From Deltaproteobacteria bacterium (GTDB lineage: Bacteria > Desulfobacterota > Desulfuromonadia > Desulfuromonadales > Geopsychrobacteraceae), in contig JAJRQB010000083.1 in assembly GCA_024280485.1 (NCBI GenBank), positions 1 to 47,627 of the forward strand: 47,627 nucleotides of DNA. Direction: 5' to 3'. The notes beneath the pieces are model-generated. The model saw only the letters and a program-made list of their open reading frames with translations, was not told where the DNA came from and did no database searches. Below, piece after piece: positions 1-47,627 of this stretch. Position 1 is the stretch's first letter. Every line of letters starts with the position of its first letter. Position numbers and translations under genes: made by a program.

Positions 1-1
1 C

Positions 2-3000
2 GATGGTAACTGGGCCGCAGCGACCCAGGCGACCGGTGAGCCGAGTCCGAGTGCTGCCAGCTCGTCTGAAACCTTCACCGTGACCGGCCTGAGTTCGAGC
101 CAGCAGTACTGGTTCGCGATTCGGACTTCCGATGAAGTACCAAACACCGCCAACACCAGTAACTCTCCAACGGCGACGACCACCCTCGACTGTATTGCCA
201 ATGCACCGACTTTCAGCATCACTGAGGCCGATCAGCAAATTACTGTCGATTCAGGCACTGCTGTTTATAATCTGACTATTAACAATACTGACGTCGGTGG
301 AGACTGCGTTAGCGTTGACTATACTCTGAACATTGTCGGCGAGTCAGATGGGACCAACTTCTCCGCCTCCAGCCCCGGTGCTATGCCATTGAGCATCGTA
401 CCCAGTGGAAACGCCGTGACCACTGTGACTGTCACAGCCGCAGGCACGCCGGTCAACTGGAGCAGCAATATCACCACTTTAAATGTTTCAGCTGCCGGGC
501 ACACTAATGCAACTAACCAGACCCGTACAACCTGGATTAACAAGCCGGTTGCCGGGTCAATAAACTACATCATCAGTGAAAATATTCACATCGAATTTCA
601 ATCAAATACCCGGTTTGCCAACACAGGTACAAATGGCCTGGACATTACAGATTCCTCCGGCAGTCCTGTTGGAACCTTCAGCTTGAACGAAGTACAGCAG
701 GGTGCTGGCTGGGTATATTTTTACAATTGGAGCACAGCCACACCCGATACCTACAATATTACTATCCTTGACGGTGCGTCCCTTAACGTCGGTGGTTCTG
801 TTGTTGTTGGAAACGCCTCGGAACAGATCACCTTCTTTTCCGATAGTGGTTACACCGTGCCGACCGATATCTTCGATGGGCAGGCGGTCGGTACGATCAT
901 TTACGCCGAAGTCAAACTCTCGAGCCCTGAAACCGGCACCGCCAGCCTGTCGGTGAATAACTGGACCGGCACCAGCGATGCTCCGACAGAATCAACCGAT
1001 CTGACCGGCACTACCTATCTCTTTAATTTTCCTTTTGACGAGATAAACGCCGGCCTTGCTTCGGGTGACTGGGGCTATGTCTCTTGGACCGGCAGCGATA
1101 CTGGTGTCAGCCTGCAGCGCGCGGTCCAGTTCATCACTGACGGTTGCTCCAGTTGTACACAAGCGGAGCCGGACCTCGATATTATCAGTGGGAATCAAAC
1201 AATAGCCACAGACGGCGGTTTTGTGGATTACACCATTCAGGTGCTCAATAACGATACAGTTTCCTGCGGCCCGACGACTTTTACTCTGAGCGTCAACGAT
1301 TCAGATGGTGTGAATTTTTCCGCATCCAGCTTTCCGAGCCTGGTCGGTGGTCAACTGATTGTCGGCGCGGGAACTTCTGTTAACACCACTTTGCGTGTTA
1401 CTGCAGTGCCTGGTCAGTATTCAGGCACGAACAATACCGATTTCAGCACAGATGCCGCCAATGGCCATGCTGTCAGAAATTCGCTTACGCACTTCGCTAA
1501 ACAGATCAGCACGCTTCTGGATGTACCTGATGCCGTAGCACCGGTTATCAACATCAACCCGCCGTCAGCCTATATCAACGACCTGTCTGCTGAGCCTGTT
1601 GTGATTTCGGGGACCGCAAGTGATGACCGGGGTACGGTCACAAGTGCTGATGTCCAGATCAATGGTGGTAGCTGGAACCCAACAAGCACTATTGACGGTT
1701 ACAGCAACTGGACTTGGGACTGGGCAGGGGCTGCTGATGGAGCCTACACTATCGATGCTCGCGCAAGTGACGGAGTCAACACCGGGAGTGCCACACAACG
1801 CTCTGTAACTGTCGATCGTACCTATCCGGTAACCAGTGATAATGCAGATCCTGCCTGGACGATTGGTGATCAAACAATCACCCTGAATCGGGTGGAAGTA
1901 ACCTCCGGTGTTTCTACGACCCTCTACTGTTACGACAACACTGGCAGCTGTACCCCCTCTGCCAGTTACTCGGCCCCGTTCCTGCTCAGCCAGACTGCAA
2001 ACACTGAAGATGTGCTGACGTTGCGATATGTCACGACCGACAATGCTGGCAACGTCGAGACCACAGTCAATTCTACGGTTCGGATCGACAAGAAATCCCC
2101 GGTTGATGGTGCCTCACTGACGGCCACTCCGGGCGATGGTCAGGTTGATCTGGATTGGCTTGGCAACATTGCGACTGATGCAGGAAGTGGCTTGCATTCC
2201 ACTGCTGCATATCGTCTCTGGCGTCAGCTGGGAGCAGCTGCACCGGTTTGCGGAGCAGGGGTAGAGGTTGGTAGTGGATTTACCAGCACCAACCACACTG
2301 ACTTAGGTGTCAGTAACGGTATTGAATATTCATACCGTCTCTGTGCCTACGACGCGGTCGGCAACCTGCCCTCGACAGGCTTGACCACTACGGTTACACC
2401 GAACGCTATCTGTAACCGGGTTACCCCGAGTGTGACCCTTTCGGCCAATCAGAATATTACCGCCGACCTTGGTTTCGTCGACTACACCGTAACAGTCACC
2501 AATAATGACAACGGTGGCTGTGCTGCTCAGGACTTTGACATTCAAACCATTAACGATAGCGGTGGCGGCTTCACCCTCAATTACCCGAATGGATTGAACA
2601 CTGGCATTATTGCTGTGGGCGTCAGCGACACCAGCCTGGTCGCGCGGGTGTCCGCTAACGCAGGAACCTTGAATGCCGCCACGCACACCCTCGGCGTGGC
2701 GACCAACAGTGCCACCGATGCGAACCATGTGGCCGACAGCACCACAGTCTCCCGCACCACAAGCATGAACGTCCCCTGTATTACAGCTCCGGTGGTTTCG
2801 ATCACTGTAAGTAGCCAGAGCATTACTACCGAGGCTGGTTCGGTCGATTATACCGTGCAGGTGACCAATAATAACGCCGAAGCCTGTGGCAACCCTGCAT
2901 TTGACCTGGTTGCTTTTAATAGCAATGGGACTGTCTTTAATGCCCCGTCTTTTGCCGTCGATCCTTTAACCGTTGCCTCGAATGGTGGCGTGAACAGTAC

Positions 3001-4315
3001 GACTATGACGGTTCAGGCAAAAGCCGCACAACTTAACGGTTCTTCGACCAACAACTCATTCTACACTGCGTTGAATGGCACAATTCCGGCCAGTGCCAGT
3101 TCCAATGTTGTTGTGACCGATATCAATCGGCCTTGTCAGCGGAAAGCAGCAACTTTTGGTCATGGGAGTGACCAGAATATTGCGATCTTCGGCAGTGTTG
3201 ATTACACCCTTTCGGTTATCAACAACGATGTCGATTGTGGCGACAACAGCACCTTTACTTTCGGTATCGTCAGTACGCTGGGTGACACCGTCGGTTTCGG
3301 CCTGCCGCCGACTTTTTCGGTACCTGACTTGACCGTTGCTGAAGGATCGAGTTCAACAGCGACCTTCACTGTAACTACAAACAATGACGGTCTTGCCAAT
3401 GACGTGCTGACCAGCTTGATCAGTCTCAGTGACCTGGTGAATCATAACTCTTTAGATCAAATGACCAGTGTGGTGACGACCATCAAACAGTTCGACCCGA
3501 TGGTTCATAGTTATCTCTCCACCGGATCAAGCAAGTGGCCGCTTGACGGAGGCTGGGGGGTTGCAGAGACCAGGTATGGTGAATTTACCTGTGATACCTG
3601 CCATGTGAGAGGAAGCACAAATATCAAGCGGATTCGTACGATTCTGCCAAATGCACCGGATACCAGCAAAGGTGATTTCCCCATGCCTGGCGCGACAATA
3701 ATTTTTCAGGACGTCAGAAATACAACCGCTGATTTTGGCGACGACTCGGTTGCACATCCAACGTCTGATCGGATTTGCGAGGTCTGCCATACTTATGACC
3801 CGGCGCAGATTGATGGTGTAAAACAACATGCTTACAGCATGCCTGGAACAGCAAGTCATTATAACAATACTGACTGCATATCCTGTCATAAACACAATAC
3901 CGGTTTCTCTGCATCGGGAACCAGTTGTGACGGCTGTCATGGTTATCCACCGACTCCGGGAGATGGCAAGAACAGTTATACCTCTCAGGCCGTTGAAGGA
4001 AAAGGCGCCCACGGTAAGCATGTCAGCCATATTGCTACTTTAGCCGGAATTACCCTGAACCCGAATAACGATAACTTCGGTGATGCTAACGTTGCCGCGG
4101 TTTGCGGTGCCTGTCACGACATGAATGCCGCTACGCATGAAATCGGTGGTGGAACAAGAAATATAAACTTCAATGGTTCGGCAACCTATCAGTTTGGTTC
4201 TACTGCTGTTCAATACAACGGTAGCCAGGGGCAGACTTCTGGCGCACCCGATAATATTACGAAGACCTGCTCAAACATCAGTTGCCACTTTCAGGACAGT
4301 CCATGGTGGGAATAG
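2..4315 (+). CDS. Partial giant Ig/FN3-repeat protein with C-terminal multihaem cytochrome domain
   Basis: The frame is open from base 2, so the gene starts upstream of the window; the GTG at 80 is not its start. The visible part is about 1,437 residues. The N-terminal edge resembles the end of a fibronectin type III domain. At least five copies of an Ig-like unit follow, each with a VDYT-V-NN-type strand and a conserved cysteine. Between them lie an Ig-like/chitobiase-type segment (about 1540-2090) and an FN3-like segment (about 2110-2400). The last 240 residues hold five CXXCH motifs (CDTCH, CEVCH, CISCH, CDGCH, CGACH) and a terminal CX4CH (CSNISCH). The CX4CH pattern is typical of the Geobacter CxxxxCH...CXXCH cytochrome family. 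Inference: an exported, surface-exposed cytochrome with a long adhesive or spacer stalk. The stop lies 9 bases before the next ORF, so the two genes are probably cotranscribed. Confidence 0.85.
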   Translation, partial: DGNWAAATQATGEPSPSAASSSETFTVTGLSSSQQYWFAIRTSDEVPNTANTSNSPTATTTLDCIANAPTFSITEADQQITVDSGTAVYNLTINNTDVGGDCVSVDYTLNIVGESDGTNFSASSPGAMPLSIVPSGNAVTTVTVTAAGTPVNWSSNITTLNVSAAGHTNATNQTRTTWINKPVAGSINYIISENIHIEFQSNTRFANTGTNGLDITDSSGSPVGTFSLNEVQQGAGWVYFYNWSTATPDTYNITILDGASLNVGGSVVVGNASEQITFFSDSGYTVPTDIFDGQAVGTIIYAEVKLSSPETGTASLSVNNWTGTSDAPTESTDLTGTTYLFNFPFDEINAGLASGDWGYVSWTGSDTGVSLQRAVQFITDGCSSCTQAEPDLDIISGNQTIATDGGFVDYTIQVLNNDTVSCGPTTFTLSVNDSDGVNFSASSFPSLVGGQLIVGAGTSVNTTLRVTAVPGQYSGTNNTDFSTDAANGHAVRNSLTHFAKQISTLLDVPDAVAPVININPPSAYINDLSAEPVVISGTASDDRGTVTSADVQINGGSWNPTSTIDGYSNWTWDWAGAADGAYTIDARASDGVNTGSATQRSVTVDRTYPVTSDNADPAWTIGDQTITLNRVEVTSGVSTTLYCYDNTGSCTPSASYSAPFLLSQTANTEDVLTLRYVTTDNAGNVETTVNSTVRIDKKSPVDGASLTATPGDGQVDLDWLGNIATDAGSGLHSTAAYRLWRQLGAAAPVCGAGVEVGSGFTSTNHTDLGVSNGIEYSYRLCAYDAVGNLPSTGLTTTVTPNAICNRVTPSVTLSANQNITADLGFVDYTVTVTNNDNGGCAAQDFDIQTINDSGGGFTLNYPNGLNTGIIAVGVSDTSLVARVSANAGTLNAATHTLGVATNSATDANHVADSTTVSRTTSMNVPCITAPVVSITVSSQSITTEAGSVDYTVQVTNNNAEACGNPAFDLVAFNSNGTVFNAPSFAVDPLTVASNGGVNSTTMTVQAKAAQLNGSSTNNSFYTALNGTIPASASSNVVVTDINRPCQRKAATFGHGSDQNIAIFGSVDYTLSVINNDVDCGDNSTFTFGIVSTLGDTVGFGLPPTFSVPDLTVAEGSSSTATFTVTTNNDGLANDVLTSLISLSDLVNHNSLDQMTSVVTTIKQFDPMVHSYLSTGSSKWPLDGGWGVAETRYGEFTCDTCHVRGSTNIKRIRTILPNAPDTSKGDFPMPGATIIFQDVRNTTADFGDDSVAHPTSDRICEVCHTYDPAQIDGVKQHAYSMPGTASHYNNTDCISCHKHNTGFSASGTSCDGCHGYPPTPGDGKNSYTSQAVEGKGAHGKHVSHIATLAGITLNPNNDNFGDANVAAVCGACHDMNAATHEIGGGTRNINFNGSATYQFGSTAVQYNGSQGQTSGAPDNITKTCSNISCHFQDSPWWE

Positions 4316-4387
4316 GGGGGGAACATGAGACAGGACATCGGACCGGGATTGTTTGAACAGCATTCAAAGACACAGACAGGAACCTCC

Positions 4388-7300
4388 ATGAACAGAACCG
4401 CAAAATTGAAAAATATCTGGATGAGACTGGTGGGTAATGGTCGATTGCAACAAACTCTGGGCACATATTTGACAGGGTGCTTTCTGGCCCTGGGTATTTT
4501 AGTCGCCACACAGGGCATTGCTGCGGCCGATACCCTGACAATTCGTCCTGATGCGACGGTATTATCCGGGGTCTGGACTGGGGCAAATGCTGGGAACCTG
4601 GGAGATGCCAGTGATTTGTCTGCGGCAACGATTAACGGTCAGATCAGTACTTTTACCGTCAGGCTGCAGAACAATTCGTCATACACCGGGGCAACAATCA
4701 ACTCAGTGAATGTTCAGGTTCGTGCCTGGTCTGATGGCAGTGGACAGGCGGAACAGATCGATTTTGGTCCGACCGGGGCTATATCCGGTTTTCCGGTGAA
4801 TGTTGCAAGGACGGCCGGGCCGGTGCCCGCTGATTATTCCTACATCCCTGCCGGACCATTCACTGACCTTGATATCGATAATCTTGAAATCGATGTCGCA
4901 ATCACTCAGGTTCAGACTGGTGAGACAGTCAGTGTTTATGAAGTGTGGGTTGTGATCGACTATACCCCTTCCGCAGCACCAAACCAGGTGGTCGACTGCA
5001 ACGATTGTCATACGGAACCACCGACCGAAGCCGTGTCCCGAAATAATTCCGGGATCGGAGAAGTGGTCGGCTCGCATGCAACGCATAATGCCTACGCCTG
5101 TACAATCTGCCATCCAAATAATGTCCTTCTTGATCATCGCGCTTCGTTGGCAAATCCAGAAGGGCAGATCGACATGAAGGGCAGTATTCAAGGGGGGACT
5201 TACAGTAAAGGTTCGGCCTTTATCCAGAACAATGACATAAACGGTGCTGGTCTTGGTTTCTGTTCCAACGTCACCTGCCATGCCGGTACTGACACACCGC
5301 AATGGGGCAATAACGGAACCCTCACCTGCGACAGCTGTCACGATTCACCACCGGTGACTAATGCCCACGCAAGGCACTTCACAGCTAAAAACTGGTCCAA
5401 CCCCGATCTGAGCGGCGCAAGTTGCGTCCCTTGTCACCGTGACAATACTGCCGGCGGTGGTGGTCATTCTGATGTGACCGATGGTGTGATCGTTGTTGAA
5501 GCCTCCTTGACTCCGAGTGGCGCTTCGCCAGCGATCTCTTGTGGCACTGCTCCGGCACTTGGCTGTCACAATGGCGAGGCAACCCCTGTCTGGAATACCA
5601 GCGGTATCACCTGTCTTCAATGCCATACGGTAGGAGATGTGACCAACACCAATCCGATCAGTGGTCTGCATGACGAGTTGCCAACTGTCTCTAATGTACA
5701 ACATGATGAGTCAATTAATGCTGCCGGTTGTCAGACCTGTCACCGTGAGGCTGGCGGAAAACCTTCAGCGACTCACGTCAATGGTACTGCTGATACGCCG
5801 GTTGATTTTGCCTCTGCGGTGGTGACGGTCGGCTATTCGGCTGGAGCACCGGCGACCTGTACGGCCAGCTGTCATAGTGAAGCGGTTAATGCTTCAGAAG
5901 CTTGGGCCCGCAAGTGGCATGAAAACTCTGATCAGGCCACCGGTGCAGAATGCGCTGGTTGTCACGGTGACTGGAATACAGGCTGGAACGCTGGTGTTGC
6001 CCACCGTACGGACGCTCAACCTGAGGCTACACATGGTACTGGAAGCTATAAATGCAAGGACTGCCACGCTCTGGAAGCTGTTTCTGGATATACCTGGGCG
6101 GGCCAGCACGCCAACAACAGCATAACCATTAACAATGAGGGTACCACTGGTTTTGCCCGTGGAACCGGAGGCAATACCGGCAAATCAGGTTGTACAAATT
6201 CCTGCCACGCCGACGGTTTCGATGGCGTTGGGGCGGGGTTACACTCATTTACCACCACCGGCTGGAATCTGGAAACGGTTTCAGGTGATTCCATTGATGC
6301 CGGTTGTGATTCCTGTCATGGCGGCGGAGGAGAGTATTGGCCTTCTGCTTCTGCCTACCCGAACCGTGCCGGCCGTCATGCTACGCATATGACTCAACTG
6401 GCCGCCAAACTGGGAATTGTTCTGGCGGGCGCGACTGATGCCGAGCAGAAGCAGATGTGTGATTATTGTCACAACGATGCATCAGGTGCCGGTGGGGCAA
6501 CTCACAAAACAGATAGCGGTGATTCAATCGCCGATGTTGGTGCATTTAATCACATTGGTGATGCTGCGGCCGATGGTAGTGCTACCTGGACTTCCGGAGA
6601 CCAGACCTGTGCGGTCGCTTGTCATAACACTAAAACAACCGGAGCTGGTACTTATGGCTGGCGTGATGCAGGCACCAGCACTTGTACCATGTGTCACACC
6701 ATCGGTGGTGGTGGCACGGTCGATCCGAACTCTGGCCTACATGCGATAAGTCCGACAGTCTCTGCTCAACAGCATGACGATGGCCTGACCGCCTGCACAA
6801 CCTGTCATGACTCTCTACCAGCGATGTCGACGATATCGACGCATGTCAACAACAATGCAACAAACACGCAGCCGCGAGGCCTCTTTGCTGCCTACACTGA
6901 TGGCAGTCCGGGGAGTTGTTTCGGTGGTGTAACCGGCAATGCCGGTTGTCATGATGGTGCCGGCGAGGCCGGCAGCTGGGCACGCAAGTGGGATTCCACG
7001 ATCTCCGGTGCCAGTGACGGTAGTACCGAGTGTCAGGGTTGCCATGGTGGATTCTCCAACGACTGGACTTACAGTGGGGCTCTTGCCGGCAATGTTGATC
7101 ACCAACGTGACTGGGATAGCGCATCCTCTTCAAGCGATGGGGCCGAGGTTATGGCCAATCATGATGGCACCGATAAATGCAAAACCTGCCATGTCTTTCC
7201 CGATGGGCCATACAACAGCAGTTGGGGTGGTGCCAATCACGGTAACGACAAGATCGATATGAACAGCACCATGGGCTACAGTTCAACCAACTTTAACTGC

Positions 7301-8830
7301 ACGACAAACTGTCATAGCGAGGCCTGGGGCAATACGGATCATAATCTGGAGGATTCGGGTTGGACAGTTAACACTCTGGCGGGCCCAGGACTTGACTGTC
7401 GTGGCTGCCACGGTGGGGCCAGTCCTGCGGCCGGGGTTTCCGCTAATAGTCCCCATGCCGACAACACTGCAGCTGGTGGTGGTGTTTATACCTGTGAAGG
7501 TTGTCATACCGGACATAACGCCGGATATGTTTCTATCCCCGAAAATTTGAATGTCGGTATTGATTATCCTGCGGCTGATCACGCCGATGCCATTGCCCTC
7601 GGCGGGTCTCAGACCAGCGGGACTTCAGAGGCGGCAATTTGCTGGAACTGCCATGCCGCTAACGGCATCAGCGAATGGGGCTTGAATACAGACACCAATG
7701 GTAGCGAAGCCAATTATGATTTCGGCACATTGAATCAAACAAGCTGGGTAGGTGCTACATGGAACAGTGCTCAGGGACAGACCTCTAGCGATTCTTTCTG
7801 GTACAAGCGCGGTACGATCCAGTCGACCCATGCGGCGAATAACTCAAATGGTGTCTCCGGGGTCGACTCTGTCGGCGACATACGTTGTTCCTATTGTCAT
7901 GATGTCCATGACACCAGGGCAGGTTCGCCCAATGGCGCTCCCTATCTACGCGGTACCTGGATGGGTAATCCCTATAAGGAGGATGGTGCTCCGCAGAGCG
8001 GGATGACCTACGGACAATACGAGTGGGGTTCTGTGCCACGTGGTTCAGTGTCCAACACGGAGTATGGTGGCTACTTTATAGACCAGAACAGCGGGAACCC
8101 GACCAGCACATGGTCTGCTGATGGGTCCTCCTCTTTATGCGAGATGTGTCATGGCAACAATAACGGAACCTGGAGTGCGACGGAAATCAATAGTCTCAAC
8201 CAGTTCGGTACCGCATCAAATGATTGGGTCGGTAATAACGGGCACGCCAATGCCGTTCTCGGTGGTGATGGCACTGGCCGGTCGAATATTTTCCGAACCA
8301 GTGATCGTGCTCCAAATGGAGTCGATACCAACGGTGCTAAGCCAGATATGGGCTACGCCAACCATGGCGCCGGGGTAGGTTACGGTTTCCGGGGCACGGA
8401 TGGACGTAGTTTTACCCTGACTCCGGCGATGGATGCCAGTCAAGCTGCGATGTCAAGCCGGCCCTATGGTGGTAACTATTACGAATGGGGTGCAACTGTG
8501 GATGAGGGAACACCTGATCTTCAATACCACAAGTTCTCCTGTTCCAAGTGTCATAACCCGCATGCGTCTCGTTTGCCGCGGCTTATGATCACCAATTGTT
8601 TGGATACCAAGCATAATTCCTGGGACCAGAATGCTGGTAACGGCGGTGTTACCTCTTCTGCAAGCCCGAACGACAATAGTATCACTCTGGGATCAGGCAC
8701 CTCGCCAGATAGCTGGAACAGAACCTGGTCCAACGTGACTTCGGCCCAGAACTGTCACCGAGTGGCCGGTTCTGATAATGCATCCCCTGCAGGTTACGGT
8801 ACTGGCTGGAATACAGTTACACCTTGGTGA
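4388..8830 (+). CDS. Large multihaem c-type cytochrome (about 20 CXXCH plus variant motifs)
   Basis: The product has about 1,480 residues. An in-frame ATG at 4325 behind a G-rich stretch is an alternative start. ATG 4388 is preferred because AGGAA sits 7 bases upstream and it opens a signal peptide: a basic n-region, a hydrophobic core and an AAA-D cleavage region near residue 47. Residues 48-200 look like a beta-sandwich domain without haem motifs. From about residue 203 to 1,385 I count 20 CXXCH motifs. I also see one CX4CH (CSNVTCH), four CX3CH (CTASCH, CTNSCH, CAVACH, CTTNCH), and two longer CXnCH candidates (n = 7 and 9). A module of about 360 residues is duplicated in tandem. Known for the family: periplasmic or outer-surface electron transfer in metal-reducing bacteria. 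The redox partner cannot be told from sequence. The gene ends at a strong bidirectional terminator. Confidence 0.9.
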   Translation: MNRTAKLKNIWMRLVGNGRLQQTLGTYLTGCFLALGILVATQGIAAADTLTIRPDATVLSGVWTGANAGNLGDASDLSAATINGQISTFTVRLQNNSSYTGATINSVNVQVRAWSDGSGQAEQIDFGPTGAISGFPVNVARTAGPVPADYSYIPAGPFTDLDIDNLEIDVAITQVQTGETVSVYEVWVVIDYTPSAAPNQVVDCNDCHTEPPTEAVSRNNSGIGEVVGSHATHNAYACTICHPNNVLLDHRASLANPEGQIDMKGSIQGGTYSKGSAFIQNNDINGAGLGFCSNVTCHAGTDTPQWGNNGTLTCDSCHDSPPVTNAHARHFTAKNWSNPDLSGASCVPCHRDNTAGGGGHSDVTDGVIVVEASLTPSGASPAISCGTAPALGCHNGEATPVWNTSGITCLQCHTVGDVTNTNPISGLHDELPTVSNVQHDESINAAGCQTCHREAGGKPSATHVNGTADTPVDFASAVVTVGYSAGAPATCTASCHSEAVNASEAWARKWHENSDQATGAECAGCHGDWNTGWNAGVAHRTDAQPEATHGTGSYKCKDCHALEAVSGYTWAGQHANNSITINNEGTTGFARGTGGNTGKSGCTNSCHADGFDGVGAGLHSFTTTGWNLETVSGDSIDAGCDSCHGGGGEYWPSASAYPNRAGRHATHMTQLAAKLGIVLAGATDAEQKQMCDYCHNDASGAGGATHKTDSGDSIADVGAFNHIGDAAADGSATWTSGDQTCAVACHNTKTTGAGTYGWRDAGTSTCTMCHTIGGGGTVDPNSGLHAISPTVSAQQHDDGLTACTTCHDSLPAMSTISTHVNNNATNTQPRGLFAAYTDGSPGSCFGGVTGNAGCHDGAGEAGSWARKWDSTISGASDGSTECQGCHGGFSNDWTYSGALAGNVDHQRDWDSASSSSDGAEVMANHDGTDKCKTCHVFPDGPYNSSWGGANHGNDKIDMNSTMGYSSTNFNCTTNCHSEAWGNTDHNLEDSGWTVNTLAGPGLDCRGCHGGASPAAGVSANSPHADNTAAGGGVYTCEGCHTGHNAGYVSIPENLNVGIDYPAADHADAIALGGSQTSGTSEAAICWNCHAANGISEWGLNTDTNGSEANYDFGTLNQTSWVGATWNSAQGQTSSDSFWYKRGTIQSTHAANNSNGVSGVDSVGDIRCSYCHDVHDTRAGSPNGAPYLRGTWMGNPYKEDGAPQSGMTYGQYEWGSVPRGSVSNTEYGGYFIDQNSGNPTSTWSADGSSSLCEMCHGNNNGTWSATEINSLNQFGTASNDWVGNNGHANAVLGGDGTGRSNIFRTSDRAPNGVDTNGAKPDMGYANHGAGVGYGFRGTDGRSFTLTPAMDASQAAMSSRPYGGNYYEWGATVDEGTPDLQYHKFSCSKCHNPHASRLPRLMITNCLDTKHNSWDQNAGNGGVTSSASPNDNSITLGSGTSPDSWNRTWSNVTSAQNCHRVAGSDNASPAGYGTGWNTVTPW

Positions 8831-8898
8831 TAGCAGGTTTTAGACTCTGCAGGCGATAATTAAAAGTTGGGGTAGCTGTATCGCCTGTTCAGAAAAAC

Positions 8899-8933
8899 AG
8901 CAGGACCGGGAGTATTCTCGGTCCTGCTTTTTT
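8899..8933 (+). terminator. Bidirectional intrinsic terminator
   Basis: A perfect 10-bp stem, AGCAGGACCG/CGGTCCTGCT, encloses a 10-base loop and is followed by a T run at 8928-8933. An A run at 8893-8897 precedes the stem, so the reverse strand also reads as hairpin plus T tract. It ends the cytochrome operon and can also serve the convergent SUMF1-like gene, whose stop is at 8969. Confidence 0.85.
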
Positions 8934-8968
8934 GTATTTTGTGAATATCTGGAGAGGGGAAGCTGACT

Positions 8969-9769
8969 TTAGTCTTCGATGACGAGTCTGAATCCGGTGT
9001 TTCTAGATCGCTCGGTTGCAACAAACCAGTCGCGAAAACCTGAAGCAATGGCGCGAAATCCAGAGTTGTAAGATCCGCCGCGGACAATTCGTTGTTTTTC
9101 ATCCCCCTTTGGCCAAGGCTTTGATGTGCTAGGAGCCCCTTGATAGTTTTCGTGCACGCTGTCAAGAGTCCACTCGTGGACGTTGCCAGCCATATCGAAC
9201 AGACCCCAGAGGTTGGGGTTGAAGGCGCCAACCGGTGCTGTTGATTTATTATCCCACTGGCTGCCGCAGTCTGCACAATTGGCAACATTGATAACCGGCG
9301 AGTTCCCCCACCAATAACTGGTTGATTTTCCTGCGCGCGCTGCATACTCCCACTCGGACTCACTTGGCAGACGAATCTTGCGGTTAGTCTGCTTGCTGAG
9401 CCAAGTGGCAAAGTCACGCGCATCTTGCCAGGAGACGTTAATGGCCGGTCGATTGCTACGTCCCCAGCTATTATCACCCGGTTTATCTTTACCTGTTGTT
9501 TCGCAAAACATGTCGTATTGCTCGAAAGTAACTTCAAATTTACCCATCTCGAATTCATTGACGGCAACAGTATGTGGCGGAGAGGCATCTTTGTCTTGAC
9601 TGAGAATATCACCCATAACGAAGGTGCCAGCTTCGATTTTAACGAACTCCATCTTGGTGATTGGGTCGACGTAAGAAACATTAAGCACTTCGGAACTTAG
9701 ATACTGTGGAAAACCAAAAATGAATAATGGAAGGATTCCACAGAGAGCTAACTTCAGCCTGCGATACAT
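8969..9769 (-). CDS. Secreted SUMF1/FGE-fold protein lacking FGE cysteines
   Basis: The product is 266 residues. The ATG has an AGGAG 7 bases upstream on the minus strand. A signal peptide covers about residues 1-26. The SUMF1/formylglycine-generating-enzyme fold follows: an EAGTFVMG strand near residue 46, PxxxVSWQDA-type and PSESEWEYAARAG motifs, LWGLFDMAGNVHEW, VRGGSY and a terminal RNTGFRLV. Genuine FGEs carry two active cysteines just before the GFR motif. Here the equivalent stretch (SGFRDWFVATERSRNTGFR) has none, and the only cysteines are a CxxC pair near residue 165 plus isolated ones. Inference: a non-catalytic or different-function member of the fold acting in the envelope. It converges on the cytochrome pair, which suggests but does not prove a link. 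No sulfatase gene is nearby. Confidence 0.85.
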   Translation of the reverse strand: MYRRLKLALCGILPLFIFGFPQYLSSEVLNVSYVDPITKMEFVKIEAGTFVMGDILSQDKDASPPHTVAVNEFEMGKFEVTFEQYDMFCETTGKDKPGDNSWGRSNRPAINVSWQDARDFATWLSKQTNRKIRLPSESEWEYAARAGKSTSYWWGNSPVINVANCADCGSQWDNKSTAPVGAFNPNLWGLFDMAGNVHEWTLDSVHENYQGAPSTSKPWPKGDEKQRIVRGGSYNSGFRAIASGFRDWFVATERSRNTGFRLVIED

Positions 9770-10097
9770 GTCTTTCTCCTAAATAAAATTTGTCTCTAGA
9801 TAGCCTGTTCGGAGCGTCAATATATCATGATTTCCTATTTCTCGTCATCACGTTTGCGTACCAAATATGGGTGGCAAGCATGAGAATATTGCAGGTCAAA
9901 ATTATGTCCGCAGGTGATATGAGGGGGTAGTCTATGTTTGCAGAAGTCTAACTTAGGCCTACTTTATAACGTAGACGGCAAAAGTGAGTAGATCTGCTTT
10001 ACACCGTCTCTTCTTTCATATAGTTTTTATCGACATTCGAGACTGACAATAAACAGTACTACTATTCATTTAATTAATAGATCGAGGGAGAAAACTG
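9770..10097. other. Intergenic region, SUMF1-like gene / folD
   Basis: This 328-bp gap separates divergent genes, so it should hold both promoters. The Shine-Dalgarno of the SUMF1-like gene is at its left edge. The folD ribosome site (GAGGGAGA, about 10083-10090) is at its right edge. An imperfect inverted repeat (AGACGG...CCGTCT, roughly 9970-10008) is visible. I see no convincing sigma-70 promoter, no riboswitch signature and no ORF here. Confidence 0.5.
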
Positions 10098-10949
10098 GTG
10101 GCAGAGATTATCGATGGCAAGGCGATTGCGGCTAAGATGCGTGAAAAAATTAAAGTTGAGACGGCTGAACTGACTGCGCAGGGGGTGGTTCCAGGGCTGG
10201 CAGTAGTACTGGTTGGTGAAGACCCAGCGAGCCGGGTTTATGTCTCGATGAAAGAGAAGGCCTGTGCCGAATGCGGTATTTTCTCTGAAGAGCACAAGTT
10301 GTCTGCTGATACCAGTGAAAAAACTTTACTTGAACTGATTGCTCAACTGAATGCTGATGTGCGAATTGACGGTATTTTAGTTCAGTTGCCACTTCCCAAG
10401 CACATTGATGAGGCCAAGGTATTAGAAGCCATTTCGCCAGACAAGGATGCTGACGGTTTTCATCCCTACAATGTTGGACGTCTTGCGACTGGAAACCCGT
10501 TGTTTCAACCCTGTACTCCATACGGGGTGATGAAGATGCTCGAAGAGACCAATGTCGACCTGAAAGGGAAAAATGTGGTTGTCGTCGGGCGTTCAAATAT
10601 CGTTGGTAAGCCGGTGGCCTTGATGTGCCTTGCGGCACATGCCACAGTGACGATCTGTCATTCGCGTACGGTCGATCTGCCGGCAAAAGTTGCTGCTGCT
10701 GATATCGTTATTGCAGCAGTTGGTATCCCTGAAATGATCAAAGGCGACTGGATCAAAGAGGGCGCTGTGGTTATTGATGTTGGAGTTAACCGCGTTGGTG
10801 GCAAGAAGCTGGTCGGAGATGTTGAGTTTGAAGCAGCCAGCCTAAGGGCATCGGCGATTACCCCTGTCCCCGGTGGTGTCGGTCCAATGACCATTACAAT
10901 GCTCATTTATAACACTTTGGAGAGCGCTAAGCGCAGAACCAATAAGTGA
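10098..10949 (+). CDS. folD: FolD: methylene-THF dehydrogenase/methenyl-THF cyclohydrolase
   Basis: The 283-residue product has the normal FolD length. It starts at GTG with GAGGGAGA about 8 bases upstream. FolD interconverts 5,10-methylene-, methenyl- and 10-formyl-THF in the cytosol using NADP. Visible signatures are the substrate-site YVSMKEKAC segment with the catalytic lysine, [10 protein letters not shown], the DADGFHPYN segment, the nucleotide-binding [14 protein letters not shown], and the C-terminal [10 protein letters not shown] motif. The glycine-cleavage cluster downstream produces methylene-THF, FolD's substrate. The 388-bp gap with a tandem repeat suggests separate transcription. 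Confidence 0.97.
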
Positions 10950-11337
10950 ACTTGGTTCATTAAATTTCGGACCTATAACCCAAACAAAGGCTATTTGCCA
11001 CCAAGACACCAAGATACCAAGATACCAAGATACCAAGATACCAAGATACCAAGATACCAAGATACCAAGATACCAAGATACCAAGATACCAAGATACCAA
11101 GATACCAAGATACCAAGATACCAAGATACCTGACTTCAAGAATTTTGCCTTTCTTGGAGGAATTAGTGCCTTGGTGGCTAACGTTATAGTTTTTTAAGTG
11201 TTTCTTTTGAACCTTTTTTTGGGTTATGGAACCGTTAATTTCAATTATTGAAAAAAACTTCTTTGGACCATTACTGTTGGCTGATATCCTGTCGTCCCGA
11301 AGTTGATTTTTTTTGAAAAATAGAAGGGTCTGATGTC
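10950..11337. other. Intergenic region, folD / gcvT
   Basis: This 388-bp gap has an 8-bp satellite at 11001-11130. A 9-bp inverted repeat flanks it (GCCACCAAG at 10997-11005 and CTTGGTGGC at 11170-11178). The remainder (11180-11337) is AT-rich leader for gcvT. I looked for a glycine riboswitch ahead of gcvT and did not find its conserved core. Long ORFs across this stretch are products of the repeat. Confidence 0.6.
11001..11130. repeat. 8-bp tandem repeat (CCAAGATA)n
   Basis: Fifteen perfect copies of CCAAGATA run from 11009 to 11128. One variant unit (CCAAGACA, 11001-11008) precedes them and a partial CC follows. There is no sequence divergence inside the array, which suggests recent expansion by slippage. 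It is a VNTR-like locus in the leader between folD and gcvT. Confidence 0.97.
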
Positions 11338-12420
11338 GTGAAAAAGACAGTACTGAATCAGGTGCATCGTGATCTTGGCGCGCGGATGGTCGAATTTGGT
11401 GGATGGGATATGCCGGTGCAGTATAGCGGTGTAATTGCCGAACATATTGCGGTTCGTAGTGACGCCGGTCTTTTCGATGTTTCTCACATGGGCGAATTTG
11501 AGGTGAGTGGTCCCGGTGCCTTTGCATTTCTTCAATTTGCAACCATCAATGATCTGTCATCACTGGTTGATGGTCAGGTGCAATACAGCGCACTCTGCTA
11601 TCCCGATGGTGGCATTGTTGACGATATTACCCTCTACCGGTTTGGCGCTGAAAAGTACATGCTTTGTGTCAACGCCGCCAATATCGATAAGGATTTTGCC
11701 TGGCTTCAGGAGCTTGAAGCTCAGCGCAAAGGCAACTATCAATTGCTGAATCGAAGTGTTGAGTTTGCCCAGCTAGCCCTGCAGGGACCCAAAGCCGCCG
11801 CGATTCTTGGTGCCCTGACATCAGCCGATCTTCTTTCGCTCAAGACCTACCATTTTTGTGAATCTGATGTTGCCGGAATGTCAATGATTGTTTCGCGCAC
11901 CGGCTATACGGGTGGAGATGGGTTTGAACTTTACTGTGCGCCTGAAGATGCTGAGTCTCTCTGGCAGGCACTGATGGAGCAGGGGAGTTCTCAAGGCTTG
12001 GTCCCGGTCGGTTTAGGTGCCCGTGACACATTAAGACTCGAAAAGGCTTATGCCCTTTATGGTCACGAGCTTAGTGCCACCATCCTGCCGCTAGAAGCGC
12101 GACTCGGTTGGGTTACCAAGCTGGAGAAATCTGAATTTTGCGGGCGCGAGGCGTTACTCAAGGCTAAGTCTGGAGGGATCCGCCGCCAGTTGATCGGCCT
12201 GCGCCTTACTCAACCGGGGGTGCCGCGTGAACAGTATATTGTCCGTTCTGCTGGTCGTGACGTTGGTCAGGTCACCAGCGGCACGATGTCACCGAGCTCT
12301 CGTCAGGGGATTGCACTGGCATTAGTTGACACTGCGGCTGCTTCAGGTGATGCTGCATTTTCGATTGTGATTCGCGGACGAGAAGTTTCGGCTGAAAAAG
12401 TTAAACTGCCATTTATCTAG
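11338..12420 (+). CDS. gcvT: Glycine cleavage system T protein (aminomethyltransferase)
   Basis: The product is 360 residues, the standard length. GTG is the start, with AAGGG about 8-10 bases upstream. GcvT moves the methylene carbon from the aminomethyl-lipoyl arm of GcvH to THF, releasing ammonia. Visible signatures are the [14 protein letters not shown]-terminus, [20 protein letters not shown] (with the conserved acidic residues), NAANIDKD, and [21 protein letters not shown]. The usual GYTGEDGFE segment reads GYTGGDGFE, a local substitution that leaves the rest of the folate site intact. It is the first gene of gcvT-gcvH-gcvPA-gcvPB. Confidence 0.97.
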
Positions 12421-12448
12421 ATACCCCTTAATTTGCATGGAGGAGACA

Positions 12449-12832
12449 ATGGATTTTCCTGAAGAGCTCAAATATACTGAAGATCACGAGTGGGTTCTAC
12501 CCGAAGGGGACCTGGTCAGTATCGGAATTTCTGATTTTGCTCAGGATCAGCTCGGTGATGTGGTCTTTGTTGAGCTTCCCGAGGTCGGTGATAAAATAGA
12601 GGTCGGTAAGCCGTTTGGTGTCGTCGAATCGGTCAAGGCGGTTTCTGATATATATTCACCTCTTGCTGGCGAAATTGTAGAGGTTAATAGTGATCTGCCT
12701 GATTCACCTGAATCAATCAACACTTCCCCGTATAGAAATGGTTGGATGATCAGGATCAAGCCTGATGATATGACAAAGCTAGATGGACTGATGGATGCTT
12801 CTGCGTATCAGGCTTTTATCGAACAAGAGTAG
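12449..12832 (+). CDS. gcvH: Glycine cleavage system H protein
   Basis: The product is 127 residues. ATG 12449 is chosen over the in-frame ATG 12437 because the ribosome site GGAGGAG (12439-12445) lies between them. GcvH is the lipoylated carrier that shuttles the aminomethyl group between the P, T and L proteins. The lipoyl attachment site is lysine 63 in the [11 protein letters not shown] motif. The EDHEWV N-terminus and the [16 protein letters not shown]-terminal stretch are also typical. A strong terminator lies 18 bases after the stop, so the downstream gcvP genes may be expressed at a different level. Confidence 0.97.
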
Positions 12833-12850
12833 TCGTAACTAAATAGAGAG

Positions 12851-12890
12851 GCCCGGTGTCGCTTGTATCGCGACGCCGGGCTTTTTTTTT
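12851..12890 (+). terminator. Intrinsic terminator inside gcv cluster
   Basis: A 12-bp stem (12851-12862 with 12870-12881, one G-T wobble) is followed by nine T at 12882-12890. It sits between gcvH and gcvPA. It either limits readthrough into gcvPA or ends a gcvTH transcript. Confidence 0.85.
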
Positions 12891-12913
12891 AAAACTTCAG
12901 CAAGGATCAATCG

Positions 12914-14266
12914 ATGCGTTATCTGCCGCACTGTGACCAGGGAATTCGCTCAATGCTCGATACCATCGGCGTTGAAAAGATTAACGATTTATTTAGTGGC
13001 ATACCAGAGAACTGTCGCTTGCCACGCGACCTTGAATTGCATGCCCCCCTTGCCGAAGCTGATCTTCAGCGTCACTTTCAGGCTTTGGCTGCTGAAAACT
13101 CTGTTGATGACAGTTGGAGCCGCTTTTTGGGTGGTGGTTACTACGACCACCACATCCCCGCGGTCATTGATCATTTGATCAGTCGCAGTGAATTCTATAC
13201 GGCCTATACCCCTTATCAGCCCGAGATCAGCCAGGGTACTCTGCAGGCTGTCTTTGAATTCCAGACCTTGATTTGTCAATTGACGGGCATGGAGATCTCT
13301 AATGCCTCGCTCTATGATGGTGCTTCGGCCTGTGCAGAGGCAGTGTTGATGGCTTTGCGTTGCAGTCGCAAGCGGTCAAAGGTTCTGCTGTCGCGAGGGT
13401 TGCAGCCACGCTATCGCGAGGTGGTGATGACCTATGTTCGTTATCTTGATGTTGAGTTGGTTGAGGTTCCATTAGCTGCTGATGGCCGAACCGATGAAGA
13501 TGCCGTTAAGCAACTTCTGGATGAAGATGTCGCTGCTCTGGTCATTGGTTATCCCAATTATCTGGGGGTGGTCGAAGAAATTGAGTCCCTGTCTCGGTTA
13601 GCGCATGCCTCTGGTGCCCGCATGCTGGTGGCAGCGGCAGAACCTTTGGCGATGGCTCTTTATCGTTCCCCAGGTGAGCAGGGCGCTGATATTGTCGTTG
13701 GCGAAGGACAGAGCTTCGGTCTTCCTCTCTCTTATGGTGGCCCGGGCGTCGGCTTTATCGCAGTTCGTCAGAAGGATATGCGCTCTCTTCCCGGGAGGTT
13801 GGTTGGCGAAACTGTAGATAAGGACGGTGAGCGTGGTTTTGTGCTGACCCTGTCGACTCGTGAGCAGCACATAAGACGCGAAAAAGCGACCTCGAATATC
13901 TGTTCTAATCAAGGGATCTGCGCCGTTATGGTCAGTATCTATTTGTCACTCCTTGGTAAAAATGGTTTGCCACAACTCGCGCGCGATAATTATTCTCGTG
14001 CGGCCTATTTACGTGAACAGATTGCCGTTCTTCCAGGGTACTCACTCCCTTTTGCAGCCTCTGTTTTTAACGAATTTGTTATATCTTGCCCGCGGCCAGC
14101 GTCAGAAGTTTTGCAACGTCTGGAAAGGGATAAAATTCTAGCCGGCATCGACCTGATCAATGATTATCCTGAGATTAAGAATGGATTGCTGATTTGTGTG
14201 ACCGAGCAGAATGATCGGGCGCAGCTCGACAGACTCGTTGATGCGTTGAAAGGAGCTGCGGCATGA
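12914..14266 (+). CDS. gcvPA: Glycine dehydrogenase (decarboxylating) subunit 1
   Basis: The product is 450 residues, as expected for the N-terminal half of a split P protein. The start is ATG, with AAGGA 7 bases upstream. Together with GcvPB it decarboxylates glycine and loads the aminomethyl group onto lipoyl-GcvH. Visible signatures are the N-terminal RYLPHC and SMLDTIG segments, GGGYYDHHIP, the YTPYQPEISQGTLQ motif, NASLYDGASA, and SYGGPGVGF. This half lacks the PLP lysine, as usual. The last four bases overlap the next start (ATGA), so translation is coupled. Confidence 0.97.
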   Translation: MRYLPHCDQGIRSMLDTIGVEKINDLFSGIPENCRLPRDLELHAPLAEADLQRHFQALAAENSVDDSWSRFLGGGYYDHHIPAVIDHLISRSEFYTAYTPYQPEISQGTLQAVFEFQTLICQLTGMEISNASLYDGASACAEAVLMALRCSRKRSKVLLSRGLQPRYREVVMTYVRYLDVELVEVPLAADGRTDEDAVKQLLDEDVAALVIGYPNYLGVVEEIESLSRLAHASGARMLVAAAEPLAMALYRSPGEQGADIVVGEGQSFGLPLSYGGPGVGFIAVRQKDMRSLPGRLVGETVDKDGERGFVLTLSTREQHIRREKATSNICSNQGICAVMVSIYLSLLGKNGLPQLARDNYSRAAYLREQIAVLPGYSLPFAASVFNEFVISCPRPASEVLQRLERDKILAGIDLINDYPEIKNGLLICVTEQNDRAQLDRLVDALKGAAA

Positions 14267-15720
14267 GTGCTATTGGCAGTAAGGGGCTGATCCTTAACGA
14301 AAAACTTATTTTTGAGCGCTCGACAGCAGGACGCTGTGGCTATGACCTTCCTCAACTGGATGTGCCTTCGGTTGAACCAGATGAAAAACTTCTGCGCGAT
14401 GAGATAGAAGGCTTTCCTGAGCTTTCCGAGGTCGATGTGGTCAGGCACTATACCCGTCTCTCGACTTGGAACTATGGTGTTGATAGCGGCTTTTACCCCT
14501 TGGGTAGCTGCACCATGAAATACAACCCCAAGATAAATGAAGTTGTTGCACGTTTGCCGGGTTTTGCGCATTTGCATCCTGCGACGCCAGACCATCTGTC
14601 ACAGGGTGCTCTGCAGTTGATGTATGATCTGCAACAAGCGCTTTGCGAAATTTCTGGGTTTCCGGCATTGACTCTGCAGCCTTCTGCCGGAGCGCAGGGT
14701 GAATTTGCTGGAATGCTGATGATTCATGCCTGGCATCAAGCTCAGGGCAACAAGCGACACAAGGTGTTGATTCCGGATACGGCTCATGGCACAAACCCGG
14801 CCACTGCCGCGCTCTGTGGTTACGATGTGGTGCCGATCGCCTCTGACGGTGTGCTGAGTGTTGAAGCTGTCGCCGCTGCGATGGATGACAGCGTCGCAGC
14901 GCTGATGATAACCAACCCGAATACCCTTGGTTTGTTCGAGCCGAACATCCGTGAAATTTGCGAACTGGTCCATAGCCGCGGCGGTCTGGTCTATTGTGAT
15001 GGTGCCAACCTTCACGCACTGCTTGGTATCTGCCGCCCCGGGGATCTGGGGATCGATGTCATGCATTTTAATCTGCACAAGACTTTTGCTACACCGCATG
15101 GTGGTGGTGGACCAGGTGCGGGCCCGGTCGGTGTCTGCGCCGCCCTCGAACCATTCTTGCCGGTCCCGGTGATCATGAAGGAAGAAGACGGCTATCGACT
15201 TGTGACTGATCGCCCGCTGTCGATTGGTCAGCTAAGAACTTATGCAAGTCAGTTCGGAATTCTGGTGCGTGCCTATGCCTATCTGTTGTCGATGGGCCCA
15301 CAGGGTCTCAAGAGGGCGACTGAACTGGCAGTGCTTAATGCCAACTATATCCGCGCACGCCTTGAGGGAAGCTATCATCTCCCTTATAAGCAGCGATCAC
15401 TGCACGAAGTTATTTTCAGTGATGCCGATCTGCCGAACGATTGCCATACTCTCGATGTTGCCAAGCGGCTACTCGATTACGGTTTTCATCCTCCAACAAT
15501 CTATTTTCCATTGGTTGTGCAAGGGGCATTGATGATCGAGCCGACCGAGACAGAGAGTAAGCAGGAGCTTGATGAGTTTTGTGATGCCCTTATTGCTATT
15601 GCAGAAGAAGCAAAAAGTAGCCCTCATTTGCTCCATGAGGCCCCGGTCAATGCCCGTACGCGCAGGCTTGATGAAACTCTAGCGGCACGTAAACCGCGAT
15701 TGAGGTGGGAGAAGGGTTGA
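14263..15720 (+). CDS. gcvPB: Glycine dehydrogenase (decarboxylating) subunit 2, PLP-binding
   Basis: The product is 485 residues, a normal length. It overlaps gcvPA by 4 bases, fitting an obligate heterodimer made in equal amounts. It is the PLP-binding half of the P protein. The Schiff-base lysine is K273 in the MHFNLHKTFATPHGGGGPG motif. Other signatures are YPLGSCTMKYNPK, QPSAGAQGE, DTAHGTNPATA and DGANLHA. Lipoamide dehydrogenase (the L protein) is not in this window, so it must be encoded elsewhere. The gene converges on the TonB-like gene with only 7 bases between the stops. Confidence 0.97.
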   Translation: MSAIGSKGLILNEKLIFERSTAGRCGYDLPQLDVPSVEPDEKLLRDEIEGFPELSEVDVVRHYTRLSTWNYGVDSGFYPLGSCTMKYNPKINEVVARLPGFAHLHPATPDHLSQGALQLMYDLQQALCEISGFPALTLQPSAGAQGEFAGMLMIHAWHQAQGNKRHKVLIPDTAHGTNPATAALCGYDVVPIASDGVLSVEAVAAAMDDSVAALMITNPNTLGLFEPNIREICELVHSRGGLVYCDGANLHALLGICRPGDLGIDVMHFNLHKTFATPHGGGGPGAGPVGVCAALEPFLPVPVIMKEEDGYRLVTDRPLSIGQLRTYASQFGILVRAYAYLLSMGPQGLKRATELAVLNANYIRARLEGSYHLPYKQRSLHEVIFSDADLPNDCHTLDVAKRLLDYGFHPPTIYFPLVVQGALMIEPTETESKQELDEFCDALIAIAEEAKSSPHLLHEAPVNARTRRLDETLAARKPRLRWEKG

Positions 15721-15727
15721 TTTACCA

Positions 15728-16678
15728 TCAGTTATAAGGATTGCCATAAAGCATACGCCGACTGAGGCGGTACTGGAAGTGGGCGAATATCTTCAACTGA
15801 TCATGTTTGTAGTAGCTTGGCAGTTCACCAAAAGGTGCTGCACGGTAGACGGCTGTAATCGCCTCATAATCCAGGATTTCAGAGCCTGAGCTCTCAAGGG
15901 GGAACGCATCTATGAGTTCCCCTTTTTTATTGACGATGATTTTGATCAGAAGCGTCCCTTCGACACCTCGACTTGAGGCCTCAACCGGATAATTCCAGAC
16001 CGCTTCAATGCGGTCACTGAATCGGCGAAAAAAGGAGATCAATTTGTCGTTCTGTCTCAGGTTCAGCCAGACCTCATCTTCTTTTAATTCGATTTCAGGA
16101 CGATTTTTATTGCGTTCTCTCTGTTGTTGACGGTCTAGCCGTGCCAGGGTCTTAGGCGAGAGATTGGTCAGTTTGCTTAACTTTGGCAGGTTAACTGGAA
16201 TTCTGTCCGGCAATTTTTCTTGTTCTTTTTTGGCCGCTGGATTGTGCTCTCCGCGGCTGTCAGCTTGCAAAAGAGGAGATGGTGGAGAGGGTGTTTTTTG
16301 ATGTTTCTGCTTTTTCTGCAGGGCTGTTGGTGTCTGTTGTGCGGTTCTTTGTTCCTGTCGCTCTAGTTTTTTCTTGTCGCGACTGTCGTCCCCTTTGGGC
16401 ACAGCCTCTTGTTTAACCTTTGCATTCGATTCGGCAATATGGGTCGCCTCTTTCGGGGGTGTCTCGACATTTTCTGGCGGTTTACGATCCAACTCCAGCC
16501 AGTTTTTGCGTTCCTGTAGTGCAACCGCTGTTTGTTCGGGTTTTTTTTGTTTTTCAGGTACAATGTGTTGGCTTTTGAGGAGTAGTCCTATCGATAAATG
16601 CAGTAATAGCGAGATCAGCAAAAATAGACTGAAAACACTTTTCTTTCTGTGTAGATAATTTTTTATAAATTTGTCCAT
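15728..16678 (-). CDS. TonB-family protein (TonB C-terminal domain)
   Basis: The product is 316 residues. A cytoplasmic basic N-terminus is followed by one membrane anchor (about residues 15-35). A long, highly charged Lys/Gln/Pro-rich periplasmic linker comes next (about 40-200). The C-terminal domain (about 225-310) resembles TonB: a VEGTLLIKIIVNKKGELIDAF strand pair, the SGSEILDYEAITAVYRAAPF helix and a terminal FQYRL strand. TonB proteins pass ExbB/D energy to outer-membrane transporters; no exbBD or receptor gene is in the window. Some proteins with this fold act in envelope assembly instead, so the role is open. The only Met at the N-terminus lies 8 bases after a consensus -10 box, with no Shine-Dalgarno. 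Confidence 0.8.
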   Translation of the reverse strand: MDKFIKNYLHRKKSVFSLFLLISLLLHLSIGLLLKSQHIVPEKQKKPEQTAVALQERKNWLELDRKPPENVETPPKEATHIAESNAKVKQEAVPKGDDSRDKKKLERQEQRTAQQTPTALQKKQKHQKTPSPPSPLLQADSRGEHNPAAKKEQEKLPDRIPVNLPKLSKLTNLSPKTLARLDRQQQRERNKNRPEIELKEDEVWLNLRQNDKLISFFRRFSDRIEAVWNYPVEASSRGVEGTLLIKIIVNKKGELIDAFPLESSGSEILDYEAITAVYRAAPFGELPSYYKHDQLKIFAHFQYRLSRRMLYGNPYN

Positions 16679-16686
16679 GCTTTGCG

Positions 16687-16716
16687 ATTATACGCTTGTC
16701 GATAATGATCTGTCAG
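16687..16716 (-). promoter_or_regulatory. Sigma-70 promoter of TonB-like gene
   Basis: On the minus strand CTGACA (16716-16711), an 18-base spacer and TATAAT (16692-16687) form a near-consensus promoter. The start codon is only 8 bases past the -10 box, so transcription should begin at or next to the ATG. Confidence 0.65.
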
Positions 16717-16757
16717 TAGCATTTTAGAATCATCTTCATTCTCTGTGCATTAAGTTA

Positions 16758-16787
16758 TTGACCCATCTATGTAGCATTGTTTATAAA
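16758..16787 (+). promoter_or_regulatory. Candidate sigma-70 promoter of pta
   Basis: TTGACC (16758-16763), an 18-base spacer and TATAAA (16782-16787) precede pta. The leader to the ATG would be about 88 bases. The boxes are good, but no start site has been mapped. Confidence 0.5.
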
Positions 16788-16880
16788 CGTTACTATTCAT
16801 CTTATCTTAATTTGGTTTGTGCTGGTTTCATGTTGTTTTATATCTGGTGAGACAACCTAAGACTTAACGGAGGTTTAAAA

Positions 16881-17882
16881 ATGCATTTGGTTGAACAGAT
16901 CAAACAAAAAGCAAAAAGCAATCTACAGACTGTTGTGCTGCCTGAAGGCTATGATGACCGCATGGTTGAAGCTGCAGCGCAAATTGTCGCTGAAGGTCTG
17001 GCTCGACCAGTTCTGCTCGGCGATGTTGCCAAGCTACAAGCTAAAGCGGATGAACTGAGTGTTTCACTTGATGGTGTGCGTTTAATCGAGCCGAAAAATT
17101 CTGATCTGCTCGATGGGTATGCTGACGAGTTGGTTGAGCTTCGTAAAAAGAAAGGGTTGAGTAAGGAGCAAGCTCTAGGGCTCTTGACTGGCGAAGATAA
17201 CCTTTATTTTGGTTCTATGATGGTGCGCAAGGGCGACGCCGGAGGGGCCGTGGCTGGTGCGTTTAACACAACGGGTGACGTTTTGCGTGCTGCATTTCAG
17301 GTTGTCGGCACCGCACCAGGTATGAAGACTGTTTCATCGGTATTTCTGATGGTGACTCAAAATCCGGATTTCGGTGAGAACGGTGTGCTTTGCTTTGCAG
17401 ACTGTGCAGTCAACCCCAATCCGGACGCTCAAGCTTTGGCGGAGATTGCAATCAGTACCGCTGCCAGCTGTAAGAGTTTCCTTGGTGTGGAAGCGCGTGT
17501 CGGTATGCTCAGTTTTTCCACGAAAGGGAGTGCTAGTCATGAGGACTGCGATAAGGTTCTCAAGGCTCTCGCGATTGCTAAAGAGATGGCGCCTGACTTG
17601 GCTATCGATGGCGAATTGCAAGCAGATGCTGCCCTCCTGCCAAAAATTGGAGCTAAGAAGGCCCCTGGTTCCCCCGTAGCGGGTAGGGCCAACACCTTGA
17701 TATTCCCAACTCTTGACGCCGGTAATATTGGCTACAAACTGGTTGAGAGGATTGCTGGTGCCGAAGCGGTTGGCCCAATTATTCAAGGTCTTGCCAAGCC
17801 TGTTAATGATTTATCACGTGGCTGCTCTGTCGCTGATATTGTCAATGTTTCAGCGATTACTGCGGTTCAGGCTCAAGGCTGA
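16881..17882 (+). CDS. pta: Phosphate acetyltransferase (short form)
   Basis: The product is 333 residues, matching the single-domain Pta class without the N-terminal BioD/DRTGG extension. The ribosome site CGGAGG lies 7 bases before the ATG. It interconverts acetyl-CoA plus phosphate and acetyl phosphate plus CoA, the entry and exit step for acetate. Visible signatures are [32 protein letters not shown], the [18 protein letters not shown] segment, [20 protein letters not shown] and the C-terminal [10 protein letters not shown] motif. ackA is not adjacent. A terminator follows directly, so this is probably a single-gene unit. A separate BioD/DRTGG protein lies at 43882. Confidence 0.95.
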
Positions 17883-17908
17883 CATGCTTGATTGATAAGC
17901 TCTCACTG

Positions 17909-17940
17909 AAGGGATGGCGCTAGGGCGTCATCCCTTTTTT
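17909..17940 (+). terminator. Intrinsic terminator of pta
   Basis: A 12-bp stem AAGGGATGGCGC / GCGTCATCCCTT (one G-T wobble) has a 4-base loop and a T run at 17935-17940. It lies 27 bases after the pta stop and separates pta from the secretion operon. Confidence 0.85.
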
Positions 17941-18084
17941 ATATGCGGATAGACAGGCACCCTCCTTGATAGGAGAATCTCGCGATACGACCTTTGATCT
18001 TGAGGTTCTGTTAGCCAAAAAGCGGTGTTATTTTCTTTGGTTAAGGCATTCCTTTTTAGTTTATTTATGCTATTATCTGCACCT

Positions 18085-19293
18085 ATGACTAGCTTTAACT
18101 GTAAAATTGGCACTGCTGATGGTCGGATTGTGGAGCGGGTTTTTGACTCTTCAGATTCTGCTCTTTTGCGACAAAATCTTGAAGAGCAAGGCTTTTTCGT
18201 CTTCAATATTCGTCGACAATTTTTTGGTAAGTCGATAGGAGCCGGAAAGCAGAATGCGCGTATGTCTGGTACTCGATTCCTGTCGTTCAATCAGGAACTT
18301 TTAGTACTTATTCGCTCCGGTTTGCCAATTCTTCAGGTCATTGAAACTTTGATTGAGCAGATGGAAGCGTGTGGACTCCGTGAGGTGTTGCAGGAGGTCC
18401 GTGAGGAGATTAAGTCCGGTAATATTCTATCAGATGCCTTCAGTAAATACCCACAGTTTTTCCCCCACCTCTATGTCGCTTCCATTCGAGCTGGTGAAAA
18501 AACTGGCGACCTGCCTGTGACCATTGGCCGTTTTATTGAGTATCAGAAGAGGGTAGAGGTTATTAGGGGCAGGATTCGAAGCGCTTCTTTTTACCCGATC
18601 ATACTAACATCTCTTGCCTCTTGTGTTTTAGCCTTTATGCTTTTCTATGTTGTTCCGACCTTTACGCAAATTTTTATCGATGCTGACGTGGAACTTCCCC
18701 TGTTAACACGATTACTGATCGGTCTAACCGATAGCCTTTCGACCTTTTTGCCTCTGATTATTGTTGTTATTGTTGTTGGCACCTTCCTTTCCCGTCGTTT
18801 TTTTCGCTCTGTTGGTGGCCGTTTTTTCTTGGATCGGATGCTTTTGCGAATCCCTTTTTTTGGTGATTTAGCTCAGGATTATGCAATCTCAAGTTTTTCA
18901 CGAACTCTGGGCACGACACTGGCGAGTGGAACACCTTTAGTCCCCGCGATGACGATGTCACGTGGGACCTTGAATAATCGCTGCCTTGAAAAAGATATGA
19001 TTGCTGCCGTTCAGCGTGTCGAAGAGGGCACGTCACTCTCTGAGTCATTGACACGCACAACCTTTTTTCCACCGATTGCCTTGCGCATGGTCTCCGTCGG
19101 TGAAACCACAGGCGCCTTGACTGAAATGCTTGGTGATCTTGCTGACTATTATGAGTCCGAAGTTGAAAAACGTTTAGTCAAATTGACTACTATGATTGAA
19201 CCAATTTTGATGATGGTGATGGGCCTAATGATTGGGTTGATTGTTATGGCGATGTATATACCAATTTTTCAGATGGGCCAGACTGTCGGGTAA
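18085..19293 (+). CDS. GspF/PilC-type inner-membrane platform protein
   Basis: The product is 402 residues from ATG 18085. The frame is open to 18025, but the family's N-terminus (substrate-like TADGRIVERVFDS segment) begins just after ATG 18085, so earlier starts are unlikely. No Shine-Dalgarno is visible. The two cytoplasmic T2SSF repeats are present: the first contains FLSFNQELLVLIRSGLPILQVI and IRAGEKTGDLP, and the second SSFSRTLGTTLASGTPLVPA and VSVGETTGALTEML. Three hydrophobic segments anchor the protein (about 165-192, 215-240 and 370-398). It forms the rotor or platform on which the GspE ATPase drives pseudopilus assembly. It is the first gene of a nine-gene operon, 15 bases before gspE. 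Confidence 0.93.
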   Translation: MTSFNCKIGTADGRIVERVFDSSDSALLRQNLEEQGFFVFNIRRQFFGKSIGAGKQNARMSGTRFLSFNQELLVLIRSGLPILQVIETLIEQMEACGLREVLQEVREEIKSGNILSDAFSKYPQFFPHLYVASIRAGEKTGDLPVTIGRFIEYQKRVEVIRGRIRSASFYPIILTSLASCVLAFMLFYVVPTFTQIFIDADVELPLLTRLLIGLTDSLSTFLPLIIVVIVVGTFLSRRFFRSVGGRFFLDRMLLRIPFFGDLAQDYAISSFSRTLGTTLASGTPLVPAMTMSRGTLNNRCLEKDMIAAVQRVEEGTSLSESLTRTTFFPPIALRMVSVGETTGALTEMLGDLADYYESEVEKRLVKLTTMIEPILMMVMGLMIGLIVMAMYIPIFQMGQTVG

Positions 19294-19308
19294 GGATGTT
19301 CGGGGACT

Positions 19309-21027
19309 ATGAAATTTGAACGTAAAAAAATTGGTAGTATTCTCGTTGAGATGGGGACAATTACTTCAGCTGAAGTAGGAATATTACTTGGGAAGTTACA
19401 GATCTCTGGTAAAAATTTTGGAGAGACCGGTCTGGAGGAAGGGTCTTTCTCAGAAGAGGAACTTGCTCAAGCCCTGGGCCGTCAATTCGGTTATGAGTAT
19501 ATAGATCTCAAGGATTCTGTTATCGATGCAGAACTGATGGCGTCCTTACCAGCCGGTTTGCCACTTAAGAACAAGTTGATCCCTCTGGAGCGCAATGGGG
19601 ATACTCTAACTGTTGCAGTCTCTGATCCGACTGATGTTCTGATGCTTGACACCCTTGAGATGCAACTCGGTCTCAGTTTATCCCTGAAGATTACATCGCG
19701 CTCACAGATAGAGCGCTTGCTTGAGAGAGGAGAGGGCTCGCAAAGGGTTCTCCGTGAAGCATCAGAAGACTTCAAACTGCAGTTGATCAAAGAGACCGAT
19801 AGAGGGGATGAGATCCTTTCTATCGATAAACTCACTGCTGATACGAGTCCGATTATACGTTTGATCGACTCGACTCTCTATGATGCTTTGGTCAAGCGCG
19901 CCAGCGATATCCATATCGAATCGACAGGCGAAGGTGTCGTCATAAAATATCGCGTTGATGGGGTTCTCTATCAAGCGACAGAAACTATTGACGGTCGCTT
20001 TCAGTCGCCGATTATATCGCGCATAAAAGTCATGAGTGAGCTTGACATTTCAGAGCGACGAATCCCTCAAGATGGTAGGTTTAAGGTCCGCCTTGGCGAT
20101 AAATCGATCGATTTCAGGGTGTCGATCATGCCGACAATTTTTGGCGAAGATGCTGTTATCAGGATACTTGATAAAGAATCAATAGCTGCAGATATGCAGG
20201 GGTTGACCCTTGAGGTCCTCGGGTTTGAAGAAAGAGAGCGCCTAAGGGTGAGAGCACGAATCCGCGAACCCTACGGTATGGTGCTGGTGACTGGCCCAAC
20301 CGGTAGCGGTAAAACCACGACTCTTTACGCTGCTCTCTCTGAGATCGACGCGACTGAGGAGAAAGTCATCACCATTGAAGACCCGGTTGAATATCAGGTT
20401 AAGGGTGTTGTTCAGGTCCCGGTAAATGAAAAGAAAGGGTTAACCTTCGCCAAAGGGTTGCGCTCTATTCTGCGGCACGACCCTGACAAGATCATGGTCG
20501 GTGAGATTCGTGATCCTGAAACGGCTCAGATTGCAGTGCAGTCAGCATTGACTGGCCATCTGGTCTTTACTACGGTTCATGCTAATAATGTGTTCGATGT
20601 CCTTGGTCGGTTCATGCATATGGGAATAGACCCCTATAGTTTTGTCTCTTGTCTTAACTGTGTCATAGCGCAACGCCTGATTCGCAAGATATGTATTCAC
20701 TGTCGCCATGAGGTCAGTTATAGCGAAGAACAGCTTAGCGAGGCCGGACTGGACCCGAAGAGATTTGCTGGAAAAACCCTCTATGAGGGGGCGGGCTGTA
20801 AGGAGTGTAACGGCCTCGGCTACCATGGTCGTAGCGCAATTGTAGAATTACTTGAGATGAACGATGAATTACGTGAGATGATTGTTAACAAACGACCAGT
20901 CTCTGAACTCAAAAAAACGGCACTTAAGCTGGGTACAATTTTCTTGCGTGAAGCGGCTATTGCAAAACTTCTTGCCGGGGAAACTACTGTCCGCGAGATT
21001 AATCGCGTGACCTTTGCAGAGGATTGA
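19309..21027 (+). CDS. GspE/PilB-type secretion ATPase
   Basis: The product is 572 residues, the normal GspE/PilB size. An N-terminal MshEN-like domain spans about 1-150. The central N2 domain carries RASDIHIES and YRVDGVLY. The ATPase domain has Walker A GPTGSGKT at 329-336, the Asp box ITIEDPVEY, Walker B IMVGEIRDPETA and the His box TGHLVFTTVHAN. A zinc-binding tetracysteine insert (C462, C465, C497, C500) is intact, as in functional assembly ATPases. It powers pseudopilus extension on the cytoplasmic face. The FGRxFGYEYIDL-type N-terminal helix is also kept. It follows the platform gene and runs into the pilM-like gene. Confidence 0.95.
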   Translation: MKFERKKIGSILVEMGTITSAEVGILLGKLQISGKNFGETGLEEGSFSEEELAQALGRQFGYEYIDLKDSVIDAELMASLPAGLPLKNKLIPLERNGDTLTVAVSDPTDVLMLDTLEMQLGLSLSLKITSRSQIERLLERGEGSQRVLREASEDFKLQLIKETDRGDEILSIDKLTADTSPIIRLIDSTLYDALVKRASDIHIESTGEGVVIKYRVDGVLYQATETIDGRFQSPIISRIKVMSELDISERRIPQDGRFKVRLGDKSIDFRVSIMPTIFGEDAVIRILDKESIAADMQGLTLEVLGFEERERLRVRARIREPYGMVLVTGPTGSGKTTTLYAALSEIDATEEKVITIEDPVEYQVKGVVQVPVNEKKGLTFAKGLRSILRHDPDKIMVGEIRDPETAQIAVQSALTGHLVFTTVHANNVFDVLGRFMHMGIDPYSFVSCLNCVIAQRLIRKICIHCRHEVSYSEEQLSEAGLDPKRFAGKTLYEGAGCKECNGLGYHGRSAIVELLEMNDELREMIVNKRPVSELKKTALKLGTIFLREAAIAKLLAGETTVREINRVTFAED

Positions 21028-21034
21028 AACTGAC

Positions 21035-21964
21035 GTGTTCGGCAGAAACTTTATAGGTCTGGAAATTCGGCGACAGGGATTGCGAGCCGTGTCACTTAAA
21101 CGTAGAGGTCGCCATCGTACCCTTTGTGGCGGACAAACCCTGCAACTTAGTGAAGGCGTTGTCTCGCCGACTGCGCGTGAATTAAACGTCATCGACTCAG
21201 AAGTGTTCATTGATGGCATCAAAGAGGTCTTGCTTCCTCTCGCAGGGAGTGAAGAGCGGGTTGCTCTTTGTCTACCTGATGCCTCTGGACATATTTTTCT
21301 ACTCGACATTGATACTCCATTCAAAAATCGTCAACAGGGTATAGATATCATCCGTTGGCAGCTAAAAGAGAAGCTCCCGGATAATTACCGCACGCTCGAA
21401 ATCGATTATCAGGTGCTAGGTACGCGGGAATCAGGCAGTCAGCGGGTGCTGGTGTCTGTCATAGATAAAGCTATTCGTAATCAATATGAAGAGCTTTTGA
21501 CGACTGCTGGTTTTTCGGTATCTTTAATAGATTTCCAGTCGTTACAGATTTACAATTGCTATAAATCAAAGGTTGATATGGGCAATGATTTTATTTTTGT
21601 CGCCCTCAATCAACGCCAACTCAATGTGTTGAGTGTTCAGAACGGACTGCTTGATTTTCATCGCTCAAAAGCAGGGATGGTCGACCCGGAAGCGGTGTTT
21701 CAAGAGATTAATCGATCGCTGGTAACTTATCGTAGTGAGCATAGTGTTTATTCACGTTCGACTCTCTTTCTCCAGAGTGACTGGGAAGAGCAGCAAAGCT
21801 TGAGCGATGCTGTTTCTTCAGCATTCGATCGCGAAGCTCAAAGGTTGCCGTCGCCATTAACGACCCTGGCAGGGCAGCAAAATTTGACACTCTCAACTGC
21901 TGAGGCTGCTGGTATGGCTGCGGCCATTGGTGCCGCAGAAAGTTTGATGTGGGATAAAAGATGA
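21035..21964 (+). CDS. PilM-like actin-fold assembly protein
   Basis: The product is 309 residues from GTG 21035. A TTG at 21014 would overlap the ATPase gene but has no ribosome site and adds a non-family N-terminus; MFGRNFIGLEI fits the PilM/GspL start. The actin-like fold is recognised from this GLEI phosphate-1 strand, the IDIIRWQLKEKLP segment that corresponds to the conserved PilM region, and the C-terminal TAEAAGMAAAIGAA helix. PilM binds the cytoplasmic tail of PilN and links the inner-membrane ring to the ATPase. Sequence identity to known PilM is visibly low, so the call rests on fold signature plus context. It overlaps the pilN-like gene by 4 bases. Confidence 0.8.
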   Translation: MFGRNFIGLEIRRQGLRAVSLKRRGRHRTLCGGQTLQLSEGVVSPTARELNVIDSEVFIDGIKEVLLPLAGSEERVALCLPDASGHIFLLDIDTPFKNRQQGIDIIRWQLKEKLPDNYRTLEIDYQVLGTRESGSQRVLVSVIDKAIRNQYEELLTTAGFSVSLIDFQSLQIYNCYKSKVDMGNDFIFVALNQRQLNVLSVQNGLLDFHRSKAGMVDPEAVFQEINRSLVTYRSEHSVYSRSTLFLQSDWEEQQSLSDAVSSAFDREAQRLPSPLTTLAGQQNLTLSTAEAAGMAAAIGAAESLMWDKR

Positions 21965-22521
21965 AATTTAATCTAAATCTTGCCAGCCGTCGCTATGTGA
22001 ACAAACGTGCTCTGTATTACGGGTTTGTTACCGCACTTTGTATTTTACTTCTCTTTGGTGGCTGGGAGGTTAGCTCTCTGATTTCAAGCAATAATGCATT
22101 GCAGTTAAATCAGCAACGTTTAGTTGAAGCCAAAAAAAAGTTACAAGCTTTCCGTGGTGGACCAACAAAGACATTAAGTATTCAGGAACGTGCGTTACTT
22201 GAAAAAGAATCTTCAGTCGTTACCGATTTGCTGGCATTAGATGCGTTTCGATGGACTGAATTGCTCGATCGGATGGAAAAGCTGCTACCCAAGGGTGTAA
22301 GTCTGAATTCTTTTAGTCCTGATTATAAGAAGAAGAGTCTTAATCTCAACGGGAATGCTCGCACTCTTAAGGATATGCGGATATTTTTGGACAGATTGCT
22401 TAAAAAAGAAATTTTCAAGCAGGTTTATCTTAAAAATCATTCGCGGATTAAGGTTAAGGATTATGCAGATATTGACCGCGATGCGATATCTTTCTCTCTT
22501 CAGTTAGAGGGGGTCTTTTGA
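21961..22521 (+). CDS. PilN-like inner-membrane assembly protein
   Basis: The product is 186 residues. A short cytoplasmic tail begins MKFNLNLASRRYVNKR, matching the PilN INLL-type motif that docks on PilM. One membrane segment spans about 20-42. A coiled-coil stretch and a small periplasmic ferredoxin-like domain follow (RMEKLLPKGVSLNSFSP, then an alternating strand-helix pattern). It forms the inner-membrane ring with the PilO-like protein. It overlaps both neighbours (4 bases upstream, 1 base downstream), a sign of translational coupling. Confidence 0.85.
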   Translation: MKFNLNLASRRYVNKRALYYGFVTALCILLLFGGWEVSSLISSNNALQLNQQRLVEAKKKLQAFRGGPTKTLSIQERALLEKESSVVTDLLALDAFRWTELLDRMEKLLPKGVSLNSFSPDYKKKSLNLNGNARTLKDMRIFLDRLLKKEIFKQVYLKNHSRIKVKDYADIDRDAISFSLQLEGVF

Positions 22522-23087
22522 TGTCACGAGAACAACTGATCCAGACTCTTTGGGGGGAGAACCGTGGCAAGGTAATATTATTACTTATTATTATTTTGTT
22601 AATTGGTGCTGTACAGCTTTGGCAGGGAGTTTGGGTTGAGACTAAACTAGTGTCTTCTCGCCGGGAATTGCAGAAAGTTCAGGCTGATCTGGACTCGATT
22701 CAGAAACGCATAGCGGAGGGTGGAGGAACACAGATCTCTGGAATCGCAGATGATCTGGAGTATTTCTACAAGATGGTACCGTCACGGAGCGGGCTCGGTA
22801 GCTTCATTGGTCGTCTTTACTCTTACGCTAAAGCAGCTGATATTGATATTGATAGAATTTCCTACGCTGCCAAACCGGTCAAGGAGACAGCGCTTCTCGG
22901 TTATCAGCTTGGTTTCACAGTCACTGGTAGCTATGCGCAAGTCAAAAAATTTATTCATCAGCTAGAAAATTCTCCATCGCTGTTGATTTTGGATGAGATT
23001 TCACTGGCTGGCAACCGTCAGGCAGATAAAGAGATTGTCAATCTGCAAATACAGCTTCAAACCTTTTTTCAGGTGACTGGGCCATGA
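22521..23087 (+). CDS. PilO-like inner-membrane assembly protein
   Basis: The product is 188 residues. The ATG overlaps the previous stop as TGATG; a TTG one codon earlier is less likely. One membrane helix lies at about 18-36. A coiled coil then reaches residue 70, and a periplasmic ferredoxin-like domain follows, with SFIGRLYSYAKAADIDIDRIS and GYQLGFTVTGSYAQVKKFIHQLENSPSLLILDEISL, the typical PilO pattern. It partners the PilN-like protein in the alignment complex. The next gene overlaps by 4 bases. Confidence 0.87.
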   Translation: MSREQLIQTLWGENRGKVILLLIIILLIGAVQLWQGVWVETKLVSSRRELQKVQADLDSIQKRIAEGGGTQISGIADDLEYFYKMVPSRSGLGSFIGRLYSYAKAADIDIDRISYAAKPVKETALLGYQLGFTVTGSYAQVKKFIHQLENSPSLLILDEISLAGNRQADKEIVNLQIQLQTFFQVTGP

Positions 23088-23776
23088 AAAACTCCAAAAT
23101 CATTCTACCTCTGCTGGCCGTTGGTGTGATTGTCTCATTTTATTATGCTTGGCAGGACATGCAGCCCGTTGACCCAGTCAATAAGGGTACGACTGGAATT
23201 CACCATGCGGTTGATTCACTTGTCAGTAAGGCGTTGGCGTCAGGTCGCTTTGATTTCAGTGGGGGGGAACGGCGTAAGTTTCGCAACCCCAGCCGCAACC
23301 TCTTTAATCAGTTGTTCCCGGCACCACCGGCACCTAAGGTCGTTGCTGCGGCGCCTGTTGTACCACCGCCACCAGTCGTTGTTACGGTTGCTCAAGCCCC
23401 GCCACCTCCGATGCCGGTCCCAGTCCGAACTCCTAGCACTCGGATGCCGGCATTTCAGGTACTTGGTTTTCTGGAAAAGAGAGGTCAGCTGACCGCTTTT
23501 TTGTCGCTACAGGGCGAAATCTACCTCGTAAAAAAAGAACAATTATTTGCTAACGAATTTAGAGTCTCTGCGTTGACTAGCCAAAATATAACAATTGCTC
23601 GAGTCTCCGACGCAGGTGAAGTCAGTCTGCCCCTCAGTGAAAAATCTGGCTCAATGAAGATCCTGGATAGAGCTGGAAGCAGACCAGCGCCGCGTTCGAA
23701 CATCCCCACTTCGCGACCAGAACTTCAACCAGCGATGCCGGTTGTTCATCCGCCGATAGGTGGCAGTGCAAACTGA
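23084..23776 (+). CDS. PilP/GspC-like periplasmic linker protein
   Basis: The product is 230 residues. One N-terminal membrane helix (about 5-24) is followed by a proline-rich linker (about 80-125, many PPPP-type runs). A small beta-rich domain (about 125-190) contains VLGFLEKRGQLTAFLSLQGE, VKKEQLFANEFRVSAL and ITIARVSD, in the manner of the GspC homology region or PilP. This protein usually bridges the inner-membrane ring and the secretin. A second low-complexity Pro/Ser tail ends the protein. The family assignment rests mainly on position between the PilO-like gene and the secretin and on domain order; it could be named either PilP-like or GspC-like. Confidence 0.7.
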   Translation: MKNSKIILPLLAVGVIVSFYYAWQDMQPVDPVNKGTTGIHHAVDSLVSKALASGRFDFSGGERRKFRNPSRNLFNQLFPAPPAPKVVAAAPVVPPPPVVVTVAQAPPPPMPVPVRTPSTRMPAFQVLGFLEKRGQLTAFLSLQGEIYLVKKEQLFANEFRVSALTSQNITIARVSDAGEVSLPLSEKSGSMKILDRAGSRPAPRSNIPTSRPELQPAMPVVHPPIGGSAN

Positions 23777-23824
23777 TAGATATGGAAAGATTAAATGAAA
23801 TATAGACAACGAGGCGCAGAATCA

Positions 23825-26275
23825 ATGAAAAGATTACTGATATGGACTTTGCTGCTGATGCTGGGCGGATGTGCCAGTGGGTCTTCTTCTTTTAAAAAAG
23901 GTGAAGACTTCTTATCGGCCGGTAATTATGACGCCGCTGTTATGGCCTATGCTGAAGCTGCTGACAAGAGTCCGAATAAGGCCGAGTACAAGGTGAGGTT
24001 GCAAAAGGCCCGGCATAGTGCTGCGATCATTCATGAAAAGCGCGCCGATGAATTGCTGGCTAATAAAAAATATCGGGCTGCAAGGCAGGAATATCTGCTT
24101 GCAAGCGGACTCGACGGGTCCATTGAAACTAATTTGGATAAGGCCCGCATCGCGGAGCTGTATCTCGACGTTAGCAAAAAAATAGCAGAAGCCCGTACTA
24201 TGATTCGTGATAGACATTTCAAACAGGCGCATCAACTTGTGAAAGATGCCCTAGCTCAAATGCCTGATTATCCGCCCGCTCTTGCTATGCAGAGAGAGCT
24301 GGACCGTCGTGCATCGACTGTAATCGATGGTGTTGAACTTGAGGTCAGTTCGAATGAACCGATAACGCTTAACTTTAAATCCGCTAACCTACCAGATGTT
24401 TTTGATATTTTAACTCAACTTTCTGGGATTCGTTTTATTCTCGACGACTCGATGCGGACACAGACCACCACGCTTTATCTTGAGCAAGCGACCTTCAGTC
24501 AGGCTTTTGAACTTCTTTTGCGGATGAACAAGCTCGATAAAAAGATCCTCAATTCAAAAACGATCATTCTTTTCCCGAATACGAAGGATAAACAGAAGCA
24601 GTTCGCCGATCAGATAATCCAGACCTTCTACTTGTCGCATATAGATGCAAAAAAGGCGGTTAACTTGCTGCGTACCATGCTGCAGGTGCGAAAAATATAC
24701 GTTCACGAAGAGCTTAATGCCATTGTACTACGTGATAAACCGGAAGTGATTCGGTTGGCGCAGAAGATCCTTGAAGCTAATGATCGTTCAACATCTGAGG
24801 TAGTTTTCGATTTAGAACTGGTTGAGGTTAGTCATACCAAGGGCCTCGATATTGGTCCAAAACTGAGCAGCTACGCTACAACAGCTGGTTTTGCTGAGGC
24901 ACCAACGTCTACAGATACGACTATTGTGACGTTACCATCAATCGCTGGTACCAGAATTGTTTCTGGGCTTAGCGATCTTACATTATTATATACCCTTCCC
25001 TCAGCTACCTTCGATCTGCAAAAGCAGTCAAGTGACGCTGAAATCCTTGCCAGCCCGAAAATCAGAGTTAAGAATAAGGGTAAAGCCAAGGTCCATATCG
25101 GGAGTCGTGAACCGGTAGTGACAGTGACTATTAACGATACCCAAACCTCCGAGAACGTCCAGTATGTTGATGTCGGGGTCAAGTTGGATATCGAGCCAGT
25201 GATCCACCTCGACAACACCATTGTGACAAAACTTGGGCTTGAGGTTAGTAATGTTTCAGCACGGGATGTAACGGCTAACGGGACTGCCGTCCTGACAATT
25301 TCGACGACTAATGCGAATACTGAATTGATTTTGAAGGATGGTGTTCAGACCATCATTGGCGGCTTGTTGCGTGATGATGATAGCCTGACAAAAAACGGCA
25401 TTCCAATCCTCAGCGATATCCCCCTATTGGGGGCATTGTTTACCCACTACAGTAAAAGTAATTCGAAACGTGAAATACTCCTATCGATCACCCCGCATAT
25501 TGTACGCTCTGTTAAACTGCCTGAAGGAAATTCCGCCACCATCTGGTCTGGTGGTGTAGATGATCTGCGGGTCGGGCGCAACTTCGGTTCTTTTGCCGAT
25601 GAATACGCTGAAGGGCAAGGGAAAACACCCACCAACGCGGTTCCTGCACTGACTAAGCCCGTCAATATGGTTCAGTCACAACAGGGTACACTACTGCTAC
25701 CCGAAAAGAATCCGCCTGAATTGAAAATGGAGACCGGCCTACCGGCTAAGCCTACAAGTAATCTACCGCCAGTGGTACCACCGGTGGCTCAGGCAGTTAT
25801 CCCGCCAACTGCGATGGTCACAGAAGTTATCCTTCCCGGACAACAGACACCTGAGGTGATTAACCGTCCAACGATTTTTCTTGAAGGTGATCGTCTCGCC
25901 ACTATCGGTAGTCACTTTACGCTGACACTCTCGGTGCAGGATGTGAAAAATTTGTTTAGTGCGCCTCTTTATATCCGTTATGATCCTAAACTTGTAGAGT
26001 TTGTTAATGCAACTGAAGGGACTTTCCTCAAGCAGAACGGAGAACAGACGATATTTACCAGCACCCAGATGTCTGATTCCGGCCGGGTGATAGTTGGGCT
26101 CAAACTTGGGGCAGGGAGCAAGGGTGTAACAGGTGGCGGTGTATTGGCGAAGCTGGAGTTTAAAGCCAAAGCCGCCGGTAAATTGTCGATCGCCCCTGAA
26201 CGTATCAACTTCCGTAATCCTGCCGGTGAAAGATTGCCAATCGATAGTCGTGGTCTGATCGTTGAGGTAAAATAA
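23825..26275 (+). CDS. Lipoprotein secretin (GspD/PilQ type) with C-terminal cohesin-like domain
   Basis: The product is 816 residues. ATG 23825 is preferred over ATG 23795 because it opens a lipoprotein signal, with lipobox LGGC (cysteine near residue 16). Residues about 20-170 are helical TPR-like repeats. An STN/N0-like domain follows (about 175-240, SANLPDVFDILTQLSGI), then an N1-type domain (AKKAVNLLRTMLQ...). The secretin beta-barrel domain runs to about 575, with VGVKLDIEP and GVQTIIGGLLRDDD...PLLGALF. After a Pro-rich linker, the last 140 residues form a cohesin-type beta-sandwich (PLYIRYDPKLVEFVNATEG, GVLAKLEFKAKAAG). Secretins form the outer-membrane gate. Known from memory: Geobacter has a comparable atypical type II system. 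Confidence 0.92.
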   Translation: MKRLLIWTLLLMLGGCASGSSSFKKGEDFLSAGNYDAAVMAYAEAADKSPNKAEYKVRLQKARHSAAIIHEKRADELLANKKYRAARQEYLLASGLDGSIETNLDKARIAELYLDVSKKIAEARTMIRDRHFKQAHQLVKDALAQMPDYPPALAMQRELDRRASTVIDGVELEVSSNEPITLNFKSANLPDVFDILTQLSGIRFILDDSMRTQTTTLYLEQATFSQAFELLLRMNKLDKKILNSKTIILFPNTKDKQKQFADQIIQTFYLSHIDAKKAVNLLRTMLQVRKIYVHEELNAIVLRDKPEVIRLAQKILEANDRSTSEVVFDLELVEVSHTKGLDIGPKLSSYATTAGFAEAPTSTDTTIVTLPSIAGTRIVSGLSDLTLLYTLPSATFDLQKQSSDAEILASPKIRVKNKGKAKVHIGSREPVVTVTINDTQTSENVQYVDVGVKLDIEPVIHLDNTIVTKLGLEVSNVSARDVTANGTAVLTISTTNANTELILKDGVQTIIGGLLRDDDSLTKNGIPILSDIPLLGALFTHYSKSNSKREILLSITPHIVRSVKLPEGNSATIWSGGVDDLRVGRNFGSFADEYAEGQGKTPTNAVPALTKPVNMVQSQQGTLLLPEKNPPELKMETGLPAKPTSNLPPVVPPVAQAVIPPTAMVTEVILPGQQTPEVINRPTIFLEGDRLATIGSHFTLTLSVQDVKNLFSAPLYIRYDPKLVEFVNATEGTFLKQNGEQTIFTSTQMSDSGRVIVGLKLGAGSKGVTGGGVLAKLEFKAKAAGKLSIAPERINFRNPAGERLPIDSRGLIVEVK

Positions 26276-26278
26276 ATT

Positions 26279-26770
26279 TTGGCATATTTGTCTCAAAAAC
26301 TACGCTGTCATCAAGGTTTGACTCTCATTGAAATTGTCATTGCCATGGCGATACTCGCAGTTCTTGCGACGGCGATTGTTCCTATGGCTGAAGTGACCGT
26401 ACAGCGGACTAAAGAGCTCGAACTGCGTCGCTCATTGCGCACGATTAGAAGCGCGCTGGATGCATATAAAGCTGATTATGATAAAGCTGTAGAAGAAAAA
26501 AAAATCATAGTTACGATTGGAGATACAGGGTATCCCGAAGAATTGGAAACGCTGATTGAAGGCGACGATTGGGGTGGCCTTTATGAACAGAATCGCAGGT
26601 ATTTAAGGCGAATCCCAACTGATCCTTTTGACAGAGATGACGAGGGTTGGGGCCTGCGTGCCTATGCTGATGAACATGATTCAACAGTTTGGGGCGGTCA
26701 GGATATTTATGATGTCTATTCTCAGAGTGACAAGTTGGGACTCGATGGCACTCCTTATAGCAGTTGGTAA
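26279..26770 (+). CDS. GspG-like pseudopilin 1
   Basis: The product is 163 residues. It starts at TTG 26279 (another TTG is three codons on) with GAGGT about 10 bases upstream. The prepilin signal is basic and short, with cleavage after HQG; mature residue 1 is Leu instead of the usual Phe, while Glu5 is kept (LTLIE). The hydrophobic helix is IVIAMAILAVLATAIVP. The C-terminal domain has LRRIPTDPFDRDDEGW, a DVYS strand and a terminal Trp. This layout fits the GspG major-pseudopilin family. No prepilin peptidase gene is in the window. It follows the secretin by 3 bases. Confidence 0.88.
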   Translation: MAYLSQKLRCHQGLTLIEIVIAMAILAVLATAIVPMAEVTVQRTKELELRRSLRTIRSALDAYKADYDKAVEEKKIIVTIGDTGYPEELETLIEGDDWGGLYEQNRRYLRRIPTDPFDRDDEGWGLRAYADEHDSTVWGGQDIYDVYSQSDKLGLDGTPYSSW

Positions 26771-26773
26771 ATA

Positions 26774-27187
26774 ATGATAAATTTTCTTTTGAATAGAACC
26801 AGAAATACTCGGGGGTTCACCTTGGTTGAACTCCTTGCAGTTATGATGATCCTTAGCATTCTTGCCGCGATCGCTGTGCCGAGTTATCGCAAACACCAGT
26901 TAAAAGCACGCGAAACAGTCTTGAGTGAGGATCTTTATCAAATGCGCCGTTCTATAGACGCATTCTATGCCGACAAGGGGCAATATCCGGAGAGTCTCGA
27001 AGATTTGGTCAATAGTCATTACTTACGTGGCTTGCCACGAGACCCTTTTACTCGTGTTGAAGATAGTTGGGAATGTGTTGTCCCTGAACCGACGGATGAT
27101 GGTGAGCTGGCTGAGGGGGGCTGCTTTGACGTTAAGAGTGGAAGTGAAAAAGTTGGAATTAATAGAATCCCGTACAATGAATGGTAA
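26774..27187 (+). CDS. GspG-like pseudopilin 2
   Basis: The product is 137 residues. Cleavage is expected after TRG, giving mature FTLVELL with Glu5. The hydrophobic helix is AVMMILSILAAIAVP. The C-terminal part has GQYPESLEDLV, LRGLPRDPFTRVEDSWE, a CFDVKSGSEKVGI strand and a terminal Trp. These parallel pseudopilin 1 position by position, so the two look like a tandem duplication. Two cysteines (WECVV and GGCFD) may form a disulfide. In Geobacter, an OxpG pseudopilin in this kind of system is needed for export linked to insoluble iron reduction (from memory). This gene may correspond to it, but which of the two does cannot be decided here. Confidence 0.9.
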   Translation: MINFLLNRTRNTRGFTLVELLAVMMILSILAAIAVPSYRKHQLKARETVLSEDLYQMRRSIDAFYADKGQYPESLEDLVNSHYLRGLPRDPFTRVEDSWECVVPEPTDDGELAEGGCFDVKSGSEKVGINRIPYNEW

Positions 27188-27237
27188 AGCTGTCAGCCTC
27201 CTTTTTTCTTAATAACTACAGATTGTGAAATGACAAG

Positions 27238-27903
27238 ATGATTCAATTATTCAATGTCACCAAATCTTACGGCAAGGAGAACGTTGCCTTACGTGAGATG
27301 ACGGTTCATATTGAAAAAGGTGAATTTGCCTATGTGACCGGACCTTCAGGCGCAGGGAAAACGACTTTTCTGAGTATGCTCTACGGTGCATCCAAACCTA
27401 CGCGTGGTCAAATCTTGATAAACGGCATCAATATCACGCGTATGGCTAGCAGACAGATTCCCTATCTACGACGTAAAATCGGGGTGGTATTTCAGGATTA
27501 TAAACTTTTAAACAGTCGTACCGTATACGAAAATGTTGCATTCGCACTTGAGGCGCAAGGCAAGAAACGTTACGAGGTAAGTAAAAAAGTTTATAAAGCG
27601 CTGAAAGAAGTTGGCTTGGAGCATCGCCTGCAACGTAGACCGATTGAGTTGTCCGGTGGTGAGCAACAACGTATCGCAATTGCACGGGCATTGGTTGTTG
27701 AGCCGCTTATTTTATTGGCTGATGAGCCGAGTGGTAACCTCGATCAAGAAGTCACTCTGGAAATTATGGAGTTGTTCAAGCGTGCCAACGCTCGAGGAAC
27801 TACGGTATTGTTGGCAACTCATGACCATAGCCTCTATAAACGTTTTCCTAAAAGAGTTCTTGGCCTGGAAGATGGCCGTTTAATAATGGACCATCAACCT
27901 TAA
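27238..27903 (+). CDS. ftsE: Cell division ATP-binding protein FtsE
   Basis: The product is 221 residues, the family length. It is an ABC ATPase with Walker A GPSGAGKT at 35-42, Q-loop VVFQDYKLL, signature LSGGEQQR, Walker B ILLADEPSGNLD and the switch His in LLATHDH. With FtsX it forms an ABC-type complex at the septum that switches on peptidoglycan amidases through an EnvC-like partner instead of transporting a solute. The N-terminus (MIQLFNVTKSYG) fits FtsE. The start codon has only a weak ribosome site. It is followed by a heptamer repeat and ftsX. Confidence 0.96.
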   Translation: MIQLFNVTKSYGKENVALREMTVHIEKGEFAYVTGPSGAGKTTFLSMLYGASKPTRGQILINGINITRMASRQIPYLRRKIGVVFQDYKLLNSRTVYENVAFALEAQGKKRYEVSKKVYKALKEVGLEHRLQRRPIELSGGEQQRIAIARALVVEPLILLADEPSGNLDQEVTLEIMELFKRANARGTTVLLATHDHSLYKRFPKRVLGLEDGRLIMDHQP

Positions 27904-27940
27904 AGAATGTTCCATGCTCGACGTTCGATGTTAAAAACCA

Positions 27941-28040
27941 ATCTCAAATTTTGTATCTCGAACCTCGAATCTCAAATTTTGTATCTCGAACCTCGAATCT
28001 CAAATCTTGTATCTCGAACCTCGAACCTCGAACCTCGAAC
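27941..28040. repeat. 28-bp/7-bp tandem repeat between ftsE and ftsX
   Basis: Three 28-bp units start at 27941, 27969 and 27997, with one T-to-C change in the third. Two 7-bp units (ACCTCGA) and a partial unit follow. Each 28-mer splits into four related heptamers, so the array has a 7-base period overall. It occupies nearly the whole gap between ftsE and ftsX and ends 24 bases before the ftsX start. Confidence 0.93.
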
Positions 28041-28063
28041 GGTTTTATCAGGAGGCTCCGGCT

Positions 28064-28960
28064 GTGCTGGAAAATATCCGTTATTTTATTCGTCGAGCCT
28101 TGCGCAATATGCGTCAGTGGCCGGTCCTTTGTTCTGCCGCAATTCTAACTATGGCAGTAGCACTAGCAACAATGGCGACCTTTTTTCTGGTTGTTATCAA
28201 TATTCAGGGCTTGGCGAATAACTGGAGCAAAGAGGTTCAGGTTGTTGCTTATTTCCAGTCTCCTCCGCCACGCAACCAACTGTCACCCTTGATTCGTCAA
28301 GTCGAAGCTCTCCCTGATGTCCAACAGGCGATATTTATCTCTAAGGCCGAAGCATTCAAGCGTTTTGAAACCCGCCTTGGAGAGGATGCAGGTTTTCTGG
28401 ATGGCGTCAGTCGTGACCTACTCCCAGCCTCTCTAGAGATTACACTGAAGGCTGGTTCACACACTCAAGAAGGGGTCGGGCGGATTGTTGCCGAATTAAA
28501 GAAAGATTCTCGTTTTGATGACCTGCGTTTTGGTCAGGAATGGCTTGAGAGGTTCGAGAATTTTGTTGATTTGCTCAAGTTCATCGGGCTGATTCTCGGC
28601 AGTTTTTTTCTTTTCGCAGCGCTGTTTATTGTCTCTAACACAATAAAGCTGACCCTGTATACTCGACGTGATGAATTAGAAATTATGGCTCTGGTTGGGG
28701 CGACAAAGCGATTTATTCAAATCCCTTTTCTGCTCGAAGGTGCATTACAGGGGCTCGCTGGTGGCTTGCTCTCCCTGGGTTTTTTAATAGTTTCATTCAA
28801 GTTACTTTTGCAGAAGGGGCTGCAAACGTTTTGGCTGACGCCGGTCGGGTTTAATCCTGTTTTTCTTGACGGTAACCAACAAATAACTCTTGTTTTATGC
28901 GGCGTGTTACTAGGCACGCTTGGCAGCCTGGTCTCTTTACGTAAATTTGTACGGCTTTAA
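28064..28960 (+). CDS. ftsX: Cell division protein FtsX
   Basis: The product is 298 residues from GTG 28064. This start is chosen because AGGAGG (28050-28055) sits 8 bases upstream. The frame runs open to TTG 28007, but those codons come from the heptamer repeat. Four membrane segments are seen (about 20-45, 165-195, 215-240 and 265-290), with a periplasmic loop between the first two, typical of FtsX. Conserved pieces are IRRALRNMRQWPVL, VVAYF, VSNTIKLTLYTRRDELEIMALVGAT and FLLEGALQGLAGG. The periplasmic loop is where FtsX contacts its amidase activator, here the next gene. Confidence 0.95.
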   Translation: MLENIRYFIRRALRNMRQWPVLCSAAILTMAVALATMATFFLVVINIQGLANNWSKEVQVVAYFQSPPPRNQLSPLIRQVEALPDVQQAIFISKAEAFKRFETRLGEDAGFLDGVSRDLLPASLEITLKAGSHTQEGVGRIVAELKKDSRFDDLRFGQEWLERFENFVDLLKFIGLILGSFFLFAALFIVSNTIKLTLYTRRDELEIMALVGATKRFIQIPFLLEGALQGLAGGLLSLGFLIVSFKLLLQKGLQTFWLTPVGFNPVFLDGNQQITLVLCGVLLGTLGSLVSLRKFVRL

Positions 28961-28965
28961 TTCTT

Positions 28966-30093
28966 ATGCTTTTACTTCTGTTTAGACTGTCCATTTTGAT
29001 ACTGCTCCTGGCTTCATCGGCCTTTAGTGCTGAACAACAAGATAATCGCGCACGGTTACAGCAAATCCAGGAGCGTATAAAGCAAACGAGCAAATCGTTA
29101 AAGAAGCAGCAAACTCACGAACTTTCTTTGTTGCGCGATCTCGCTGTCATTAATACCAGCCTGAAGGAGACTGATCGACGTATTGCTAAACTGAAGAAAG
29201 AGCAAAAGCGTGGCGAAAAAAAGATTTGGAATGTTCGTGGTGACATTGCGCAGGGTCGTAGAGATTTACAGCGACAGGAACGCAAGTTAAAGAAACGTCT
29301 CATCTCACTTTATAAAGAAGGAAACATCGGCGTTCTGAAGGTTTTATTCTCATCAAACTCTCCAATGGAACTCGCTGAACAGTATGAATATCTATCGCGA
29401 ATAATGGACAATGACAAGAATATGATGTCTGAATTCCGTGGAGTCATCAAGCAGCAGAAAGCTCGTTTGGATCAATTGGAAAATCTTCAAAAACAAAAAC
29501 AACAGCACCTGTCAGCTGAAAAATCAGAGCGCGAGGATGCTCGATTAGCGCGTCAACTCCAAGCAAAATTGCTCAGCAAGGTTAGACTCGACAAATCTCA
29601 GCTGCATGCCGAATTGCAAATTTTAAAAGAGAATGCTAACAGACTCAAAGACCTGGTCAGTTCCCTTGGCAGGCAAAAGGTCTTTGGCCATGGTAATTTT
29701 ATAACACGAAAGGGACGGCTTCCCTGGCCGCTTAAGGGGGCTTTGTTAGTCGGTTTCGGTACGCAGAAAAATTCCGGGTTAGGCACTCTATATGAGAGTC
29801 ATGGAATTGAGATTGCGGCTTCAAGAGGGATGAAAATCAAAGCAGTTGCGACCGGGAAAGTTGTTTTTTCCAGTTGGTTCAAGGGTTATGGGAATCTGCT
29901 CATTGTCTCCCACAAAGGAGGCTACCATACTTTGTATGCAAAGGCGGATAAGCTTTTGAAGCAAATTGGCGAGCGGGTTGAAGTAGGTGAGCCTGTGGCT
30001 CTTGCGGGTTTATCCGGTGAACAGGGCATCTACTTTGAGGTCCGGCAGATGGGTGCACCAGTGGACCCCCTTTCCTGGCTATTGCGCAGGTAA
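28966..30093 (+). CDS. EnvC-like murein hydrolase activator (degenerate LytM)
   Basis: The product is 375 residues. A signal peptide (about 1-22, ending FSA) is followed by a long charged coiled coil (about 25-235) and a C-terminal LytM/M23 fold (about 255-375). Zinc-site residues of active M23 enzymes are degenerate: the usual HxGxD segment reads SHGIEIA, with Glu for Asp, and the terminal HxH reads YFE. That pattern is characteristic of EnvC-type activators, which bind and unlock N-acetylmuramyl-L-alanine amidases rather than cut peptidoglycan. Adjacency to ftsEX (5 bases after ftsX) supports the role strongly. The gene is named envC in Enterobacteria, but divergence is large, so no symbol is given. 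Confidence 0.9.
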   Translation: MLLLLFRLSILILLLASSAFSAEQQDNRARLQQIQERIKQTSKSLKKQQTHELSLLRDLAVINTSLKETDRRIAKLKKEQKRGEKKIWNVRGDIAQGRRDLQRQERKLKKRLISLYKEGNIGVLKVLFSSNSPMELAEQYEYLSRIMDNDKNMMSEFRGVIKQQKARLDQLENLQKQKQQHLSAEKSEREDARLARQLQAKLLSKVRLDKSQLHAELQILKENANRLKDLVSSLGRQKVFGHGNFITRKGRLPWPLKGALLVGFGTQKNSGLGTLYESHGIEIAASRGMKIKAVATGKVVFSSWFKGYGNLLIVSHKGGYHTLYAKADKLLKQIGERVEVGEPVALAGLSGEQGIYFEVRQMGAPVDPLSWLLRR

Positions 30094-30116
30094 GGTCTTT
30101 CATTGTTGATTCGTCA

Positions 30117-30285
30117 CTAGGAAGCTGTCGGACTATCCATGAACTGGCTGCAAATCCGGCTGTTTGGCCCATATTTCAACACCTCTTTGCCCCATAGCTA
30201 TGGCTATGAGCCTGCAAACGAGCTAAAATCTGTTCTCAATTATCCAAATTTTCACTTCAGCTCGTATAGTCCGACAGTCTCCTAG
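30117..30285. mobile_element. MITE-like element with 20-bp terminal inverted repeats
   Basis: The left end (30117-30136, CTAGGAAGCTGTCGGACTAT) and the reverse complement of the right end (30266-30285) match at 18 of 20 bases. Both outer ends are CTAG, which may be a 4-bp target duplication around a 161-bp element at 30121-30281. The interior is non-coding and contains a small palindrome (CCATAGCTATGG). No transposase is encoded. It fills most of the gap between the envC-like gene and ctpA. Confidence 0.7.
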
Positions 30286-30299
30286 AAAGAGGTTCAACT

Positions 30300-31604
30300 A
30301 TGCTGACTTTCCGTTCAATGATTTTGACTTTGTTTTTATTCGGGATATTACTGAACCAAGCTGCGATTGGCGGGCAAGGAGGAGATGCAAAACCTTCCTT
30401 TGATGACACCTATGAAGAGATCGAATTGTTTACAGATGTGCTGGCGATTATTCATCGCGGCTATGTTGAAGAGGTAGATATACGTGATCTGATCTATGGG
30501 GGTATTCGTGGGATGTTGGAGACGCTTGATCCACATAGTAGCTTTTTGACTCCTGACCTTTATGAAGAGATGCAGGCTGATACGCATGGTGAGTTTGGTG
30601 GGATAGGGATAGAGGTCACCCTCGATGACGGGGCATTGACAGTTGTTTCCCCCATTGAGGGGACCCCTGCCCAGCGTGCTGGTATCAAGGCCCGAGACAA
30701 GATTGTGCGAATCAACGGTAAATCGATTCAGGATCTCAATTTAATGGAATCGGTACGATTGATGCGTGGATCCAGTGGTGAGAACATCACTTTAAGCATA
30801 CGACGTGTGGGTGCGGATAAACTCTTGGAGTTTGAACTGGTACGCGAAGTCATACAGGTTCACAGTGTCAGCGGCAGGACGCTTGAGTCAGGTTATGCTT
30901 ATGCGCGAATAAGTCAGTTTCAGGAGCGCACTGCGAGTGAACTGAAGACCTTGTTGTCGAAATTAAGAGTTGAAAATGATGATAATCTCAAAGGAGTGAT
31001 TGTCGACCTGCGCAATAATCCAGGTGGACTTCTTGATCAGGCTGTCGCCGTTTCAGATCTCTTTCTAGAACAAGGCCTGATCGTCTACACTGAAGGTCGG
31101 GATGATTCGAATCAATTGAGTTTTCAGGCTTCTATCGAAGGGACAGAACCTGATTATCCCTTAGTAATACTGATAAATGAGGGGAGTGCCAGCGCCTCTG
31201 AGATTGTCGCCGGTGCTCTTCATGACCACGGTCGCGCTTTGTTACTCGGGGAGAGGACCTTTGGCAAAGGTTCAGTTCAGACCATAATCCCTTTAAGTGA
31301 TCATTCCGGTCTGCGTTTGACAACTGCACGTTATTTCACCCCTAATGGGACCTCAATACAGGCTCGTGGCATTGCACCCGACATAGAGGTTCCTGATCTT
31401 GAGCTGCCAGAACCTCAAAGCAAGGGACACTATCGCGAAAAGGATCTGAACAATCATTTTGAGGCGCAGAGCGAAAAAACGGTAGATCCGGAATTGCCCA
31501 AGCCCGATTCTAAAGAGCGGAATGATTTTCCGTTGATGCGTGCACTGGATCTGTTGAAAGGCCTTGAATATTTTCAGGTATCCAGGGCGCCCAGCACTTC
31601 TTGA
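30300..31604 (+). CDS. ctpA: Carboxy-terminal processing protease (S41, CtpA type)
   Basis: The product is 434 residues. A signal peptide covers about 1-22. An N-terminal helical domain (LDPHSSFLTPDLYEEM) precedes a PDZ domain (about 100-180, GGIGIEV...SPIEGTPAQRAGIKARDKIVRINGKSI). The S41 catalytic domain has the Ser-Lys dyad S298 in GSASASEI and K323 in ERTFGKGSVQ, a spacing of 25 as in other Ctp proteases. It cleaves periplasmic proteins from their C-terminus. Neighbouring ftsEX, the envC-like gene and a YibQ-type gene indicate envelope or peptidoglycan-hydrolase turnover. The ribosome site (GAGG) is 4 bases outside the right end of the MITE-like element. Confidence 0.95.
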   Translation: MLTFRSMILTLFLFGILLNQAAIGGQGGDAKPSFDDTYEEIELFTDVLAIIHRGYVEEVDIRDLIYGGIRGMLETLDPHSSFLTPDLYEEMQADTHGEFGGIGIEVTLDDGALTVVSPIEGTPAQRAGIKARDKIVRINGKSIQDLNLMESVRLMRGSSGENITLSIRRVGADKLLEFELVREVIQVHSVSGRTLESGYAYARISQFQERTASELKTLLSKLRVENDDNLKGVIVDLRNNPGGLLDQAVAVSDLFLEQGLIVYTEGRDDSNQLSFQASIEGTEPDYPLVILINEGSASASEIVAGALHDHGRALLLGERTFGKGSVQTIIPLSDHSGLRLTTARYFTPNGTSIQARGIAPDIEVPDLELPEPQSKGHYREKDLNNHFEAQSEKTVDPELPKPDSKERNDFPLMRALDLLKGLEYFQVSRAPSTS

Positions 31605-31634
31605 TTTTCACATTTATTTTTATTTAAGCTGGTC

Positions 31635-31663
31635 AGGGGGGTAACTATTTTCCCCTTTTTTTT
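31635..31663 (+). terminator. Short intrinsic terminator after ctpA
   Basis: AGGGGG (31635-31640) pairs with TCCCCT (31651-31656) through five Watson-Crick pairs and a wobble, followed by a T run to 31663. The stem is short, so it may act as a partial terminator. It lies 30 bases after the ctpA stop and just ahead of the next gene. Confidence 0.5.
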
Positions 31664-31674
31664 GAGTGGATTTT

Positions 31675-32817
31675 ATGGCGAGTAAAAAAAAACCAACACG
31701 GAAAGCAGTAAAGAAAACAGCACTATTGCAAGTGCGGGCACTTAAATTGGCAATAGTCGCACTGGTCTGCGGCAGTTTAGCTTTAGCCTGCCTGGTTGTG
31801 TATTTCAGCCTGCAGATTAAATCGCCGCAGCCGCCAAAATCCATACCACAAAAATATCGAATCTCGACTTATGAAGATATCAACCGTTTGGTTGAGACCG
31901 AACTGCTCGCCAGCAATTATTCGTCTGGCTGGAAACGTCTTGATAGTTCTGGAAGCATGGTGCGACTCCAGATGCGCGGGGATTATCCAGAATCATTGCG
32001 CCTGATGGAGCTTGCCACCAATATCGCCATGACCGATAGCCCGGCTCAGCTTGATCTGGCTCCGCGCAAAGGATTGGTCCGGGTTTATTGGCAGGGTGAG
32101 TTGCGAATGGAGCTGATTTATAAGGTGTCGGAGGCATTACGACAACGACGGCCTGTGATCGCAATTATTATGGATGACATGGGGAGAAATCTTGATGGTT
32201 TTAATGCCTTGCTAGATCTCTCGTTGCCCATAACTCCGGCGATTCTCCCGCAGACTTCGTTTGCGACCCGTGGGGCCAAAATGCTCAACGACCGAAACCA
32301 TGAGTATATGATCCACTTGCCAATGGAACCCAAAAAATATCCAGCGATAAGCCCAGGGCCTGATGCCCTTCTGCTGAGCTTGAGTAAAAAAGAGATAAAA
32401 GCCCGCCTGCAGCTTTATATGCAGAGGGTCCCTGGAGCTGTCGGTGGAAATAACCATATGGGTTCAGGGTTTACGCAGAATCGTGCCGCGATGCATACGG
32501 TTTTAGAGGAACTGAAAGCGTCTGGTCTCTTCTTTGTTGATAGCCGGACTATCGGTGGTTCGGTTGCATTTGACGAGGCGCGACTGATGGGGATGAGGTC
32601 TGGTCAGCGCAACATTTTTCTGGATAACGAGGAGAATGTCAGCTACATCGGTCGACAACTTCGTAAAATGGTTGAAATTGCCGAAGAGAAGGGATCGGTG
32701 ATCGCGATCTGTCATCCCTATGCCCAAACCTTTCAGGCATTACGTGAGAATGAAGGTTGGTTACGGGCTCAAAACGTCGAATTTGTGCTGGCGTCTCGCG
32801 TTGTGAAGAAATATTGA
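31675..32817 (+). CDS. Divergent polysaccharide deacetylase (YibQ family)
   Basis: The product is 380 residues from ATG 31675; a GTG at 31666 is the alternative. A lysine-rich cytoplasmic tail is followed by one membrane segment (about 24-48). After a variable linker, the C-terminal domain (about 155-380) matches the divergent polysaccharide deacetylase family. It has PVIAIIMDDMGRN, an LPMEPK segment, GGNNHMGSGFT, FFVDSRTIG and VIAICHPYAQT. The NodB-type metal-site geometry is only partly kept, so the substrate is unknown. Relatives often sit beside envC and ctpA, as here. Its stop is 7 bases from the stop of the convergent ParA-like gene. Confidence 0.88.
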   Translation: MASKKKPTRKAVKKTALLQVRALKLAIVALVCGSLALACLVVYFSLQIKSPQPPKSIPQKYRISTYEDINRLVETELLASNYSSGWKRLDSSGSMVRLQMRGDYPESLRLMELATNIAMTDSPAQLDLAPRKGLVRVYWQGELRMELIYKVSEALRQRRPVIAIIMDDMGRNLDGFNALLDLSLPITPAILPQTSFATRGAKMLNDRNHEYMIHLPMEPKKYPAISPGPDALLLSLSKKEIKARLQLYMQRVPGAVGGNNHMGSGFTQNRAAMHTVLEELKASGLFFVDSRTIGGSVAFDEARLMGMRSGQRNIFLDNEENVSYIGRQLRKMVEIAEEKGSVIAICHPYAQTFQALRENEGWLRAQNVEFVLASRVVKKY

Positions 32818-32824
32818 GCGATGA

Positions 32825-34228
32825 TCAGGGGAATACCGGGTTGTTCAGGGTTGAATCTGCAATATCTTCGGAAGGTTCGTAGTCGAGTCGAGCCCTGCTG
32901 AAAACAGTTTGGAAGCGTGCATAAGGCGCTTCGGTCAAAATTCGTCCGTTAACCCCTGTGTTCTGTCTGAGGAGTAGTAGATTTTTTTGATCGTTCTCGG
33001 CGAAAGAGTGTTCGAGCAAGTTATGTAGAAACGGAGTGCTGCGCCGAAGCAGTCCGCGTGATTTTATGTCACTGGTCCGCTGAGACAGAGTTTCGCCATT
33101 CTCGTCCAGGCGAACCAACATGATTTTTGAGTTCTCCTGTCGTTGCATCAGAAAGTAGGAGCGTTGTGCAGATTCGCGAAAGAGTTCTCTGGTCGCGGTA
33201 CTTAATCCCAGTTTCTGTTCGCCGTAAAGGTCGCTAAAAATCATCTGGTAAAAACAGTTCTCCTCGATAAAACCACAGAGTTCGCGGCCAGAGGTTTCAG
33301 CGTAAAATGCCTTTTGCAAGAGACTCTGGTCAAGTTGCTGCCCGCAGCAGAGGCAGTGGTCGAGTAGTCGCTGATGACGTTCTTGCTCCCGATTAGCCAG
33401 TTTTTGAGTGCGAGAACGTTGTTCCTCAGAGACTTCACTCATACGATGCGGCCCCTTTTCCAGATATTCCAGATAAATCTGGCGGGCGATATGGCTGAAC
33501 TGCAAGTGAACCTCTGTAGATCTGCCGTGAGTCAGAACTGAATAAACTTTTCCTTCAGGGTTGGTTGCGAGTGACTCAACCTTAGGACTTTTAGCAATAA
33601 AGCCTTCGAGACATCGATATCCCCGGTTAATAGCGTAGGCCTTAAGGAGTTGGTAGGAGTTGCGAAAGGGTCCGCTGTAACGTATTCGTGAATCGATCAG
33701 ACAGGGGAGCAGTCGCAAGGGCGAGCGCGAAATTCCATGATCAGTAAAAAAGTCTGCCAGATGCTGACAATTTGCAAGAGAAGGCGCATCTTTGATCGGT
33801 ACAATCACGCGATCAGCAGCATAGAGAGCATTGCGAGTATAAGGATCGAGTATTGGACATGTGTCAATAATGATTATCCCGTCATGATTAACTTTGCTAA
33901 GCACTTCAGCAAGTTGTTCATCGTTCGGGGCTTGAGGTTTAAAACTGTTTAGATTGTGGCAAGACGGGATAATCTGTACCCCGTATTCCCCTTGGCGTAT
34001 CAGTGTTAATATGTTCTCTTCGCTAAACAGATGTCCTACGTGTGATTCGGTCTGGTCGGCACTGAGACGGAACATGCGGTCAACAGTAAAATGGTTATCA
34101 AAGCTCAGCAAGGTGACCGGCAGATCTTCGCATAGGGCCTTGAGATAGACCGCAAGATTTGTTGCCAGGGTCGTTTTTCCGACACCACCTTTTTCGCTCG
34201 AAATAGTGATTACGTATGGACGTGGCAT
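32825..34228 (-). CDS. Orphan ParA/MinD-type ATPase with extra C-terminal domain
   Basis: The product is 467 residues. The ATG has AGG about 7 bases upstream. Residues 1-250 are a deviant-Walker ATPase: SSEKGGVGKTTLATNLA near residue 11, an IIIIDTCPILDPYTRNAL Walker B-like strand, and DRVIVPIKDAPS. The fold matches ParA/Soj/MinD proteins, which position DNA, proteins or organelles by dimer cycling on a surface. A second region of about 215 residues lies beyond the ATPase and matches no family I recognise. It has a CLCC cysteine cluster near residue 290 and two further cysteines (ELCGFIEENC). No ParB gene or parS site was seen next to it. The function is unknown. Confidence 0.85.
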   Translation of the reverse strand: MPRPYVITISSEKGGVGKTTLATNLAVYLKALCEDLPVTLLSFDNHFTVDRMFRLSADQTESHVGHLFSEENILTLIRQGEYGVQIIPSCHNLNSFKPQAPNDEQLAEVLSKVNHDGIIIIDTCPILDPYTRNALYAADRVIVPIKDAPSLANCQHLADFFTDHGISRSPLRLLPCLIDSRIRYSGPFRNSYQLLKAYAINRGYRCLEGFIAKSPKVESLATNPEGKVYSVLTHGRSTEVHLQFSHIARQIYLEYLEKGPHRMSEVSEEQRSRTQKLANREQERHQRLLDHCLCCGQQLDQSLLQKAFYAETSGRELCGFIEENCFYQMIFSDLYGEQKLGLSTATRELFRESAQRSYFLMQRQENSKIMLVRLDENGETLSQRTSDIKSRGLLRRSTPFLHNLLEHSFAENDQKNLLLLRQNTGVNGRILTEAPYARFQTVFSRARLDYEPSEDIADSTLNNPVFP

Positions 34229-34391
34229 AGGTTTACCTAGTTTGGGAATTGACGGGCTTGACGAACCCTATCAAGAAGTTGGATGCTCAAGTCGAATTTT
34301 AAATAAAATTGAACTCAAATAATGTTTTCTTGGAAGATCATCTCTTTATGCAGGTTATATGAAATTGGTGAACTTCTGTCAATCTAGTCGT

Positions 34392-34419
34392 TTGCTCAGA
34401 AGTTGATATTAACTATCAT
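34392..34419 (+). promoter_or_regulatory. Candidate promoter upstream of xseA
   Basis: TTGCTC (34392-34397), a 16-base spacer and TATCAT (34414-34419) lie 37 bases before the xseA start, in the 227-bp gap that divides it from the divergent ParA-like gene. The boxes are weak. Confidence 0.3.
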
Positions 34420-34455
34420 ATAGTAACATGTAAGTCTCCGTAATATAGGTTAAAT

Positions 34456-35670
34456 ATGTCGCAAACTGTAATCTCTGTCTCACATCTGGTTGAGCTTTTT
34501 AAGGATCTGCTTGAAGAGAACTTCGTCGAAATTCTGGTGGAGGGTGAGATCTCGAATTTTTCAAAGCCTGGTTCCGGACATTGCTATTTCACCCTTAAGG
34601 ATGATCGCGGTCAGCTGCGCTGTGCCATGTTCCGCAGTCAGGCGCGTCTACTCCGTTTTACACCAGAAAACGGTATGCAGGTTATCTGTCGTGGCCGGGC
34701 GTCTGTCTATTCTCAACGTGGTGAATTGCAACTTATAGTCGAAGGGATTGAACCTTCTGGTATTGGCGGGATGCAGCTCGCCTTCGAGCAGTTGAAACAG
34801 AAACTGGCCAAGGAGGGCCTTTTTGCTGAAGAGCACAAACAACCCCTTCCTGAATTTCCACAAACAATTGGAGTCGTGACTTCATCAACCGGTGCTGCTA
34901 TTCACGATATTCTCAATGTCTTACGACGCCGAGCTAGTGGACTGAAAGTTTTGCTCCGCCCCGTCAGGGTACAAGGGGAGGGCGCCGCGCGAGAAATTGC
35001 CGAGGCCATCGCCGACCTTAATCGTGAAGGGAGTGCCAATGTTCTGATTGTTGGACGTGGCGGCGGATCTCTAGAGGATCTCTGGGCTTTTAATGAGGAG
35101 GAAGTTGCGCGTGCTATCGCGGCATCTAAGTTGCCGGTCGTCTCTGCGGTAGGGCATGAAGTCGATTTCAGTATCTCTGATCTGGTTGCAGATTTGCGTG
35201 CCCCCACTCCGACCGCTGCCGCTGAGCTGGTTGTGAAAAATCGCGAGGAGGTAGAACGTCATTGTGATCAACTCCTCTTACGTCTGGGTCGTGTTATGCA
35301 AGGTCGGCTTGAGATGCTGCGTGTCGGTTTTGCTAGTATCCAGCGCCGTCTGATCTCGCCGCTTGAGACTTTAGAGCTGCGCCGTCAACAGCTGCTCGGA
35401 CTGGAACAGCGGCTCCAGCGTAGTATCCGCTGGCAACAACAGAGGTACCGCCACAGCTTACAGCAACTGGCCGAACGTCTTAACACATTGTCACCCTTGC
35501 AGGTCTTGGCACGCGGCTACGCATTGGCTCGTTTGTACCCTTCGAGCACTCCACTGCGTGATGCGAAACAAGTCAATGTTGAAGATTTGATATCGGTGCA
35601 GTTGGGACAGGGACAATTGGAGGCACGTGTGACCAAGATCAAATTAGAAAAATCCCCGAAAGAGGCTTGA
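34456..35670 (+). CDS. xseA: Exodeoxyribonuclease VII large subunit
   Basis: The product is 404 residues. An N-terminal OB-fold (about 1-105, VEGEISNFSKPGSGHCYFTLKD, LRCAMFR) binds single-stranded DNA. The catalytic domain follows, with TSSTGAAIHDILNVLRRR, GRGGGSLEDLWAFNEE and SAVGHEVDFSISDLVADLRAPTPTAAAE. A helical coiled coil and the RGYALAR C-terminal motif complete the family layout. With XseB it degrades single-stranded DNA in both directions to acid-soluble oligonucleotides. The ATG has only a weak ribosome site. xseB follows after 65 bases. Confidence 0.97.
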   Translation: MSQTVISVSHLVELFKDLLEENFVEILVEGEISNFSKPGSGHCYFTLKDDRGQLRCAMFRSQARLLRFTPENGMQVICRGRASVYSQRGELQLIVEGIEPSGIGGMQLAFEQLKQKLAKEGLFAEEHKQPLPEFPQTIGVVTSSTGAAIHDILNVLRRRASGLKVLLRPVRVQGEGAAREIAEAIADLNREGSANVLIVGRGGGSLEDLWAFNEEEVARAIAASKLPVVSAVGHEVDFSISDLVADLRAPTPTAAAELVVKNREEVERHCDQLLLRLGRVMQGRLEMLRVGFASIQRRLISPLETLELRRQQLLGLEQRLQRSIRWQQQRYRHSLQQLAERLNTLSPLQVLARGYALARLYPSSTPLRDAKQVNVEDLISVQLGQGQLEARVTKIKLEKSPKEA

Positions 35671-35735
35671 CCCGCAGGTACTCCCGCTGGTGTAATTAAA
35701 CACTTATTGAATATTTAATAGTGAGACGAGAAATA

Positions 35736-35960
35736 ATGGTAAAGAAGAAGGGATTTGAGTCCTCTCTGAAGACTCTGGAAGATGCCGTTACGCGACTGGA
35801 GAATGGTGATCTCGAACTTGAGGAATCATTGAAGATTTTCGAGCAAGGGGTTAAGTCGGCGGCGGATTGCCGTAAGGCTCTGGAGAAGGTTGAACTGCAG
35901 GTCGAGACTCTTCTCAAACAGCAGGATGGTAGCTTGAAGCGGAAGACTTTTGATGAGTGA
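35736..35960 (+). CDS. xseB: Exodeoxyribonuclease VII small subunit
   Basis: The product is 74 residues from ATG 35736; a GTG at 35721 would add five residues outside the family pattern. The helical-hairpin signature is clear: FESSLKTLEDAVTRLENGDLELEESLKIFEQGVK, then a second helix. It binds the XseA coiled coil to form the holoenzyme. Its last eight bases overlap the ispA start, so the two are coupled. Confidence 0.94.
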   Translation: MVKKKGFESSLKTLEDAVTRLENGDLELEESLKIFEQGVKSAADCRKALEKVELQVETLLKQQDGSLKRKTFDE

Positions 35961-36858
35961 TAGCACTTGGTCACTTGATCTTTATCTGGAAACCCGTCTG
36001 CAGATGGTTGAGGCCGCTCTAGACGAGTATCTCCCTAAAGCGGCAACCTTGCCCGGTAGCCTCCACGATTCGATGCGGTATTCTATTTTTGCGGGAGGCA
36101 AGCGGATCCGGCCGGTGTTGATGGCTGCCGCCTGTGAAGCAGTTGGTGGGTGCCTTGAGGACACTTTACCCGCTGCTGCAGCCATTGAGATGATACACAG
36201 CTATTCGCTGATTCATGACGATCTGCCGGCGATGGACGATGATGACCTGCGTCGCGGCAAATCGACGAATCATAAAGTCTATGGTGAGGCGATCGCAATT
36301 CTGGCCGGTGACGGTCTGCTGACTGAGGCCTTTATTCTCCTTTCCAGTCCGCAGGTTTTACGCTCAGTTTCTGCTCCCGATCGGCTTGAGATTATCCACC
36401 AACTTTCACGCGCTGCCGGAAGTCTGGGAATGGTTGGTGGGCAAGTGGTGGATATGGAATCGGAAGGTCAGCAGATTGATCTGCCAACACTCGAATATAT
36501 TCACACCCATAAGACTGGGGCGTTGATCCTTGCGGCAATTGAAATCGGGGCGATAATCGGTGGCGCCGACGAGAAACAGCGCCAGGCACTCCATCGCTAT
36601 GGAGAGGCCGCCGGGCTGGCTTTTCAGGTCGCGGATGATATCCTCGATATCGTTGCCGAACAATCCTTGCTCGGTAAAGATGTTGGTAGCGACGCAGAAC
36701 GGGGCAAATCGACCTACCCGGCAATTCTTGGCCTCGAAGGGGCCAGGCAGAGGGCGCGCGACCTACGCGATATGGCCTTTTCCGCACTTGAGCCCTTTGG
36801 TTCTGAGGCAAGGCCTCTACGAGAAATAGCAACCTACATTATTGATCGATCTTTTTAA
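35953..36858 (+). CDS. ispA: Polyprenyl (farnesyl) diphosphate synthase
   Basis: The product is 301 residues from ATG 35953 (an earlier TTG is unlikely). It condenses IPP with allylic diphosphates, most likely to FPP. The first aspartate-rich motif, DDLPAMDDDDLRRGKSTNH, begins at residue 89. The second is VADDILDI. FAGGKRIRPVLMAAACEAVGG, EMIHSYSLIHDD and GKSTYPAILGLEGAR are also family signatures. A DDxxD motif with two residues between the Asp pairs and an upstream HSYSLIHDD fit the bacterial FPP class. Chain length cannot be fixed from sequence alone. It lies between xseB and dxs, the common order in proteobacteria. Confidence 0.95.
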   Translation: MSDSTWSLDLYLETRLQMVEAALDEYLPKAATLPGSLHDSMRYSIFAGGKRIRPVLMAAACEAVGGCLEDTLPAAAAIEMIHSYSLIHDDLPAMDDDDLRRGKSTNHKVYGEAIAILAGDGLLTEAFILLSSPQVLRSVSAPDRLEIIHQLSRAAGSLGMVGGQVVDMESEGQQIDLPTLEYIHTHKTGALILAAIEIGAIIGGADEKQRQALHRYGEAAGLAFQVADDILDIVAEQSLLGKDVGSDAERGKSTYPAILGLEGARQRARDLRDMAFSALEPFGSEARPLREIATYIIDRSF

Positions 36859-36891
36859 CAGACTTTTTGTTGCCTGATAGAGGTATTGAAC

Positions 36892-38784
36892 ATGAGTAAA
36901 CTCCTCACAAATCAAACGTCCCCGGCTGATCTTAAATCGATGGATCTTCCGCAACTAAAACAATTGGCTGGAGAACTGCGCGAGACCATCATATCAACTG
37001 TTGCAAAAAACGGCGGTCATCTCGGTAGTTCATTGGGGGTCGTTGAGCTGACCATCGCTATTCACAAGGTCTTCAATTCTCCTCAAGACCGTGTTATCTG
37101 GGATGTTGGGCACCAAGCCTATGGTCATAAACTGCTCACAGGACGTCTTGATAGTTTTAAGACTTTGCGTCAGCTCGATGGGCTCAGTGGATTCCCTAAG
37201 CGTAAAGAGAGTGAGCACGACGCTTTCGATGTCGGACATTCGAGCACATCGATTTCAGCCGCGCTAGGTATGAGCGCCGGGATCGATATCCAGCAGGGGG
37301 ACGAGCGGGTCATTGCGGTGATCGGTGATGGTTCTTTGACCGCCGGAATGGCCTTTGAGGCCTTGAATCATGCCGGTCATCTCAAGAAGAATCTGATCGT
37401 GATTCTTAATGACAATGAGATGTCGATCTCACCCAATGTCGGAGCGATCTCCTCTTTTTTGAGTCGCAAGATGTCGAGCGATCTTTTTTTACGCTTCAAA
37501 AAAGAGACTGAAAACCTTCTCAACCATGTTCCTGGCTTTGGAAAGGATCTGGTCAATCTGGCCAAACGTGCCGAGGAATCACTCAAGGGGTTTATCACTC
37601 CGGGGATGTTGTTCGAAGCTTTCGGCTTTGACTATTTCGGCCCGTTAGATGGGCACAACCTGCTGGAAATGATCGAAACTCTGAAGAACGTACGAAACAT
37701 CAAGGGTCCGGTGTTACTGCATGTTGGTACTCGCAAGGGGAAAGGTTATGCCCCGGCAGAAGCTGATCCGACTACATTTCATGGTGTCGGCCCCTTTGAT
37801 CGTGAAACCGGCAAAGTGCCTGCGGCAAAACCTGGGCCTGCCAGTTATACAAGTGTCTTTGGTCAGACCTTGGTCGAGATGGCAAAAACCGACGAGCGGA
37901 TCGTTGCAATTTCTGCGGCTATGCCTGCTGGCACCGGGCTCTGTGGCTTTGCCGAAGAATTCCCTGATCGTTTCTTTGATGTCGGTATCGCCGAACAGCA
38001 TGCCGTGACCTTCGCTGCCGGGTTGGCATGTCGCGGATTACGCCCGGTGGTGGCGCTCTATTCGACGTTTTTGCAACGCGCCTATGACAACCTGCTGCAT
38101 GATGTCTGCCTGCAAAACCTGCCGGTTAGCTTTGCCCTTGATCGTGGCGGCCTGGTCGGGGCGGATGGCCCAACCCATCACGGTGTTTTTGACCTTTCAT
38201 TTCTGCGTCATGTCCCCAACCTGGTGCTGATGGCGCCGCGCAACGAGTTAGAGTTAAAACGGGCGATGAAGACCGCGCTTGAATTTGATGGTCCCTTTGC
38301 TTATCGCTACCCGCGTGGGAATGGTGAAGGTTTGTCGCTTGCACAGCCGGTTGAAGTTTTGCCGATTGGTAAAGGCGAGATTCTGCGTGAAGGAAAAGAT
38401 GCTGCAATCATCGCCGTAGGGACTATGGTTGCCGAGGCAATGAGCGCTGCTGATACTCTTGCTCGACAGGGGATCGAACTGTTGGTTGCCGATGCGCGCT
38501 TTATTAAGCCACTCGACGCTGAGATGATTCTTGATATTGCCGGACGGGTACCATTGCTGCTGACAGGCGAAGAGAATGTCCTGCAAGGCGGATTTGGTTC
38601 GGCAGTTCTTGAACTTCTAGCTGACAATGGGCTCAATTTGCCGGTGATCCGTATCGGTATTCCCGATCATTTTGTCGAACAGGGGACTCAGGCTGAGCTG
38701 CGAGAGCGTATTGAGATCGATGCCGCGGCGATTGTCAGAAGAATCAGCACGGCACTTGAACATAAAAGCAGGTCTCAAGTGTGA
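36892..38784 (+). CDS. dxs: 1-Deoxy-D-xylulose-5-phosphate synthase
   Basis: The product is 630 residues from ATG 36892, with AGAGGT 7 bases upstream. It condenses pyruvate and glyceraldehyde-3-phosphate with thiamine diphosphate, the first step of the MEP isoprenoid pathway that feeds IspA. Visible signatures are [32 protein letters not shown], the ThDP motif [18 protein letters not shown]...NDNEMSIS (from residue 145), the transketolase-type [17 protein letters not shown] containing the catalytic Glu, and [16 protein letters not shown] terminator follows within 30 bases, ending the xseA-xseB-ispA-dxs cluster. Confidence 0.97.
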
Positions 38785-38811
38785 TCTGTAAAAAAAATGA
38801 ATAAAACTTTC

Positions 38812-38842
38812 AAGGGCCATCCATCACCGGATGGCCCTTTTT
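38812..38842 (+). terminator. Intrinsic terminator of dxs
   Basis: A perfect 11-bp stem AAGGGCCATCC/GGATGGCCCTT (38812-38822 and 38829-38839) has a 6-base loop and a T run to 38842. Confidence 0.9.
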
Positions 38843-38908
38843 GTTAAACCCTGAATCCGTTCTATTCCAGGTTTGCTATAGTTGAGAACAATCAAAAGGA
38901 GGATTTCG

Positions 38909-40135
38909 ATGAAAACGATAGCTGTTAAATTTACCAACAAACATGGTGAAGTCCTGGCGGGCCGGCTCGATCTCCCCGAGGATGAGCGGCCGCTTGCATA
39001 TGCCCTGTTTGCCCACTGTTTCACCTGCGGTAAAAATCTTAAAGCGATTACCCATATCGGCCGCGCATTAACCGCTGAAAAGCTGGCAGTTCTGCGTTTC
39101 GATTTTTCCGGGGTTGGTGAGAGTGAAGGCGACTTTTCAAAGAGTCATTTCACCTCCAACGTTGAAGATCTGCTCAGCGCTGCGGACTGGCTTGCAACAG
39201 AGTATCAGTCGCCACAGTTGTTGATCGGACACTCATTTGGCGGGGCCGCTGTCCTGCAGGCAGCGCAGCAGATAGAAGGTGTTCGAGCAGTAGCCACTCT
39301 GGCCGCTCCCTACGATCCTAATCATGTGCGCCATCTGTTTAGTCAGGAGCTTGAGAATATCGAAGCCAATGGGGAAGCCGAAGTCTCCATCGCCGGGCGG
39401 AGTTTTAACATCGGTCGGGGTTTTCTCGATGATCTGGATGCTCAGCGAGTTGAAGCGCGACTAATTGATCTTAAGGCGGCGTTGCTGGTACTGCACTCAC
39501 CGCTCGATAAGATCGTCGGTATCGAAAATGCCGCACAGATCTATCGCGCAGCCAAACATCCTAAATCTTTCGTCGGCCTGGATGAGGCGGATCATCTGCT
39601 CAGCAATGAAGAGGATGCTCGCTATGCCGGGAGTATGATCGCAGCCTGGGCCTGTCGTTATCTGCAGGTTGAAAAAAAGCCTGGTATTGAGACTGAGGTT
39701 ATCGATAACCGGGTGACGGTGCGGACCGGCAATCAGGGGTTTTATACCGAACTCTTCGCCAATGGTCATGCTCTGGTGGCCGATGAGCCGAAAAACTATG
39801 GTGGCACAGATTTGGGTCCTTCACCCTACGAGTATCTGCTCAGCGCTTTGGGGGCCTGTACTACGATGACTGTGCAGATGTACGCGCAGCGCAAGAAATG
39901 GCCGCTTGATTCAGCGGTTGTGCGATTGAGTCATCAAAAGATTCATGCTGTTGATTGTCAATCCTGTGAAGAGCAGGGGGGGAAGATCGACCGTTTTGAA
40001 CGCGAGCTTGAATTGCAGGGTGATTTGAATGACGAATAACGTCAACGTCTGCTCGAAATAGCTGAACGCTGTCCGGTTCATCGCACTTTGCACGCAACGG
40101 TCGAGGTGGTCACTCGGCTTAAGGAGTTGTCTTAG
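38909..40135 (+). pseudogene. Alpha/beta-hydrolase-OsmC fusion with an in-frame stop
   Basis: The start ATG 38909 has AAAGGAGG about 6 bases upstream. Residues 1-255 form an alpha/beta-hydrolase: FAHCFTCGKNL, FDFSGVGESEG, the nucleophile elbow GHSFGG, and an acid/His end including DEADHLL. Residues 265-376 form an OsmC/Ohr-like domain, with the first catalytic cysteine in SALGACTTMT. Translation stops at TAA (40037-40039) after LNDE. The same frame continues for 31 codons: [20 protein letters not shown], then a terminal strand, ending at TAG 40133-40135. That tail is the usual OsmC C-terminus, with the second catalytic cysteine (40070-40072). One C-to-T change from CAA would explain it. Unless the stop is read through or is an error, the OsmC half lacks one catalytic Cys. 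Confidence 0.85.
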
Positions 40136-40751
40136 GACTAAAGCTCAGTGACTCGAACAAAGTGCTGATCTGCGCACTGAGTTCGGCTTTTTCCGGGTAA
40201 CTGGTGGCGTAGATGAAGAACCATTCCCCCGGTATATAACCGATCAGCCCTGAGAAAACGGTTTGGCTGCCGTGCTGTTTATAGTTGGCCGTAATACGAT
40301 TGGTATCTGGAGCACCGGCCAGGTTCAATACCTGTTGGTCCTTTTGTAACTCGCTGATCCCCTCTTCATTTCCTAGGGATTCAAGGGCAAAGCGCGCCGA
40401 GAGTTCCAGTGTTTTTGTGGTGGGGGGGCTCTCCTTTGTGCGCAATGGACTGAAATCGATGCTGATCCAAGCTCCACTCTGTGGGTGGTATAGCAGTTGT
40501 TCATTTGCTTCCATACGTTTTGCTGCCGCCTGAAGTAATTGTTGTTGCGTTGGAGTTTGTCCCCTTTCGGTCGCTTCGTGACCGATGTGTAGGGCTATCT
40601 CCGCCAGCAGTTCGTCCGGTGTCTCTGCGGGTACCAGCCAACCAGAGGGCAGCTGCCAGTCAAGTTTGTTGGCGGCAGGAGTTATCAGGCTTGCTGACTG
40701 CGCATAACCTGCGTTCAGCAGCATGAGTAGACCCCAAAATAGATATTTCAA
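40119..40751 (-). CDS. Conserved secreted protein of unknown function, coupled to znuA
   Basis: The product is 210 residues. The frame extends to 40814, but TTG 40751 is the likely start: GGAGGT lies 6 bases upstream, and the TTGA overlaps the znuA stop. From there a signal peptide begins ([20 protein letters not shown], cleaved near residue 18). The mature domain has alternating strands and helices without a family I recognise: [10 protein letters not shown], an ISIDFSPL strand and [16 protein letters not shown]. No cysteine or histidine cluster for metal binding is apparent. Tight coupling to znuA suggests a periplasmic protein expressed with zinc uptake. It converges on the OsmC fusion, overlapping its extended frame by 17 bases. 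Confidence 0.8.
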
Positions 40752-41662
40752 TCCGGCACCTCCCCGAGGCAATTGTTCAGATTTTCTGCCAATTTCTCCA
40801 TCAGTATAAACCAACTATCATCACCTTGGTCAATAGCGCTGCCGAGCGGATCAAGCTCTCCAAGCTTTAAACCACTGTCTTTTGCCAGCGATGCTGCAAG
40901 CGCGGGGCTGAATTGCGGTTCGCTGAAAAGACAAACTGCCAAACTTTCAGAAACCTTGGTCGTGATCTGCTGTAATCTTCGTGCTCCAGGGGCGCGTTCG
41001 GCTGAAATTCGAACTGAACCGATAGCATTTAAGGAAAAAGCGTCTTCAAAGTAGGGATAAGCATCATGAAAAACCAGGTAGGGTCGAGTTCGGATCGGAG
41101 TCAGTAGATAGCTTAGAGACTGCTCAAGGAGATCAACACGTCGCTGCAGGTCTTCTTCATTTTGTCTGTAAATGGCAGTGTTTTTTGGATCGAGCTGGAT
41201 CAGACGTTGACTGATGCTAGAGACGATGTGCCGAGCATTGTCAGGAGATAGCCAGATGTGTGGGTTGATACTTTGTTTATCATGTGAGTTTTTGTCTGCG
41301 TGTTGATCTTCCTCCCAAAAACCACCATGTCGTTGAGATAGAAGTTTCAGTCCTTCAAGTTTCAGCAGTTGCATTTCAGCGTTTGGTTGAACCAGGCGGC
41401 CGACAGGGACAGTTAAAAAACTTTCCAGTTCCGGTCCGACCCAGATCAAGAGATCTGCCGCGGCAAGAGCGCGGGCCTGAGACGGGCGCAGGCTAGAACT
41501 ATGCGGACTTCCACCTTGTCGAAGCAGCAGCTTTGGCTCACTTACCCCCTTTGTGAGCAGGCTGACCAGTGAATGGATAGGGGCGATACTGACCACAATC
41601 TTCGGCGCGGCAAAGCAGGGGGAAGCGAGAAGGAACAGAAAAATGGTCAATGATATGCGCAT
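40748..41662 (-). CDS. znuA: Zinc ABC transporter substrate-binding protein
   Basis: The product is 304 residues from ATG 41662; the frame runs to 41776 but that stretch crosses the Zur box. A signal peptide (MRISLTIFLFLLASPCFA) is followed by the cluster-A-I metal-binding fold. Likely ligands are the His in SIAPIHSL, the His in NPHIWLSP, the His in LVFHDAYPYF and the Asp in GELDPLGS. A short His/Asp/Glu-rich loop (HGGFWEEDQHADKNSHD) precedes NPHIW, as in zinc-specific ZnuA proteins. It delivers zinc to ZnuBC, encoded divergently from the other side of the palindrome. It is the first gene of a two-gene operon. Confidence 0.93.
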   Translation of the reverse strand: MRISLTIFLFLLASPCFAAPKIVVSIAPIHSLVSLLTKGVSEPKLLLRQGGSPHSSSLRPSQARALAAADLLIWVGPELESFLTVPVGRLVQPNAEMQLLKLEGLKLLSQRHGGFWEEDQHADKNSHDKQSINPHIWLSPDNARHIVSSISQRLIQLDPKNTAIYRQNEEDLQRRVDLLEQSLSYLLTPIRTRPYLVFHDAYPYFEDAFSLNAIGSVRISAERAPGARRLQQITTKVSESLAVCLFSEPQFSPALAASLAKDSGLKLGELDPLGSAIDQGDDSWFILMEKLAENLNNCLGEVPD

Positions 41663-41711
41663 ATGAGGGTCCAAGGTTAAATGGGTGGGACAAACTCGTT
41701 TATTTTGTGTA

Positions 41712-41728
41712 ATGTTATAATATAACAT
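41712..41728. promoter_or_regulatory. Zur box (perfect 17-bp palindrome)
   Basis: ATGTTATAATATAACAT is a perfect palindrome about a central A at 41720. It closely resembles the TGTTATA-N-TATAACA zinc-uptake-regulator consensus. It lies in the 79-bp gap between znuA (start 41662, minus) and zur (start 41742, plus). One site can therefore repress both directions when zinc is plentiful and let zur regulate itself. Confidence 0.9.
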
Positions 41729-41741
41729 CAAAATAGCGGAG

Positions 41742-42242
41742 ATGAATAAAACAATGCAAGACCCATTCGTGTGCACTCCAGTTTCTCACCATCACTGCAT
41801 TAGCAGCGCCCTGGATAAGGCCGAAACACTCTGTCGGTCGCGGAATGTCAGGTTGACACCGATCCGTCACAGGGTTCTGGAGCTGATTTGGCAACAACAT
41901 CGACCGGTTGGTGCATATGATCTTCTTGAACAGTTGCAACAACAGGGACGGGTCGCTCCACCGACGGTTTATCGCGCGCTCGATTTTCTTCAGCAGCAGG
42001 GATTGATCCATCGACTGGAGTCACTCAATGCTTTTGTCGGCTGTGCTCATCCACAGCATCCGCATCAAGGACAGTTTTTGATCTGCAAGTCCTGTCGTAG
42101 CCTCGTTGAAATTACTGACCCTGAGATCAGCACTGTCATCAATAACCGTGCAGAAGCTGTCGGTTTCAAGCCGCTGAATCAGACTGTTGAGGTTTCAGGT
42201 TTTTGTGCTGGATGCTGGCAGAAGGAGCAGACAAATGGCTGA
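41742..42242 (+). CDS. zur: Fur-family zinc-uptake regulator
   Basis: The product is 166 residues. ATG 41742 is used; ATG 41754 is possible because GGAG lies directly against the first ATG. A winged-helix DNA-binding domain (about 25-95, RLTPIRHRVLELIW and APPTVYRALDFLQQQGLIHRL) precedes a dimerisation domain with the structural zinc cysteines CKSC and CAGC and a His-rich FVGCAHPQHPHQGQF. The Fur family senses zinc, iron, manganese or peroxide. The znuA/znuCB context and the palindrome identify this one as Zur. It runs straight into znuC with an 8-base overlap. Confidence 0.93.
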   Translation: MNKTMQDPFVCTPVSHHHCISSALDKAETLCRSRNVRLTPIRHRVLELIWQQHRPVGAYDLLEQLQQQGRVAPPTVYRALDFLQQQGLIHRLESLNAFVGCAHPQHPHQGQFLICKSCRSLVEITDPEISTVINNRAEAVGFKPLNQTVEVSGFCAGCWQKEQTNG

Positions 42243-43005
42243 TCCGCTTCTTGTCTTAAATGATATCTGCCTGGTGCGTAATCGTCGACATATCCTTGAA
42301 AATGTCAGTTGTCATATTAATCCTGCTGAAATTCTGACCCTGATCGGTCCGAATGGAGCCGGCAAAACCAGTTTGCTGAAGGTTGCTCTCGGTTTGATGA
42401 AAGCTGACAGTGGCAAGGTCGTACGCAGTGAAAATCTACGTATTGGTTATATGCCGCAAAAACTGATCATTGATCGCACCTTTCCTTTAAGTGTTGCGCG
42501 TTTTATGCGCTTGACTGGACATTATTCGGAGATGCAGATGCAACAGGCTCTCGATGAAGTTGGGGCCGGGCGGATGCTTAATGCCAGCTTGGCCAATCTC
42601 TCGGGTGGCGAGTTGCAACGTGTTCTGCTGGGGCGGGCTCTGTTACGACGCCCCCAACTGTTGGTGCTCGATGAGCCGGTGCAGGGTGTCGATGTGCAGG
42701 GGCAAGTTGAACTATTTAAATTGATCGGTCGATTACGTGATAATTTCGGTTGTGCGGTGCTGATGGTTTCTCATGATCTGCACCTGGTGATGGCGGCCAC
42801 CGACCGGGTTATCTGTCTGAACCAGCATATCTGTTGTACTGGTACTCCTGCGGCTGTGCAGCGTGACGAGCAATTTCTCAAGCTGTTCGGCCCGGCGATT
42901 CTGCCGCATCTGGCGGTCTATAGTCACGATGTGCAACACCAGCATGGTAGCTGCCCGAATCAGGGCTGCAGTTGTCCGCTCGGAGAGGGGGGAGCTGATG
43001 TTTGA
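42235..43005 (+). CDS. znuC: Zinc ABC transporter ATP-binding protein
   Basis: The product is 256 residues from ATG 42235, with AGGAG 7 bases upstream; it overlaps zur by eight bases. Walker A GPNGAGKTS, Q-loop YMPQ, signature LSGGELQR, Walker B LLVLDEPVQGVD and the switch His MVSHDLHL are all intact. The C-terminal tail carries a His/Cys-rich stretch (HDVQHQHGSCPNQGCSCP) that could bind zinc, a feature seen in some ZnuC proteins. It energises zinc import through ZnuB. The znuB start overlaps its end by 8 bases. Confidence 0.95.
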   Translation: MADPLLVLNDICLVRNRRHILENVSCHINPAEILTLIGPNGAGKTSLLKVALGLMKADSGKVVRSENLRIGYMPQKLIIDRTFPLSVARFMRLTGHYSEMQMQQALDEVGAGRMLNASLANLSGGELQRVLLGRALLRRPQLLVLDEPVQGVDVQGQVELFKLIGRLRDNFGCAVLMVSHDLHLVMAATDRVICLNQHICCTGTPAAVQRDEQFLKLFGPAILPHLAVYSHDVQHQHGSCPNQGCSCPLGEGGADV

Positions 43006-43786
43006 TGATTTTATGCTCCGCGCCCTGATCGCCGGATGTGGCGTTGCTCTGGTCGCCGGTCCTTTTGGAACCTTTGTCGTCTGGCGCCGGATGGCCTACT
43101 TTGGTGACACCCTCGCTCATTCGGCGCTGCTCGGTGTTGCTCTTGGTTTTCTGCTAGAGGTTGATCCGATGCTGGCGGTGATGCTGGTCTGCTTGCTCGT
43201 GGCATTACTGCTCTTTTTTCTACAGCGTCAGCAACGGCTCCCCTCCGATACTCTGCTCGGTATTTTGTCACACAGTACCCTGTCTCTGGGTTTGGTCACG
43301 ATCGCCTTTATGGAGGAGTTGCGGATTGATCTGCTCGCTTATCTGTTTGGCGATATTCTTGCGGTTGGGCGTAGCGATATCTTGATGATCTATATCAGTG
43401 CACTTATTGCCCTTGGCATGTTGATGTATCTTTGGCGCCCTTTGTTGGCAATTACTTTGCACGAAGATCTTGCACGGGTCGAAGGGGTGCGTGTTGATCT
43501 GGTACAATTGTCATTCTCCTGCTTGTTGGCACTGGTGGTTGCGATTATGATGAAGGTTGTTGGTTTGTTGCTGATTACTTCACTCTTTATTCTGCCAGCA
43601 GCAGCGGTTCGGCGGCTGTCTCGTTCACCAGAACAGATGGCCGTACTTGCCGCCCTGGCCGGGGTTGTCTCGGTCAGCGGTGGACTTTACGGATCCTGGC
43701 AATTTGATACTCCGGCGGGACCATCTATCGTGGTTGCTGCGACCTTGCTCTTTACATTTCTGCAACTCTTTCCTGCTCGGCAATAA
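42998..43786 (+). CDS. znuB: Zinc ABC transporter permease
   Basis: The product is 262 residues from ATG 42998; GGGGGGAG lies 3-4 bases upstream, and earlier starts in the frame fall inside znuC. Seven to eight hydrophobic segments are visible. Family ABC-3 signatures are GPFGTFVVWRRMAYFGDTLAHSALLGVALG, the LIAYLFGDILAV-type loop, the LITSLFILPAAAVRRL segment and a C-terminal GPSIVVAATLLF. It forms the zinc channel with ZnuC. The zur-znuC-znuB gene order with overlaps implies one transcript under the Zur box. Confidence 0.95.
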   Translation: MFDDFMLRALIAGCGVALVAGPFGTFVVWRRMAYFGDTLAHSALLGVALGFLLEVDPMLAVMLVCLLVALLLFFLQRQQRLPSDTLLGILSHSTLSLGLVTIAFMEELRIDLLAYLFGDILAVGRSDILMIYISALIALGMLMYLWRPLLAITLHEDLARVEGVRVDLVQLSFSCLLALVVAIMMKVVGLLLITSLFILPAAAVRRLSRSPEQMAVLAALAGVVSVSGGLYGSWQFDTPAGPSIVVAATLLFTFLQLFPARQ

Positions 43787-43881
43787 GTCCTTGCAGTCCT
43801 CTTGTATACGTGGCACCTTGCGCCGAAAAGCCATTTTCACTTAAGGTGATAACTGAACTTATCAGGGGAGCTAAAAATACA

Positions 43882-44976
43882 ATGGCACGAAAGATCTTTA
43901 TCGCTGCAACAGGACAGAACAGCGGAAAAACTACGACCAGTCTTTCCTTGATGCATATGGCGATGAAAAAATATGGCAAAGTCGGTTTTATTAAGCCGAT
44001 TGGCCCTAAGCCATCTGAGCATGAGGGTTTTATTGCCGATAAGGACGCAATCCTTATCGCCAAGGTTTTTGGTCTTGAAGACGATCTGTCGTTGATGTCT
44101 CCCTTTGTTCTGCATCCCGGGGATACCCGTCGTGTTCTTGATGGTAAGATTTCTCGCGAGCAAATTCTTTATCGCATTGCTGATGCGATTGATAAGCTCT
44201 CACGCAAGAATGATTTTCTTATAATCGAAGGAGCGGGGCATGCCGGAGTCGGTTCAGTCCTTGGCTGTAGCAATGCACAGATCGCCAAATTGGCTTCTGC
44301 CCCGGTGATGATGGTCACCGGAGGCGGCCTCGGCAATGTTGTCGACGCGGTCTGTATGAACATGGCGCTTTTTGAAAAAGAAAAGGTTCCGGTTAAATCG
44401 ATCCTGGTTAATAAAATCATTGCCAATAAGCGCGAGCAGACCCTGCGTTATCTGGATCTAGCTTTTTCAGATGCAGACCTCGATGTCATAGGTGGCTACA
44501 ACTACCAGCCGATCCTTGCGAATCCGACCTTACGTCGTATCGCCGGTGTCCTTGATATTGAATTGCATTGTACTGAAGAAGAATCTCACCGGATCGCGCA
44601 TAATATCCAGATCGGTGCCGCATCGACCCAGCGAGTTGCTGGTCTGCTCAAAAAATCAACCTTACTCATTGTCAATAGTAGCCGCGATGAACTGTTAGTC
44701 ACCCTGGCCAATCTTTACAAAATGCCAGAATACAGTGATAAGCTGGCAGCCATCATCATTCCCGGCGTCGGGCCGATCAGTGCTATTACTCAGCGCATTA
44801 TTGACAGCAGTGGAATACCCTATATGCGCGCAGGTCGAACCTCTACGACAGTCTTCGAAATTATTAAGGAAGATGTTTCCAAAGTCGTTTCAGAAGATAC
44901 TGAAAAAATTGAACTCATTAAGACCCTTGCTGAACAAAGACTCGATTTTGATAAAATAGATAGCTTCCTCGATTGA
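43882..44976 (+). CDS. BioD-like/DRTGG-type ATPase (Pta N-terminal-like)
   Basis: The product is 364 residues from ATG 43882; the frame extends to 43810 but that part is intergenic. Residues 1-220 form a dethiobiotin-synthetase-type P-loop domain (IAATGQNSGKTTTS, FIKPIGPK, FLIIEGAGHAGVGSV). The rest resembles the DRTGG domain (LIVNSSRDELL, AAIIIPGVGPISAITQRI, IPYMRAGRTSTTVFEII). In long-form phosphotransacetylases this pair precedes the catalytic domain. Here it stands alone, and the catalytic Pta at 16881 is the short form. A regulatory or scaffold role toward Pta is an inference. A cobyrinate-synthase-like activity is unlikely because amidotransferase residues are missing. Confidence 0.8.
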   Translation: MARKIFIAATGQNSGKTTTSLSLMHMAMKKYGKVGFIKPIGPKPSEHEGFIADKDAILIAKVFGLEDDLSLMSPFVLHPGDTRRVLDGKISREQILYRIADAIDKLSRKNDFLIIEGAGHAGVGSVLGCSNAQIAKLASAPVMMVTGGGLGNVVDAVCMNMALFEKEKVPVKSILVNKIIANKREQTLRYLDLAFSDADLDVIGGYNYQPILANPTLRRIAGVLDIELHCTEEESHRIAHNIQIGAASTQRVAGLLKKSTLLIVNSSRDELLVTLANLYKMPEYSDKLAAIIIPGVGPISAITQRIIDSSGIPYMRAGRTSTTVFEIIKEDVSKVVSEDTEKIELIKTLAEQRLDFDKIDSFLD

Positions 44977-45030
44977 AAAACAGTCTAAGATCAGGTAAAT
45001 ATAAGTAACGACTAATTTTTGGAGTGAAGC

Positions 45031-45228
45031 ATGCAAATTAAGGTTAAATTTATTGATGGGCGGATTGAATTGGTGAGACCGCGTGAGCTTCAGGAGTTGA
45101 TCGATGCTCGACGTATTTCCCAGTTTCGCCGTTCCGGTGGTTGGGTTGACCTTGAGCATAACAACCTGCGCAGCACTCTGCGTGGCAATTATCGCGGCCT
45201 GAATCGTCGTAGTAATTTTGAGGACTGA
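45031..45228 (+). CDS. Small conserved protein (GSU3473-like)
   Basis: The product is 65 residues. TTGGAG lies 8 bases before the ATG. It has an FIDGRIELVRPRELQELIDARRISQFRRSGGWVDL core: a strand, a helix and a basic strand ending GGWV. This resembles the small GSU3473-type family I recall from Geobacter, whose role is unknown. The protein is rich in arginine (12 of 65), so nucleic-acid binding is possible. It stands between the BioD/DRTGG gene and the exonuclease. Confidence 0.75.
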   Translation: MQIKVKFIDGRIELVRPRELQELIDARRISQFRRSGGWVDLEHNNLRSTLRGNYRGLNRRSNFED

Positions 45229-45263
45229 AGCTTCTTCCTTTTCTATCTGACTGTGTAAATCTG

Positions 45264-45929
45264 ATGAATCAAGGCCAACTATTCGCTACTACTGATAGAA
45301 ATTCGGTAGTAGTTTTTGATTTTGAGACAACCGGCATGTCTCCGCAACAAGGCGACACGGTGATTGAGGTTGGTGCTGTAAGGCTTGAAGGCGGGCGCAT
45401 CGTTGCTCATTTTGAATCTCTGATTAACCCCGAGATCTTACTTGATCCTTTTATCTCAGATTTAACCGGCATCAGTGATCAGATGCTCGCAGATGCCCCT
45501 GGCGCACGCCAGGTCATTAACGATTTTCATGAATTTGCTGGATCTTCTCCCCTTGTTGCACATAACGCCTCATTTGATAAACGTTTTCTTGAAGCAGAAT
45601 TCGAACGCTACTCTCTGCCCGCCACTGCACAGGTCGGTTGTTCCATGCTTGTTGCTCGACGTCTTTTCCCCGATGCCCCCAATCACAAACTTGGCACCCT
45701 GATCAGCTATCTCGAATTGCCAACTGCTCACCGCTTTCATCGTGCGCTGGCTGACGCCAGCATGACGGCTGTTCTCTGGAGACGTCTGGAACAAGAATTG
45801 ATCAACTGTTATGGGTTCAGTGAAGTCCCCTTTAATTTATTACATCGTCTGGAGCAAGTATCTGTTCGCCGAGTCCCTGAATTTTTGCGTAATTCCGCAA
45901 AAAAACAGCAAGAGGGCAGGGGATGCTGA
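45264..45929 (+). CDS. DEDDh 3'-5' exonuclease (DnaQ/PolC epsilon-like)
   Basis: The product is 221 residues. The Exo I motif DFETTG (D19, E21) is followed by GDTVIEVGAVRL, then Exo II SSPLVAHNASFDKRFLEAEF and Exo III HRALADASMTA, with the DEDDh histidine in HRAL. Family members proofread or trim DNA or RNA 3' ends. No polymerase domain is attached. It may be a PolIII epsilon-type protein or an RNase-T-like trimming enzyme. The ATG has no strong Shine-Dalgarno. Its last seven bases overlap the next gene. Confidence 0.9.
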   Translation: MNQGQLFATTDRNSVVVFDFETTGMSPQQGDTVIEVGAVRLEGGRIVAHFESLINPEILLDPFISDLTGISDQMLADAPGARQVINDFHEFAGSSPLVAHNASFDKRFLEAEFERYSLPATAQVGCSMLVARRLFPDAPNHKLGTLISYLELPTAHRFHRALADASMTAVLWRRLEQELINCYGFSEVPFNLLHRLEQVSVRRVPEFLRNSAKKQQEGRGC

Positions 45930-46453
45930 AGTGTTCAACTGTCGGTGAATTATTATACTTTCTTGGAATCTTCGAGCCACTTCAGGTCCAGATAATTGAG
46001 GAACTGGGAAGGCCAAAAGGGGAACAACTTCTTATTCAGTTGCAACAACTTCCATTAAAGCAGAGCCATGCCGTGACCCGTTTGGGATCTTACAGTTGTC
46101 GCGGCGAGAAGCCGCTCTCAATCAGGCTCCAGTTCGCCCAGGAACCAGAACAATTACAGCAGACCTTGCTCCATGAAATTGCACATTTTCTAGATCATCA
46201 AACACGTCCTGCCCCTTGCTCGTATCGCAACCCTCACGGGAAAAGTTGGCAATACTGGCTGCAACGCGTGGGCGCTGATCGTGAAGCAGACCATTCCGTT
46301 GCAATGAGCACCCTATATCGACAGCGCCTTAAACCGGTTGCTCGCTGCAAGCGGTGCGGTCAACTTCTGGAGAGGTTGCGGCGCTTGCCGCAAAAGCAGC
46401 GCTGGCTACACCGGAATTGTGGTGGTCTGTTCGTGCCGATCGACCAAATATAG
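45923..46453 (+). CDS. SprT-like zinc metalloprotein
   Basis: The product is 176 residues. It has an HExxH zinc site (LLHEIAHFLDH, H84/E85/H88) and a downstream SYRNPHGKSWQYWL motif that can supply the third ligand. A C-terminal zinc ribbon follows, with CKRCGQ and a later NCGG (the second knuckle has a single clear cysteine). This is the SprT/SprT-like layout, related to the eukaryotic DNA-protein crosslink protease Spartan. Translation is coupled to the exonuclease (7-base overlap), so a role in DNA repair is a reasonable inference. Proteolytic activity is unproven for bacterial members. Confidence 0.87.
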   Translation: MLKCSTVGELLYFLGIFEPLQVQIIEELGRPKGEQLLIQLQQLPLKQSHAVTRLGSYSCRGEKPLSIRLQFAQEPEQLQQTLLHEIAHFLDHQTRPAPCSYRNPHGKSWQYWLQRVGADREADHSVAMSTLYRQRLKPVARCKRCGQLLERLRRLPQKQRWLHRNCGGLFVPIDQI

Positions 46454-46537
46454 CCTCACTTTCGCAATCTTTTTTGTTGTTTGCGAGTTGAGTCTGTTCT
46501 CAGTTTGAGTACTGGCTTTTTTGTCAGGATTACTGCC

Positions 46538-47437
46538 ATGCAGATTATTAAAACTGAAATATTATCTCACTTACCGAGAGATGGCGGGGCTCGCCGCCTC
46601 TTTCATGGTCGAGGGAGGACCTTCCCAGGTTATCAGGATCTGGTGATCGACAGTTATGGACCGTTGATCTGGGTGACCCTTTTTGCCGAAAGACAAGGCG
46701 AATGGCTACTGCAACTCTGTGATTTGTTGCGGAGCATTCAGCCTGCTACAGAATGTATCGCTGTGCAGCGTCGTGATTTGCCTGAGGCACCGCTTGAATT
46801 TCTATTTGGTGCATTGCCAATTAAGCCACAAGCTCAAGAAGAAGATCTAACCTATTTGTTACGCCCTCAGCGCGGCCAGAACATAGGTTTCTTTATTGAT
46901 ATGGCTGCAGGGAGAGCTCTGGTGAGAAAATTGGCCTCCGGTAAGAAGGTCCTTAACCTTTTTGCTTACAGCTGTAGCTTTTCGGTTGCAGCACTGAGTG
47001 CTGGTGCGCATCAGGTTGTTAATGTCGATATGAATCGGGGGGCATTGGAACTAGGGCGTAAAAACCACCAGTACAATGGTCTCGATCTGCGTAGTGCAGC
47101 GTTTATGCCGTTAGAAATTTTTCGAAGTATGAGTCGATTGCGCAAGTTGGGCCCCTTCGATCTGATTATTTGTGACCCTCCGTTTAGCCAGGGCAAGAGC
47201 TTTACGGCCGAAATTCACTGGCCGAAACTGGTTGCGCGACTTGGGCAGCTTCTTGTCCCCGGGGGGGAAGTGATCGCCTGTCTTAACGCACCACATATGT
47301 CTTCAGATAATCTGCGCGACATCTTCGCCGTAGAGTTGCCAGCTGTTCGTGAACAATCCTGTATCGGCCCGGGCGATGATTTCCCCGAGGCTGATCAGAC
47401 TCGTGGTTTGTCCATTCAGCATTTTGTGTCAATTTAA
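46538..47437 (+). CDS. Class I SAM-dependent methyltransferase (RlmI/RlmK-like)
   Basis: The product is 299 residues from ATG 46538, with AGGA 8 bases upstream. The frame opens earlier, but upstream codons lie in the gap. An N-terminal PUA-free domain (about 1-115, RTFPGYQDLVIDSYGPLIWV) precedes a Rossmann methyltransferase: NIGFFIDMAAGR, motif I KVLNLFAYSCSFSVAALSAGA, motif II VVNVDMNRGALELGRKNHQYNG and the catalytic loop LIICDPPFSQGK. The layout resembles the 23S rRNA RlmI/RlmKL class. The target base is not identifiable. The downstream gap shows no clear terminator. Confidence 0.87.
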   Translation: MQIIKTEILSHLPRDGGARRLFHGRGRTFPGYQDLVIDSYGPLIWVTLFAERQGEWLLQLCDLLRSIQPATECIAVQRRDLPEAPLEFLFGALPIKPQAQEEDLTYLLRPQRGQNIGFFIDMAAGRALVRKLASGKKVLNLFAYSCSFSVAALSAGAHQVVNVDMNRGALELGRKNHQYNGLDLRSAAFMPLEIFRSMSRLRKLGPFDLIICDPPFSQGKSFTAEIHWPKLVARLGQLLVPGGEVIACLNAPHMSSDNLRDIFAVELPAVREQSCIGPGDDFPEADQTRGLSIQHFVSI

Positions 47438-47530
47438 GGATATTAGAGTCGTAAATAAATCAGTAATTTTAGCAGGGGCCACATACCAGTCTATTCCAAT
47501 CCGAAGATGAGTCTGAAGGGTAGGTCTGAA

Positions 47531-47627
47531 TCAGCCGGCAAGTAAACGTTCATCGATAGATTCAAAGAGTTGGTGCCTGGCCTCTTGCAGGCGCTTAGCT
47601 GCTTCATTATCGCTGATCGCATAAGCG
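47531..47627 (-). CDS. C-terminal fragment of a minus-strand gene
   Basis: On the minus strand a frame enters at the window edge and encodes AYAISDNEAAKRLQEARH, then 13 more residues, before TGA (47533-47531). It is open and helix-like and has no identifiable domain. The gene continues beyond the window and is convergent with the methyltransferase gene. Confidence 0.45.
   Translation of the reverse strand, partial: AYAISDNEAAKRLQEARHQLFESIDERLLAG

Follow-up and report, generated by a model that had tools for sequence, protein, structure and literature searches.

EstO of Pseudoalteromonas arctica and EstRM of Rhodothermus marinus represent a published family of carboxyl esterases that carry an OsmC domain at their C-terminus. 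In the sections of the family paper on which we draw (PMC5113044), OsmC is spoken of as present in all members and its role in these esterases is called enigmatic. The same sections report that the full-length R. marinus enzyme showed no detectable peroxidase activity, that forms devoid of OsmC are active esterases performing better on some substrates, and that OsmC-free EstRM is active and stable in vitro, its esterase domain having been crystallised (PDB 5cml). They also describe the active site of Escherichia coli OsmC as formed by its two cysteines, and name a second, less conserved GxSxG motif (Ser72 in EstRM) as a family feature. Among the matches listed in a search of the OsmC-esterase literature, PMC5113044 was the one paper on the EstO/EstRM family, and no title or abstract opening mentioned OsmC loss in this family.

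A gene assigned to this family on the basis of its sequence is located in the window, i.e. the whole stretch of DNA analysed here, a contig of 47,627 bases (C95) from a 4.14 Mb assembly comprising 178 contigs, with an estimated completeness of 96.11% and an estimated contamination of 3.25%. The open frame of this gene is closed by a TAA codon within its OsmC half, and the features of the locus are the following.

38897 to 38902, forward strand: AGGAGG, a candidate ribosome-binding-like sequence read by eye, with the ATG at 38909 positioned 6 bases downstream.
38909 to 40039, forward strand: the standing open frame of 376 aa, esterase plus OsmC fragment (from the frame and Pfam).
38909 to 39673, forward strand: the esterase (alpha/beta hydrolase) half, residues 1-255 (from Pfam and the alignment).
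39674 to 40036, forward strand: the retained OsmC part, residues 256-376, with Cys317 and a CXXC pair (350, 353).
40037 to 40039, forward strand: the in-frame TAA, residue 377 counted from the ATG at 38909 (from the sequence and the homologue comparison).
40040 to 40135, forward strand: what is left of the OsmC C-terminus after the TAA, 31 codons and a TAG, with Cys388 and the last strand.

The border between the two domains was placed from EstRM residue 255 (PMC5113044), and an alternative start, a TTG at 38882 upstream of the ATG, would yield a product of 385 aa. The gene is found downstream of a dxs gene (36886-38784), after which a hairpin followed by a T run (38814-38842) has, by eye, the appearance of a terminator; the esterase gene is therefore probably served by its own promoter. 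At its other end it meets a convergent ORF (40119-40814) with no Pfam match. Positions 40748-43786 hold a zinc-uptake-like cluster, composed of a ZnuA-type binding protein on the reverse strand and a Fur-family regulator, an ABC ATPase and an ABC-3 permease on the forward strand.

A sequence-only reading of this DNA had proposed a hydrolase-OsmC fusion, and both domains are indeed matched in Pfam, the first as an alpha/beta hydrolase (Hydrolase_4, 60.8 bits). The alignment of full-length homologues comprises 98 sequences; rows were excluded if they contained a stop or an unknown residue, started late, ended early or exceeded 460 residues, and two of the excluded rows correspond to one gene of genome G065, in which the stop is located elsewhere. 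Ser109, Asp200 and His229 are invariant in all 98 homologues and in the window. The GxSxG motif reads GHSFG (residues 107-111), a second GxSxG is found upstream as GESEG (residues 70-74; Ser72 in 98/98 homologues), and the N-terminal cysteines Cys37 and Cys40 are present and nearly invariant across the alignment. The second conserved OsmC cysteine, Cys388, is likewise found in every aligned homologue. In the window, the complete two-cysteine OsmC domain typical of the family is lacking from the product, as the frame ends at residue 376 and Cys388 falls beyond the TAA; the same holds for the two catalytic cysteines of OsmC/Ohr proteins (PF02566), the second of which comes after the stop. By descent the gene is an EstO/EstRM member, and its product would be a truncated one.

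The codons around the stop read GAT TTG AAT GAC GAA TAA CGT CAA CGT, and the same frame continues past the TAA until a TAG at 40133-40135. Of the residues encoded in this tail, 30/31 are identical to those of the nearest relative, and the Pfam OsmC score increases from 42.2 bits for the truncated form (profile positions 1-64 of 100) to 66.6 bits once Gln is substituted for the TAA (1-98), both values exceeding the curated PF02566 cut-off of 27.5 bits. The match to the relative and the rise in score indicate that the frame beyond the stop is not due to chance. The sequence-only reading had described this tail of 31 codons and a TAG, which is directly visible in the sequence, and had recognized in it the OsmC C-terminus with the second catalytic cysteine, in agreement with the conservation of Cys388 and the read-through score. 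It was equally right that a truncated product retains the hydrolase and the first OsmC cysteine (Cys317) and loses the second.

At residue 377, 113 homologous loci encode 108 Gln, 2 Glu, 1 Lys, 1 Leu and 1 Asp, and 0/113 carry a stop, some genes being counted twice as they occur in two collections. These loci were fetched with a match at E 1e-40 covering the codon and were left unfiltered for stops; the window, three loci that are its own copies and a second copy (L083) of the L005 gene were kept out. Among the 98 aligned homologues, Gln is found at this position in 93, and an initial, broader set of 90 loci (restricted to the plus strand and including remote OsmC paralogues) holds CAA in 57, CAG in 24 and other sense codons in 9. 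The nearest relative is the sister L005, 96% identical, and L005, L003 and L004 all read CAA. By gene, the nearest named relatives are metagenome-assembled genomes of Deltaproteobacteria bacterium Dive100_bin3.49 (L005; G007 holds the same gene) and of Geopsychrobacter sp. (L003, L004). With Gln in nearly all relatives and CAA in these three loci, one change on the window's own branch suffices to account for the stop. The sequence-only reading had suggested looking up this residue in relatives and had attributed the TAA to a single C-to-T change from CAA (Gln); both the CAA of the sister and the predominance of Gln, with no stop among the relatives, support that view.

Compared with L005, the gene shows a dN/dS of 0.095 before the stop and 0.109 after it (Nei-Gojobori, own script), the latter value resting on as few as 4.5 synonymous and 1.5 nonsynonymous changes. 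When changes were polarised by two outgroups (L003 and L004), the first 406 codons of the window branch were found to have accumulated 14 synonymous changes, 2 nonsynonymous changes and 1 stop change, with 34 changes unplaceable; the esterase half accounts for 7 of the synonymous and both nonsynonymous ones. The tail thus bears no mark of decay, so that the stop must be recent, erroneous or read through, three cases between which this observation does not discriminate.

Within the class, 75/277 genomes hold a match at E 1e-40. By our own count, 63 of these matches cover nearly the full span without a stop, 5 comprise the esterase half only (G012, G019, G023, G026 and G051), 3 are partial (G099, G209 and G255) and 4 are disrupted (the window genome, G065 with a TAG at codon 98, and G129 and G060 with frameshifts). 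In G065 (L128/L183) this TAG is the single in-frame stop of a fusion gene otherwise open to its end. Decayed or frameshifted esterase-OsmC copies were observed at L101 (G052), L178 (G129), L179 (G060) and L186 (G061), the copy of G061 being a decayed second one beside an intact gene and that of G052 a decayed remnant spread over several frames.

Six rows lack OsmC altogether: L180 (G026), L181 (G019), L182 (G012) and L184 (G023) from genus g5, which belongs to the same family as the window genome, L185 (G051), and L080 from Candidatus Megaira. The enzymes are 256-258 aa long in genus g5 and 269 aa long in G051; these natural OsmC-less forms end right after the esterase domain and not within OsmC. 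No OsmC match at E 1e-3 was obtained in the OsmC-less loci of g5 and G051, and the motif CPV[HN][RK] is absent from the DNA fetched behind the four g5 esterase genes and that of G051; in g5 this DNA resembles, in our reading, a dxs gene lying on the opposite strand. On a tree built from 105 esterase halves, well-supported branches force the six rows to take three separate changes, and the g5 clade is grouped with fusion genes from its own family. The tree was midpoint-rooted for drawing only, and the three changes might amount to one gain and two losses; we interpret all three as losses, since fusion genes surround every OsmC-less row or clade. The esterases of g5 are constrained (dN 0.063-0.134, with dS above 1 or saturated). 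An esterase without OsmC is hence workable in this family, so that a truncated esterase that still works is plausible in the window. The sequence-only reading had mentioned neither that the family was already described, nor that its OsmC-less versions are active, nor that some relatives are devoid of OsmC.

The best explanation as a whole, to which we assign a probability of about 0.5, is a recent nonsense change resulting in a 376-residue protein with an active esterase and a broken OsmC part. A conserved Gln codon would have been converted to TAA by one recent change on the window's own branch, the ribosome would halt at this TAA, and the released 376-residue protein would contain a complete and most likely active esterase domain. 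Its OsmC part, deprived of the last helix, the second catalytic cysteine and the final beta strand, would be incapable of two-cysteine OsmC chemistry and would probably be misfolded or trimmed. In a structure model built from 71 aligned sequences (the window and 70/98 homologues; pLDDT 86, pTM 0.83), the stop falls within a predicted helix (375-385), a further helix (389-392, after Cys388) and a strand (398-404) are removed, and Cys317 is retained in helix 306-328. The stop leaves the esterase domain (residues 1-255) intact. What remains of OsmC is expected to be inactive, since both cysteines form the active site of E. coli OsmC, and the truncated esterase probably still works, given the active published OsmC-free forms and the natural OsmC-less homologues. 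Counting against this explanation, a partial OsmC left dangling could make the product unstable. The TAA and its setting are a real feature of the sequence, and we infer that the base is also real in the organism and that the protein is made. Among the three options that the sequence-only reading had left side by side, a recent nonsense mutation, here in a known enzyme family, fits best and is the most likely; a base error persists as the main rival, and readthrough gained no specific support.

The strongest competitor, less probable than the nonsense change but a serious one, is a sequencing, consensus or binning error, in which case the gene would be intact in the cell and the TAA absent from the organism. 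That tail and body evolve alike is expected if nothing is broken, and the assembly is divided into 178 contigs with the above level of estimated contamination. We compared two contigs with the sister, namely the window from 10,077 on (aligned 10,077-47,487) and contig C77, using those sister ORFs of 100 aa or longer that had a match (71 ORFs, 24,189 codons; the ORFs are mechanical and not annotated genes). Out of 69 ORF pairs that could be lined up, 66 share the same end and three differ: the esterase-OsmC gene, an 804-aa gene of C77, and a gene in which the sister copy is 5 residues shorter. The conserved 804-aa gene is split, relative to sister G007, by a one-base deletion at about 25,650 of C77 (about 5,650 of L204), and no Pfam match was obtained for its first piece of 335 aa. 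Such a deletion in another conserved gene of the same assembly makes assembly errors conceivable. Against an error stands the fact that the esterase-OsmC gene is the sole C-terminal truncation through substitution to a stop among the 69 pairs on the two contigs, and the other gene ends on the window contig agree with the sister wherever aligned; moreover, assembly errors more usually take the form of indels than of substitutions. The remaining stops in the assembly's own DNA are at residues 3, 4 and 13, before the likely true start, or in a 125-aa ORF. The latter, a sister ORF with two stops on C77, was rejected as a gene, as in our reading it is the frame shadow of a PII-like gene, and it has no Pfam family. 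A noisy contig was also considered and discarded: in the reverse comparison, the sister shows internal stops at residues 7, 16, 22 and 25 of window ORFs, again before the likely true start. Where compared, the assembly is mostly clean, with one further lesion of the kind that errors often make.

It is unlikely, though less so than readthrough, that the gene is being lost in its entirety, esterase included, with a real stop and an unstable truncated protein. Broken copies do occur in the class (G065, G129, G060, the second copy of G061 and the remnant of G052), and 202/277 class genomes, many of them incomplete, have no match at E 1e-40. Conversely, the esterase half displays no sign of relaxed selection on the window branch (7 synonymous and 2 nonsynonymous changes), although a recent stop would leave no such sign, and the OsmC-free form of EstRM proved stable and active in vitro (PMC5113044).

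Programmed or tolerated readthrough, in which ribosomes would insert an amino acid at the TAA at a rate sufficient for functional full-length protein, is very improbable: the tail does read as constrained protein, but a recent stop explains this equally well, the codon is a sense codon in the sister and a stop at none of the 113 loci, and in E. coli TAA leaks less than the other stops (PMC11126739). In the reporter data of that source (Fig. 2; rich medium), TAA was the most accurate stop, with a mean relative signal of 0.01-0.05 percent. In the window genome, TAA ends 24/66 ORFs with a C-terminus agreeing with the sister, 22 of these 24 being TAA in the sister too, which rules out a reassigned TAA; neither a stop conserved among relatives nor a reassigned code, the marks of recoding, was found. 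No UAA-reading suppressor was present among 42 tRNAs (150/194 candidates scored; the list is without Tyr, Trp and Ile-GAT tRNAs), and an ordinary TAA together with no suppressor in this incomplete list makes readthrough unlikely. Folding of the 100 nt that begin at the stop is no stronger than that of shuffled sequences (z 0.73; 154/200 shuffles fold at least as well), and inspection by eye close behind the TAA revealed no in-frame start codon (ATG, GTG or TTG) accompanied by a ribosome-binding-like sequence for a translation restart. TGA counts in G052 and the NCBIfam name OsmC_like_Se had pointed to a selenocysteine in the OsmC half; this was dismissed, as the G052 locus is a decayed multi-frame remnant and the window codon is TAA.

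Returning to the nonsense change, the stop codon in itself would be an everyday mutation or error, and it is of mild interest because some relatives have no OsmC at all. We tentatively suggest that the OsmC half might be a dispensable add-on, shed repeatedly with the esterase kept, and that the window might display the first step of a further shedding. If this were true, the OsmC tail would still be legible behind a fresh stop in a strain relying on the esterase alone. Natural lineages with esterase but no OsmC, and possibly this strain with its newly cut OsmC, offer ready comparisons for the contribution of OsmC.

With EstO and EstRM the window gene shares the order of the domains, the Ser109/Ser72 numbering and the motifs, as well as Asp200 and His229, the two N-terminal cysteines, and OsmC cysteines encoded at 317 and 388; unlike in these enzymes, the protein is ended by the TAA at residue 376, before the second OsmC cysteine. 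Among solved structures, 9wo1_A and 5cml_A are the best relatives by sequence. The former, a 400-aa chain entitled 'Osmotically inducible protein C', matches residues 10-404 of the read-through form (418.5 bits) and is intact, unlike the window product. The latter, the esterase domain of R. marinus Rmar_1206, matches residues 5-252 (305.6 bits) and is also the best fold match of our model, all 50 matches listed in the fold search being, by title, to the hydrolase half; 5cml was cut by design at the domain border, whereas the stop of the window is about 120 residues further on. Finally, the OsmC-less genes of g5, G051 and Candidatus Megaira encode an esterase half homologous to that of the window and lack the whole of OsmC, not just its end. 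In these relatives OsmC is cleanly absent, whereas the product of the window would carry a broken one.
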